Part shown: positions 1 through 49,156 of the stretch, one piece after another
Position numbering within the stretch: the stretch's first letter is position 1
Layout of the letters: each line of letters begins with the position of its first letter
Assembly (NCBI GenBank): GCA_016842085.1
Contig: JAEVEX010000035.1
Coordinates: 1 to 49,156, forward strand
Direction of reading: 5' to 3'
Length of the DNA stretch: 49,156 nucleotides
Source of the DNA: Candidatus Thermoflexus tengchongensis
GTDB lineage: Bacteria; Chloroflexota; Anaerolineae; Thermoflexales; Thermoflexaceae
The notes under the pieces: model-generated
What the model was told of the DNA's origin: nothing
Seen by the model: the letters and a program-made list of their open reading frames with translations, nothing else
Database searches by the model: none
Program-made: the position numbers and the translations under genes

Positions 1-2
1 AG

Positions 3-161
3 GATGTGCTTAAGATGCACCGCCTGGCAGAGGATGGGGAAGCACTCAGACGCCGTGTCGATGCTTTCCTGGATCAATTCGCCTCCGGCTCTCAGGAGTT
101 GCTCCGGTATGTGGGACTGTTGGGCGATGGCAAACTGGCCCAGGCAATCCATGGCCCATGA
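3..161 (+). CDS. C-terminal fragment of an unidentified protein
   Basis: An open frame enters from the left edge and stops with TGA at 159-161, giving 52 visible residues. The visible part is rich in Leu, Arg, Ala and Gly, looks like a soluble helical C-terminus (for example VDAFLDQFASGSQELLRYVG) and ends in AIHGP. No catalytic motif or family is recognisable. It is the only long open frame over this stretch and its composition is protein-like, but the evidence is limited to 159 bases. The next gene downstream, the metallopeptidase, is on the opposite strand and converges with it. Confidence 0.45.
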   Translation, partial: DVLKMHRLAEDGEALRRRVDAFLDQFASGSQELLRYVGLLGDGKLAQAIHGP

Positions 162-313
162 TTACCGAACTTGATCGTCAAAACTCATCAGGGAATGTGT
201 CAATTCAAGCCGGCCCCGGGCCAGCCCGATAGGCCACCGGCATACCCGCTCACCCCTCCAGCCCTCCCGGAAGCCGGTCCCCAACCCCCATCGCCCAACC
301 CCACCCACCGCCC

Positions 314-2989
314 TCACGGACGGGGCGTCCCGGTGGGACGTGGAGCCGGCGTCCACCCCCCCGCGCCCCCCGGCGAAATCCGTGCATCCCACCCCGCCGG
401 AGTAGGAGTAGGCGTCGGCGCAGGCCCCCCCACGCGAATCCGACACAGCGGCTCCTTCCCCCACCCCGGCCCCTCCCAGTCCAGAAACAAACTCGATTCA
501 TCCGCCGGCCCTTGCGCATACTCCACCACCACAGGCACTAAACCCGCCGGAAGCCGCCGCTCCACCACCTCCTCCCGCGGACCATGAACGATCCACGACT
601 CCCAAACCGTCTCCCCATCCAGCACCAGACGCCCCCCATCATCCAGACGGTCAAAGAAAAACCGATAGGGCTCCAGAGGATTCGCCGGAACCGGAACCAG
701 CAGCCACCCGCTGAAGCGGGCGCTCCAGAAAGTCCCCGATAGCCCCACCACCGGCTGGTCCGGCGCCGCATGGGTGTCGAAGGCCACACACGCCCAGAAC
801 GTGCGGGCCACCGGGGGCGGAGTGAACGTCTCCCACGTAATGGGACCATTCAGCGCCCACTGCCCATCGTCCCGATCCTGGAAAAACTCCGCCCACCAGC
901 CAGGAGGACAGAGACCCCGGGGAATCCACGAGACCATCGGATGGGCGGCCAGGAAGATCTCCAGACGATACATCGGACAGGCCGCCTCCCCCGGCTGACC
1001 CGGACGCCCCGCCACCCATCTCATCCAGAACTCGAAAATGCCATCCGCCATCCGAAACCCGGGCTGCGTGGAGATCGCCCAGAGGCCGTTCTGGCCGGGG
1101 CCGTTGAGGTCGTCGGCGAGGATGTCCCAGGGCTCACGGGCGTCATCGTAAAGATCCCACAGGACCGCCGCCACCGCCCACTCGCTGTCGGCATTCGTGC
1201 CCGCGCCATTGGCCCCCCACGGACCCCACGGATTCCCACGGGGAAATTCTCCGAAACTCAATGGGTCTTCTATCCACACGTCCTTGCCAGGATCATAACC
1301 CTTCAAAGCGATGGCCAGGAAATCCGCCCACCCCTCGCTCCAGGCACAGGAGGGAGAAGTGTGCCATTTTAGATCATGCTGCCAGAGCGACTCGACGCAG
1401 GCAGCAACAATGGGCCCATCCCCGTGGAACCGGCTGAGCACGAAGTGGGCAAACTCGTGCAGGATGACAAAGGGTTTTTCACCATCCTCCTTGACGAGCC
1501 GGATGGCCCCGCCGTGATAACAGGAGCCCCCGAAGTGCCACCATATACAGGCGCTGGGCCAGTAAACGTCCACCGCCCGGTCCGGAGCCCACCCCACCCG
1601 CCGCATCAGCTCCTCCCACCCCCACCGCGTCAGCGTGTCATAGATGAAAAAAGCCGTGCGGTTATCCCCATCCTCAATCACAACATCCAGACGATGCACC
1701 CCGGGACTCAGCTCCACCGGTTCGGTCTTGTGAACATAGGGTCCCCGGCTGGGATCCTGAACCGCGACCCGCCGATCGTCCCGGGCGTAAACCCGCAGAA
1801 CAAGGCGAAGAGGAAAGGCGGTGGGAACGCTGAACGAATAGGAGCCGTCCTCACCCGTGTAGGTGACGCCCAGCCGGGCGCGCCGGCACGCCAGGGGCGG
1901 AGTCGGGGGCGGCACGCGGGGCGGTCGGGGAGTGGGTCTGGGCTGTCCCGCGCAGGGACGGGGGGAGGGCTCCGGCTCGTTCCACAGCTCCACCCGCACC
2001 CCTCGAGCCGGCAGCAGGACGCCGGTGAGGGGATCCCGGTAATGGATCCGACCGGAGAGGTCCAGCCATCGGGCCGGAGCGGCAGGCGAAGGAGGGGAGG
2101 AAGCCGGCGGAGAAACCGGAGGGGGAGACTCCTCCGGCTGGAGGTCCTCCGGAGAGACCTCCGGCAGGCCATAATCCGTGCATGTGCCGGGACGACCATA
2201 GGAAGAACAGAAGGTGGTGGGGCGCTCCCGCAGGGAGTGGCCCGGCGCCTCCGGCGGCACCCCCAGGGCAAACCGATAGGGATCATAGGGAAAGCGGATG
2301 GTGCAGGGGCGAACGCCGCCGCATTGCTGGCTCTTCAGGTTCCACGCCCGCATGAAGGCGGTGTCGTAATCGGTCCAGTAGGCTTGAGCTTCGGTGCTCC
2401 AGCCGAGGAGGGCAATGGAAGCCAGCTCGTTGGATTCGCCCTGGCTCAGAATGCCCCGAACCTGCCATTCCCCGGGCTCCCGCAGGCGCACCGTCACCCG
2501 CACCCGCTCCCCGCTCGCCTCCTTCCCCCCATAGGGAGTCCCATAGGGATCCCAAAGCTTCTGCTGACCTTCCCACCCCAGATCCACCTGAATCCGAATC
2601 CCCGGAACCGAAAAGGCCTCGGAAGACAGCTGGGCCGGATCCACCATGGGAACCCCCTGCGCAGCCTCCATCCGGTAAGAACGCCCCGTCTCCACCCCCA
2701 CCACCTCCACCGTGTGCGGCAGCAGAATGGTTAGGGTGAAGGGAGGCATCGAGGGCGGGGGAGAAATCATGTCGTAGAAGGCGTCAAAGATGAGAAGAAA
2801 AGTGGAGCCCGGACGGGGATCGCCCTCCAGGTAGAAGCAGAGGCGCTCAGGTCGAGGACGACCCCGATCGCACCAGAAGAAGGGAGCCGAAGCCCGCCCC
2901 CCCTCCCCCCCAGGCAGACAGGCGGCCAGCAATCCCAGCCCCAGAAACAGCCCCCATCGCCAGCCGGTCGACCTCCGCATCCTCCCCAT
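314..2989 (-). CDS. Secreted lipoprotein zinc metallopeptidase with PA14-like C-terminal domain
   Basis: Predicted 891-residue cell-surface lipoprotein. The ATG at 2989 is chosen because GGGAGG lies 7 bases upstream and a lipoprotein signal follows at once: a basic start, a Leu/Gly-rich core and the lipobox LLAAC. An in-frame upstream ATG at 3052 would add a lysine-rich leader and has no such support. After a Pro-rich linker there is a carboxypeptidase-regulatory-like beta domain (about residues 309-440, with the TYTGEDGSYSFSV pattern). The zinc-binding motif HEFAH is at 511-515, followed later by SEGWADF, which could supply the third ligand. The C-terminal region (about 720-860) has the WWAEFF...LDDGGRLVLDG pattern of PA14 carbohydrate-binding domains. 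The extreme C-terminus is a Pro/Thr-rich tail. The substrate is unknown; it may degrade or remodel extracellular protein or glycoprotein. Confidence 0.75.
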   Translation of the reverse strand: MGRMRRSTGWRWGLFLGLGLLAACLPGGEGGRASAPFFWCDRGRPRPERLCFYLEGDPRPGSTFLLIFDAFYDMISPPPSMPPFTLTILLPHTVEVVGVETGRSYRMEAAQGVPMVDPAQLSSEAFSVPGIRIQVDLGWEGQQKLWDPYGTPYGGKEASGERVRVTVRLREPGEWQVRGILSQGESNELASIALLGWSTEAQAYWTDYDTAFMRAWNLKSQQCGGVRPCTIRFPYDPYRFALGVPPEAPGHSLRERPTTFCSSYGRPGTCTDYGLPEVSPEDLQPEESPPPVSPPASSPPSPAAPARWLDLSGRIHYRDPLTGVLLPARGVRVELWNEPEPSPRPCAGQPRPTPRPPRVPPPTPPLACRRARLGVTYTGEDGSYSFSVPTAFPLRLVLRVYARDDRRVAVQDPSRGPYVHKTEPVELSPGVHRLDVVIEDGDNRTAFFIYDTLTRWGWEELMRRVGWAPDRAVDVYWPSACIWWHFGGSCYHGGAIRLVKEDGEKPFVILHEFAHFVLSRFHGDGPIVAACVESLWQHDLKWHTSPSCAWSEGWADFLAIALKGYDPGKDVWIEDPLSFGEFPRGNPWGPWGANGAGTNADSEWAVAAVLWDLYDDAREPWDILADDLNGPGQNGLWAISTQPGFRMADGIFEFWMRWVAGRPGQPGEAACPMYRLEIFLAAHPMVSWIPRGLCPPGWWAEFFQDRDDGQWALNGPITWETFTPPPVARTFWACVAFDTHAAPDQPVVGLSGTFWSARFSGWLLVPVPANPLEPYRFFFDRLDDGGRLVLDGETVWESWIVHGPREEVVERRLPAGLVPVVVEYAQGPADESSLFLDWEGPGWGKEPLCRIRVGGPAPTPTPTPAGWDARISPGGAGGWTPAPRPTGTPRP

Positions 2990-3116
2990 GGCGCAACCTC
3001 CCGAATAAGGTTGTTTTTTTTTAATTTTTAATTTTATCCGCCCGAGAACCATCGGTCCAGAGGAGATCGGACGCGGCCCTGGCCGAGGGCTGAATCCCCC
3101 AGCCGCACCTGGAGGT

Positions 3117-3144
3117 GCAGGGCAACTGCAAGCCGTTGCCCTGC
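3117..3144. repeat. GGGCAAC palindrome, copy 1
   Basis: Perfect 10-bp inverted repeat (GCAGGGCAAC / GTTGCCCTGC) around an 8-base loop, between the beta-propeller stop (3157) and the metallopeptidase start. The core GGGCAAC...GTTGCCC recurs in the palindromes at 39087-39114 and 39196-39226. It could end transcription of the propeller gene (minus), but no T-run follows, so a REP-like repeat is equally likely. Confidence 0.6.
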
Positions 3145-3156
3145 GCGGTTCTCGTA

Positions 3157-5316
3157 CTAAGGCCCTTTCAGGATCAGAGGAAGCCAGATCCGACGATCCA
3201 GGATCCGCTCCTCAATCCACACCAGGCGATTGTCCCCTTCATGGCTGAGGATGGCAAGCCGGGCGGCTGGATCAAAGACCATGTCCCGCGGAACGATGCC
3301 GGTGGTGATGATCTTCCGCACAGTGGAGCCCTCCAGGGCCGCGACCTGGACATCCCCGGCCACATAGGCCAGGCGGCTCCAGGGGCTAACCCAGACCCGA
3401 CGGGGTTCGAAGGGGAGCGAGACGGTGAACATCTGCTCCGTCCCAACCAGCACCGCCACCTGACGCGTCCCACTCAGGGCCACATAGACCCGGCCGGATT
3501 CAGGATCCGCCCCGATGGACACGGGCACCCCCTCCACGGTCCGGCGAGCTACCGGCGCAGGACCCTCGAAGATCCACACGGTACCGGTGGGCCCGATTCC
3601 AGATCCCACATAGGCCAGGCCGTTCGCCGGCTGCACCGTGAGGGCCCGAGGAGGATACACTTCCCCCGTCGTGGTCAGCCAGAAAGAAGCCGTGATGGGG
3701 CTGGTCAAAGAGAAAACCGCCACCTGAGCGCTGCTCCTCACATAGAGGTAATGGCGTTCAGGATCCACCGCGATCTCCCGAATGGGATACCAAGGCGGCA
3801 TGTCCCCGATCGGAAGGGTGTAGACCGTCGTCCCCGTGATCGCCAGCAGCCATGGCTGGTCCGAGGCCCCTCCCCAGATCACGCCATGCGCGGGATCCGA
3901 AAACAGGGTCGAGACGGAAGCGCTCAGGGGCCGGGTGATCCATCCTCCCTCGTGAAGGATCCATAACAACAGGACCGAAGGACGCGCCACATATACCCAT
4001 CCGGTCCCCCCGTCCACCGCCATCCATCGTTCCGAAGGCAAAAGGATCGAAGGGCTCCATGGGGCAAGATGGCTAACAGTGAGGACCCCGGTCCCGGATA
4101 GGACATACAGGGTGCCTTCGAACGCGTTCAGGGCGTAAAGCCGCTTCCCGTCGGGGGAGAGCGCCAGGGAGCCCAGTCCGAACCCATTCGGGTATTCGGC
4201 AACCGGGGTGGTCCGGCTGAGCACTCGAAGATCCGTCGACAGCCCGGGATCGGGCTCCTTCCCGGTTATGTAGACCCACTGGGACGGGGTGGCCGCGATG
4301 AAGCGGGGACGAACGGGCATGGAGATCACGGTTAAGCGGGACAGCTCGCGGGAGAAGATGTGGATCTCCTGATCGAAGAACGCTCCCACCACGATCTCCC
4401 CGGAGGAGGGGATGACGTCGATGGGATTGAAACCGTGCGGGAAGGGAATGCGGGTGATCACCTCCGTCCGCGAGAGGACCGTGATGAAATCCGGAATCCG
4501 ATGGGTCGCATACGCCCGCTCGCTATCCGGATCCACCGCGATCTCGTAGGTCTCGTTCACCGGGAGGGTGGCGCTCACCGAGCGACCGTGGAGGATCTTC
4601 ATCTCGTTCTGGCTGGCCACATAGGTGAGGCGGCTGTAAGGATGATAGACAATGAAGTGAAGGAATCCGTCCAGAGGAAGGGAGGCCACCCGCTCCGTCC
4701 CGCTGAGGATCCACAGCCTCTGGGTGCCGGTGTAAACGCCCAGATACAGATCCCCGCTCTCCGGATGCGGGACCAGAAAAGACGCGCCGGGAGCGCTCAT
4801 GATCGTTAGAACGGACGTGGCGCTGATGACGGCCAGGTGGGTCGAGAGCGGCGGATAGGGGTTCGCCTGCATGGTCACATACAGCAGCTGGGTCCGGGGA
4901 TGGAGGACCCCTCCGGTCACCGTATACGGGAGGTTCACCCGGGCGATCGGGGTGGTCCCGCTCATGATCACCACCGAGCGGCCATCCGCCGTGAACCAGC
5001 GCGGGGTTTGCGCATGGAAACCCAGCGCGCAGGAGCCGGGCACGATCTCCCGGAGCTCCGCGCCCCGGAGGACGGTGGCTCCGCCGGCCCGGCAGATCCA
5101 CACATCCCCGGAGACCGGATGGACTCTGGCGGCCCCCGGATATAAGCCCGGTCCGGGATCCAGGAGGGTTTCGGTAATGGGGACAGGGACCACGGGATCC
5201 GAAGAGGAGGCAATCGACATGGAGACGGGATCCGCCCGCGTGGGCTGAAACCCGATCAGAGCGGTCAGCAGCAGGAAACCGCCGATGCAAAGGCCTCCTA
5301 CTAAGAAAATGCGCAT
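3157..5316 (-). CDS. Secreted YVTN-type beta-propeller protein with C-terminal LPLILK tail
   Basis: Predicted 719-residue exported protein. The start at 5316 has GGAGG 7 bases upstream and gives a signal-peptide-like N-terminus (MRIFLVGGLCIGGFLLLTAL). The body is a long series of about 45-residue beta-strand repeats with recurring patterns such as VDPESGRVYVA, HPYSRLTYVA and LSPDGKRLYAL. These match YVTN/YncE-like beta-propeller repeats; the length suggests more than one propeller or an extended one. The protein ends in RIWLPLILKGP, a short hydrophobic-basic tail that resembles the ends of many secreted Chloroflexota proteins. The repeats indicate a binding scaffold; no enzyme motif is visible. 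It stands alone between intergenic regions, upstream of the convergently placed metallopeptidase in the same direction. Confidence 0.7.
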   Translation of the reverse strand: MRIFLVGGLCIGGFLLLTALIGFQPTRADPVSMSIASSSDPVVPVPITETLLDPGPGLYPGAARVHPVSGDVWICRAGGATVLRGAELREIVPGSCALGFHAQTPRWFTADGRSVVIMSGTTPIARVNLPYTVTGGVLHPRTQLLYVTMQANPYPPLSTHLAVISATSVLTIMSAPGASFLVPHPESGDLYLGVYTGTQRLWILSGTERVASLPLDGFLHFIVYHPYSRLTYVASQNEMKILHGRSVSATLPVNETYEIAVDPDSERAYATHRIPDFITVLSRTEVITRIPFPHGFNPIDVIPSSGEIVVGAFFDQEIHIFSRELSRLTVISMPVRPRFIAATPSQWVYITGKEPDPGLSTDLRVLSRTTPVAEYPNGFGLGSLALSPDGKRLYALNAFEGTLYVLSGTGVLTVSHLAPWSPSILLPSERWMAVDGGTGWVYVARPSVLLLWILHEGGWITRPLSASVSTLFSDPAHGVIWGGASDQPWLLAITGTTVYTLPIGDMPPWYPIREIAVDPERHYLYVRSSAQVAVFSLTSPITASFWLTTTGEVYPPRALTVQPANGLAYVGSGIGPTGTVWIFEGPAPVARRTVEGVPVSIGADPESGRVYVALSGTRQVAVLVGTEQMFTVSLPFEPRRVWVSPWSRLAYVAGDVQVAALEGSTVRKIITTGIVPRDMVFDPAARLAILSHEGDNRLVWIEERILDRRIWLPLILKGP

Positions 5317-5378
5317 GGCGAGACCTCCGATCATGCTATGGCCCTGGCCGATCGATTGCGGGAAGGCACCCTGGCTCC

Positions 5379-5386
5379 AGTATAAT
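5379..5386. promoter_or_regulatory. Possible -10 element between divergent genes
   Basis: A consensus TATAAT lies on the plus strand at 5381-5386 and the overlapping TATACT reads on the minus strand at 5384-5379, in the gap between the divergent propeller and methylglyoxal synthase genes. Neither strand has a convincing -35 at 16-18 bases, so this is a weak candidate. Confidence 0.3.
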
Positions 5387-5523
5387 CCAGGCTCCTCCAT
5401 TGAGAAGCCCGGGGCAGGGCATCCCCGTACTCACGTATTCGCGCACCCTGTTCGTGAATCACCTCCCCCATGTTCAGTTGAGCTAAACTCGATAAGGAAT
5501 CTATCCCCTTTGGATCGCCGGCC

Positions 5524-5898
5524 ATGCCCAAGCGGATCGCGATCATCGCCCACGACGGAAAGAAGAGGGAGCTGGTGGAATGGGCCCGGCGCGAGCGGGA
5601 CCGCCTGGCCCGGCACCATCTGGTGGCGACCGCCACGACCGGGCGCACCCTCCAGGAAGCCCTGGGCCTGGAGGTGGCCTGCGTCCGCTCCGGTCCTCAG
5701 GGCGGGGACGCCCAGATCGCCGCGATGGTGGTGGAGGGCAAGATCGACGCCGTGATCTTCCTGGTGGATCCCCTCTACGCCCATCCCCACGAGCCGGACA
5801 TCCGCACGGTGATGCGGCTGTGCAATGTGCATAACGTTCCGCTGGCCACCAACCTGGCCACCGCCTCAATGGTCCTCCGGGGGCTGGAGGAGGGATGA
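5524..5898 (+). CDS. mgsA: Methylglyoxal synthase
   Basis: A 124-residue protein of the length seen in short methylglyoxal synthases. It would convert dihydroxyacetone phosphate to methylglyoxal and phosphate, a glycolytic overflow bypass in the cytoplasm. Family signatures seen are the N-terminal IAIIAHDGKK, the phosphate-binding/catalytic segment SGPQGGDAQI with the expected catalytic Asp at about residue 62, the FLVDPLYAHPHEPDI segment, and the C-terminal NVPLATNLATA. The start is the first ATG of the frame; no strong Shine-Dalgarno is seen. Its TGA overlaps the ATG of the next gene (ATGA), indicating translational coupling to the TPR protein. Confidence 0.93.
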   Translation: MPKRIAIIAHDGKKRELVEWARRERDRLARHHLVATATTGRTLQEALGLEVACVRSGPQGGDAQIAAMVVEGKIDAVIFLVDPLYAHPHEPDIRTVMRLCNVHNVPLATNLATASMVLRGLEEG

Positions 5899-7073
5899 GC
5901 CGACGCCGCTGGCTGTTCTGGCTGCTCCTGGATCTCGTGGCCCTGGCCGCGCTGATCTGGATCGATCGGTCGCTGGGAGCGAACCGTCCGACGATCGGTG
6001 AAGGCGCTTCCCCCACTCCGACTCCCTCCGCGGATCATTATGCTCAGCAGGCGGAGGCGGCCTATCGAGCCGGGGATCTCCGGCGGGCGGAGGAAGGCTA
6101 CCGGCTGGCCCTTTCCCTGGAACCCGAAAATCCGGCCCGGTATCCCCCGCTCATCCGCCTTCTGGCTTTCAGCAATCGCCTGGAGGAAGCGGCCACCTGG
6201 ATGGAACGCGCCCGACAGCTGGCCCCGGAGGATCCGATGGTCCTCGGGATGGCCACGCTGATCCTGGACTGGCAGGGGAGGATCCCGGAAGCGATCCAGG
6301 CTGGGGAGCAGGCCATCGCCCGGGCGCCGGAGTCCGGCCCTCTCCACGCTTATCTGGCGGAAGCCTATGCGGACGCCCATCGTCCACAGGCCGCCCTGGC
6401 GGCCGCTCAGAAAGCCCTGACCCTGGATCCAGAGCACCCGGACGCCCATCGAGCTCTGGGCTATATATATGAGACCATGGGACGCTATGGGGAGGCCATG
6501 GCGGCCTATCGGGAAGCCCTGGCCCGGGATCCCAACATGGTGATCGTCTGGCTGGCCCTGGGACGCAACGCCATGGTCCTTCGTCAGACCCCGGTCGCGG
6601 TCGAGGCGTTCCAGCGAGCGGCCGCCCTGCGGCCCGAGGACCCACGGGTTCTGGATGAGCTGGGCTGGCTCTACTACAACATCGGGCGCCTGGAGGAGGC
6701 TCAGCAAACCCTGGAGCGGGCGCGAACCTATGGCCCCGATGACTGGCGGATCCTTTACCATCTGGGGATCACCCTGTATGCCCGCCGCCAGTATGAGGAG
6801 GTGGTCCGGGAGGAGCATCTCCCCCGGGGCATCGCCCGGCTCCAGGAGGTCCTGGGCCAGGAAGGGAAGACCTGCACCCCGGAGACCATGAACGTGGAAC
6901 CCCGCTGCGCCCGGCTGGTGGAGATGGCATACATCGTGGGGCTCTCCCAGTATTACCTGGGGAATTGTGGGGCGGCCCGTCCCTGGTTCGAGCTGGCGCT
7001 TTCCATTTCGCCCCAGGAGGAGAACGCCTTGAAGGGGCTTCGACTGTGCGAAGAAAGCCCCCGACGGCCGTAA
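5895..7073 (+). CDS. Membrane-anchored TPR-repeat protein
   Basis: A 392-residue protein whose ATG overlaps the mgsA stop. The N-terminus has basic residues then one transmembrane segment (about residues 5-24, WLFWLLLDLVALAALIWI), a Pro/Thr/Ser linker, and at least seven tetratricopeptide repeats from about residue 45 to the end. Typical repeats include LAEAYADAHRPQAALAAAQK and LGYIYETMGRYGEAMAAYRE. The predicted topology places the TPR solenoid outside the membrane as an anchored scaffold. A Cys-containing segment (about 323-350, with TCTPET and EPRCARLVE) interrupts the last repeats. No catalytic motif is present. Coupling to mgsA may reflect position rather than shared pathway. Confidence 0.75.
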   Translation: MSRRRWLFWLLLDLVALAALIWIDRSLGANRPTIGEGASPTPTPSADHYAQQAEAAYRAGDLRRAEEGYRLALSLEPENPARYPPLIRLLAFSNRLEEAATWMERARQLAPEDPMVLGMATLILDWQGRIPEAIQAGEQAIARAPESGPLHAYLAEAYADAHRPQAALAAAQKALTLDPEHPDAHRALGYIYETMGRYGEAMAAYREALARDPNMVIVWLALGRNAMVLRQTPVAVEAFQRAAALRPEDPRVLDELGWLYYNIGRLEEAQQTLERARTYGPDDWRILYHLGITLYARRQYEEVVREEHLPRGIARLQEVLGQEGKTCTPETMNVEPRCARLVEMAYIVGLSQYYLGNCGAARPWFELALSISPQEENALKGLRLCEESPRRP

Positions 7074-7245
7074 TGGAGGTCCAGGATCTTCCTCCTCACC
7101 ATCCCGGAGGGCCGCACCGGTTCTTCAGGGATGGAGGCGAGGTGATCCCATTAGGTTCCAAGCAGTAGGGCAGAGAAGGAGAACATCTGCGTGCCGGAGG
7201 ATCGTCTTCGGCGACCCGTCCGGCTCCTCAGGGGAAGCTCCATAA

Positions 7246-9438
7246 ATGAATGCGCAGCGCCATGACAGGCCCATTCCTATCCTCGTTATTGGGTCCGACC
7301 GGCGGGGATCCCGGGTGATCCCCCTGGCGCTTCTCGCTCTGTGCTTCGCGCTGGACCTGATGGCGCTCCCCCCGGCCTTTGTGCATAACGATGAGGCCCA
7401 CGGGGCCATCGTGCTGATCTACAACCTGCCGGACACCCTGCGAGCGGTCGCCCGGGACAGTCACCCGCCTCTTTATTATGTTCTGCTCTGGGGGTGGCTC
7501 CGGCTGGTTCCGCACCCCTTCGCCCTGAAATTCGTTTCGGTGTTCTTCGCCCTCCCGGCTCTCGCGCTCGTTTACCGTCTGGTGAAGGCGGCGGCCGGCC
7601 GGCGCACAGCGGCCCTGGCGATGCTCCTCCTCGGGCTGAACCCGCTGTTCTTCGCCCTGGCCACGATCGGCCGGATGTATTCGATGGCGATCGCCTGGAG
7701 CGCTCTGGGGGCGTGGCAGGCCCTGCGCGGGCGCGATCGGGCATGGTTGCTCAGCGCCTGGGGGTTGACCCTCACCCATTTCTATGGGGCCTTCTTCCTC
7801 CCCGCCCAGCGCCTGCTAATCCGGGGCCCACGCTCCTGGTTTCGAGAAGCCCTCCTCCTGTCCCTGGCAGTCCTTCCCGTGATCCTCTGGTCGATCGGCG
7901 CGCTGAGCCCCTCGCTGGCCCATACCGTGCGGACGCTGACACGGATCCCCATTCGCCCCACCCCCATAGAGGTTCTGGCGAACCTGATGGGCGCCCTCGG
8001 GATCGGCATCGGAGCCGATGGGCTGCTGGGCTGGGTCGGGGCCATGCTCACGGCCATTGGGATCGGGGCGGCGATCTCCGCTCGAACCCGCCGCCTCGGG
8101 CTGGCGATGGCGATCCCCATCGGGATCGGGCTGGCGCTGGCCACCCGCTTCCCTTTCTATGCCGCCCGTTATTTTTCCCCCGTGCTGCCTTTTTACGTAT
8201 GGATGCTGGCCGCCGGCTGGAGCCGCCGATGGCAGCGGATCCTGACCCCGCTGTTCCTCATTTCAGGGGTTTACGGCATCGGACGGACATGGGCGGTTTA
8301 CGGGAACGCGCCGATTTATGTGGAGGCCCAGCGGGAGCTCTACGCCACCCTCCACGCGCTCGCTCATCCCACCGATCGCCTGGTCTTCCACGGCTACTGG
8401 AACCAGGCGGAAATGGCCCTCTTTTACCCGGAGACCCGGCCCCGCCTGAGGTCGCTGGAGGATCTCGCCAGCTCGGGGGCTCCGCTCCGGGAGCCCACAT
8501 GGTTGATCGGTGTGACCTTCTTTCAGGAGCTTTACCGGCCGGTGGCGGAGGCCCTCGCCCGGCAGGGACCTTTCGATCGCCACGCCTGGTATCCGATGGC
8601 GGAGATCTTCCGCTTCATCCCATGGCCGGATTCCCTGCCCTGGCAGCCTCTCCCCATTCGCTTTGAGGATGGCATTCGCCTGGAGGCTGTTGCCCTGCCG
8701 GACCGGGTTGCCGAGCCCCGGGGGAGCGTTCGAATCGGCCTGCGCTGGCAGGCCGAACGCCCCGTTGCCCGCCGTTACGTGGTGTTCGCCCACCTCTGGG
8801 ATGCGGAGGGACGCTACCGGGCCGGGACGGATCGGGAGCCGGTGCCGCCCACAGCGGCGTGGGAGGCCGGGTTGCCGATCACTCAGACGATCGCCATCAG
8901 CGTGCCTCCCTTTCTCCCGGCCGGCCGGTACCGGGTCGTGGTCGGCATGTATGAGCCAGTGGGATCGGGGTGGCGGCGTCTGCGGACCGAAACCGGGGAA
9001 GATGCGGTGCCGATCGGCCTCGTTGAGATCCGTCCGCTGCTCGAAGAATCCCCTCGGCCGGGGCGCGCGCTCCCGAACGGGATCACCATACTGGAAAGCC
9101 AGGCGTGGCGCACGGAGATCGATGGCACGCCGCGATGGCGAGTGCACCTCGTCTGGCGGGCGGATCGGCCCATCGCGGACGACACGCATCGGTTGCTGCT
9201 CCGGTTCCCCGATGGGACGATCGGGGCCATGACGCCCCCCGAGGGGTGGTTCCCGGGCGCGCGATCGGCCGGGGAGAACGTGGCGGAGATCTGGGAGTGG
9301 AAAGAACCGCTCACGCCGGGGCGTTATCAGGTATTCTGGGAAGGAGGGGGCGATTTCGCCCTCCTGACGTTTCGGGTTCCACCGGATGGTTATCGCTGGA
9401 ATTATGACTGGATTTTCCTGAATCGCCTTCCCTGGTAA
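7246..9438 (+). CDS. GT-C family integral membrane glycosyltransferase (ArnT/PMT-like)
   Basis: A 730-residue protein with an N-terminal multi-spanning membrane half (about residues 20-350) and a soluble C-terminal half. The first extracellular loop has HNDEAH, matching the acidic catalytic motif of GT-C (PMT/ArnT/GT39/GT83-like) enzymes, then DSHPPLYYVLLWGW, another conserved feature of this fold. Such enzymes move a sugar from a polyprenyl-phosphate donor to a protein, lipid or wall acceptor on the outer face. The C-terminal part contains at least two beta-rich modules (about 450-580 and 600-730) of unknown role, possibly for acceptor binding. The start at 7246 has only a weak purine-rich site before it. 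Donor and acceptor cannot be inferred. Confidence 0.7.
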   Translation: MNAQRHDRPIPILVIGSDRRGSRVIPLALLALCFALDLMALPPAFVHNDEAHGAIVLIYNLPDTLRAVARDSHPPLYYVLLWGWLRLVPHPFALKFVSVFFALPALALVYRLVKAAAGRRTAALAMLLLGLNPLFFALATIGRMYSMAIAWSALGAWQALRGRDRAWLLSAWGLTLTHFYGAFFLPAQRLLIRGPRSWFREALLLSLAVLPVILWSIGALSPSLAHTVRTLTRIPIRPTPIEVLANLMGALGIGIGADGLLGWVGAMLTAIGIGAAISARTRRLGLAMAIPIGIGLALATRFPFYAARYFSPVLPFYVWMLAAGWSRRWQRILTPLFLISGVYGIGRTWAVYGNAPIYVEAQRELYATLHALAHPTDRLVFHGYWNQAEMALFYPETRPRLRSLEDLASSGAPLREPTWLIGVTFFQELYRPVAEALARQGPFDRHAWYPMAEIFRFIPWPDSLPWQPLPIRFEDGIRLEAVALPDRVAEPRGSVRIGLRWQAERPVARRYVVFAHLWDAEGRYRAGTDREPVPPTAAWEAGLPITQTIAISVPPFLPAGRYRVVVGMYEPVGSGWRRLRTETGEDAVPIGLVEIRPLLEESPRPGRALPNGITILESQAWRTEIDGTPRWRVHLVWRADRPIADDTHRLLLRFPDGTIGAMTPPEGWFPGARSAGENVAEIWEWKEPLTPGRYQVFWEGGGDFALLTFRVPPDGYRWNYDWIFLNRLPW

Positions 9439-9466
9439 CTGGACTCCGGGCAAAGGGAGAGCCGGG

Positions 9467-10963
9467 ATGATCCGGGATCTGTTCCTGAATCAGGAACCGG
9501 CCCTGCGGTTTTTCGCTGGCCTGGTCTATTACACGCTCGGCCTCAGCCTGCTTCTGCAATCCCGCGGGCATAGCCGCCTGCGCCTGGCCCGCAGCCTCCC
9601 CTGGCTGGCCGGCTTCGGGATCCTCCACGCCATCTATGAATGGAGCGGCGCGCTCCTCCTGCCCGCCCGCTCCCTCATCGCGGCGGAGGCGGCGAGCCTC
9701 CTGATGATCGGGCGGATCATGGCCCTGGCCCTGGCTTTCCTCTGCCTTTTCGAGTTCGGCGCCGACATCGTAGCTCCTCTCGGGCCGCGCTGGCTGTGGC
9801 TGCGACCTGTCGGGCTGATCCTCTTCCTGATCTGGGGCGCAGGAGCCTTCGCCCTCGGCCTTCTTTCCGCTTTTTCCCTGCCGCAGTGGGAACGCTGGGT
9901 GGAGGCCGGCGCGCGCTATCTCCTGGGCTTCCCCGGCGGGTTGCTGGCCGCCTATGCCCTCCGCCGCCACACCTTCCACCTTCTGATCCCCCTGGCCCGG
10001 CCGCACATTATCGGGATGCTGCGCACCGCGGGCCTGGCGATCGCCGCTTACAGCGGCCTGGCCGGCCTCATCGGGCCTGCGATCCCGATCTTCCCGCTGG
10101 ATCGGATCCATGAAGAAGCCCTGCAAGGTCTTACCGGTGTTCCCGTCTTCCTGTTGCGCAGCCTGGCCGGCATCGTGCTGGTGGGCGGCATGCTGCGAGC
10201 CCTGGAGATCTTCGAGATCGAGCTCAGCAGCCGGCTGAGCAGCCTGGAGGAAGCCCAGATCCTGGCCAGCGAGCGGGAGCGGATGAGCCGGGAATTGCAC
10301 GATCGCACCCTCCAGATGATCTACGGAGCCGGCCTGCTGATTCGCAACGTTCAGGCCCAGATGGAGCCTGCAGCTGCGAGCGCCCTCGATCCGGTGGTTC
10401 GCCTGCTGGATCAGGCGGTGCAGAGCCTGCGGGAGATCCTTCAGGAGCTTCAGGCGCGCCCGGCGATGGCCAGCCTGATCGATGGGCTGGAGCGCCTCAT
10501 CCGGGAGTATGGCCTCCCGGCCCTGATGGATGTAGAAACCGAATGGCAGATCCCTTCGGACGCCCAGCTGCCGCCGGCTCAGCTGCGTCACATCCTGGCC
10601 ATCGTCTCCGAAGCTTTGAGCAACGTGGTGCGCCACGCCCGGGCCCGCCGGGTTCGCATCCGCGCCACCCTGCACGATGGCCAGCTGCAGATCCAGATCG
10701 CCGATGACGGCCGCGGGTTCGGCCCGGAGGTTCAGCCCGGCTTCGGCCTGCGCAATATGGAGGAACGAGCCCATCTGCTGAACGGACGCCTGGAGATCCG
10801 GAGCCAGCCCGGCATGGGGACCACAGTGATCTTAGAAGTCCCCTGGCTGGGGATCCGCCGGGAGGCGCTCCATCGCCCGATCGCTGCGAGCCAGCCCCAG
10901 CCTGAGGAAGGCCACCGGCGCGCCCCAGGTCACCCAGAGTCCGATCCCCGTGTAACGCAATAA
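9467..10963 (+). CDS. Membrane sensor histidine kinase (HisKA_3 type)
   Basis: A 498-residue kinase; GGGAG precedes the ATG. The first about 240 residues are a hydrophobic sensor region with roughly six to eight membrane segments. The dimerisation/phosphoacceptor helix has MSRELHDRTLQ with His at residue 278, typical of NarL-partner (HPK7) kinases. The ATPase domain shows the N box SEALSNVVRHARA, the G1 box ADDGRGFG, and GFGLRNMEERAHLLNG. The catalytic domain ends at VILEVPW; a further 38 Arg/Pro-rich residues run to the stop and overlap the convergent phosphatase gene by 132 bases. No NarL-type regulator is adjacent. The OmpR-type regulator at 15227 belongs to a different class and is an unlikely partner. 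Confidence 0.88.
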   Translation: MIRDLFLNQEPALRFFAGLVYYTLGLSLLLQSRGHSRLRLARSLPWLAGFGILHAIYEWSGALLLPARSLIAAEAASLLMIGRIMALALAFLCLFEFGADIVAPLGPRWLWLRPVGLILFLIWGAGAFALGLLSAFSLPQWERWVEAGARYLLGFPGGLLAAYALRRHTFHLLIPLARPHIIGMLRTAGLAIAAYSGLAGLIGPAIPIFPLDRIHEEALQGLTGVPVFLLRSLAGIVLVGGMLRALEIFEIELSSRLSSLEEAQILASERERMSRELHDRTLQMIYGAGLLIRNVQAQMEPAAASALDPVVRLLDQAVQSLREILQELQARPAMASLIDGLERLIREYGLPALMDVETEWQIPSDAQLPPAQLRHILAIVSEALSNVVRHARARRVRIRATLHDGQLQIQIADDGRGFGPEVQPGFGLRNMEERAHLLNGRLEIRSQPGMGTTVILEVPWLGIRREALHRPIAASQPQPEEGHRRAPGHPESDPRVTQ

Positions 10964-11782
10964 CCGCAGGGCCGGCTCTTCAGAAAGGAAGGGTGGGAGG
11001 AGAGAAAATACCGCCGCCAGGCCCCCATAGACCGCTCCCAGCGTGAGGAGGCCGAAGGCCAGACGTAACCCCCGCTGCCATAATGGTCCACCCGGATGAA
11101 ACCCGTTCCTCCAGGATTCCCCGATCGCTCCCCACGCCATGCCCAGCCATGCGCCGAGCGGCACCGCGGTTTCCCGGGTTCCATGGGCAAGGAAAAGGAA
11201 GATCACCGCTCCTGCTGCGAGAAGCACACCCTGCCGGCGGGAGGAGGCCAGCCGGTGGACCACCCGGGGAGCCCCATACACCATCAGGAGCGCCACCAGC
11301 GTCCCAATCCCCCAGCCGGCCAGCACATCATGGGGAAAATGAACGCCCAGGATGATCCGCGAGAGGCCGATGAAGAGGACGAGCCCGATCGCGAAGATGG
11401 TGAAAAGCGGGTGCCCCACCATCCCGGCCAGCGTCCCCCACAGGGCGGCGGCGTTCAGGGCATGCCCGCTGGGAAGCCCGTATCCCAGCCTCTCCCCACC
11501 GGGCAGCAGCACCCGGACCTGATCGGGGGCGACCTGGAAGGGGCGAGGCATGGCGAAGAGATCCTTCAGGGCGAACGTGAGGTAACTGCCCAGCAGAAGC
11601 CCGGTGGCCGCGTAGAGGGCCTCGCGCTTCCGGTAGCCCCACAACAGCGTAGGAAGGATGAGGAGGAACGCCTGCTCCTCTCCCAGGAACGACATCAAAC
11701 GCCAGAAAACGATGGCCCATGGAGGCTGAAGCTCCTGCAGTCGAACGATCCACTCGATCTGCCAGCGCATCCAGTCCGGCAT
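10832..11782 (-). CDS. PAP2-family membrane phosphatase
   Basis: A 316-residue integral membrane phosphatase of the PAP2 superfamily (phosphatidate, undecaprenyl-diphosphate or related lipid phosphates). The three signature motifs are present: KDLFAMPRP (about 73-81), PSGHA (104-108) and SRIILGVHFPHD (141-152), which supply the catalytic histidines and the aspartate. AGGAGG lies 6 bases before the ATG at 11782. The protein has about eight predicted membrane segments; the C-terminal 100 residues beyond the core are less conserved. Its last 132 bases overlap the 3' end of the convergent histidine kinase gene. Substrate is not predictable from sequence; a role in envelope lipid-carrier recycling is plausible given nearby envelope genes. 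Confidence 0.87.
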   Translation of the reverse strand: MPDWMRWQIEWIVRLQELQPPWAIVFWRLMSFLGEEQAFLLILPTLLWGYRKREALYAATGLLLGSYLTFALKDLFAMPRPFQVAPDQVRVLLPGGERLGYGLPSGHALNAAALWGTLAGMVGHPLFTIFAIGLVLFIGLSRIILGVHFPHDVLAGWGIGTLVALLMVYGAPRVVHRLASSRRQGVLLAAGAVIFLFLAHGTRETAVPLGAWLGMAWGAIGESWRNGFHPGGPLWQRGLRLAFGLLTLGAVYGGLAAVFSLLPPFLSEEPALRLLRYTGIGLWVTWGAPVAFLRLGLARSDRAMERLPADPQPGDF

Positions 11783-12297
11783 CCCCGCCCTCCTGAGCAG
11801 GATGAAGGAGGTGCACAGCGACGCTGCGCCCTGCGATCCGCACGCCCGCCGGATTCGGGCTTATATCGCTGCCTGTCACCGCTGAAGCGGCTCATGCCGG
11901 TTCAGGCTACACCATGGGAGATCACGAGCAGGAGGGGCCTCAGCTCCGACCGTCGTCGCCGCTCCATCGACTCGAGCTCCAGGTCCCCGCAAGGCGGCTC
12001 CTGCAGGTGGCTTCTACGCGGGCAGGCTGGCGAAGGCCGTCCCCGGCCGAAGGTCCGTGATGGGCGACTTCCACCAGCAACCAGAACGGCCTGCTGCCCT
12101 CGCCCGGCCCTTCAGGTAACGCATATGGCGGAAAGCAGAAAGGGGAAAGGGGCTATCCCGCCTCTTGAATGGAAGACGGACCCGGTGAGTTCTAAATGAT
12201 ACGGCGAATGGCACATCCGGGTGGATCCAGTTATCATAATAGATAGATGAGGAAAGGCCAGCTCCCCTTTCACCCGCTCGTTGAAAAGGAGGTCCCT
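11783..12297. other. Intergenic region between divergent PAP2 and UPF0173 genes
   Basis: About 515 bases with no supported gene; plus-strand open frames here are continuations of the antisense frame over the PAP2 gene. The segment GGCTATCCCGCCT at 12151 recurs in similar form at 40711 and 41219. An AT-rich patch (TTATCATAATAG, about 12231-12242) before the hydrolase gene may hold its -10 element. Confidence 0.5.
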
Positions 12298-12987
12298 ATG
12301 GCGATTCGAGTCACCTGGTATGGCCATGCGGCCTTTCTGATTGAGAGCGACGGCAAGCACATTCTGATCGACCCCTTCCTCAGCGGCAATCCCCTGGCTC
12401 CGGTGAAAGCCGACGAGGTCCCTGCAGATGTGATCCTGATCACCCACGGCCATGCGGACCACGTGGGGGACGCCGTGGATATCGCGCGGCGAACGGGAGC
12501 TCTGGTCATCAGCAACTATGAAATCGTCTCCTGGTTCCAGAGCAAAGGGATTCAGAACACCCATCCCCTGCATATCGGTGGAGGACGCGATTTCGATTTC
12601 GGCCGGGTGAAGCTCACCCCCGCGTTCCACGGTTCTGTTCTGCCGGACGGATCGTATGGCGGCAACCCGGCGGGGATCCTGCTTTACCTGGGGAAGTATC
12701 GGATCTACCACGCCGGCGACACCGGCCTGTTCGGGGATATGAAGCTCATCGGCGCGGAGAAACTGGATCTCGCCCTCCTGCCGATTGGGGATAACTTTAC
12801 GATGGGCCCGGCAGATGCCCTGCAGGCGGTTCGCCTTCTGAAGCCGAAGGTCGTGATCCCGATGCATTATAACACCTGGGATATGATCCAGCAGGATCCC
12901 CACGCCTGGGCCCGGAAGGCGAAAGCAGCGGTAAAGGGCATGAAAGTCGTCGTGCTGGAACCGGGCGGATCCTTCGAGCTGAAGTAA
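12298..12987 (+). CDS. UPF0173 metallo-beta-lactamase-fold hydrolase
   Basis: A 229-residue metal-dependent hydrolase of the UPF0173 (YtkL-like) family. AAGGAGG sits 5 bases before the ATG at 12298, which gives the family's usual N-terminus, whereas an upstream in-frame ATG at 12247 lacks support. The two-metal motif HGHADH (His50, His52, Asp54, His55) is preceded by ILIDPFLSGNP. The later His and Asp ligands appear in TPAFHGS, YHAGDTG and VVIPMHYNTW. The beta-lactamase fold is clear but the physiological substrate of the family is not established. Transcribed alone and followed by a strong hairpin. Confidence 0.88.
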   Translation: MAIRVTWYGHAAFLIESDGKHILIDPFLSGNPLAPVKADEVPADVILITHGHADHVGDAVDIARRTGALVISNYEIVSWFQSKGIQNTHPLHIGGGRDFDFGRVKLTPAFHGSVLPDGSYGGNPAGILLYLGKYRIYHAGDTGLFGDMKLIGAEKLDLALLPIGDNFTMGPADALQAVRLLKPKVVIPMHYNTWDMIQQDPHAWARKAKAAVKGMKVVVLEPGGSFELK

Positions 12988-12992
12988 GCGAT

Positions 12993-13028
12993 ACCGGGGT
13001 GGGCCGGCTCTGGCCGGCCCACCCCGGA
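12993..13028 (+). terminator. Strong hairpin after UPF0173 gene
   Basis: A near-perfect 15-bp stem, CCGGGGTGGGCCGGC paired with GCCGGCCCACCCCGG-like sequence (arms about 12994-13008 and 13013-13027), with a 4-base loop, only 7 bases after the stop. No T-run follows, so termination could be inefficient or assisted. It lies between convergent genes and may serve both strands. Confidence 0.6.
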
Positions 13029-13118
13029 AATACGATTGACCGCCTGGCGAGGTAAACCTGCAGGCAACCCGCCGCCCGCTTGATCCCTCAAGCCACCCCG
13101 GGGAGATCCATGGGGCCG

Positions 13119-14216
13119 CTAACCGGGCTCTGCTCCCGCCCGACGCCAGTGGCGGCGGCGCAGCCACGCCAGGTAGCGTGGGATTAACCCCGTGTAGAGG
13201 CGATACAGCGCCGGCCAGGGCGTGTAATCCCATGTCCCGATAAACCGCACATAACGCCCGCCGAACCCTCGCTTGAAGCGATACACCCCCCACATGGGAT
13301 CGCTCTCCGCTGGCACCGCCGGCGCTCCCCAGAAGTCATACCGCCGGCATCCGACCGACCGCGCCCAGCGGATGGCTTCCCATTGCAGCCGGTGGTTGGG
13401 CATCTTCTCCCGGTGCCGATCTCGCGAGGCCCCGTAGAAATACCAGGCTGTGGGCCCGAAGCGATAGATCACCACCATCGCCACCGGCTCCCCTTCCACC
13501 TCTGCCAGCAGCGGGTGCGCATATCCGGCCTCATAGAACATCGTCCACGCTCGCCGGTAATATTCCCGGGGGCGAATCACGAAACGATCCCGCATGGCGG
13601 TCTCTGCATAGAGCTCATAGAGGAGATCGAAAGCCTCCGGGCCCACCGGCCGGATGTTCACCCCCTTCCGCTCCGCCAGGCGGATGTTATAACGGGTTTT
13701 GGGATGCATCGCCCGAAGCAATTCCCCCTCATCCACTGTAAGATCGAGCCACAGGCTGGCGGGGAATTGAACGGATTCGGCCGAGGATCGCCATCCCCGA
13801 CGCTGGAGCACCGTTTTCAGCGGTGTCTCCACCGGATCCCGGGGTCCCTCCGCCGCCGGGCCCTCGGCTTCCACCACCTCCGGATCGATCCGGACGAGAA
13901 TCGCGCGATGCCGTCGTGCTTCTTCTTCCAGATCGCGAAGGACCACTTCCGCCGCCTCGATGTCCGCAGGGTCCAGCAAAGGCCCCCGCGGGAGGTAAAA
14001 GATCCCCAGGAGACCGAAGCGATCCCGCCGGTAGAGGGCCTGGGCGGCCGCCCGAACGCGTCCCTGCTCGTCTTCCCACACCCATCGAAACGGCTGCCAG
14101 CCATATCCGGCCTTGAAGGCCCCCCAGAGCCATGTCTGGAGGATATGGGGGGCGGGTAGCCGGAGCAGCACGCCATCCCATACCTCTGGATCGTGAACCG
14201 TGGAGCGACGGATCAT
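13119..14216 (-). CDS. FemAB-like aminoacyltransferase, second copy
   Basis: A 365-residue member of the FemABX/GNAT-fold family, which transfer amino acids from aminoacyl-tRNA to peptidoglycan precursors or related acceptors. Family landmarks are HILQTWLWGAFKAGYGW near the N-terminus, the central HPKTRYNIRLAERKGV, and ASRDRHREKMPNHRLQWEAI in the C-terminal half, followed by YDFWGAP and VYRFKRGFGG. The start at 14216 overlaps the TGA of the preceding paralogue (ATGA), so the two are translationally coupled. An upstream start at 14333 would lie inside the other gene. It is clearly a paralogue of the next entry. The amino acid and acceptor are unknown. Confidence 0.82.
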   Translation of the reverse strand: MIRRSTVHDPEVWDGVLLRLPAPHILQTWLWGAFKAGYGWQPFRWVWEDEQGRVRAAAQALYRRDRFGLLGIFYLPRGPLLDPADIEAAEVVLRDLEEEARRHRAILVRIDPEVVEAEGPAAEGPRDPVETPLKTVLQRRGWRSSAESVQFPASLWLDLTVDEGELLRAMHPKTRYNIRLAERKGVNIRPVGPEAFDLLYELYAETAMRDRFVIRPREYYRRAWTMFYEAGYAHPLLAEVEGEPVAMVVIYRFGPTAWYFYGASRDRHREKMPNHRLQWEAIRWARSVGCRRYDFWGAPAVPAESDPMWGVYRFKRGFGGRYVRFIGTWDYTPWPALYRLYTGLIPRYLAWLRRRHWRRAGAEPG

Positions 14217-15223
14217 ACGAGGCCTAACCTCTGGAGGAAGCGGTAAAGCAGAGGGGAATAAACCCGATCGAACGCTCCAGCCCAGCGCACCACCCGGCCG
14301 CCGAATCCGCGTTTGAAGCGATACACCCCCCACAGCCCATCCCGCCGGGTCGTGAACTGGGCCTCGAGGACCTCGGGGTCCTCATCGGGGATCCCCCACA
14401 GATCATACCAGCGGCAGCCCCGCGCCCTCGCCCAGCGCATCGCCGCCCACTGGAGGGCATAGGTGGGCATCTTCTCCCGGTGGCGATCCCCGGAGGCGCC
14501 GTAGAGATACCACGCCCGCTCCCCCCACGCGAAAGCCATCAGGGCAGCAATGGCCTCCTCCTCATAAAACGCCAGCCAGAGGCAAGCGAGGTGAGGAACA
14601 AACCGCTCATAAGCCGCCCGATAGTAATCGAACGTATGGATGGCGAACCGATCCCGGGCTGCCGTCCGCTGCAATAACCGATAAAACAGGGGAAGATCCT
14701 CCGGCCGGGCCTCGCGGACCTGCACACCCTTTCGCTCCGCCAACCGGATGTTATAACGGGTTTTGGGATGCATCGCCTGGAGCAGCGCTTCCTCCCCGCC
14801 TTCCAGGGATACCAGGATCGTCCGTCGGGGCTGAATCGGGGAGGCTGGCCGGAATCCCAGGGCCGTCAGATCCAGCTGGAGCTCCCCCTCCAGGACATCC
14901 GGCTCGATCCGCAACCAGAGGGCGCGGGTTTCCCGAGCGAGGCGCTCCAGCGCGGCCAGGAGCATGCGGAAGATCTCCGGGCGCTGCCAGTCGCCGACTG
15001 GCCCTTTGGGGACATAAAGGATGGAAAAACCGGGGGGAAGAGGACGGATCAGGACCTGAAGGCCGGCCCGGGGCTCTCCATGTTCGGTCAGCAACAACCG
15101 ACGGGCCTGCCAGCCGAAACCGGCCTTCAGGTCCCCCCAAGGAGCGGTCTGGAGCACATGGGCTTCGGGATGGCTCTCCAGAAAAGCCATCCAGATCCGG
15201 GCATCGACCTCCCGAACCTCCAT
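14213..15223 (-). CDS. FemAB-like aminoacyltransferase, first copy
   Basis: A 336-residue FemABX-family protein. It shows the same landmarks as its neighbour: HVLQTAPWGDLKAGFGW, HPKTRYNIRLAERKGV, ASGDRHREKMPTYALQWAAM, and VYRFKRGFGG. The ATG at 15223 follows the stop of the response regulator gene by 3 bases, so regulator and both FemAB-like genes probably form one operon. In Firmicutes such enzymes build the interpeptide bridge of the cell wall; related proteins elsewhere modify lipids or peptides. The tandem pair suggests two successive additions or heterodimer formation, but this is inference. Conserved segments are intact, so both copies are likely active. Confidence 0.82.
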   Translation of the reverse strand: MEVREVDARIWMAFLESHPEAHVLQTAPWGDLKAGFGWQARRLLLTEHGEPRAGLQVLIRPLPPGFSILYVPKGPVGDWQRPEIFRMLLAALERLARETRALWLRIEPDVLEGELQLDLTALGFRPASPIQPRRTILVSLEGGEEALLQAMHPKTRYNIRLAERKGVQVREARPEDLPLFYRLLQRTAARDRFAIHTFDYYRAAYERFVPHLACLWLAFYEEEAIAALMAFAWGERAWYLYGASGDRHREKMPTYALQWAAMRWARARGCRWYDLWGIPDEDPEVLEAQFTTRRDGLWGVYRFKRGFGGRVVRWAGAFDRVYSPLLYRFLQRLGLV

Positions 15224-15226
15224 GGC

Positions 15227-15916
15227 TTACCCCAGCGCGAACCGGTATCCGATCCCTCGCTCCGTGAGCAGAAAGCGCGGTTGCTCGGGATCCGGTTCGA
15301 TCCGCTGGCGAAGACGCCAGATATACCACTTGATGTTTTGAGGATCCACGCTGCCATCGGGCCACACATCCCGGGCGATCTGCTCCGGGGTGAGGGTTTG
15401 ACCCGCTCGTTCCGCCAGGTAACAGAGGAGGCGGTGTTCGGTTTCCGTCAGCAGACGCTCTTCGCCATTCAGGATCACCCGGGGATACTGGGGATCGATC
15501 AGCAACGCGCCCTCCCCAAACCGCCAGTAGATCCGCTTCCCGGGCGGCGGGAGACGCACGCGGCGCAGGTGCGCTTCGATGCGGGCCAGGAGTTCCTCCA
15601 TGGCAAAAGGCTTCACGATGTAATCATCCGCCCCCAGCTTCAACCCTTCTACCCGCTCCTCCACGGCCGTGCGGGCGGTGAGGATCAGGATGGGCACTGT
15701 TGACACCGCGCGGATCCGGCGGCAAACCTCCAGCCCATCGATGTCCGGGAGCATCAGGTCCAGGATCACCAGGTCCGGCTGGCTTTCCTGGAACCGCTGC
15801 CAGCCCTCCGTGCCATTGAAAGCCAGCGTAACCTGGAACCCCCGGCGCTCAAGAAAGAGCCGAATTAATTCCGCCAGCTCGGCTTCGTCTTCAATCACCA
15901 GAATCGTCTCCGCCAT
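15227..15916 (-). CDS. OmpR/PhoB-type response regulator
   Basis: A 229-residue two-domain regulator. The receiver domain has the acidic pair at 10-11 (VIEDE), the phosphoacceptor Asp53 in VILDLMLPDIDG, Thr80 in LILTART and Lys102 in YIVKPF. The C-terminal winged-helix domain (about 135-229) contains LTETEHRLLCYLAERAG and YIWRLRQRIEPD, followed by ERGIGYRFA, diagnostic for the OmpR/PhoB DNA-binding class. GAGGAGG lies just before the ATG. It heads a likely operon with two FemAB-like genes, so it may sense or control envelope state. No HisKA-type kinase gene is adjacent; its cognate kinase must be elsewhere. Confidence 0.93.
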   Translation of the reverse strand: MAETILVIEDEAELAELIRLFLERRGFQVTLAFNGTEGWQRFQESQPDLVILDLMLPDIDGLEVCRRIRAVSTVPILILTARTAVEERVEGLKLGADDYIVKPFAMEELLARIEAHLRRVRLPPPGKRIYWRFGEGALLIDPQYPRVILNGEERLLTETEHRLLCYLAERAGQTLTPEQIARDVWPDGSVDPQNIKWYIWRLRQRIEPDPEQPRFLLTERGIGYRFALG

Positions 15917-16182
15917 TCAAACCTCCTCGGAGCGCCCGAGATCGATAGCCCCTGATTGGCCCCCTCATCCCTTTGCCCCGCTCTCCCCCGACGGCGAGGG
16001 AGAGGTTGAAGGAGGGCGAGGTGGCAGTTACCGAAAAAAAATCTCCCGCGGGCGTGAACGGCGCAAGCCCTGGGTTATAAAAAACGAACAGGCAAGACCA
16101 CCTGCACCAGGTCTGAGCTCTATCCCAAGTATCGCACAAAACCGGAGGTTTGAGCAAGGTTGACCCATGGGGCGCACTTCGA

Positions 16183-16431
16183 ATGGCGAAGGACCATGCG
16201 GCTCAGGCCGTGGCCCTGCGGGATGCGGCGGTGCGCGAGCATCTGAAAGCAATGCTCGCGCCGTCGCTATGGGGATATGAGACGGCCAATGGCCTCACTG
16301 TGGCCGTGCGGCGGGGGCACATCGATGCGGTACCGGCAGGCCGGATCGCCGTGGACGTGCGGCTGGCGGATCCGGTGCCCGCGGATGCGTACCGGGAGGC
16401 CAACCAGGGCTTTTCGAAGATCTTACCCATC
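16183..16431 (+). pseudogene. Possible remnant of a protein-coding gene
   Basis: The frame from ATG 16183 (or TTG 16150) has protein-like composition for about 83 residues (segments such as RDAAVREHLKAMLAPSLWGY and GRIAVDVRLADPVPADAY). It then runs into G/C-homopolymer hairpin DNA, where the translation becomes low-complexity. The upstream GGAGG is one base from the TTG and about 34 bases from the ATG, so neither start is convincing. Family not recognised. It may be the surviving part of a truncated gene or chance coding-like DNA. Confidence 0.3.
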
Positions 16432-16456
16432 CAGACAGGAAGTGGAGGGAGAAGGT

Positions 16457-16504
16457 GGGGGGACACCCCCCGCAGCCCCCCGGCAGGGGGCTTTTGCCCC
16501 CTGC
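16457..16504. repeat. Double GC-homopolymer hairpin
   Basis: Two adjacent inverted repeats: GGGGGG-ACA-CCCCCC (16457-16471) and GCAGGGGGC-TTTT-GCCCCCTGC (16483-16504, 9-bp stem). It lies between a possible gene remnant and the rimM end. It could act as a terminator or be a copy of a dispersed repeat. Confidence 0.55.
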
Positions 16505-16652
16505 ACCCCCCTATCTCTCAGAACATTGAAAAGCCCTGCCCAGGTGCGGTGGGTCGGGGATTCTGTATGAGCGACCCCATGCCCATCCGGAGTGGGGGGC
16601 CCGGGCTCAACGGGGGTGGGCTCCCCCCCATCTTCCCCTTTACGCCTTCTCT

Positions 16653-17180
16653 TTACGCCTCCTCCGCCTCATCAAGGAGGCCAGGCATCGGCCAGATCAC
16701 CATCCGATTGGCCTCGACATCGATCTCCCGGACGACATCCCGGATGGCCGGGATAAGGACTTCCCCGAAGGGGCCCAGGACGACATATACATCGTTGGCC
16801 CGCGTGTAAAGGATCTCTTTCACACGCCCCAGATATACCCCCTCGGTGGTGTAAACCTCCATGTCCAGGATCTCGTGCTCATAGAACTCCCCGGGGGGGA
16901 GCGGGACGGCCTCCTCCCGCTCGATCAGGACCAGACGCCCCCGCAGGGCCTCTGCCGCTTCGCGGGTCTCACAGCCGGGCAGCCGCATCAGGACCATTCC
17001 CTTGTAGTAACGAAAACGAACGCCTTCGTAGGGAATGGCTTCCTCACCGATGTAAACCCGCTTCAGCCGTTTGAGCTGCTCCGGGAAATCGGTGAGGATC
17101 TCCAGCTTCATCTCCCCCCGGACCCCCCATGGGCGGGCGATCCGGGCCACGGCCAGGAAACGAGGGAGCGGCTTCCGCAT
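16653..17180 (-). CDS. rimM: Ribosome maturation factor RimM
   Basis: A 175-residue 16S rRNA processing factor that assists 30S head assembly and binds protein uS19. The N-terminal RimM beta-barrel starts with RFLAVARIARPWGVRGEMKLE, and the C-terminal PRC-barrel holds VYLGRVKEILYTRANDVYVV and LIPAIRDVVREID, all family landmarks. ATG 17180 is preferred because it gives the usual family start. A TTG at 17207 overlapping the khpA stop (TTGA) would add 9 residues and is possible through coupling; neither has a clear Shine-Dalgarno. It is the last gene of the ffh-rpsP-khpA-rimM cluster; trmD, which often follows, is absent here. Confidence 0.93.
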   Translation of the reverse strand: MRKPLPRFLAVARIARPWGVRGEMKLEILTDFPEQLKRLKRVYIGEEAIPYEGVRFRYYKGMVLMRLPGCETREAAEALRGRLVLIEREEAVPLPPGEFYEHEILDMEVYTTEGVYLGRVKEILYTRANDVYVVLGPFGEVLIPAIRDVVREIDVEANRMVIWPMPGLLDEAEEA

Positions 17181-17203
17181 CGTGCGGGCTCTCGATCGCT
17201 CGC

Positions 17204-17437
17204 TCAATCCAGGGGCTCAATCCGCAGGTCCACCTTTCGATGCGGCGGGGCGGCGGCCCGCATTACCTGCCGGATCGCCTCCGCCAGGTGCCCATCCCGG
17301 CCAATCAGGCGCCCCATCTCCGCCTGGGGGACCTTCATGAAATACTTCACCACCGGCCCCCGGCGGACCTCCTTGATCCGAACCGAGGAGGGATCGTCCA
17401 GCAGAGCGTGGGCGATGAACTCCAGAAAGGCCTGCAT
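17204..17437 (-). CDS. khpA: KH-domain RNA-binding protein KhpA
   Basis: A 77-residue protein consisting of one KH domain. It has the GxxG loop in IGRDGH (about 45-50), the N-terminal helix FLEFIAHALLDDPSSV typical of KhpA, and VDLRIEPLD at the end. ATG 17437 follows AAGGGG at good distance; a TTG two codons earlier is an alternative. KhpA binds RNA broadly and in some bacteria partners with KhpB/Jag. Its location between rpsP and rimM is the standard arrangement and strongly supports the call. Confidence 0.92.
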   Translation of the reverse strand: MQAFLEFIAHALLDDPSSVRIKEVRRGPVVKYFMKVPQAEMGRLIGRDGHLAEAIRQVMRAAAPPHRKVDLRIEPLD

Positions 17438-17448
17438 CGGCAAACCCC

Positions 17449-17781
17449 TTATCGGGTGGAAGTGCGCGTGCCCGCCTGAAGGGCCGTGGCTTCCGCAACA
17501 AGGGCCTCCAGCGGCTCGCCGGCCTTCAGGCGCTCGAAGCGGGCCAGGGTCCCCGTTTTGCGGAACAGGATCTGCACGGCCTCTGTAGGCTGGGCGCCAA
17601 CCCGTAGCCAGTAGAGCGCGCGAGCCTCATTGACCACGATGGTCTCCGGCTCCGTGCGGGGGTTGTAATGCCCGATGATCTCAATGAACTTCCCATCCCG
17701 TGGCGCCCGCGAATCGGCCACGACGATCCGATAGGTCGGTTCATGCTTTTTGCCCATGCGTTGCAAACGGATCCGAACCAT
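17449..17781 (-). CDS. rpsP: 30S ribosomal protein bS16
   Basis: A 110-residue protein with the universal bS16 start [20 protein letters not shown], then [20 protein letters not shown] and [12 protein letters not shown]. The C-terminus is extended by an Ala/Thr-rich tail, common in bacteria. ATG 17781 is preceded by GAGGTGAGG directly upstream; the longer open frame to 17901 has no conserved content. It follows ffh in the same direction and is probably co-transcribed with it. Confidence 0.97.
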
Positions 17782-17906
17782 CCTCACCTCGCCGGTTGAG
17801 TTTAAGGGATAGAACTTACGTCGTTGAGCTCCCATTCCGGGAGACAGGATGACCCCCATCCATTTTGGGATCGCAGGGGGCGCTTTCAGCGCCCCCCACA
17901 TCTCCC

Positions 17907-19229
17907 TTACCGGAAGAAGGGGAATGGAAAGCCGCCCCGGCCGGATTTCATCTGCTTCATCAGGCGCTGCAGCTGGCGGAACTCATTGAGCAGTTGATTG
18001 ACCTCCTGCACCGTGGTGCCGCTCCCGCGCGCAATCCGACGTTTGCGGCTGGCGTTGATGATCTCCGGATTGCGACGCTCCTCCGGCGTCATCGAGTTGA
18101 TGATGGCCTCGATGCGCTTGAACTGGCGATCCGCCTCCTCCGGGGAGACCATACGGGCGAGCTGCTGATAGCCCGGCAGCAGCTCCAGCAGCTGCGAGAG
18201 CGGACCCATCTTCCGCATCATCCGCAGCTGCTCCCGGAAATCCTCCAGCGTGAACTCGGCCCGCGCCAGTTTGCGAGCCATTTCCGCGGCCTTCTCCGCC
18301 TCCACGGCCTCCTGAGCCTTCTCAATCAGGGACAGCACATCCCCCATGCCCAGGATCCGGGAGGCCAGCCGCTCCGGCTGGAACGGCTCCAGCTGGTCCG
18401 GCTTCTCCCCCACCCCGATGAACTTGATGGGCACCCCGGTCACGGCCCGGATGCTGATGGCCGCCCCGCCCCGCGCGTCGCCATCCAGCTTGGTCAGGAT
18501 CAGACCCGTCAGCCCCAGGCGCTGATGGAACGCCTCGGCCACTCGCACCGCATCCTGCCCGGTCATGGCATCGACCACCAGCAGGATCTCCTCCGGCCGG
18601 ATCGCATCCCGAATGGCCTCCAGCTCCCGCATCATCTCGTCATCGATGTGGAGCCGGCCCGCCGTATCCAGGATCACCAGCGTATGCCCCTGCTCCCGAG
18701 CAAACCGCAGGCTGTGTCGGGCGATGGCGACCGGGTCCGCCTCCGGCCCTTCCTGGTAAACCGGGATGTTCAGCTGCCGCCCCAGGACCTCCAGCTGGGT
18801 GATGGCCGCTGGGCGGTAAACATCAGCGGCCACCAGGAGCGGCCGTTGCCCCGTTTTGCGCAAGCGCAGGGCCAGCTTCGCAGCAGTAGTGGTTTTCCCG
18901 GACCCCTGGAGGCCCACCAGCATCACGATATGGGGGGGAGATCCGGCCAGCCGGATCGGCGCCGGGGTCCCCAGGGTTTTCACCAGCTCCTCGTAGACGA
19001 TCTTGATCACCTGTTGCGCGGGAGTAAGGCTTCGGGCAACCTCCGCGCCCACCGCGCGTTCCCGTACCCGGGCCAGGAAGTCTCGAACGACGGTGTAATG
19101 AACATCCGCCTCCAGGAGGGCAAGGCGGATCTCCCGGAGGGCTGCATCGACATCGGCCTCCGTTAACACCCCCCGTCGCCCCAGGCGATCGAAGATCTGC
19201 TGGAATTTCTGGGTCAGCCCCTCAAACAT
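17907..19229 (-). CDS. ffh: Signal recognition particle GTPase Ffh (SRP54)
   Basis: A 440-residue protein that binds SRP RNA and signal sequences of nascent membrane proteins and delivers them to FtsY at the membrane. The N domain begins [19 protein letters not shown]. The GTPase domain has G1 [15 protein letters not shown] (106-120), DTAGR (188-192) and [12 protein letters not shown] (246-257). The Met-rich M domain (about 320-440) includes [16 protein letters not shown] and the RNA-binding [13 protein letters not shown]. It heads the ffh-rpsP-khpA-rimM cluster. A good promoter candidate lies just upstream. Confidence 0.98.
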
Positions 19230-19268
19230 CCAGCCGCTCCATCCTGCCCGCCATATGCACGCCGGGAA

Positions 19269-19298
19269 ATTATATCACAATCCCCGGGATCCCTTGAA
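19269..19298 (-). promoter_or_regulatory. Promoter candidate for ffh
   Basis: On the minus strand a consensus TATAAT (19274-19269) is preceded by TG one base away (extended -10, TGATATAAT). A weak -35 (TTCAAG) lies 18 bases upstream. The predicted start would give a leader of about 35 bases to the ffh ATG at 19229. Confidence 0.6.
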
Positions 19299-19612
19299 AC
19301 CGGGAGGATACAAATGAACGTATGCCGTCCAGTTTCCATCCAGGTGGTGGAATGCCCCCTCCCCAAGCCTTTGGGCCTCAAGGAGGAAGAGATTCTTTGG
19401 GGCCAGGCCGGCCCCAAATCCCCTATGGGGAAGCCGACAGGGAAAACAAGGGCTGGCCCGGCCACCGAAGATGACCGGGCCAGCCCCAAAGCCGCTTTCT
19501 CCTCGCTCGCGGCCCCTCGGAACCAGGAGAGAAAAGGAACACCCAGCCTGATCCCAGCGGCCTCCGTCCTAACCGGTTCTCCAGAAGGGGTCAGCGGCAG
19601 CAGCGCGCGTCG
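19299..19612. other. Intergenic region downstream of nuoN
   Basis: About 310 bases between the ffh promoter and the nuoN stop. No gene is supported; an open frame on plus at 19314-19769 runs through hairpins and into nuoN antisense. It holds two palindromes: TTTGGGGCC-loop-GGCCCCAAA (19396-19418) and the nuo terminator stem (19450-19486). Confidence 0.6.
19441..19487 (-). terminator. Terminator of the nuo operon
   Basis: A perfect 12-bp stem (arms 19450-19461 and 19475-19486, GGGCTGGCCCGG / CCGGGCCAGCCC) with a 13-base loop. Read on the minus strand it is followed by CTTGTTTTCC, a T-rich tract as expected for intrinsic termination. It lies about 125 bases after the nuoN stop. Confidence 0.7.
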
Positions 19613-21025
19613 TCATAACGAAAGCCCGCCGAACATCAACCACAGAACACCCAGCAGAAGCGTCCCTACCCCGGTGAGGGCAACGGAGAGACGAACCCAG
19701 AGATCGGACTTCGGAAGGCGCGCCGGCTCCCCTGGACCCATCCACATCGCGACCACCACACGCAAATAGAAATAGGCGGAAATCACCGTGGTGAGGATGC
19801 CCACCATCACCAGGGCAATCCATCCAGCCTGCCAGGCCGCCGCGAACAGCAGGAGCTTGGCGAAGAAGCCAGCGGTGGGCGGCACGCCGATGAGGGAAAG
19901 CATAAAGAGAGCCATCGCCGTCCCGATCCCGGGTGCCCTCCGGGCGACTCCGGTATAGGCCCTGAACGATTGGTCCTCCCCTTCCGGGCCGACCATCCCC
20001 ACCGCCACCGCGAAGGCCCCCATGGTCGCCAGGGTGTAAGCCAGAAGGTAGAACATGAGGCCGGGCACGGCCAGGGCCGGGTCTCCCAGCAACCCCATGA
20101 GCAGATACCCGGCATGGGCGATGCTGGAATAGGCCATCAGCCGCTTGAAGTTGGACTGCATCAGAGCGACCCCGTTGCCCACCAGCATGGTCCCTGCAGC
20201 CATCAGCGCCACCGGGCCGCTCCACAGCGCTACGGCGGGCCCCAGCCCGACCAGGAACACCCGGATCAGCGCCGCCACAGCGGCGGTCTTGGTGGCCGCG
20301 GCCATAAAGCCGGTAACCGGTGTCGGCGCCCCCTCATAGACATCCGGGGTCCAGAGGTGAAAGGGCACCGCGGCCACCTTGAATCCCAGGGCCACCAGCA
20401 ACAGGGCGCCACCCATCCAGACCAGCGGTTGCGCCCCCGGATCCGGGTGCTTCAACCAGGCCGCCAGGTCGCTCAGGTTGGTCAGTCCCGTCCCCGCGAA
20501 GATCAACGCGATCCCAAACACCAGGAACGCCGAGGCGAAGGCGCCCAGCAGAAAATACTTCAGGGCTGCCTCCTCGGATTCCAGCCGGGGGCGGGCGAAG
20601 CCGGCCAGCACATACAGGGGGAAGGAAAGCCACTCCAGAGCGAGGAACACGATCAGCAGATCCGCGGCCACCGCCATCAGCAACATCCCGGCCGCGGCCA
20701 GCAGAAGGAACACGTAATACTCTCCTCGCTCCATCCCCTGATCCGCCAGATAATGCCGCGAGAGCAGGATGGCGAGCCCGGTCCCGATCAGGATGGTCAG
20801 GCTCAACCAGAACGCGGGCGGATCCCAGCGCACCATCCGATACAGGCCTTCGATCTCCTGGTGGCCGACCAGCGCGCCAACGGCTCCCAGCGTTAGCGCC
20901 GTGATCCCCAGCGCCCCCCAGGCCATTCCGGAGGCCGATCCCGGGCGCCGGAACGCCTCAACCAGCAACAACCCCAGAGCGCCTGCGGTCAAAATCAGAG
21001 TCGGCAGCAACGGCCACCACAGCAT
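19613..21025 (-). CDS. nuoN: NADH-quinone oxidoreductase subunit N
   Basis: A 470-residue antiporter-like membrane subunit of complex I, one of three proton-pumping modules. About 14 membrane segments are seen. Conserved features include EYYVFLLLAAAGMLLMA, ALEWLSFPLYVLAGF with its key Glu, the GFKVAAVPFHLWTPDVYEGAPTP-type segment with its key Lys and His (about 220-240), and SNFKRLMAYSSIAHAGYLLMG. ATG 21025 has GGGGAGAG upstream; a longer start at 21073 adds a polar leader unlike the family. It is the last gene of the operon and is followed by a terminator. Confidence 0.96.
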   Translation of the reverse strand: MLWWPLLPTLILTAGALGLLLVEAFRRPGSASGMAWGALGITALTLGAVGALVGHQEIEGLYRMVRWDPPAFWLSLTILIGTGLAILLSRHYLADQGMERGEYYVFLLLAAAGMLLMAVAADLLIVFLALEWLSFPLYVLAGFARPRLESEEAALKYFLLGAFASAFLVFGIALIFAGTGLTNLSDLAAWLKHPDPGAQPLVWMGGALLLVALGFKVAAVPFHLWTPDVYEGAPTPVTGFMAAATKTAAVAALIRVFLVGLGPAVALWSGPVALMAAGTMLVGNGVALMQSNFKRLMAYSSIAHAGYLLMGLLGDPALAVPGLMFYLLAYTLATMGAFAVAVGMVGPEGEDQSFRAYTGVARRAPGIGTAMALFMLSLIGVPPTAGFFAKLLLFAAAWQAGWIALVMVGILTTVISAYFYLRVVVAMWMGPGEPARLPKSDLWVRLSVALTGVGTLLLGVLWLMFGGLSL

Positions 21026-21114
21026 CCGTGCACGCTCTCCCCGTTGGTTTTCCCTTTGAGGTCTCGAAGGCAAGCAGGGCGCATCCCGCTCCTTCCCAGA
21101 CTCAAGCTGTCAGG

Positions 21115-22638
21115 TTAACGCACCGCCAGCGTCGCCTGAGTGAAGACCGACAGGCTTTGCTGGATCGAAGTCTGCATCGCCGCAAAGAAGGGCAATGGAT
21201 AGAGGCCGATCAGGATGATCAAGACCAGCAATGGAGCCATAATCGCCAGTTCCCGAACATGGAGATCGGGCAACCCCCGCCACCGGTCCTGCAACGGGCC
21301 GTGGAGCACGCGCATCAGCATCGTCAGAATGTAAATCGCCGCCAGCACGACCCCCAGGGCCGCTGCCGCCGTCAACCCGCGGGCCGCCGGGCCGAGCGCT
21401 GCGGATCCAAAGGCTCCCAGCAGGATCAGGAACTCCCCCACGAAGCCATTCAACCCGGGCAACCCCATCGAGGAGAGCCCCACCACCATGAGAATGCCTC
21501 CGTATACCGGAAGGACCTTCCACAACCCGCCCAGCTCCCGGAAATCCCGGGTGTGGGTTCGCTCATACAGCATCCCCACCAGCAGGAACAGCCCTCCGGT
21601 GCTCAGGCCGTGGTTGATCATCTGGAGGAGCGCCGCCTGCACGCCCAATGGGTTCAGCGCGGAGAGCCCCAGCATGACGAACCCCATATGGGAGACGCTG
21701 GAGAAGGCCACCAGACGCTTGAAGTCATCCTGGGCATAGGAAGCCAGCGCCCCATACAGGATCGCCACCACGGCAAGGAGGGCCAGAGGAACAGCCAGAT
21801 CCCGGGCAGCCACCGGGAACAGCGAGAAATTGAACCGCAGGAATCCGTAAGCCCCCATCTTCAACAGGAGGGCGGCCAGGATCACCGAGCCTGCTGTCGG
21901 GGCCTCCACATGGGCATCCGGCAGCCATGAATGGAAAGGCCACATCGGCACCTTAATGGCGAAGGCCAGCCCGAAGGCCAGAAACAGCCAGCGCTGGGCA
22001 GCCGGGGAAAGCAGCGGGCTCAAATGCGCGGCCATCCACACCGGATCGAAGGTCCCTGTCCCCGTGAGCGGACGCGAGAGGAGCCACAGCGCCACGATCG
22101 CCACCAGCATGAACACAGACCCGGCCATCGTATACAGGAAGAACTTGATCGCCGCGTAGATCCGTCGCGGGCCGCCCCAGATCCCGATCAGCAGGGTCAT
22201 GGGGACCAGGGTGAATTCCCAGAAGACATAAAACAGCAAAAGATCCAGGGCGAGGAACACCCCCAGCACCCCTGTCTCCAGCAACAGCATCAGCGTCATA
22301 TATTCCTTCACCCGCTCCTCAATCGACCATGAGGCCATCAGGGCGAGGGGGAAGATCAGCGCGGTGAGCAGAACCAGCCACAGGCTGATCCCATCCACCC
22401 CCACCCGATAAGCCGCCCCGATGGATGGCGCCCAGTCCCAGTGATGGACAAACTGGGGGCCGGGTTGGGAGAGATCGAATCCGGATAGAAGCCCCAGCCC
22501 CAGCGCCAGGACGCCCAGGCTGGTTCCCAGCGCAACCCAGCGGATGGTCCCCACACGTTCCCGAGGGATCCCCAGGATCACCAGGGCCCCGATCAGAGGG
22601 AGGAGCAGCATCCACGTCAAGATGGGGAAGCTCGCCAT
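21115..22638 (-). CDS. nuoM: NADH-quinone oxidoreductase subunit M
   Basis: A 507-residue antiporter-like complex I subunit. Landmarks are YRVGVDGISLWLVLLTALI, YVFWEFTLVPMTLLIGIWGG with the key Glu of transmembrane helix 5, the KVPMWPFHSWLPDAHVEAPT segment, and DDFKRLVAFSSVSHMGFVMLG. AGGGAGCGG precedes the ATG at 22638. It lies between nuoL (gap 13 bases) and nuoN. Length and motif order are standard. Confidence 0.97.
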   Translation of the reverse strand: MASFPILTWMLLLPLIGALVILGIPRERVGTIRWVALGTSLGVLALGLGLLSGFDLSQPGPQFVHHWDWAPSIGAAYRVGVDGISLWLVLLTALIFPLALMASWSIEERVKEYMTLMLLLETGVLGVFLALDLLLFYVFWEFTLVPMTLLIGIWGGPRRIYAAIKFFLYTMAGSVFMLVAIVALWLLSRPLTGTGTFDPVWMAAHLSPLLSPAAQRWLFLAFGLAFAIKVPMWPFHSWLPDAHVEAPTAGSVILAALLLKMGAYGFLRFNFSLFPVAARDLAVPLALLAVVAILYGALASYAQDDFKRLVAFSSVSHMGFVMLGLSALNPLGVQAALLQMINHGLSTGGLFLLVGMLYERTHTRDFRELGGLWKVLPVYGGILMVVGLSSMGLPGLNGFVGEFLILLGAFGSAALGPAARGLTAAAALGVVLAAIYILTMLMRVLHGPLQDRWRGLPDLHVRELAIMAPLLVLIILIGLYPLPFFAAMQTSIQQSLSVFTQATLAVR

Positions 22639-22651
22639 CCGTTTCCGCTCC

Positions 22652-24577
22652 CTATCGCAGCATCCAGAGGATGTAGAACATCAGAAGAACCGCGCCGATC
22701 AGCACCGAGAGGCCATACTGGCGCACGTAGCCGCTGCTCCAGCGGCGCACCCTTCCCGCCGCCGATTGCACCAGGCGGGCCAGACCGTTGACCGCCCCAT
22801 CGATCCCATACGGCTCCACCACTTCCGCCACCCCCCTCGCCACCTTTTCGAAGGGCCGAACGAAGAGGAAATCATAGAGCTCATCGACATAGAGCTTTCG
22901 GGTCAACGCCGTGAAGAAACCCCGAAGCACGGGGCGCAACGGGTCCTCCACCCCCTCCGGCCATGCCTGAGGACGGTAAATCGCCCACGCGGCCCCGATC
23001 CCGGCCAGGGCGATCAGGGTGGCCAGCAGCGCCTGTTCCGGGTGGAAAACCGGTGGATGCTCGGGCTCCAGCCAGGCGCTCAGGGCGCCCAACCCCGGCG
23101 CGTTGATCCAGCCCGCCACAACGGAGAAGAACGCGAAAATCCCCAGAGGCACCGTCATCACCGCCGGGCTCTCATGGGCATGGGCGGCCGCATGGCTTCG
23201 GGGGGAGCCCGCGAAAACCATCCCCACCTGACGGGTCATATAGAACGCGGTGAGGAAAGCGGCCCCCAGCAGAAGCCCATAGGCCAGCGTCGCCCATCCC
23301 CCGATTCCCCTCAAGGAGATCAGGATCTCATCCTTGCTCCAGAACCCGGCCAGCGGGGGAAGCCCCGCCAGGGCCGCCGCCCCGATCCCATACGTCCAGA
23401 AGGTGAGGGGCATCCGCTGGGCCAATCCCCCCATCCGGCGCATGTCGTTGGGATCAAAAGGCGAGGGATCGCCGGGATGGCGGTGGGCATGCTCCAGGGC
23501 GTGGATGACGGAGCCTGCCCCCAGGAAGAGCAGGGCTTTAAAGAAGGCGTGAGTGCCCAGATGGAAGATCGCGGCCCCAACCGCCCCGGCTCCCGCAGCC
23601 GCCACCATGTAGCCCAGCTGGGAGATCGTCGAGAAGGCCAGCACCCGCTTGATATCGAACTGGCCGACGGCGATCAGGGCGGCCCACAGCGCCGTCACCG
23701 CCCCGATCAGCGTCACCACCCCCTGGACGAAGGGCGCCATCGCGAAGAGAGGATGGGCCCGGGCGATCAGGTAAACCCCCGCCGTGACCATGGTCGCCGC
23801 ATGGATCAGCGCCGAGACCGGGGTGGGGCCGGCCATCGCATCGGGCAACCAGACATACAGCGGGATCTGGGCGCTTTTGCCCGTCACCCCCGCAAACAGG
23901 AGCAGGGTGATCAGGGTGACCACCCCCGCCTCCACCGCCCTGTGTTCCACCGCCTCAAAAATCGGCCCGTAGCGGAACGTGCCGAACGTCCAGAAGAGCA
24001 GCAACAGGCCCAGCGTGAAGCCGAAATCCCCGATGCGGTTCACAATGAACGCCTTGCGGCCCGCCCAGGCGTTATAGGGGACCTCGAACCAGAAGCCGAT
24101 CAGGAGATAGGAGCAGAGCCCCACCAGCTCCCAGCCCACGAAAAGAACAAGGAAGTTGTCGGCCAGGACCAGGAGGAGCATGGAGGCCAGGAACAGGTTC
24201 AGGAACATGAAGAAGCGGCGGATATGGGGATCGCCCGCCATGTAGCCAATCGAGTAAACATGGATCAGCGTCCCCACCAGGGTTACGATCAGCGCCATGG
24301 CGGTGGAGAGGGGATCGATCCGTAATCCCACCTCCGCCGTCAATGGGGGAACGATCGCCCAGCGGTAGAGGCTGACTTCCACCAGCCGGGCCTCCGGCGG
24401 GCGGGCCAGCAGGGCCGCGAAGACCAGAACGGACATCCCGAAGGATGCCGCCGCGGCCATCGAGGCCACCACCCCAACCGTTCGCTCCCGGGTCTGACCG
24501 GTGGAAATCAGGTTGATCAGAAACCCGAGCAATGGAAAGGCAATGATCAGCCAGGACCACTCGAACAGCGCTCCCAT
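22652..24577 (-). CDS. nuoL: NADH-quinone oxidoreductase subunit L
   Basis: A 641-residue antiporter-like complex I subunit, distal in the membrane arm. Conserved segments: LRIDPLSTAMALIVTLVGTL, the FLVLFVGWELVGLCSYLLIG region with its key Glu, KSAQIPLYVWLPDAMAGPTP, HAATMVTAGVYLI and DIKRVLAFSTISQLGYM. The C-terminal part contains the long lateral-helix region (about 520-610) including LTRKLYVDELYDFLFV. GAGGAG precedes the ATG. All expected charged residues of the proton channel region appear to be present. Confidence 0.97.
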   Translation of the reverse strand: MGALFEWSWLIIAFPLLGFLINLISTGQTRERTVGVVASMAAAASFGMSVLVFAALLARPPEARLVEVSLYRWAIVPPLTAEVGLRIDPLSTAMALIVTLVGTLIHVYSIGYMAGDPHIRRFFMFLNLFLASMLLLVLADNFLVLFVGWELVGLCSYLLIGFWFEVPYNAWAGRKAFIVNRIGDFGFTLGLLLLFWTFGTFRYGPIFEAVEHRAVEAGVVTLITLLLFAGVTGKSAQIPLYVWLPDAMAGPTPVSALIHAATMVTAGVYLIARAHPLFAMAPFVQGVVTLIGAVTALWAALIAVGQFDIKRVLAFSTISQLGYMVAAAGAGAVGAAIFHLGTHAFFKALLFLGAGSVIHALEHAHRHPGDPSPFDPNDMRRMGGLAQRMPLTFWTYGIGAAALAGLPPLAGFWSKDEILISLRGIGGWATLAYGLLLGAAFLTAFYMTRQVGMVFAGSPRSHAAAHAHESPAVMTVPLGIFAFFSVVAGWINAPGLGALSAWLEPEHPPVFHPEQALLATLIALAGIGAAWAIYRPQAWPEGVEDPLRPVLRGFFTALTRKLYVDELYDFLFVRPFEKVARGVAEVVEPYGIDGAVNGLARLVQSAAGRVRRWSSGYVRQYGLSVLIGAVLLMFYILWMLR

Positions 24578-24678
24578 TCCGGGCTCCTCGCGGCTGGTTC
24601 GATCTCGGAAAGCTTGAGCGGAGCACTTCCGGCGTCCTGCCCAAACCCGCCGAAAACATCCTCAGGGTTTAGACCGTT

Positions 24679-24981
24679 TCAGCCTCGCAAGCTGCTCAGC
24701 TCATCCACGTTCGTGGTCTTCTTGGTGCGGAAAATCGCGACCATCAGGGCGAGGCCCACCGCCACTTCCGCGGCGGCCACGGTTAATACAAAAAAGACAG
24801 TCAGCTGGCCCTCCAGGAGGCCACGGTAGCGGGAAGCAGCCACGAAGGCCAGGCCCGCCGCATTCAGCATCAGCTCCACGCACATAAAAACGATCAACGC
24901 GTTCCGGCGAACCAGAAAGCCGACGGCGCCGATTCCGAAGAGGATCGCGCTGAGGGCCAGATAATGGGTCAGCGTGACCAT
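24679..24981 (-). CDS. nuoK: NADH-quinone oxidoreductase subunit K
   Basis: A 100-residue complex I membrane subunit with three transmembrane helices. Family signature: [21 protein letters not shown] (its conserved Glu in CVELMLN) and [17 protein letters not shown] with the second conserved Glu, both central to proton transfer. The start was placed at 24981, where ATG overlaps the nuoJ stop by one base (TAATG); the open frame extends far upstream without conserved content. The C-terminus, about ten residues ([10 protein letters not shown]), matches usual lengths. Confidence 0.95.
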
Positions 24982-25493
24982 TACTTCCCCTCCGATCGGG
25001 AATCCCGGGCCAGCACCACCACGCCTACCATGGCGATGAGCAGGAGGATCGACGTGATTTCGAAAGGAAGCACATAAGTCGTGAGCAGCCGCTCTCCGAT
25101 GGTCGCGGGATCCCCCAGGGGGGCCGGAAGGCTCCCGGCGGGTGCCAGGCCTGCCGGCGTCTGGAGAAAAGCGAACAGCGCGCCTCCGATCAGCGCGGCT
25201 CCCATGGCCCCGGCCAGCGGGGCCTGCCAGCGGAGGCCGGTCGCTCCTCCAACCCGTTCCGCCCCCAGCATCATGATCACGAACAGGAACAGCACCATCA
25301 CCGCCCCCGCGTAAACCGCGATCTGAACCATCGCCACAAAGGGGGCGCCCAGCAGAAGATAGAACACCGCCACCACCACCAGGTTCAGCACCAGGAACAG
25401 CGCGCTGTGCACCGCATTCCTCGTGATCACCATGGCCAGAGCCGTGGCGATGGCGATCCCGGCCAGCAGGTAGAACACGATCAGCTCCCCCAA
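24981..25493 (-). CDS. nuoJ: NADH-quinone oxidoreductase subunit J
   Basis: A 170-residue complex I membrane subunit with five helices. Conserved: [20 protein letters not shown] and the helix-3 pi-bulge region [20 protein letters not shown]. The likely start is TTG at 25493 with GGAGG five bases upstream, an unusual start codon among its neighbours. Its stop overlaps the nuoK ATG by one base. An Ala/Pro-rich loop between helices 3 and 4 or thereabouts is somewhat variable, as in other bacteria. Confidence 0.94.
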
Positions 25494-25563
25494 GAGAACC
25501 TCCGACTCTGAGTTTGAAAGCAGAGCTCCCCCCTGGGAGGTTTCCGGGCAATCCCTCCGGTTC

Positions 25564-26088
25564 CTAAATCGGCTCGTTCACCAGCCCTTCCTCCCAGATG
25601 GAACGCGTGCGCAGGGACGGATCCGTGGTCCGCTGGGGGGTGCCCGGCACGCCCGGCGGGGGCGGCACCAGCAGCTGCGCCTTGGTGACAATAAAGGACT
25701 CCCGCGTATAGCCCGCCGGCGGGATCTTATCGGTCAGGACGATGGCGTTGGTTGGACAGGCGTCCTCACAGTAGCCGCAGAAGATGCAACGCAACAGGTT
25801 GATCTCATAGACCTTCGCGTAACGCTCGCCCGGGGAGTAACGCTCCTCATCCGTGTTCTCCCCCGCCTCCACGTAAATAGCGTCCGCCGGGCAGGCGGCG
25901 GCGCATAAAGCGCACCCGATGCAGCGTTCCAGCCCGTTGCTGTAGCGACGCAGCTCGTGCACCCCTTTGAAGCGCACCCGCAGGGGCCGCTTCACCTCAG
26001 GGTAGGGATACGTCACCGGGCCTCGCAGGTTGGTCTGGACGAACTCCTGAAGGGTCGTCCACAATCCCCGGAACAATTCCATTACCAT
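25564..26088 (-). CDS. nuoI: NADH-quinone oxidoreductase subunit I (2x 4Fe-4S ferredoxin)
   Basis: A 174-residue subunit that carries clusters N6a and N6b in the peripheral arm. Two CxxCxxCxxxCP motifs are intact: CIGCALCAAACP (Cys56, 59, 62, 66) and CIFCGYCEDACP (Cys101, 104, 107, 111). The membrane-proximal N-terminus includes PEVKRPLRVRFKGVHELRRY. ATG 26088 is chosen; a second ATG at 26082 is equally plausible, while the upstream frame to 26172 has no conserved content. It is flanked by nuoH and nuoJ in standard order. Confidence 0.96.
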   Translation of the reverse strand: MVMELFRGLWTTLQEFVQTNLRGPVTYPYPEVKRPLRVRFKGVHELRRYSNGLERCIGCALCAAACPADAIYVEAGENTDEERYSPGERYAKVYEINLLRCIFCGYCEDACPTNAIVLTDKIPPAGYTRESFIVTKAQLLVPPPPGVPGTPQRTTDPSLRTRSIWEEGLVNEPI

Positions 26089-26206
26089 TGGATCACCCCG
26101 CTTCCAGAGCAAAAGGTTTTGGGACAAAGCAAGCGCATGACGCAAGCACACCCGGTAGGGCCGATCTCCCATCCGCGTAAGGCAAGGGCCTGTCCCAACT
26201 TCTGGC

Positions 26207-27205
26207 TCAGGCCGTTAAGGCCACCACCACCGCTGTCCCCATCACATTCGCCAGAGAAAGCGGCAGCAGCACCTTCCACCCCAGGGCCATCAGCTGGTCA
26301 TACCGGATCCGGGGGAGCGTGGCCCGGATCCAGATCATCAAGAAGATGAGAAGAGCGACCTTCAGGGTGAAGTAAACCACCCCCAGGGCCGGATAGTGGT
26401 CCACGAAGGGGCCCAGGTATCCGCCCAGGAAGAAGGTGGTCATCAGGGCGCTGAAACCGATCATTTTCACGTATTCAGCCATGAAGAAGAGGGCGAACTT
26501 CATGCTGCTGTATTCCGTAAGATAACCCGCTGTCAGCTCCTGTTCCGCTTCCACCAGGTCGAAGGGCGCTCGCTTGATCTCCGCCAGGCCGGTAATGAAG
26601 AAGATGATCGCCGCCAGCGGCTGGAGGAAGAGCAGCCACCCATTGCGCTGAGCCTCCACGATCCCGCTCACCTGGAGGGTCCCCGTGGTCAGCACCACGC
26701 TCACGATCGCCAGCCCCATCGCCAGCTCGTAGCTGATCATCTGGGCCGAGGCCCGGATCCCCCCCAGCAGCGCGTATTTATTGTTCGACGCCCAGCCGGC
26801 CAGGGTGATCCCATACACGCTGATCGAGGTGATGGCCACAATATAGAGGACCCCCACGTTGACATCCGTCAGCTGGAGACGGGTTCGATACCCGAACAGG
26901 GTCAGCTCCGGACCAAAAGGGATCACGGCGAAGATCAGGATGGCGGGGATCAGGGTGATCAGCGGCGCCAGCACAAAAAGGGCGCGATCCGCGTATTCCG
27001 GGATGAAATCCTCTTTGAAAAACAGCTTCACGGCATCGGCCAGCGGCTGGAGCAACCCATAAGGGCCCGCCCGGTTCGGCCCGATCCGGGCCTGGAAATC
27101 GGCCACCAGCTTGCGCTCCGCCAGGGTGAGATAGGCGAAACCGGTCAGCAACAGCAGAACCAGGATCGCGCTCTTGATGATCGCCTCAACGAGGAAGGGC
27201 ACCAT
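26207..27205 (-). CDS. nuoH: NADH-quinone oxidoreductase subunit H
   Basis: A 332-residue membrane subunit that forms much of the quinone-binding chamber. Family signatures include [37 protein letters not shown], the [12 protein letters not shown] segment and [20 protein letters not shown], with their conserved acidic residues, and [15 protein letters not shown] near the C-terminus. ATG 27205 lies 20 bases inside the end of nuoG, so the genes overlap. An upstream start at 27331 gives a Cys/Arg-rich leader that is an out-of-frame reading of nuoG. Confidence 0.97.
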
Positions 27206-29774
27206 TCCCGACCTCCACCCGGAACTCGACCGGAAGGGCCTGCACGGCGCCAGCGCGAGGGGCCAGGCTCGCTGGAAGCAGGATGACCTGGGGCGGAACA
27301 GCCGGATCCACCTGCACGGGCAGACGGACAACCTGGCTGTTCACATGGATTACGGCCATCTGGCCCACCTCCAGCTGTAACCGCCGGGCGGTCTCTGGAT
27401 GCATCCGCGCCGCCCACGGAACGATCCGGCTCCGCAAATGGGGCGTGCGGGCGATCAGCGTTCCCTCGTGATAAAGCCGGCGGGCCGGAACTGCCAGCAT
27501 CACCTCCTCGGAGGGGGCCTCAGGAGCCTTCCAGAACAGCGGCCATCGGGCCCCGGGGGCCTCTGCTTCTGAAGCCCAGACCCGGCCCAGCCCGGCCGTG
27601 TTCGGTCGGGCCGTTCCACCGAAGTAGAGATCCCGCGCGGTGCCCACCGGCGGCCACTGAGGCCGGGTCCAGGCCAGCGCCCCGTAATCCATCCCGGCAT
27701 AGCGCGGGATCGTCCGGGCGATCTCATCCATAACCGCCTCAGGAGAGAGGTAAAGCCATCGCTGGCCCAGGCGGAGAGCCAGCGCGACGAAGATCTCCCA
27801 GTCCCCCCGGGCCTCGCCCACCGCCGGGATCGCCTTATAGAACCGCTGCACCCGACGTTCCCCGCTGGTGAACGTGCCGTCCCGCTCCGCCCAGGACTGG
27901 GCCGGCAACACCACGTCCGCCATCCGGGCGGTTTCCGTGAGGAAGAGATCCTGGACCACCAGGAAACCCGCCCGCGGCATCGCCCGCCCATCCCCGACCG
28001 GATCCGCCCCGACCACGTAAAGGACGGGCACCTCCTCCGGGAGCGGGCGGACGCCGATGAAATCGAGGGCTCCCTGGGTGTTGGCATGGGGCCAGAGGGG
28101 GAGCAGGCCGTTGTTCGGACGGCCCACATGGCCGGTGAGGGCGAGCACGTTCGCCGCCATTCCGGCGAACGCCTCCCCATCCACCACCCCTTCCCGGCCG
28201 AATAGGAACACCACCTCATGAGCCTCGGCGATCGCCCGGGCGAACGCCTTCAGCTGCTCCACCGGGACCCCGGTCTGATGGCTGATGTCCTCCAGCGGGT
28301 AATCCTCTACCCCTCGCTTCAGGGTCTCCAGGCCCTCCAGTCGAGGTAAAGCCTCAGGGGCCACCTGGTTCTCCTCCAGCAACACCCGCAACACCCCAAC
28401 CAGGACCAGGGCTTCCGTCCCGAAGCGGTATCGAAGGATCAGATCCGCATAGCGCTCGGCCTTCTGAGGCCTGCCCCCCGCCACGATCAGCCGGGCGCCC
28501 CGGCGCACGGCCCCCCGAACGCGCAGGAACCAGACGGGAGCCTCCTCCTCCAGATCGCCCGCCATCACCACGATCAGGCTCCCCGGCCCCATCCGTCCGA
28601 AATCCGTGCCGACCCCCACCCCATAACGGGCGACCCACTCCCCCCCGAAGACCGGAGGATCCATGGTCACCCAGGGGGATCCCAGGGCTTCCTCAAACAA
28701 CCTGCGGAATAGATAAAGATCTTCATTGGGAAGGCGATCTCCGGCGATGCCGGCGGCCTCCACGCCGGCTTGCCGCAGGGCCTCCGCCACGCGATCCAGC
28801 GCCTCCTCCCAGGAAACCGGGACCAGCTTGCCGTCCCGCCGGATCAGGGGCTGTCGGAGGCGATCCTCCGCCGTAGCAAAATGGTGCACAAAGCGCCCCT
28901 TATCGCAGATCCAGATCTCGTTGACCTCCTCGTGCTGGCGCGGCATCACCCGCAGGATATCCCATCCGCCCTTGCGGGCTGAGGGCCGGACATCCAGGGT
29001 GATGTTGCAGCCCACCGGGCAGTGCGGGCAGATGCTGGGGATCGGCGTCATCTCCCAGGGACGGGCCCGGAACCGGAAATCCGTGGTGGTCAGGGCGCCC
29101 ACCGGGCAGATGTCCGTGGTGTTGCCGGAGAAGTAACTGGCGAAGGGCGGATCGGAGAAGGTGATGATCTCCATGCCCCGCCCGCGATCAGAGAACCCTA
29201 GCACCGGATCATCGGCGATCTCCTCCTGGAAACGGATACAGCGGCCGCAGAGGATACACCGCTCCCGATCCAGGATGATGAGATCCCCCAGGGGCACCCG
29301 CTTCTCCTGGCGCATCTTATCCCAGTAATCGAAGCGGGATTCCGCGGGGCCATAGCGCATCGTGAGGTTCTGGAGGGGACATTCCCCGCCCTTGTCGCAG
29401 ATCGGGCAATCCAGAGGATGGCTGGTCAGGAGGAACTCCAGGATCGCCCGCTGGGCCTCCTGGACCTGGAGGGTATTCGTCCGCACCACCATGCCCTCAG
29501 CGACCCGCGTGGTGCACGCGGTCTGGAGCCGGGGCATCCATCGCACCACCGGCCGTCCCTCCTCATCCCGCACCGGCTGCCGGGTCTGGGGATCGATCTG
29601 GATCGTCCCCACCTCCACCAGGCACATTCGGCACATCCCGGCCGGCTCCAGCTTGGGGTGATAGCAGAACACCGGGATATCGATCCCCGCCCGCTTGGCG
29701 GCATCCACCACCAGCGTGCCGGCCGGCACCTCGATGGAGCGATCATCGATCACGATCCGCACCGTTCCTGCCAT
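27186..29774 (-). CDS. nuoG: NADH-quinone oxidoreductase subunit G
   Basis: An 862-residue iron-sulfur subunit of the peripheral arm. The ferredoxin-like N-terminus carries the 2Fe-2S ligands Cys37, 48, 51 and 87. A His-Cys3 cluster follows in [14 protein letters not shown] (119-132), then a 4Fe-4S site in CILCGRC (173-179) plus Cys223. An additional CPHCPVGC motif (249-256) with a later Cys290 would bind the N7-type cluster found in only some NuoG proteins. The rest is a molybdopterin-oxidoreductase-like fold that no longer binds Mo, with a C-terminal MopB-type domain. GAGGAGTGAGGG precedes the ATG. Its gene follows the small protein and pseudogene remnant, about 65 bases after the remnant. 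Confidence 0.96.
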
Positions 29775-29839
29775 CCCTCACTCCTCATCGTGAGTTCAGG
29801 GCGGAGAGACGCGGCGTCGCCGCGCCCTAACCACTCCCC

Positions 29840-30032
29840 TCAGCCCCCATAGACGTCCGGCCTGGCGCGACGCATCAATGCCTCCGCCAGGCCCTCATCA
29901 AAGCGCCGGAACTCCTCCAGATCCAGCGGCTTACATAAAGGCGGAAGCAGTGCCTTCGGTCAGCACAAACCCCTGAAAGAAGGACGTGGCGAAAAGGGTT
30001 TTAAGCACCCTCTGCGGAAGGGGCGTCAGAAG
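29840..30032 (-). pseudogene. Remnant of an AbiEii-type nucleotidyltransferase (toxin) gene
   Basis: Read on minus, one frame gives LLTPLPQRVLKTLFATSFFQ then GFVLTEGTA, ending at TAA. This resembles the N-terminus of AbiEii/AbiGii-type nucleotidyltransferases, which start with a helix followed by a FYLTGGTALA-like segment. One base out of frame and directly after it lies KPLDLEEFRRFDEGLAEALM followed by RRARPDVYGG and TGA, which looks like the family's C-terminus. The middle, with the DLD catalytic site, is missing. This is consistent with a large internal deletion plus frameshift. The preceding small gene would be its partner. Identification rests on remembered family patterns, not a search. 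Confidence 0.5.
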
Positions 30033-30288
30033 CGATTTCGTATCCCCAGACACGGAGCCCCCACTCCCAGATCTCCCGGAGATCCGGCGGCCAGATGTAG
30101 CGGCGGACCACCGGCCAGTGCGCGGCGATCTCCTCCGGGGAGACATACCGCCAGATCTCCTCAAAAGGCGCCTCCGCCACGATCCGCCCGATCAACCGGG
30201 CGCGCTCCTCCGGATCCCCTTCGCGGAGGATCCGCCGGACTTCTTCCTCGGTTAAATCACCGCTCCACGCAAAGGGCGCCCGCGACAT
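30001..30288 (-). CDS. Small protein, likely partner of an AbiEii-type toxin
   Basis: A 95-residue acidic soluble protein rich in Trp, Glu and Arg (LTEEEVRRILREGDPEERAR, then LIGRIVAEAPFEEIWRYVSP). It resembles the small proteins often found directly upstream of AbiEii-type nucleotidyltransferases in thermophiles, where the pair would act as antitoxin and toxin; this link is inferred. GGGAAGGG lies 2-3 bases before the ATG. It sits 17 bases after the nuoF stop and its own stop overlaps the remnant of the putative toxin. It is embedded in the nuo operon and would be transcribed with it. It may be a leftover with no function now that its partner is deleted. Confidence 0.6.
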   Translation of the reverse strand: MSRAPFAWSGDLTEEEVRRILREGDPEERARLIGRIVAEAPFEEIWRYVSPEEIAAHWPVVRRYIWPPDLREIWEWGLRVWGYEIASDAPSAEGA

Positions 30289-30305
30289 GGCCCTTCCCCA
30301 ACGCC

Positions 30306-31592
30306 TCAGGCCGGAACCTCCGCCGGTGTCTCCACCGCCCGGCGGAGATAGGCTTCATATTCCTTCCGGAAATGTTTCAGGCTGGAGAGCACCGGGCTGG
30401 TGGCGAAGTCCCCCAGCGGGCACAGGGTCTTGCCGGCCATCTGACGGGCGATGCTCTCCAGGAGCTCGGGGTCCTTCGGACGCCCGCGACCGGCGACGAT
30501 CCGCTCATAGACCCGCCGCAGCCAGTAGGTCCCCTCCCGGCACGGCGTGCACTTGCCGCAGGATTCATGCTGGAAGAACCGCACCATCTTGTAGGCCGCC
30601 CAGACGATGTCCACTGTGTCGTCCAGGACAATAATGGAAGCTGAACCCAGCATGGAGCCCGCGGCCTGAACGGATTCGTAATCCAGGGGCGTGTCCAGGG
30701 CGGAGGCCGGCAGCATGGGAGCGGAGGCCCCCGCCGGGAGGATCGCCTTCACCGTCCGCCCCTCTTCCAGCAGGCCCTGCCCGTATTCCTCGCCGAAGAT
30801 CAGATCCCGGAAGGTGATCTTCCCCAGCTCCGCCTCGTAGTTGCCCGGCCGGCGCACCCGGCCGCTCAGGCAGAAGATCTTGGGGCCCGGGCTCTTCTCC
30901 GTCCCCATGGTCCGATACCAGGCTGCCCCATGGAGGATGATGGGGGGGACGTTAGCCAGGGTCTCCACGTTGTTGACCACCGTCGGCTTGCCATAGAGGC
31001 CATAAGTGGCCGGGAACGGTGGGCGCACCCGGGGATGGCCGATTTTCCCTTCCAGGGACTCGAGGAGTGCCGTTTCCTCCCCACAGATGTAAGCCCCAGC
31101 CCCCAGGTGGACGAACATCTCGACCGAATAGCTCGTGCCCAGCACGTTGCGGCCGATGAACCCGGCGGCGTAGGCCTCGGCGATGGCGGCCTCCAGGCGA
31201 CGGGCCACCGAGCGGTATTCCCCGCGGACATAGATGTAAACGCGCTCGGCCTGGATCGCATACGCCGTCAGGAGCGCCCCCTCGATCAGCTGGTGGGGAT
31301 TCCCCTCCATGATCTCGCGGTCCTTGAAGGTCCCCGGCTCGGACTCATCCGCGTTGACCACCACATATTTCGGGAACACATCTTTGGGCACGAAGGACCA
31401 TTTCATCCCGGTGGGGAAGCCCGCCCCGCCCCGCCCCCGAAGGCCGGAGGCCTTCACCTCCTCGATCACCTGATCCGGGGTCATGGCGGTGAGGGCCTTT
31501 CGCCACGCCTCATAGCCGCCGTGGCGGACGTAGACCTCCAGACGATGAAGATCGGGGATCTCCCGATGTCGCAACAGGATATAGCGTCCCAT
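30306..31592 (-). CDS. nuoF: NADH-quinone oxidoreductase subunit F
   Basis: A 428-residue NADH-binding subunit holding FMN and 4Fe-4S cluster N3, the entry point for electrons. The FMN/NADH site is in GLRGRGGAGFPTGMKW (about 50-64) and GAGAYICGEETALLESLEG (164-182). The cluster ligands are Cys345, 348, 351 in ESCGKCTPCREGT and Cys391. ATG 31592 overlaps the nuoE TGA by one base (TGATG), and the family's N-terminus begins here; the longer open frame to 31709 overlaps nuoE. Presence of nuoEFG shows that this is a full NADH-oxidising complex. Confidence 0.97.
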   Translation of the reverse strand: MGRYILLRHREIPDLHRLEVYVRHGGYEAWRKALTAMTPDQVIEEVKASGLRGRGGAGFPTGMKWSFVPKDVFPKYVVVNADESEPGTFKDREIMEGNPHQLIEGALLTAYAIQAERVYIYVRGEYRSVARRLEAAIAEAYAAGFIGRNVLGTSYSVEMFVHLGAGAYICGEETALLESLEGKIGHPRVRPPFPATYGLYGKPTVVNNVETLANVPPIILHGAAWYRTMGTEKSPGPKIFCLSGRVRRPGNYEAELGKITFRDLIFGEEYGQGLLEEGRTVKAILPAGASAPMLPASALDTPLDYESVQAAGSMLGSASIIVLDDTVDIVWAAYKMVRFFQHESCGKCTPCREGTYWLRRVYERIVAGRGRPKDPELLESIARQMAGKTLCPLGDFATSPVLSSLKHFRKEYEAYLRRAVETPAEVPA

Positions 31593-32068
31593 CACGCTCC
31601 ATCCCGTGAAAGCTCTTCGACGACCCGATCGAAAACCTCCGGTGTCACATTCTCCACGAACTCCAGGTCCACCTGCATCGCCGGCGCCCGATGGCACGCT
31701 CCGATACACATCACCGTCTCCAGCGTGAACCGGCCGTCCGGCGTGGTCTCCCCCGGCCGGATCCCCAGGCGCCGCGTGGCATGCGCCACCAGGTCATCCG
31801 CCCCTCGCAGGGCACAGGGGAGATCATCGCAGATCTGGATCCGGTGGCGGCCGATGGGATGATCGTAGAAAAGGGTGTAGAAGCCCACCACCTCCCGGAC
31901 CTCCGTGGGGCTGACGCCCGTGATCTCAGCGACCTCCCGGATGCCCTCCTCGGTGCAGTAGCCGTATTCCCGCTGCACCAGGTAGAGCAGGGGCAGCACC
32001 GCCGAACGCTTCACCGGATACCTCGCCAGGATCGCCTCGATTTCCTGCTTATATTTCTCCCGAAGCAT
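31592..32068 (-). CDS. nuoE: NADH-quinone oxidoreductase subunit E
   Basis: A 158-residue thioredoxin-fold ferredoxin that carries 2Fe-2S cluster N1a. The N-terminal helical part contains LLYLVQREYGYCTEEGIREV and VREVVGFYTLFY. The four cluster ligands are Cys80 and Cys85 (QICDDLPC) and Cys121 and Cys125 (MCIGAC). GAGGGTGAAGA precedes the ATG at 32068. It follows the V4R-like gene by 42 bases and is translationally coupled to nuoF. Confidence 0.96.
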   Translation of the reverse strand: MLREKYKQEIEAILARYPVKRSAVLPLLYLVQREYGYCTEEGIREVAEITGVSPTEVREVVGFYTLFYDHPIGRHRIQICDDLPCALRGADDLVAHATRRLGIRPGETTPDGRFTLETVMCIGACHRAPAMQVDLEFVENVTPEVFDRVVEELSRDGA

Positions 32069-32110
32069 TCTTCACCCTCGTGGAGGGAAATCTGGATAGG
32101 GCTTGCGCAG

Positions 32111-32725
32111 CTATTGCCACTCAATCCGATAACGGCAGGCACCCGCCCCACCTCCCCGGCAGGATTCCTCGATCACCTGGACGGCTTCCACCGGGCGCTC
32201 CAGCACCCAGGCCACCAGCGCCTCCAGGACCCCGGCGGGGAGATCGCAACACGGCTCCGCGCATGAGATCTCGACGCAATACGGGCAGCTGGGATTTTCC
32301 CAGTAAAAACGAGCGCCCTCACGCCAGACACGAGGCGCGGAGCCTGTCTCCAGGCGCACGACGTTCGCCGCCCGCTGCAGCGCGTTATAGACCCGTTCCC
32401 CGGGAGCGTGCAGGAAACCGGTCACCAGACGGATCAAATGGGCCACCCAGCCATAGGCCTCCAGATCCCGACGGAACACCTGGTGACCGATCTGGCGGAG
32501 GGTCTGACCCCCTTCAGGCCCTCGCTGCTCCCGGATCCGCTGGCAGAAAGCGGAGATCTCCGCAAAGGTCACGCCCGGCTCCGGATTGGCTGGGGGGAGC
32601 TTCTCCCGATAGCGTTCCAACCCAGCCCCTTCCAGAGCCTGGCTCCAGGCCTCCGGGCCGATCACCTGGCGAGCCGCATCCAGGATCTGACGGGCATATC
32701 GGTTCGTGAGCTGACCGGGGGTCAT
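32111..32725 (-). CDS. V4R-like small-ligand-binding domain protein, Cys-rich
   Basis: A 204-residue soluble protein in the nuo operon. The C-terminal half resembles the V4R (4-vinyl reductase) / heme-NO-binding-related fold: helices, then a Cys-rich segment ending in EESCRGGGAGACRYRIEW, like the C-terminal CxxxGxxxCRF pattern of V4R domains. Cysteines at 147, 150, 155, 159, 160, 189 and 197 could bind a metal or cluster. ATG 32725 has GGGGAGG nine bases upstream. The upstream open frame to 32761 lacks such a site. It may sense a small molecule or redox state, or assist complex assembly; this is inference from context. Family call is moderate. Confidence 0.6.
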   Translation of the reverse strand: MTPGQLTNRYARQILDAARQVIGPEAWSQALEGAGLERYREKLPPANPEPGVTFAEISAFCQRIREQRGPEGGQTLRQIGHQVFRRDLEAYGWVAHLIRLVTGFLHAPGERVYNALQRAANVVRLETGSAPRVWREGARFYWENPSCPYCVEISCAEPCCDLPAGVLEALVAWVLERPVEAVQVIEESCRGGGAGACRYRIEWQ

Positions 32726-32791
32726 CGTCCGTTTCCTCCCCGCATAGCTCGCCCCGGGCATGGGGCCGCATGCCGCCTCTCGGCTCCGGGC

Positions 32792-33622
32792 TCATCCACC
32801 ATGCCCGCTCCCCAGGGCCTCGGCCAGGAAAGACTCCAGGAGCGGCGTCACCACGTCGGGGCGCTCCAGGTTGGCGATGTGACCGGCTTCCGGGATGATC
32901 TCCAGACGTGCCCCTGGAATCGCCTCCGCCATCCGTTTCGCTTCATGAGGAGGTCGCGAAACATCATCCGCACCCACCAGGATCAGTGTCGGCACCCGGA
33001 TCTCCCCCAGCCGCTCCAGCACCGAAGAACGGGTAAAGATACCCCGTCCGATGGCCAGGATCCCCGGAAGGCGCTCCGGGGGGATGGCCGCCAGGCTGGC
33101 CTTGAACCGGGCGATCAAATCCGGATCCCGCTGCACGGTGACCGGTGAGAAAAAGAACGGCACAAGCGCCTCCAGGATGGGCGGAGGGAGCGCCCCGGCC
33201 TGCTCCACCGCGGCCATCATGGCGAAATATCGCTGCCGGGATTCCTCCGGCTCCGCGCCCGCATCCGTATCCATCAGCACCAGGGCGGCAACGGCCTCCG
33301 GATGGTTCAGGGCCAGGCGCATCCCCCACATCCCGCCCACGGAGAGGCCGACCACCGCGAACCGGGAGAGCCCCAGGGCCTGGGCGAAGGCCCACAGATC
33401 CTCCGCCAGCTCATCCACCGAATAGGGAGAATGCGGTGGAGGATCCGATCGGCCGTGGGCCCAGATCTCGGGGACAATGCACCGGTAGGCCCGGGAAAGG
33501 ACGGCCACCTGAGGTTCCCACATCCGGGCGTCCCACAGGTAGCTGTGTCCGAACAACACCGGGAAGCCTCTCCCGTGATCCTCATAGAACATCCGGCGCT
33601 CGCGGATCTTCACCTCCGGCAT
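32792..33622 (-). CDS. Alpha/beta-hydrolase fold protein
   Basis: A 276-residue hydrolase of the 3-oxoadipate-enol-lactonase/esterase-like branch. The nucleophile elbow GLSVGG puts Ser at 94; the acid is in GADDVSRPP (Asp219 or 220) and the base is His248 in EAGH. The oxyanion region is FGHSYLWDARMW, with Gly-His. GGAGGGGAGG is just before the ATG at 33622. It lies between nuoD and the V4R-like gene, 22 bases downstream of nuoD, so it is co-transcribed with complex I. The substrate is not predictable. Confidence 0.83.
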   Translation of the reverse strand: MPEVKIRERRMFYEDHGRGFPVLFGHSYLWDARMWEPQVAVLSRAYRCIVPEIWAHGRSDPPPHSPYSVDELAEDLWAFAQALGLSRFAVVGLSVGGMWGMRLALNHPEAVAALVLMDTDAGAEPEESRQRYFAMMAAVEQAGALPPPILEALVPFFFSPVTVQRDPDLIARFKASLAAIPPERLPGILAIGRGIFTRSSVLERLGEIRVPTLILVGADDVSRPPHEAKRMAEAIPGARLEIIPEAGHIANLERPDVVTPLLESFLAEALGSGHGG

Positions 33623-33644
33623 GGCCTCCCCTCCTGATCCAGGA

Positions 33645-34886
33645 TCAGCGATCCACCTCTCCCAGCACGATGTCGATGCTGCCGATGATGGCCACCAGAT
33701 CCGCCACCAGGCAACCCTTCGCCATAATCGGAAGGGCCTGCAGGTTCACAAAGGAGGGGGCCCGGAAATGGACCCGGCGGGGCTTCGGGGAGCCATCGCT
33801 GTTGATGTAGACCCCGAACTCCCCCCGCGGGGATTCGACCGCGTGGTAGACCTCGCCCGGAGGCGGGCTGAACCCTTCCGTCCAGAACTTGAAATGATGG
33901 ATCAGCGCCTCCATGCTCCAGGCCAGCTCCTCCTTCGGCGGCGGTGTCACCTTACGGTCCGGAGTGATGTAGGGGCCCTTCGGAAGGCGCCGGAGGGCCT
34001 GGTCGATGATGCGCAGGCTCTGGCGCATCTCCTCGATGCGCACCATGAAACGGTCGTAAACGTCGCCGTTCTCCCCCAGCGGGACGTCGAACTCGAAATG
34101 GTCATACGAGGAATAGGGTTGGGCCTTGCGCACATCGTAGTTCACCCCTGAACCCCGCAGGGAGGGCCCAGTGACCCCCCAGGCGATGGCGTCCTCCGGC
34201 GAGATCACCCCTACCCCCTTCGTCCGCTGGAGCCAGAGCGGGTTCCGCTTCAGCAAGCGCTCGTATTCATTGATCCGGGATGGCATGAGCTTCAGGAAGG
34301 CACGGACCGCGTCCTCGAATCCCTCCGGGACATCCCGCCACAGCCCGCCGACGCGGAAATAGGAGACCATCATCCGCTGGCCGGAGACCATCTCGAAGAT
34401 GTCCAGGATCATCTCCCGCTCGCGGAAGCAATACAAAAAGACGCTCATCGCCGCGATGTCCAGGGCGTGGGTCCCCAGCCAGACCAGGTGGCTGGCGATG
34501 CGCTGGAGCTCCGTGAGGATGACCCGGATATACTGGGCCCGCAGGGGGACCTCCACCCCCATCAGTTTCTCCACGGCCATCACATAGGCCAGGTTGTTGG
34601 ACATGGGGGAGAGGTAATCGATACGATCCGTCAGGGGAATGATCTTGGTATAGGTCTTCGACTCGCAGTGCTTCTCGATGCCGGTGTGCAGGTATCCGAT
34701 ATCCGGCACGACCGAGACGATGGTCTCGCCGTCCAGTTCCACCAGCAGGCGCAGCACGCCATGGGTGCTCGGATGCTGCGGGCCCATATTCAGGAGGATG
34801 GTCTCGCCCCGGAGCGCCCGCTCGGAGACCAGATGTTTCAGCTGTTCGAGTGTGAATTCCTGAACCTCACCCTCCCGGATCGCCAT
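33645..34886 (-). CDS. nuoD: NADH-quinone oxidoreductase subunit D
   Basis: A 413-residue subunit that forms the quinone site with NuoB. It is related to the large subunit of NiFe hydrogenases, but the metal ligands are lost as expected. Signatures include NMGPQHPSTHGVLRLLVELD, the GYLHTGIEKHCESKTY segment, TDRIDYLSPMSNNLAYV and ESPRGEFGVYINSDGS. The C-terminus ends in SIDIVLGEVDR, matching the universal end of NuoD. No nuoCD fusion exists; nuoC is separate and upstream. The site before ATG 34886 is weak. Confidence 0.97.
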   Translation of the reverse strand: MAIREGEVQEFTLEQLKHLVSERALRGETILLNMGPQHPSTHGVLRLLVELDGETIVSVVPDIGYLHTGIEKHCESKTYTKIIPLTDRIDYLSPMSNNLAYVMAVEKLMGVEVPLRAQYIRVILTELQRIASHLVWLGTHALDIAAMSVFLYCFREREMILDIFEMVSGQRMMVSYFRVGGLWRDVPEGFEDAVRAFLKLMPSRINEYERLLKRNPLWLQRTKGVGVISPEDAIAWGVTGPSLRGSGVNYDVRKAQPYSSYDHFEFDVPLGENGDVYDRFMVRIEEMRQSLRIIDQALRRLPKGPYITPDRKVTPPPKEELAWSMEALIHHFKFWTEGFSPPPGEVYHAVESPRGEFGVYINSDGSPKPRRVHFRAPSFVNLQALPIMAKGCLVADLVAIIGSIDIVLGEVDR

Positions 34887-34991
34887 AAGCGCTTAACCTT
34901 TCCCTCAAGGGATGGAGCTTCGCTGGATCGGAGTTGTGCCGCGGATCCCTTCCCTTCCCTGGAGCGTCCGGAGCCGGGCTGGCCCCAAAAG

Positions 34992-35513
34992 TTATTCCCT
35001 CACGTAGGGCTTCCGGGAATCGATCTCTCGCCAGTTAAACGAGAACTGGACCGGCTCAACCACCAGGGGGTGATCCCGTCGCAACGGATGCCCTTCCCAG
35101 TCCTCCGGCAGCAGGATGCGGCGCAAATCCGGATGGCCCTCAAAGCGGATGCCGAAGAGATCATAAACTTCCCGCTCGTGCCAGTTCGCCGTGGGCCAGA
35201 TCCCGGTTACCGTGGGGACCACGGGATCCTCTTCCTCCAGGAAGACCTTCACCCGAAGCCGGAGGTTGTGGGGAAGGGAGTAGAGATGATAGTTGACCGC
35301 AAAACGAGGCCGTTCCGGCCAGTAATCCACTGCACACAGATCGGAGAGGAAATTGAACCGGCACGCCGGATCGTCCCGGAGGAAACGGCACAGGTCCACG
35401 AGGGATTCCCGGCGGACCACCAGGGTCGTCTCCCCCCGGAACTCGATCACCTCCTGAAGGGCCTCACCGAAACGGGTTCGAACCGCTTCGACCACTTCCT
35501 GGATCGACACCAT
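34992..35513 (-). CDS. nuoC: NADH-quinone oxidoreductase subunit C
   Basis: A 173-residue peripheral-arm subunit. Landmarks are FNFLSDLCAVDYWP, FAVNYHLYSLPHNLRLRVKV and the highly conserved ANWHEREVYDLFGIRFEGHP and RRILLPEDWEGHPLRRDHP. ATG 35513 is just after GGGAGGG (close spacing); a GTG one codon later is an alternative. The upstream open frame to 35675 covers the gap to nuoB and has no conserved content. Confidence 0.96.
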   Translation of the reverse strand: MVSIQEVVEAVRTRFGEALQEVIEFRGETTLVVRRESLVDLCRFLRDDPACRFNFLSDLCAVDYWPERPRFAVNYHLYSLPHNLRLRVKVFLEEEDPVVPTVTGIWPTANWHEREVYDLFGIRFEGHPDLRRILLPEDWEGHPLRRDHPLVVEPVQFSFNWREIDSRKPYVRE

Positions 35514-35702
35514 GCCCTCCCGCTCTGCAGATGGAAAAGATCCAGCAAGAAGAGGACGCCGCCCGGAGCGATGCCGGGCCTGTCCGTTTCCCTCATGGAA
35601 TCCAGGGCATCTGTTGCTGGATTTCGATGGAGAAGACCGGATGGCCTGAAGGTCCGGTGAGGGGACCCGCTGCATCTCCCCTGAGATGAACGATCCATCC
35701 AG

Positions 35703-36224
35703 TTAGCGCGATGAGCGGATCCCGCCGCGTCGGATCTTCTCGTGGAGCAGGAGAATGCCCTCGATCAACCCCTCGGGACGGGGCGGGCAACCCGAGACGT
35801 AAACATCCACCGGGATGATCTCATCCACCCCCTGGACGATGGCGTAATTGTTGAACACCCCCCCGGTGGACGCGCAATCCCCCATGGCGATCACCCATTT
35901 CGGCTCGGTCATCTGATCGTAAAGCCGCCGGACCACCGGGGCCATCTTCCGGCTCACCCGACCGGCCACGATCATCAGATCCGCCTGGCGAGGCGAGGCC
36001 CGCATGATCTCCATCCCAAACCGGGAGAGATCATAGTGGCTGGCCTGGGTGGCCATCATCTCGATGGCACAACAGGCCAGGCCGAACAGCAGCGGCCACA
36101 TGGCCCGGGTCCGCCCCCAGGCGGCCACCCACTCCAGGGCTTCCTCCAGCGTGGTGAGGGCCACCCCCATCTCCCCGGTCTTCTGACCCGCCACCACGGC
36201 CACCGGCTCCTTTACCGCTCCCAT
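35703..36224 (-). CDS. nuoB: NADH-quinone oxidoreductase subunit B
   Basis: A 173-residue subunit that binds 4Fe-4S cluster N2, the last electron carrier before quinone. The four ligands are Cys51 and Cys52 ([12 protein letters not shown]), Cys117 (MGDCASTGG) and Cys146 (VSGCPPRPE). The conserved [20 protein letters not shown] segment is present. ATG 36224 has AAAGGAG seven bases upstream and starts 13 bases inside the end of nuoA. Confidence 0.97.
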
Positions 36225-36583
36225 TCGAAGGCTCCTTTCCGCCAGGCGTAGATATACCCTACCAGCAGGATCAGGACAAAGAGACCCATCTCGATCAAAG
36301 CAACCGTCTTCAAAGCCCGAACCTGTAGAGCCCATGGGTAGAAGAAAACGATTTCTATATCAAACAAAATAAAAAGCAGGGCAATGAGATAAAATTTGAC
36401 CGGAAAACGCCGCTGGGCAGGACCAATGGGGATCATTCCGGATTCGTAGGGAAGATGCTTGCGGCGGCTGGGCCGCTTCGGGGCCAGCAGCTGGGGAGCC
36501 AGTAACGCGATCCCCCCGATCCCCAGACCCACCAGGATCAGGGTCAGGATCGGCACGTATTCCAGAAGCGTTCCACCGGCCAT
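36212..36583 (-). CDS. nuoA: NADH-quinone oxidoreductase subunit A
   Basis: A 123-residue membrane subunit with three helices. Conserved: [20 protein letters not shown] (normally with a Cys; here PYESG) and [20 protein letters not shown] with its conserved acidic pair. GAGGGG lies eight bases before ATG 36583. It is the first gene of the nuo operon; a good promoter lies about 30-57 bases upstream. Confidence 0.96.
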
Positions 36584-36612
36584 CCGGATGTCCCCTCAGG
36601 AGTCTTTTGTTC

Positions 36613-36640
36613 ATTCTACCACAAACGAAGGGTGCGTCAA
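36613..36640 (-). promoter_or_regulatory. Promoter of the nuo operon
   Basis: Minus-strand TTGACG (36640-36635) and TAGAAT (36618-36613) separated by 16 bases, both close to the sigma-70 consensus, 30 bases before the nuoA ATG. The predicted start falls near 36606, giving a short leader. Confidence 0.75.
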
Positions 36641-36878
36641 CCTTCTGATGCAGTTCGCTACCCGGGTCTGCAAGCCCCCTCTGGAAACCTGCCTGGGGTG
36701 CCCGGGTGGGTCGACCCCAACGGATGGAGAGGGGTCCATTTTCGCTGAGGAGGCGGATGCCAATCCGCCTCTCAGGGCGCTCCGTGCCGGTCCGGGTGGC
36801 GGAGACCGGCTCCCACGCCCTGTCGGGGCCATCCGCACGCCCGACCGCTCCGGAGCACCTCCGGCACACGGAAGAAGA

Positions 36879-36907
36879 TTGCGGTTCTTTCCGCTCGGGT
36901 TTACCAT
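36879..36907 (+). promoter_or_regulatory. Weak promoter candidate for rpmF
   Basis: TTGCGG and TACCAT with a 17-base spacer, about 50 bases before the rpmF start. Spacing is ideal but the hexamers are only partial matches. Confidence 0.35.
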
Positions 36908-36957
36908 GGATGTTTGCAGTCGAACCCACCCAGCATCTAAGGAGGAGGTGATCTCCG

Positions 36958-37146
36958 ATGGGTGCATTGCCGAAGCGCCGGGTGACCCGGACGCGACGGG
37001 GGATGCGTCGGGCGCATGATGCGCTTCAGCGCCCGAATCTGGTGCCATGCCCCCGATGCAAGAACCGGATCCTCCCCCATCATGTCTGCCCATATTGCGG
37101 GACTTACCGGGGCGTCCAGGTCATAGAGGTGGAAGGCCGCGTGTGA
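36958..37146 (+). CDS. rpmF: 50S ribosomal protein bL32
   Basis: A 62-residue ribosomal protein of the zinc-binding (C+) type. It begins MGALPKRRVTRTRRGMRRAH as expected; CPRC and CPYC supply four zinc-binding cysteines. The Shine-Dalgarno AAGGAGGAGGTGAT is an almost complete match to the 16S 3' end. An intrinsic terminator follows, so it may be mainly monocistronic. Confidence 0.96.
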   Translation: MGALPKRRVTRTRRGMRRAHDALQRPNLVPCPRCKNRILPHHVCPYCGTYRGVQVIEVEGRV

Positions 37147-37175
37147 GCGGCCTGAATCCAGACGAAGGGATCGAT

Positions 37176-37210
37176 GCGGGGAGGGGGAGGTTCCTCCCCG
37201 CGTCTTTTAT
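37176..37210 (+). terminator. Intrinsic terminator after rpmF
   Basis: A 9-bp stem GCGGGGAGG / CCTCCCCGC (37176-37184 and 37193-37201) with an 8-base loop, then GTCTTTTAT. It starts 30 bases after the rpmF stop. Confidence 0.75.
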
Positions 37211-37256
37211 CCGCGAACCCGGACGGCCGCAAATCCAGAGATGAAGGGGATCGGCG

Positions 37257-37754
37257 ATGACATGGCCAGGGGATGGCCGAAATGAGGGGATCCCTTTCCC
37301 TGTTGAAGAGGAAGGCTTGCCCTCCCAGGCCGGTCGAAAGGGGAAAGTGTTCCTCGCCCTTTTCGGAGGCCTCCTGGGGCTGGGCCTCTGTGTGATCTTC
37401 GGGCTGGCGATCTTCGGAGCTCCGTGGACCCCCCGATGGCTGGATACCGGCGTGCCGCCGGATCGCCTGAGCGAAGGGGTTCCCTTCCCCATCACGCTGT
37501 CGGATCGAAGCGGCCGGATTTATCCTCTGATCCTGGTGCGCACCGGAGAGCAAATCCGGGCCTTCCCCATGCAGCCGCCCGGCGTTCCTTGCCTGCTGAA
37601 GATTGAGGGCCTGGAACTGGCGGCGGAGTGCGCTGGATGCCGTTTCACAGCCGACGGCCGCCCCATGGCCGGCCCCTGCGCTTCCCCGCTCCCCACTTAC
37701 CCGGCCCGAATCATGGGGGGCTCGATATGGGTGGATATCAACCGGCTTCAATAA
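37257..37754 (+). CDS. Membrane-anchored Rieske-like protein lacking normal ligands
   Basis: A 165-residue protein with a polar N-terminus, one transmembrane helix (about 30-55) and an outward domain. The domain's end, CRFTADGRPMAGPCASPLP then TYPARI and IWVDIN, follows the pattern of Rieske ferredoxins after their second ligand pair (xHGxxFDxxxGxxxxGPxxxPLxxYP). However, the His ligands of the CxH motifs are missing: here the cysteines are at 112, 125, 128 and 141, without CxH. It therefore probably does not bind a normal Rieske 2Fe-2S cluster. AAGGGGA is well placed before ATG 37257. It precedes the thiolase gene by 85 bases. Whether the remaining cysteines form disulfides or bind another metal is unknown. 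Confidence 0.5.
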   Translation: MTWPGDGRNEGIPFPVEEEGLPSQAGRKGKVFLALFGGLLGLGLCVIFGLAIFGAPWTPRWLDTGVPPDRLSEGVPFPITLSDRSGRIYPLILVRTGEQIRAFPMQPPGVPCLLKIEGLELAAECAGCRFTADGRPMAGPCASPLPTYPARIMGGSIWVDINRLQ

Positions 37755-37839
37755 GCCGGAGCCGGGGCGTCCCCATCCCCTCCGACGGGCAAGGGAAGGA
37801 TCTGTCGACGGCCCCAAAACCTCCTGACGGGAGGGATCG

Positions 37840-39075
37840 ATGCGGGAAGTGGTGATCGTTGCCGCCGTGCGCACGCCCATGGGCAAATACGGTGGGATCT
37901 TAAAGGACGTGCGGCCAGATGATCTGGCCGCGCTGGTCATCCGCGAGGTGGTGCGCCGCGCCGGCATCGACCCGGGAATGGTGGATGAAGTCTACATGGG
38001 CTGTGCCAACCAGGCCGGGGAGGACAACCGGAATGTCGCCCGGATGGCCCTGCTGCTGGCGGGCTTCCCGGAGCACGTTGCCGGGATGACGGTAAATCGC
38101 CTCTGCGCCTCCGGGCTGACCGCTGTGAACCTGGCCGCGCGGACCATCCGGTGCGGCGAGGCGGATGTGATCGTGGCCGGAGGGGTGGAAAGCATGACCC
38201 GGGCGCCCTGGGTCATGCCCAAGGCGGCAGTTCCCTTCCCCCGGGGCAACTTCACGGTCTACGATACGGCGCTGGGATGGCGGTTCCCGAACCCCAGGAT
38301 GGAGGCCATGTTCCCCCTGGAATCCATGGGGGAGACGGCGGAGAACATCGCAGAGGAGCATCCCGAGATCACCCGCGAGGAGCAGGACCGCTTCGCCCTC
38401 CTTTCCCATCAGCGCGCGGTGGAGGCCATTCGCTCCGGGAAATTCCGGGAGGAGATCGTCCCCGTGGTCATCGAACGGCCGGGCCAGCCTCCTCTGGTCA
38501 TCGACACCGATGAAGGGCCTCGCTACCGGGTGGAGAACGGGGAGATCGTTCTGGATACGGATCTGGAGCGTCTCTCCCGACTGCCCCCGGTGTTCCGGAA
38601 AGGGGGGACGGTGACCGCGGGGAATGCCTCGGGGCTGAGCGATGGGGCTGCGGCGCTGCTCCTGATGAGCGCGGAGAAGGCGCGGGCGCTGGGCCTGCAG
38701 CCCATGGCCCGATGGGTGGCCTCCGCCGCCGTGGGGGTGAACCCGCGCGTGATGGGCTACGGCCCGGTTCCGGCCACGCGCAAGGTTCTGGAACGGGCCG
38801 GGCTGACGCTGGATCAGATCGACCTGGTGGAGATCAATGAGGCCTTCGCGGTTCAGACCCTGGCCTGCATCAAGCTGCTGGGGCTGGATCTGAGCAGGGT
38901 GAACGTCAACGGCGGGGCCATCGCCCTGGGGCATCCCCTGGGTTGCAGCGGGGCCCGCATCCTCACCACCCTGCTTTACGAGATGCGCCGGCGGAAGGCA
39001 CGCTATGGGCTGGCCGCCCTTTGCGTCGGCGTGGGACAGGGGGAGGCCACCATCGTGGAAGGGCTGCCGTCCTGA
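37840..39075 (+). CDS. Thiolase (acetyl-CoA acetyltransferase type)
   Basis: A 411-residue thiolase that would condense or cleave acyl-CoAs (acetoacetyl-CoA or 3-ketoacyl-CoA) in the cytoplasm. The nucleophile is Cys89 in NRLCASGL; the other active-site elements are [25 protein letters not shown] (His365) and CVGVGQG (Cys395). The N-terminus [18 protein letters not shown] is standard. GGGAGGG lies shortly before ATG. Sequence alone cannot tell a biosynthetic from a degradative (FadA or PcaF-like) role. No other fatty-acid gene is adjacent. Confidence 0.93.
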
Positions 39076-39086
39076 TACGGAGGAGC

Positions 39087-39114
39087 GTGGGGCAACTGCT
39101 TGCAGTTGCCCCAC
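39087..39114. repeat. GGGCAAC palindrome, copy 2
   Basis: A perfect 13-bp inverted repeat (GTGGGGCAACTGC / GCAGTTGCCCCAC) with only 2 bases between the arms, 12 bases after the thiolase stop. It shares its core with copies at 3117 and 39196 and may act as a terminator for the thiolase gene. Confidence 0.65.
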
Positions 39115-39195
39115 TACGGGGAACGGGGAGGCTCCGCTCAACGATCTGCGGTTGTCGTATTTCGTATCAAGGAGGGCTGGTTCCGAGGCCCCTGG

Positions 39196-39226
39196 GGGAG
39201 GGCAACGCCCGGGGCGTTGCCCTCCC
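39196..39226. repeat. GGGCAAC palindrome, copy 3
   Basis: A perfect palindrome with 15-base arms (GGGAGGGCAACGCCC / GGGCGTTGCCCTCCC) around one base, 13 bases from the rho stop. It probably terminates rho and is the third member of the repeat family. Short GATACG / CGTATC sequences flank copies 2 and 3 (39074, 39163 and 39232). Confidence 0.65.
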
Positions 39227-39238
39227 GTCCAGATACGC

Positions 39239-40591
39239 TCAGCTCCAGTCTCCCTTCTTGATACGGGCGAGGAACTCCGCGTTGCTGCGGGTTTTCGCCA
39301 GGGCGTTGAGGAGGGACTCCATCACCTGGGTCAGGTCGTAGCCGCCTCCATCGGGCGGTGGGGCCATCATCCGGGCGATCATCCGCCGCATCAGCCACAC
39401 CTTCTCCAGCGTATCCGGATCCAGCAAGAGCTCCTCCCGCCGCGTCCCCGAGCGTTCGATGTCGATCGCCGGGAAGATCCGGCGCTCGGCCAGCTTCCGG
39501 GAGAGATGCAGCTCCCAGTTCCCGGTCCCCTTGAATTCCTCATAGATCACATCATCCATCCGGCTCCCCGTATCGATCAGACAGGTGGCCAGGATGGTCA
39601 GCGAGCCGCCGTTCTCGATGTTCCGGGCCGCGCCGAAGAAGCGCTTGGGCGGATACAGCGCCGCAGGATCCAGACCGCCGGTCCAGGTGCGGCCGCTGGG
39701 CTCCACCACCAGGTTATAGGCCCGTGTGAGCCGGGTGATGGAGTCCAGGAGGATGACCACATGCTTTCCCCCCTCCACCATCCGCTTGGCCCGCTCCAGG
39801 GCGAGCTCCGCCACCTTGATGTGGTTCTCCGGAGGCTCGTCGAACGTGCTGTGGACCACCTCGGCCTCCACCGAGCGATCCATATCGGTGACCTCCTCCG
39901 GCCGCTCGCCAACCAGCACGACCATGAGGTGGACATCCCGGTAGCGGGTGGAGATGGCGTTGGCGATGTTCTTGAGAACGGTGGTCTTGCCTGCCTTGGG
40001 CGGCGAGACGATCAGACCCCGCTGCCCCCGGCCGATTGGCGCCACCAGGTTGATCAAACGGGTGGTGAGGTTCTTCGGGTCCGTTTCCAGATCGAAGAGC
40101 TCATTCGGGAAGATGGGGGTGAGCTCCTCGAACCGCGGCCGCAGGCGGGCCTGCTCGGGGTCCAGGCCATTGACCGCTTCCACCCGCAGGAGGCTGAAGT
40201 ATTTCTCCGTCTCCTTCGGCGGCCGGATCTGGCCAACGACGAAGTCGCCCCGGCGCAGGCCGAAACGTCGGATCTGGGACTGGCTGACATAGATATCCTG
40301 GGGGCTGGGGAGGAAGTTCGGGTTCACCCGAAGGAACCCAATGGTGCCCAGGGCGTCATCCTCCACGATCTCCAGCGTCCCTCCACCGAAGGCATAACCC
40401 TGCTGCTCCGCCTTCGCCTGGAGGAGCCGCATAATCAGATCCTGCTTTTTCAGGCGGCTATAGCTGGGGATCTTGAGCGCCCGGGCCAGATCACGGAGCT
40501 CATCTAAGGTTTTGGATTCCAGATGGATGTAATCGAAATCCAGGATGGGAACCTGAACCTGTGCCTGTTCCATGGCCGTTCCACTCTTCAT
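39239..40591 (-). CDS. rho: Transcription termination factor Rho
   Basis: A 450-residue hexameric RNA-dependent ATPase that ends transcription. The N-terminal helical bundle has [20 protein letters not shown], the RNA-binding domain includes [20 protein letters not shown] and [14 protein letters not shown], and the ATPase domain has the Walker [41 protein letters not shown] and [18 protein letters not shown]. The start is uncertain: ATG 40591 or ATG 40573 both have poor sites. Length is near that of E. coli Rho. An unusually long gene-free upstream region (about 800 bases) may hold its control sequences. Confidence 0.97.
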
Positions 40592-40670
40592 GAGGATAGA
40601 CTGCCACCCGGGCATCGCACCCACAGGGGGACCAGACCCGGGAGAGGCACGACACGCTGGACTCCACGCG

Positions 40671-40986
40671 CTCAGGAGTTACGCAGCGGGTCTCTTCCTG
40701 GGGCTTGTGGGGCCATCCCGCCTTAATCCGAGTTTAAAAACCAAACCATGAGGGCTTATCCCACTGTCCAGTCCCCGGGGAGATCCGGCGCGTAACTCCT
40801 CCCTCAACTTGCTACCCATCCCGGATGGAGCCCTCTGGAGATCCGGAAGCCATCTCTGACGCTTCCCGCTCCCGAAGGATCTTCTCCTTCCCCCGTAACC
40901 CGGGAAACGCCGGAAAAGAGAGGAGCCCTTTCACTCTTCCATCAGGAGAAAGATCCGGGTAGCAAGTTGCGTAACCCCTGACTCAG
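40671..40986. mobile_element. Decayed MITE-like or IS-remnant with nested inverted repeats
   Basis: CTCAGGAGTTACGCA (40671-40685) is matched in inverted orientation by TGCGTAACCCCTGACTCAG (40968-40986), with 13 of 14 core positions pairing. Inside it, GCGTAACTCCT (about 40792) is a second inverted partner, and CAACTTGCTACCC (40805-40817) pairs perfectly with GGGTAGCAAGTTG (40957-40969). There is no transposase gene. The arrangement suggests remnants of one or two short elements. Confidence 0.45.
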
Positions 40987-41310
40987 ATGCGCTCTGGTGA
41001 TCTTCGGGGTCGATGCCTCAAGCGGCAGAAGCACCCTTATTATATCCGGTCCAATGGAATCCGTCAAAGTGAAACCGATGGTGAAGCGAGGGGGCTTCTG
41101 GGGCCAGGCCGATCCCAGAGAAAGCAGGAGCTACACCGTTCGCCCCTTCCCGGGAGGAGGGGTTATTCCATCCCTCCAGGCGAGTGCCCAACGGCGCAGG
41201 CCCCGAGAATCTGGGGGAGGCGCTATCCCGCCTTCTGAATTCAAGCCCGATAGGGGATGTCCGAACCGTGAGCCGGCCCCAGGATGAGGTTCTGCGGCGA
41301 AATTCCCAAC

Positions 41311-41316
41311 TATAAT
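41311..41316 (+). promoter_or_regulatory. -10 element candidate for the nurA operon
   Basis: A consensus TATAAT about 73 bases upstream of the nurA ATG. No good -35 hexamer is seen 16-18 bases before it. Confidence 0.35.
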
Positions 41317-41388
41317 GATGATAGCAGGAGATCAAACACTTCCCATGCGGCGGACCGGGAAGCGCTCTAACCTGGCGAGGGGGCGACG

Positions 41389-42582
41389 ATGCTGGACTGG
41401 CGACAGGTGAGACAATATGTACAGGAGATGGCGGACTACGCCCGAGATCGCCTCCGCACGCATCCTCCGACGCTCCGCTATGCCCTGAGCCTGCTTCACC
41501 GCTTCTCCGATGATCTGGAGCGCCTGCAGCGGATGGCTCGGGAGGCCCTGCGAGCCGGATGGCGCGGGGCGATCCCCTGGGGGGAGCCCCTCGCCGCCCG
41601 ATTCCCCCTGCCCGCCGAACAGCCTCGAGCGCTGGTGATCGCGGCCGACGGCTCCCAGGTCTATCCGGATCGCCATGGGACCGTTCCCTACTTTGTTCTC
41701 AACATCGGCCTGATCGAGATGCGCCCCGGGTCCGGCGCCCCTCCTCAAACGTGGCATCACCTGGTGTTCTGGTATCGGGAGGAAGAGCTTTTCACCGAGG
41801 ACGGGGAGATGCGCGCCCTCAACGATCTGGAGGCCGAGCGGGACATCCAGGAACTGGAGCAGCTGGCGGCGGCGATGGCCCGCCGGGTCGACGATCCCTT
41901 CGGCCCACCGGTCGGACTGGCGGATGGCCTGCTGCTCCCCTGGGCCCTGGCCCGGGGTGAACCCTTCGCGGCGGTCTCCGCGGAACGGTATCGAGAGCTT
42001 TTCCGGCGCGCCGTCGCGGCCCTGGAATCCGCAAAGGAGACAGGGGGCGCCATCGCCGGATACGTGGATCGGCCGACGGGCCATGCGGTGCTGCGCTTGC
42101 TGGCCCTGGGACTCCTGGATCCGGATGAGATCTCCCGGGAGAAGATCGCCGACTACCCGTTTGGACAGCTGCGGGATCGGGCCCTCTTTGCCGAACTGCT
42201 GGGGCCTGGCGAGCGCTCGGCCCTCTTCGCCCCGAACTGGCCGATCAACGATCACCTGGATCGCGAAGGGCATCGGCTCCTGTTCTTCTATCTCAATGTG
42301 GGAACAGAGGGCCGTCCCCATCTCGCCCGTGTGGAGATCCCGGAGTGGGTGGCTCAGGATCGGGCCCGCCTGGACCGGCTCCATCGAGCGATCTGGGATC
42401 AGTGTCGCATCCTGGCGGAAGCCCCGTATCCGTATCTGCTCACCCGGGCCCATGAGCTGGCCCGTATCCGCCCGGAAGAGCGGAAGCAGCTGGAAGGGAT
42501 GATTCAGGAAGCCCTCCTCCGGCGCGGCCTTCACTTCTCGATCTCGGCCAAGGCCCGGCAAAAGGAGTGGCTGGGCGGATAA
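41389..42582 (+). CDS. nurA: NurA-domain nuclease
   Basis: A 397-residue NurA-family nuclease. In archaea, NurA is a 5'-3' exonuclease and endonuclease that works with the HerA translocase in DNA-end resection; bacterial relatives exist. The key start of the NurA domain, VIAADGSQVYPDRHG with catalytic Asp87, is followed by ALNDLEAERDIQELE and GLADGLLLPWALARG with further acidic residues. Later come GYVDRPTGHAVLRLLALG and, near the C-terminus, PYPYLLTRAHELARI with a candidate His ligand. The N-terminal 75 residues are helical. GAGGGGG precedes ATG 41389. It is the first of three plus-strand genes with herA as the third, so the functional link is supported by context. Confidence 0.85.
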   Translation: MLDWRQVRQYVQEMADYARDRLRTHPPTLRYALSLLHRFSDDLERLQRMAREALRAGWRGAIPWGEPLAARFPLPAEQPRALVIAADGSQVYPDRHGTVPYFVLNIGLIEMRPGSGAPPQTWHHLVFWYREEELFTEDGEMRALNDLEAERDIQELEQLAAAMARRVDDPFGPPVGLADGLLLPWALARGEPFAAVSAERYRELFRRAVAALESAKETGGAIAGYVDRPTGHAVLRLLALGLLDPDEISREKIADYPFGQLRDRALFAELLGPGERSALFAPNWPINDHLDREGHRLLFFYLNVGTEGRPHLARVEIPEWVAQDRARLDRLHRAIWDQCRILAEAPYPYLLTRAHELARIRPEERKQLEGMIQEALLRRGLHFSISAKARQKEWLGG

Positions 42583-42620
42583 TTCACAGGCGTCTCAGAC
42601 TTTGAGGCTGGAGCCTGAAG

Positions 42621-43250
42621 ATGGCCACAACCCGACAGCGTTCGAATCCATCCGCAGGGCCAGCGTTCATCGGGCGGGTGATCGAGTCCAGCGCCCGCAC
42701 CTTCCTGGTGGGCTGTCGGCTGACGGCGGAGGACATCCCGGCTTTCGGCTCCTTCGTCCAGACCGCCCGGGGAGAGACAACCATCATCGGGATCATCTAC
42801 GATCTGGTCCTGCAGGGCGATGAGCTCACCCGCATGGTCGCGCTCCAGGACGTCCCGCCCCAGGAGATCCAGCAGGACATGATCGAGAACCGCAACATCC
42901 CGGTTCAGATCGGGGTGCTCACGCTGGGTTACATGCGGGACCGCTTCACGTATTACGGCATCCCTCATCAACCCCCGGCCCTGCTGGAGCCGGTTTACAC
43001 CTGTCTGCCGGCTCAGATCCAGCGGTTCACCGAGCAGCCGGATTTCATCCGCACGCTGGTGGAGGCCCGCGAGGCCTCCGACGATGTGCTCGCGGCCGTG
43101 GTCCGGGCGGCCGCCGCCGTCCGGCCTGGACCCCATCGGCGGGACTTCCTGATCCAGATCGGGCGGGAGCTGGTGCGGCTGCTGGCGGACGAGCCCACCC
43201 GTCTGGGGCAGGTGCTGCGCCGGATCCGGATGACGGCTGAGGCGCCTTAA
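42621..43250 (+). CDS. HAS-barrel-like accessory protein of the HerA-NurA module
   Basis: A 209-residue protein between nurA and herA (39 bases after nurA, about 135 bases before herA). Its N-terminal part (FIGRVIESSARTFLVGCRLT, then PAFGSFVQTARGETTIIGII) is beta-rich and resembles the HAS-barrel found at the N-terminus of HerA-like ATPases. The remainder has predicted helices (QIQRFTEQPDFIRTLVEAR and IGRELVRLLADEPTRLGQVL). The ATG at 42621 follows GGAG by 7 bases. It may be a separate structural cap or adaptor for the HerA ring or for NurA. No catalytic motif is visible. Confidence 0.65.
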   Translation: MATTRQRSNPSAGPAFIGRVIESSARTFLVGCRLTAEDIPAFGSFVQTARGETTIIGIIYDLVLQGDELTRMVALQDVPPQEIQQDMIENRNIPVQIGVLTLGYMRDRFTYYGIPHQPPALLEPVYTCLPAQIQRFTEQPDFIRTLVEAREASDDVLAAVVRAAAAVRPGPHRRDFLIQIGRELVRLLADEPTRLGQVLRRIRMTAEAP

Positions 43251-43302
43251 GTCCCGGGCAGTACCGGACCCTCGTGGGGATGAAGCGTTGCGCAGTGGAC
43301 TG

Positions 43303-43339
43303 CCTCCGGGGGCAGACAGCTCCCCAAAGCCCCCGGAGG
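43303..43339. promoter_or_regulatory. Hairpin between the HAS-barrel gene and herA
   Basis: A perfect 11-bp stem CCTCCGGGGGC / GCCCCCGGAGG with a 15-base loop, 45 bases before the herA start. It may modulate herA expression or be a mRNA-stability element; no T-run follows. Confidence 0.5.
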
Positions 43340-43384
43340 AGATTCCGTGCGGAGAGCCTATCGTCAGATGGCTGGAGGTTCAAT

Positions 43385-45100
43385 ATGGCTTCGGAACTGG
43401 AGGCGATCTTTGGAGCCCGATCGGCTCCCCCCGCGATGGAAGCGCGCCGGCTGGGGATGGTGATCGGTGGCTCCCTTTCGGAGGGGCTGGTGGTCAAGCT
43501 GGATCCTCGCATCGCCATCGAGGGTCTGGCGGTCGGACGCTATGTGGTGATCCGGGGCTACCGACGGCGCTTCTTTGGGATGATCACCGACATCCGGCTG
43601 GACAGCGCCAACCCGGACCTCGCTCGCATGCCCCCGGACCCGGACGATCCCCTGATCCGGGACATGGTAGCCGGCATCGGGGTCTTCGGTCAGATCCACG
43701 TCCAGCCGATGCTGGTTCTGGAGGAGAACGATCCCCTTCCACGGCCCGTTAAAACCGTTCCCGCTCACTTTTCCCCGGTCTATGAGGCGACAGAGGAAGA
43801 AGTCCACGCGATCTTCCGGCCCCGGGTGAAGGGACGGGAGGAGCGGTATTTCGTCATCGGGGAGCCGCTGGATATGCCCGGGGTGCGAATCCCCCTCAAC
43901 CTGGATCGTTTCGTCGAGCGCTCGAGCGGCGTGTTCGGGAAGAGCGGGACGGGGAAGACCTTTCTCACCCGACTGCTGCTGGCCGGGGTGATCTACCACA
44001 ACGCCTCGGTGGCCCTGGTGTTCGACATGCATAACGAATACGGCTGGAGCGCCCCCGGGGAGGAAGGACTCGTCAAAGGCCTGAAACAGCTGCCCGAGTG
44101 CTTCTCCCGGGTCGTCATCGCCACCCTCGATGAGGATTCCTCCCGGCGCCGCAACAGCCGGTATGATCTGGTGGTCCGCATCGGCTATGACCAGATCGAA
44201 CCGGAAGATGTCGAGCTCCTGCGCGGGGTGATCGGCCTGAGCGAGGTTCAGATCGGCGCCCTTTACATGTTGCGGCGACGGCTGGGCCGGGACTGGTTAC
44301 GGATCCTGCTGGAGGAGGATCGGGGGCCCGCCGGGGAGGGCGAAGAGGAAACGGGGGGAGATCCCCTGGCCGAGCTGGTGGAACGGGATCTGATCACCAG
44401 CAGCACCCTGGGGGCCCTCCAGCGCAAGCTGGGCCTCTTCCACCGGTTTCGGTTCCTGGTCCCCCAGGCCTCTGAGGACGCTGCCCAGGCGATCCTCTCC
44501 CGCATCCTCGAGGGCCAGAGCGTGGTGCTCGAATTCGGGCGCTACGGGAACGATATGGCGGCTTACGTGCTGGTGGCCAACTACCTGACCCGTCGCATCC
44601 ACGCGGAATACGTCCGCCGCAAGGAGGCGGCCCTGGGGGATTCCAGCCGGGAGCCGCCGCATCTGGTGATCGTCGTCGAGGAGGCGCACAAGTTCCTGCA
44701 GCCCGGCATCGCGGAGCACACCGTGTTCGGGACCATCGCCCGGGAATTGCGCAAGTATAACGTCACGCTGCTGATCGTAGATCAGCGGCCCAGCCAGATC
44801 GACAGCGAGGTGCTCTCCCAGATCGGCACGCGGGTGCTGTGTTTGCTGGACCATGAGGAGGACGTGCGGGCGGCCCTGGCCGGGATCTCCGGGGCCTCCC
44901 GGCTGCGGGAGGTGCTGGCCCGCCTGGAGACCAAACAGCAGGCCCTGCTGCTGGGCCACGCGGTGCCCATGCCCGTGGTGGTGCGGACCCGATCCTACGA
45001 CGCCTCGTTCTATGAAGAGCTGGCGAAGGGAGCGCTCGAGGCCGAAAAGGATCTGGCGGATCGCTATCTGCGCGCGATGCGCGGGGAGGATGAAGACTAG
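43385..45100 (+). CDS. herA: HerA-family DNA translocase / ATP-binding protein
   Basis: A 571-residue FtsK/HerA-type ATPase. The N-terminal HAS-barrel (about 20-115, RLGMVIGGSLSEGLVVKLDP) is followed by a linker, the Walker A GKSGTGKT (185-192), ALVFDMHNEYGW (210-221), and the Walker B HLVIVVEEAH (426-435). Next is LLIVDQRPSQID with a candidate sensor and arginine finger region. ATG 43385 has TGGAGG seven bases upstream; a longer frame to 43274 covers the hairpin. HerA forms hexameric rings that translocate along duplex DNA and stimulate NurA. Similar ATPases also occur in Sir2-HerA and related antiphage systems, but no effector of that kind is present here. Confidence 0.88.
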   Translation: MASELEAIFGARSAPPAMEARRLGMVIGGSLSEGLVVKLDPRIAIEGLAVGRYVVIRGYRRRFFGMITDIRLDSANPDLARMPPDPDDPLIRDMVAGIGVFGQIHVQPMLVLEENDPLPRPVKTVPAHFSPVYEATEEEVHAIFRPRVKGREERYFVIGEPLDMPGVRIPLNLDRFVERSSGVFGKSGTGKTFLTRLLLAGVIYHNASVALVFDMHNEYGWSAPGEEGLVKGLKQLPECFSRVVIATLDEDSSRRRNSRYDLVVRIGYDQIEPEDVELLRGVIGLSEVQIGALYMLRRRLGRDWLRILLEEDRGPAGEGEEETGGDPLAELVERDLITSSTLGALQRKLGLFHRFRFLVPQASEDAAQAILSRILEGQSVVLEFGRYGNDMAAYVLVANYLTRRIHAEYVRRKEAALGDSSREPPHLVIVVEEAHKFLQPGIAEHTVFGTIARELRKYNVTLLIVDQRPSQIDSEVLSQIGTRVLCLLDHEEDVRAALAGISGASRLREVLARLETKQQALLLGHAVPMPVVVRTRSYDASFYEELAKGALEAEKDLADRYLRAMRGEDED

Positions 45101-45192
45101 AAGGCTAAAGGAAAAAAGGCTCTTCCGGGAACCGCTGGCTTCCTGGAATCGTCTCTTTCTTAGCGGAGCCCATCTTTCCAGGAGGCGCGGTG

Positions 45193-45651
45193 ATGAATCG
45201 CTGGTTGAGGTTCTGGATCATGGGGCTGGGGTTTCTGGGGCTCGGGCTGGGGGCCTGTGCGCCGGCGCGCCCGGAGGTTTCCCCGCTGGAAGGCTTCTCG
45301 CCGCTCCCGGCCCCTCCGCTTCCCATCCCCACGCACACTCCAGAGCAACCAGGAGGCCCGGCGGTGGAATTTTCCCTGAAGGAAGTGATCGAGCAAGCGC
45401 GACAGGACCTGGCGGCCCGCCTGGGCGTTCCCGCGGCGGAGATTCAGGTTGTGGAGGCGCGAGCCGTCACCTGGCCGGATAGCAGCCTGGGATGCCCCGA
45501 ACCCGGGCGGATGTATCTGCAGGTCCTCACCCCCGGCTATCGCGTGATCCTGGAGGTTCGAGGTCAGCGATACGCATACCATGGCGGACGCCAGGGTCCG
45601 CCCTTTCTATGCCCCTCCGATCGAGCACAGGAACCGGTAGAAGGAGAGTAA
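45193..45651 (+). CDS. Small lipoprotein with a TWPDSSLGCPEPG-type domain
   Basis: A 152-residue predicted lipoprotein. A basic start and hydrophobic stretch lead to the lipobox GLGAC, then a Pro-rich linker and a domain of about 90 residues. Its best-conserved piece is VTWPDSSLGCPEPGRMYLQV, followed by TPGYRVILEVRGQRYAYHGG and FLCPS. I recall this pattern in uncharacterised secreted proteins of Chloroflexota and other phyla; its function is not known. ATG 45193 is placed seven bases after AGGAGG; a GTG codon directly before is the alternative. Two cysteines of the domain may form a disulfide. It is preceded by herA at a distance of 92 bases and may share its transcript. Confidence 0.7.
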   Translation: MNRWLRFWIMGLGFLGLGLGACAPARPEVSPLEGFSPLPAPPLPIPTHTPEQPGGPAVEFSLKEVIEQARQDLAARLGVPAAEIQVVEARAVTWPDSSLGCPEPGRMYLQVLTPGYRVILEVRGQRYAYHGGRQGPPFLCPSDRAQEPVEGE

Positions 45652-45714
45652 ACGAAGAGACCCCGTTTTCCCGCAGGCCCCGGCAGCCCGGAAACCGTCG
45701 ATCCAGGAGAAAGA

Positions 45715-45750
45715 GAGCGGCGGGGCCGCCAAAGGCGGCCCCGCCCGCTC
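45715..45750. terminator. Bidirectional hairpin between lipoprotein and malG-like gene
   Basis: A perfect 12-bp stem (45719-45730 and 45734-45745, GGCGGGGCCGCC / GGCGGCCCCGCC) with a 3-base loop, extended by four more pairs past a single-base bulge. On minus it is followed by CTCTCTTTCTCC, and on plus by ACCCGAG. It probably ends the ABC transporter operon. Confidence 0.65.
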
Positions 45751-45802
45751 ACCCGAGTGGATTCGCTCTCCCAACGAACCTCACCGGTGGACTGCGCCGT
45801 CC

Positions 45803-46747
45803 CTATTCCTTCACACCCCCCAGTGTCAATCCGGAGATCAGCCAGCGCGAGGAATAGAGGAAGAGGAGCGTAACGGGCACCGCCACCAGAATGGAGGCGG
45901 CGGCGAACTTCCCCCACAACACCGTGTATTGTTCCGTAAACGTCCACAATCCCAGAGGCCAGGTATACATCTCCCGCTTGTTCAGGATGATGCGGGCCAC
46001 GATGTATTCGTTCCAGCTGCTCATGAAGTTGAAGAGAAAAGCGATCGCCAGGGCGGGCGTGGAGAGAGGGCGGATGATGTGCCAGAGAACCCCCAATCGA
46101 GAGGCGCCATCGATCAGGGCGGCTTCCTCCAGGTCGCGAGGGATGGTGTCGTAATAGCCCTTGAGCATCCAGATGCTGAAAGGAACGGCGGTCACCGAGT
46201 AGGCGATCACCAGACCGAGGTAGGAGTTGATCAGCCCCAGACGGGAGATCATGATGAAGAGGGGCAGAAGGAGCATCGCTGCCGGGAACATCTGAGTGCT
46301 CAGCAGGAAGATCAACCCGGCGTTTCGACCGGGGAAGCGAAAGCGGGAGAAGGCGTAGGCGGCTGTGGCGGAGAGCAGAAGGCCGATCGTGGCCGTCGTC
46401 ACCGTGATGAGCAGGCTGTTCCAGATCCAGAGATAGAACTCCGTCGGACGCCCGGGCCGCCCGAACAGCAATTCGATATAGTTGACCAGGGTGGCATCTT
46501 CCGGGATGATGGCCAGGCTGGTGGTGAGCAGCTTGTTGGCCGGCCGGAGCGAGATGGTCACCACCCGCAGAACCGGATAGACGGCGATCAAACAGGCGAC
46601 CCACAGCGCCAGATGGATGAACAGCCGCTTCACCGGGCTGTCCCCCCGGGGCCGATAGAAGAGGGCCCGCAGCTGAAGGCGTGGCCACGGCCGCGCCGGG
46701 ACCGCCGGGGCTTCCACCACAGAGGACCAGAGCTCTTTCCCCTTCAT
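45803..46747 (-). CDS. Carbohydrate ABC transporter permease, MalG-like
   Basis: A 314-residue inner membrane permease of the MalG/CUT1 type. Six membrane segments are seen after an N-terminal extension of about 50 residues. The cytoplasmic EAA loop EEAALIDGASRLGVLWHIIR contacts the ATPase. The start at 46747 overlaps the stop of the partner permease (ATGA). No ATPase gene is present; CUT1 systems often share one encoded elsewhere. The substrate is probably a sugar or oligosaccharide but cannot be named. Confidence 0.9.
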   Translation of the reverse strand: MKGKELWSSVVEAPAVPARPWPRLQLRALFYRPRGDSPVKRLFIHLALWVACLIAVYPVLRVVTISLRPANKLLTTSLAIIPEDATLVNYIELLFGRPGRPTEFYLWIWNSLLITVTTATIGLLLSATAAYAFSRFRFPGRNAGLIFLLSTQMFPAAMLLLPLFIMISRLGLINSYLGLVIAYSVTAVPFSIWMLKGYYDTIPRDLEEAALIDGASRLGVLWHIIRPLSTPALAIAFLFNFMSSWNEYIVARIILNKREMYTWPLGLWTFTEQYTVLWGKFAAASILVAVPVTLLFLYSSRWLISGLTLGGVKE

Positions 46748-48108
46748 TCGTAAACCCCCCGCAATCCCTTCGTGATCCGCAGGTAGAAGATCGACCACAG
46801 GAGCAAGATGAAGAAGATCACCAGCGCGAAAGCCGCGCTGAACCCGTAACGGTAAAACTGGAAGATGGCTTTATAGAGGGAGGAAACCAGGATATCGGTC
46901 TTTTCCTGAGGCCCGCCCTGGGTCACCAGATAGATCACCTCGAACCGGTTGAACGTCCACACCGTCCCCAGGATCGTGGCCGGCACCAGAACCGGCCGCA
47001 ACAGCGGCAGGGTGATGTGCCGGAACTGCTGCCATTTGCTGGCCCCGTCGATCTCCGCCGCCTCATAGTATTCCTGGGAGATGCTCTGCAGCCCGCCCAG
47101 GATCACCACCATCATGAAGGGGATCCCCAGCCAGACATTGGTCATCACCACGGAGATGAACGCCCATGTGGGATCCTGGCGCCAGGGGACGGGATGGATC
47201 GCCTGGGAAAGCCAGGCGAGGAGATCATAGATCAGGGGAAGCGATTGAGCCTGGGCCGCCAGATCCGTAAAGAACTGCTGGACGTTCCGGAGCAGGATGT
47301 TGAACAATCCATACCGGAAATCGAACTCGTTGCGCCATGCCATGGCGGTGATCGTTGAGGGAACGGCCCAGGGGAGGATCAGGATCGTCCGGTAAAGGCC
47401 TCGCAACCGCATCGGGCGATTCAGCAGCAGGGCCAGGATCAAACCGCCCGTGACATGGAAAAAGACGTTGATGGCCGTCCACAGCACTGTCCGCCCGAAC
47501 ACCTCGAAGAACGTGGCATCCTTCGCAACCGGCCCGGTGAACACCTTGATGAAGTTCTCGATGCCATAGCGAAGCCCGAACTCCGGATTCTGGGCCGTAT
47601 ACATGGCCATGTTCGAGAAAGCCAGGCGCACCTCGAACAGGAAAGGGATGATGATCAGGAAGCTGATGCCGATCAGGGCCGGTAAGATCAGAACATAGGC
47701 CAGGCCCAGGCGCGATGGGCGTGGTTCCCCGGCGAAGTAGATCAGGAGCTCCAGAGCCAGGATGAGGAAAAAGGGAAGGAGCAGGCGCCAGGGCATGGGG
47801 GAAAGAGCGGACCATGCGGCCCAGACCCGTTCGGGGAGAGTCAGGAGAGGAGCCAGGCCCAAAGCGGCCACCAGATCCGCGATCAGCCCCATACGGTCCA
47901 GGAACCGGAGGAACAGAAGGAGCATGAGAGCCGCTATGGCGCTCTGGACCGTGCGGGTGAAGATTGCCCCCAGGAGAGCGCGAGGCCTTCGGAAAAAGAG
48001 AAGATAAACATAGCCCTCCAGGAGGGCGAGAACCAGCGCGATCGCCAGGATAAAGCTGAGGACCTGGCTCAGAGAGCGAACCATCACTTCAGGAGTCAGC
48101 GCCCCCAC
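46744..48108 (-). CDS. Carbohydrate ABC transporter permease, MalF-like, with N-terminal extension
   Basis: A 454-residue permease. The core (about 160-454) has the MalF-type architecture with NVFFHVTGGLILALLLNRPM, LILPWAVPSTITAMAWRNEF, and the EAA loop YYEAAEIDGASKWQQFRHIT. The first about 160 residues add extra hydrophobic segments (including LSFILAIALVLALLEGYVYL and AIAALMLLLFLRFL) not in the minimal permease. The GTG at 48108 is preferred because AGGAGG is six bases before it; the ATG at 48198 gives a leader with no such site. It begins after the hairpin that separates it from the binding-protein gene and is coupled to the second permease. Confidence 0.88.
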   Translation of the reverse strand: MGALTPEVMVRSLSQVLSFILAIALVLALLEGYVYLLFFRRPRALLGAIFTRTVQSAIAALMLLLFLRFLDRMGLIADLVAALGLAPLLTLPERVWAAWSALSPMPWRLLLPFFLILALELLIYFAGEPRPSRLGLAYVLILPALIGISFLIIIPFLFEVRLAFSNMAMYTAQNPEFGLRYGIENFIKVFTGPVAKDATFFEVFGRTVLWTAINVFFHVTGGLILALLLNRPMRLRGLYRTILILPWAVPSTITAMAWRNEFDFRYGLFNILLRNVQQFFTDLAAQAQSLPLIYDLLAWLSQAIHPVPWRQDPTWAFISVVMTNVWLGIPFMMVVILGGLQSISQEYYEAAEIDGASKWQQFRHITLPLLRPVLVPATILGTVWTFNRFEVIYLVTQGGPQEKTDILVSSLYKAIFQFYRYGFSAAFALVIFFILLLWSIFYLRITKGLRGVYE

Positions 48109-48246
48109 GATGCGCCTCCTGCTTGAGCCCGGTATCTGAACAGGACCTGCGCCGTTCAATTCCCATCCGGGAGGCGACAGGGAAGGGAGAAAAATCATCT
48201 CTGGGAGTGGCGAGCCGGTTCACCACCCAAAAGCCCCTATAGAACC

Positions 48247-48281
48247 AAAGAGGGGGAGGGCCTGGAGCCCTCCCCCTCTTT
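48247..48281 (-). terminator. Hairpin between binding-protein and permease genes
   Basis: A perfect 15-bp stem (48247-48261 and 48267-48281, AAAGAGGGGGAGGGC / GCCCTCCCCCTCTTT) with a 5-base loop, starting six bases after the binding-protein stop (minus). TTTGGTTCT follows the stem. It could attenuate read-through into the permeases and raise binding-protein expression. Confidence 0.7.
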
Positions 48282-48286
48282 CAGGC

Positions 48287-49156
48287 TTACTTCTTCCCCA
48301 GCTCCGCCACGCACTGATCGGCCGCCTGCTGCATCGCCTTCGCTGCATCGGCCGGCTTAAGGGTCCCGGCCATCACCCCCTCCAGGTTCGGCCGCATCGC
48401 ATCCCAGGCGCAGCGCATCTCCGGGGCCGCCGGCATCGGCCGGCCCAGGAGCAACTGCTCAAAGGAACCCTTCAGGATCGGATCGCTCTGGATGGCTGGG
48501 TCATCCTTCAGGGCCTTCAGGGAAGGCAGGCGCTTGAACTTCTCGATCCACTTCTTCTGGACATCGGCCGAGGTCATGTAGGCCACGAAGGTTTTCACCG
48601 CTTCTACCTTGGCGGGATCCTGAAGGACGGCCTTGGAGACCATCCAGTATTTGCCACCGGTCATCGGCGTGGGGTATTTGCCGGTGGCGGTGACCTTCGG
48701 GATCGGGGCCACGCCCAGTTTATCGCCCAGGACCTGCGCGTAGCCGCCCAGGGACCAGTCGCCGTTGATAATCATCGCCGCCTTCCCTTCCTTGAAGAGG
48801 GTATCGGCACAGTTGTAGTCACACTCCTGGGGGACCACCTTGTGCTTGAACTTCAGATCCTGGACGAACTGGAGGGCCCCCACGGTGCCTTCGTTGTCGA
48901 AGGTCGGCTTATCGTTCTCATCCAGCGGCCAGGTCCCGAAGGCACCCAGCCAGGGAGCCAGCCAGAAGGGCTCGTTCAGGTTGTAGGCAAAGCCCTGGAT
49001 CTCCCCCTTGGTGAGCTCCTGGGCCATCTTGATCAGCTCATCGGTGTCCTTCGGGGGCTCCTTGACCAGGTCTTTATTGTAAAGCAACATCAGGTGGTTG
49101 CCGTAGTTGTCGGGCACCCCCCAGATCTCCCCTTTCACCCGGGTGGCATTCAGAGC
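48287..49156 (-). CDS. Extracellular solute-binding protein, MalE-like (N-terminus outside window)
   Basis: A C-terminal fragment of 289 residues; the frame is open to the right window edge. It resembles family 1 extracellular binding proteins: GEIWGVPDNYGNHLMLLYNK, then FKEGKAAMIINGDWSLGG, PMTGGKYWMVSK and AVKTFVAYMTSADVQKKW. These match the hinge and lobe features of MalE-type proteins. The upstream part, including a lipoprotein signal, lies outside the window. Gene order with the two permeases fits a CUT1 sugar importer. The ligand cannot be inferred from this fragment. Confidence 0.92.
   Translation of the reverse strand, partial: ALNATRVKGEIWGVPDNYGNHLMLLYNKDLVKEPPKDTDELIKMAQELTKGEIQGFAYNLNEPFWLAPWLGAFGTWPLDENDKPTFDNEGTVGALQFVQDLKFKHKVVPQECDYNCADTLFKEGKAAMIINGDWSLGGYAQVLGDKLGVAPIPKVTATGKYPTPMTGGKYWMVSKAVLQDPAKVEAVKTFVAYMTSADVQKKWIEKFKRLPSLKALKDDPAIQSDPILKGSFEQLLLGRPMPAAPEMRCAWDAMRPNLEGVMAGTLKPADAAKAMQQAADQCVAELGKK

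Follow-up and report, generated by a model that had tools for sequence, protein, structure and literature searches.

An alpha/beta hydrolase and a V4R-type protein encoded between nuoD and nuoE in Thermoflexus: a possible accessory cassette of the nuo operon

Introduction

The V4R domain is related to Bet3, a kinship described in passages of PMC2253512, where the functions of V4R proteins are also called not thoroughly understood. A wider kinship that joins H-NOX, TRAPPC3 and V4R is already known from passages of PMC10933270, which report that Thor TRAPPC3 binds Zn through four cysteines and possesses internal cavities, with a similar arrangement in PoxR. Two described systems connect cysteines of such proteins with redox sensing. 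In MsvR of methanogens, the V4R-domain cysteines C206, C232 and C240 have been tested in redox-sensitive DNA binding (passages of PMC3729527), while in a heme-free H-NOX protein redox is sensed through a Zn-Cys site (passages of PMC7108781).

The open-access literature searched holds no paper that joins the V4R domain with Chloroflexi or with a nuo operon, and none of the titles returned for V4R, NADH dehydrogenase and operon together indicates a V4R gene within nuo. The genome paper for T. hugenholtzii mentions NADH:quinone oxidoreductase (passages of PMC8129789). Prokaryotic Ras-like GTPases, including those of Chloroflexi, are treated in passages of PMC4316618, and V4R goes unmentioned in the main text of that paper. 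The nuo operon described here carries a V4R-type gene together with a gene for an alpha/beta hydrolase (ABH).

Organization of the nuo operon

The window, a stretch of 49,156 nucleotides from Candidatus Thermoflexus tengchongensis, contains on its minus strand a full nuo set, with 14 of 14 subunits recognized by Pfam in the order A B C D - E F - G H I J K L M N and an SRP54 gene (Pfam) downstream. Inserted between nuoD (33645..34886, minus strand; Complex1_49kDa, E 1.9e-122) and nuoE (31592..32068, minus strand; 2Fe-2S_thioredx, E 1.1e-51) are the ABH gene (32792..33622, minus strand) and then the V4R-type gene (32111..32725, minus strand). An earlier note on this DNA had the coordinates, strand and order of the pair right. 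Its statement that the nuo genes are contiguous except for this pair needs amending, as all 14 are present in order but a third non-core ORF of 95 aa between nuoF and nuoG (30001..30288, minus strand) had been overlooked, and ABH and V4R are thus not the sole interruption of the set.

The genes from nuoD to nuoE are co-oriented and separated by gaps of 22, 66 and 42 bp, none of which contains a terminator-like sequence. Seven terminator-like matches occur in the stretch where 1.5 are expected; they lie on the minus strand, all within the nuoD, hydrolase and V4R genes, and are taken as chance matches in coding sequence. Judging from the spacing, nuoD, ABH, V4R and nuoE are likely co-transcribed, and the earlier suggestion that the pair is transcribed with complex I is supported to that extent. 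The good ribosome sites claimed for both genes are present. The hydrolase gene is preceded by a strong Shine-Dalgarno-like sequence, AGGAGGGGAGG (33625..33635, minus strand), and the V4R gene by GGGAGGAA (32733..32740, minus strand). An in-frame ATG at 32761 would extend the V4R protein to 216 aa, but the strong Shine-Dalgarno sequence GGGAGGAA and the start indicated by homology fit ATG 32725, which gives a protein of 204 aa.

The 95-aa ORF scores above the cut-off for no Pfam or NCBIfam family. It is 84-100% identical in eight of the nine Thermoflexus genomes, among them G078, which lacks the ABH and V4R pair. Its dN/dS is 0.07-0.11 against three relatives and 0.94 against the closest one, where dS is just 0.015. 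A search of 337 class genomes gave remoter matches in 31 more, and relatives occupy the same place between nuoF and nuoG in G129 and G339. Outside Thermoflexus, four genomes list both this ORF and nuoD; the two are on different contigs in three (G085, G004, G282) and share a contig in G129.

Identity and predicted fold of the V4R protein

By its sequence, the V4R protein belongs to a family common in the class Anaerolineae, within which it is divergent; 208 of the 396 class genomes have a homologue. The match to Pfam V4R (PF02830) is weak and confined to the C-terminus (E 8.6e-4, 19.8 bits against a curated value of 31; 22.2 bits in the genome scan), while three class homologues pass the 31-bit cut-off with 34.5-42.3 bits. 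The protein falls well below the cut-offs for the BchJ 4-vinyl reductase (TIGR02019; 17 bits, cut-off 74.3) and for MsvR (NF053755; 15.2 bits, cut-off 220, with the C-terminus alone matched), and both assignments were rejected. A phmmer search of solved structures gave one row at chance level (E 0.18). Of the three V4R-domain places in the genome, the third (C55:17859-18038, locus L001) matches Pfam best (E 8.3e-15). Values of dN/dS against four congeners are 0.133-0.251 for V4R and 0.052-0.085 for ABH, and 0.011-0.170 for the Nuo subunits compared with congeners; the low values for ABH and V4R indicate that both genes are under selection.

An AlphaFold2 model built from four sequences (pLDDT 74.5, pTM 0.76; pLDDT below 50 for residues 148-158, which hold C150 and C155) predicts a Bet3/V4R fold. 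The best structural matches (Foldseek, VIA-align) are H-NOX proteins, with Z of 14-15.4 over 168-174 residues at 2.8-3.4 A; they span nearly the whole model, with Z up to 15.4 over 173 residues. VIA-align gives Z of 13.4 for Thorarchaeota TRAPPC3 and 11.9 for mouse Bet3, at 12-16% identity. PoxR is not among the best 50 VIA-align rows, which excludes nothing. The fold match to TRAPPC3/Bet3 and H-NOX, together with the family-wide pattern of Cys and Gly residues, upholds the V4R-type identity first proposed from the sequence, and small-molecule binding is, by homology, the best guess for what the protein does.

Membership of the H-NOX family itself was considered and rejected. H-NOX PF07700 matches nothing in the genome, whereas a Caulobacter control was positive. 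YxSxR, an H-NOX motif, is missing from the protein and present in 1 of 74 V4R rows. On a proximal heme His the alignments point both ways: H81 is constant in the seven Thermoflexus V4R proteins, but outside Thermoflexus none of the window protein's three His positions has His as one of its common residues, and 18 aligned nuo-linked rows share no invariant His.

Cysteines of the V4R protein

The seven cysteines that the earlier note counted in the last 60 residues were confirmed by position (147, 150, 155, 159, 160, 189 and 197), within a Cys-rich C-terminal part of residues 147-204 (32114..32287, minus strand). In an alignment of 74 copies, C147 is Cys in 70, C150 in 56, C160 in 74, C189 in 73 and C197 in 66, so that five of the seven are family-typical as judged from that alignment. 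One copy, at locus L010, has Ser in place of Cys at C189. G69, G80 and G165 are kept in 74 of 74 class copies. The remaining two cysteines, C155 and C159, are constant across the seven Thermoflexus proteins. At C159, Cys occurs in 16 of 55 copies not linked to nuo and in none of 12 copies from a second family, f39 (described below); at C155 it is outside the four commonest residues in both groups.

The five family-typical cysteines likely form a putative Zn site that would be redox-responsive. Based on MsvR, a tentative pairing would align C160, C189 and C197 (spacing 29 and 8) with C206, C232 and C240 of MaMsvR (26 and 8; passages of PMC3729527), and the protein has weak HMM similarity to the V4R and MsvR models. 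It differs from MsvR and PF02830 proteins in scoring below the curated values, in having no DNA-binding domain that was found and in being encoded inside nuo. A Cys-rich redox-sensor site would also be analogous to that of the heme-free Vibrio cholerae H-NOX, as H-NOX is the closest fold to the model; the lack of a PF07700 match in the genome and of YxSxR in the protein sets it apart. The predicted fold likewise resembles TRAPPC3/Bet3, but no GTPase gene adjoins the nuo V4R gene, while class relatives elsewhere have one. PoxR, a phenol sensor of the DmpR type, offers a further likeness, since it has a V4R domain, binds a phenol and possesses a Zn site (passages of PMC10933270). No recognized output domain was found in the nuo-encoded V4R protein with Pfam or NCBIfam. 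The sensor domain of PoxR, unlike this protein, is fused to a transcription activator.

The alpha/beta hydrolase

ABH is an esterase-like protein of 276 aa (Abhydrolase_1, E 3.9e-29) that scores 102.5 bits against PF00561, for which the cut-off is 25.8. S94, D220 and H248 do not vary among the 13 members aligned and, by position, would constitute the catalytic triad. The closest solved sequences are the esterases 4uhh and 4uhc (E 2e-44), of the series 4uhc-4uhh that we take to be TtEst of Thermogutta terrifontis. PcaD enol-lactonase (TIGR02427) is the closest single-function curated family, but ABH differs in scoring below its cut-off (154.9 bits against 255.85), and assignment to MenH (TIGR03695) fails at 71.8 bits against 208.55. 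A closer MenH-like gene is present elsewhere in the genome (C60, 104.9 bits, also below 208.55).

Orthologues of ABH at 61-100% identity occur in 13 of 396 class genomes, the next best match being at 41%. In five of these genomes, all outside Thermoflexus and other than G004 (G045, G374, G121, G199 and G330), no nuo or V4R gene was found in the stretch read; two of the five contigs are shorter than 10 kb, and in G330 the gene is near the contig end. The link of ABH to V4R is not obligatory. Relatives 42-61% identical are found in Nitrospirota, Desulfobacterota, Cyanobacteria and many Gammaproteobacteria (the best 80 of at least 580), and they have no shared neighborhood, since the commonest neighbor cluster reaches 19 of 78 loci, of which 18 are from Vibrio or Vibrionaceae. 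The relatives found by the LFGHSYLW and GLSVGGMW patterns (L145-L213) are frequent in Vibrionaceae, Burkholderia and others, with no fixed neighbor. From these comparisons ABH looks like a general, widespread esterase-like enzyme.

Distribution in Thermoflexus and in a second family

A V4R orthologue is present in seven of the nine Thermoflexus genomes searched, the genome of the window included, and the other six proteins are 64-92% identical to the window's. All seven have the order nuoD-ABH-V4R-nuoE, with 1530-1579 bp between nuoD and nuoE. The pair occurs in seven of the eight Thermoflexus operons in which the D-E junction was read; as it has no close nuoD, G141 (76% complete) does not enter this count. 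In the exception, G078, one contig carries the genes from nuoA to the start of nuoM, with nuoD and nuoE 56 bp apart and ABH and V4R both missing; as far as it is assembled, the operon is otherwise retained. When nine Nuo proteins are concatenated, the resulting tree places G078 within the genus (98/99 with G122 and G159), so that the pair was most simply lost there. Since the G078 operon lacks the pair, neither gene is obligate, and ABH and V4R are maintained but dispensable genes.

Among 18 other class operons that show both nuoD and nuoE (L113, which lacks nuoE, is excluded), 17 have them 4-126 bp apart with nothing between. The remaining genome, G004 ('Thermoflexales bacterium S140_20'), has ABH alone at this junction, at 69% identity and with no V4R.

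V4R genes are found in a nuo cluster of family f39 as well. Seven of 13 f39 genomes have a nuo-type V4R at 270 bits or more, the next best being at most 160 bits, a gap that is partly by construction since f39 copies helped build the nuo-V4R model. Six of these genomes carry one to three tandem V4R copies in the interval from nuoK to nuoL, and the seventh has V4R after nuoK where the contig ends, for 12 f39 copies overall. The f39 nuo cluster is split; A, E, H, J, K, L, M and N were found in the stretches read, but no B, C, D, F, G or I was seen there. Six f39 genomes have no nuo-type V4R, and in the one of them whose K-L junction was read (G300) nuoK and nuoL are 6 bp apart. The D-E and K-L placements indicate that genes of this kind have entered nuo clusters at two different points, and in each of the two lineages some relatives have such a gene while others lack it.

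Other features of the f39 clusters include a DinB-like gene between nuoH and nuoJ (L040, L044, L075, L079) and, in some, small ORFs shared between V4R and nuoL, one of which is weakly Caa3_CtaG-like but below the cut-off. A short V4R-like remnant beside two full-length copies (L040:8825-8902) suggests duplication and decay of V4R at the nuoK-nuoL place.

Matches listed for 400 genomes of the phylum, none of those listed being from f39, include no nuo-V4R profile score above 168.5 bits except for three Thermoflexus nuo copies (268-274). A candidate third nuo case in another class (G666), taken from the matches listed, was rejected, as some 13 kb separate its V4R gene from nuoD and the interval from V4R to nuoE yielded no nuo gene. 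Among the matches listed for family f27, four genomes (G326, G344, G179, G212) have V4R on the same contig as nuoD but 33-42 kb away, which is not operonic.

V4R tree and gene neighborhoods

In an unrooted tree of 74 V4R copies from the loci read, 19 nuo-linked copies group together at 93/45. When four long rows (L066_8794, L065_10428, L071_5001 and L038_2272) are dropped, the 19 are split from 51 others at 95/91. A duplicate row (L074_10643) is excluded from both trees, and L080_9723 was reassigned from 'nuo' to 'other' as it merely lies about 5 kb from a nuoE-F-G-like stretch. The Thermoflexus stem is long, at 2.2 changes per column, and with the 93/45 support this means that the grouping is possibly due to long-branch attraction. 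A single nuo-associated V4R group is likely on the basis of the two trees.

Neighborhoods were read for best-scoring matches as opposed to a random sample. The 68 V4R copies at 60 loci comprise 24 that adjoin a hydrolase gene (nuo ones excluded), eight that adjoin a GTPase gene, five with Roadblock, 14 in nuo (a count that includes one duplicate Thermoflexus locus and one copy later moved to 'other') and 17 others. Clusters near V4R at these 60 loci include a response regulator (38), a GAF histidine kinase (28), a hydrolase (27, one of them nuo), a Ras-like GTPase (22), DUF4388 (20), a hexapeptide protein (18) and an acyl-ACP-reductase-like protein (14). A recurring order, seen in at least 10 loci (L036, L038, L081, L083-L085, L089, L091-L093), is DUF4388, Ras-like GTPase, alpha/beta hydrolase, V4R, hexapeptide protein, acyl-ACP-reductase-like protein, response regulator/GGDEF and GAF histidine kinase. 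For two of the reductase-like neighbors the top NCBIfam model is PigE, matched in its N-terminal part (238 and 229.5 bits, cut-off 850), followed by the acyl-ACP reductase TIGR04058 (121.8 and 103.9 bits, cut-off 449.7). Against solved structures, one of them matches 4ppm at E 2e-40 and the acyl-ACP reductase 6jzq at E 4.6e-27.

The hydrolases that adjoin V4R elsewhere are 22-30% identical to the nuo ABH, while other hydrolases of the class are 34-41% identical. As the V4R-adjoining hydrolases are the remoter ones, the pairing of a hydrolase with V4R seemingly arose more than once.

A Roadblock/LC7 gene lies directly before V4R at five loci (L068, L053, L055, L069 and L072), with a response regulator after V4R in four of the five. 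One of them is in the genome of the window, where a Roadblock gene directly precedes the second V4R gene (C20, L068:9142-10227). At these five loci, Roadblock and TRAPP-like folds are neighbors in bacteria.

Possible roles of the pair

The account favored here, tentatively and at somewhat less than an even chance, is that the V4R protein is a ligand- or redox-responsive accessory protein co-expressed with complex I and that ABH is a guest esterase. The two genes would form a lineage-specific accessory cassette carried in the Thermoflexus nuo operon. The V4R protein, with its predicted H-NOX/TRAPPC3/V4R ligand-binding fold, is probably a soluble dimer; its five-cysteine site would likely hold Zn and respond to redox, and the protein probably belongs to the V4R group tied to nuo genes of two lineages. 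It would most likely act in trans, as a small-molecule or redox regulator whose amount tracks complex I, and not as a subunit. ABH would be a separate, widespread enzyme of esterase type that came to share this junction; it may act on a hydrophobic ester, possibly the ligand of V4R. This account is favored by the retention of the pair in seven of eight operons, its co-orientation with short gaps free of terminator-like sites, purifying selection, the recurrence of V4R in the nuo genes of f39, the 95/91 split of nuo-linked from other copies, the fold, the family cysteines, the precedents in MsvR, TRAPPC3, PoxR and heme-free H-NOX, and the hydrolase gene that adjoins 24 of the 68 V4R copies. Against it stand the loss in G078, G300 without V4R, ABH elsewhere without nuo or V4R, ABH without V4R in G004, the differing nuo positions, the split f39 cluster, the 93/45 support with the long Thermoflexus branch, the missing output domain, a model built from four sequences with low pLDDT around C150 and C155, and the Ser in L010. 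The main rival, quite possible and nearly as likely since it explains nearly as much, is that unrelated genes settle in a strongly expressed nuo operon and that ABH and V4R are unconnected to complex I. The joint absence of the two from G078, the mostly stand-alone ABH family with its Vibrio-dominated commonest neighborhood, the DinB-like gene beside nuoJ and the small ORFs near V4R in f39, and the relatives of the 95-aa ORF on contigs other than that of nuoD in three of four non-Thermoflexus genomes are all consistent with such hitch-hiking. The presence of V4R among the nuo genes of two families, separated in the tree from non-nuo copies, argues against it, as do the retention of the pair in Thermoflexus and the low dN/dS. 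The earlier note held that absence of the pair from the nuo operons of relatives would mark a chance insertion; the absence is real for G078 and 17 of 18 others, but the conclusion is offset by that retention and by the recurrence of V4R in the nuo genes of a second family.

An assembly factor or accessory subunit of complex I is improbable. Placement between nuoD and nuoE or between nuoK and nuoL and likely co-transcription would suit such a role, but both genes are missing from the G078 operon, none of the 18 other class operons has V4R at the D-E junction and 17 of them have no hydrolase there, and G300 has no V4R. A core or conserved part of complex I was rejected on the absences from G078 and from most other class operons, and the general role in assembly that had been suggested is not upheld, since 17 of those 18 operons lack both genes and one has the hydrolase only. 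Still less probable is an enzyme pair acting on quinone, with ABH being MenH-like and V4R a quinone carrier. Complex I reduces a quinone and ABH has weak similarity to MenH, but the score is far below the MenH cut-off and below that of C60, and ABH is nearer PcaD and has solved relatives named esterase. For the V4R protein itself, the quinone-like ligand proposed earlier is one candidate; the hints seen, which are the acyl-reductase-like neighbors of V4R elsewhere and the palmitate of TRAPPC3, favor acyl chains no less than a quinone. Least probable, and barely to be entertained, is a heme-based H-NOX gas sensor placed with the respiratory chain. The near full-length H-NOX matches and the constant H81 would fit it, but PF07700 finds nothing in the genome, YxSxR is missing and, elsewhere in the V4R family, His is not a common residue where the window protein has its three. 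All members of the H-NOX set in passages of PMC7108781 keep the proximal His.

The favored account of an accessory V4R protein can be extended. A nuo-dedicated V4R branch could move among the complex I genes of Chloroflexota, at the D-E junction in Thermoflexus and in tandem at K-L in the other family, respond to redox or to an acyl or quinone ligand and couple the expression or activity of the respiratory chain to the state of the membrane lipids or of redox, with its cousins beside Ras-like GTPase and Roadblock genes forming a bacterial counterpart of TRAPP-Rab; this extension is unlikely.

Significance

ABH and the V4R protein are both of known kinds. As far as open-access searches go, what is new is a V4R group tied to nuo in two lineages and the association, seen across the class, between V4R and genes for GTPases and acyl-reductase-like proteins. 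If the genes are merely hitch-hiking, they serve as a warning against inferring function from an insertion into nuo. Stand-alone V4R proteins mostly have no known ligand or partner, and a nuo-tied group in two lineages, where close relatives naturally differ in having or lacking the gene, provides a testable case. The class-wide occurrence of V4R alongside genes for Ras-like GTPases, Roadblock proteins and acyl-reductase-like proteins bears on the prokaryotic origin of TRAPP that is proposed in passages of PMC2253512.
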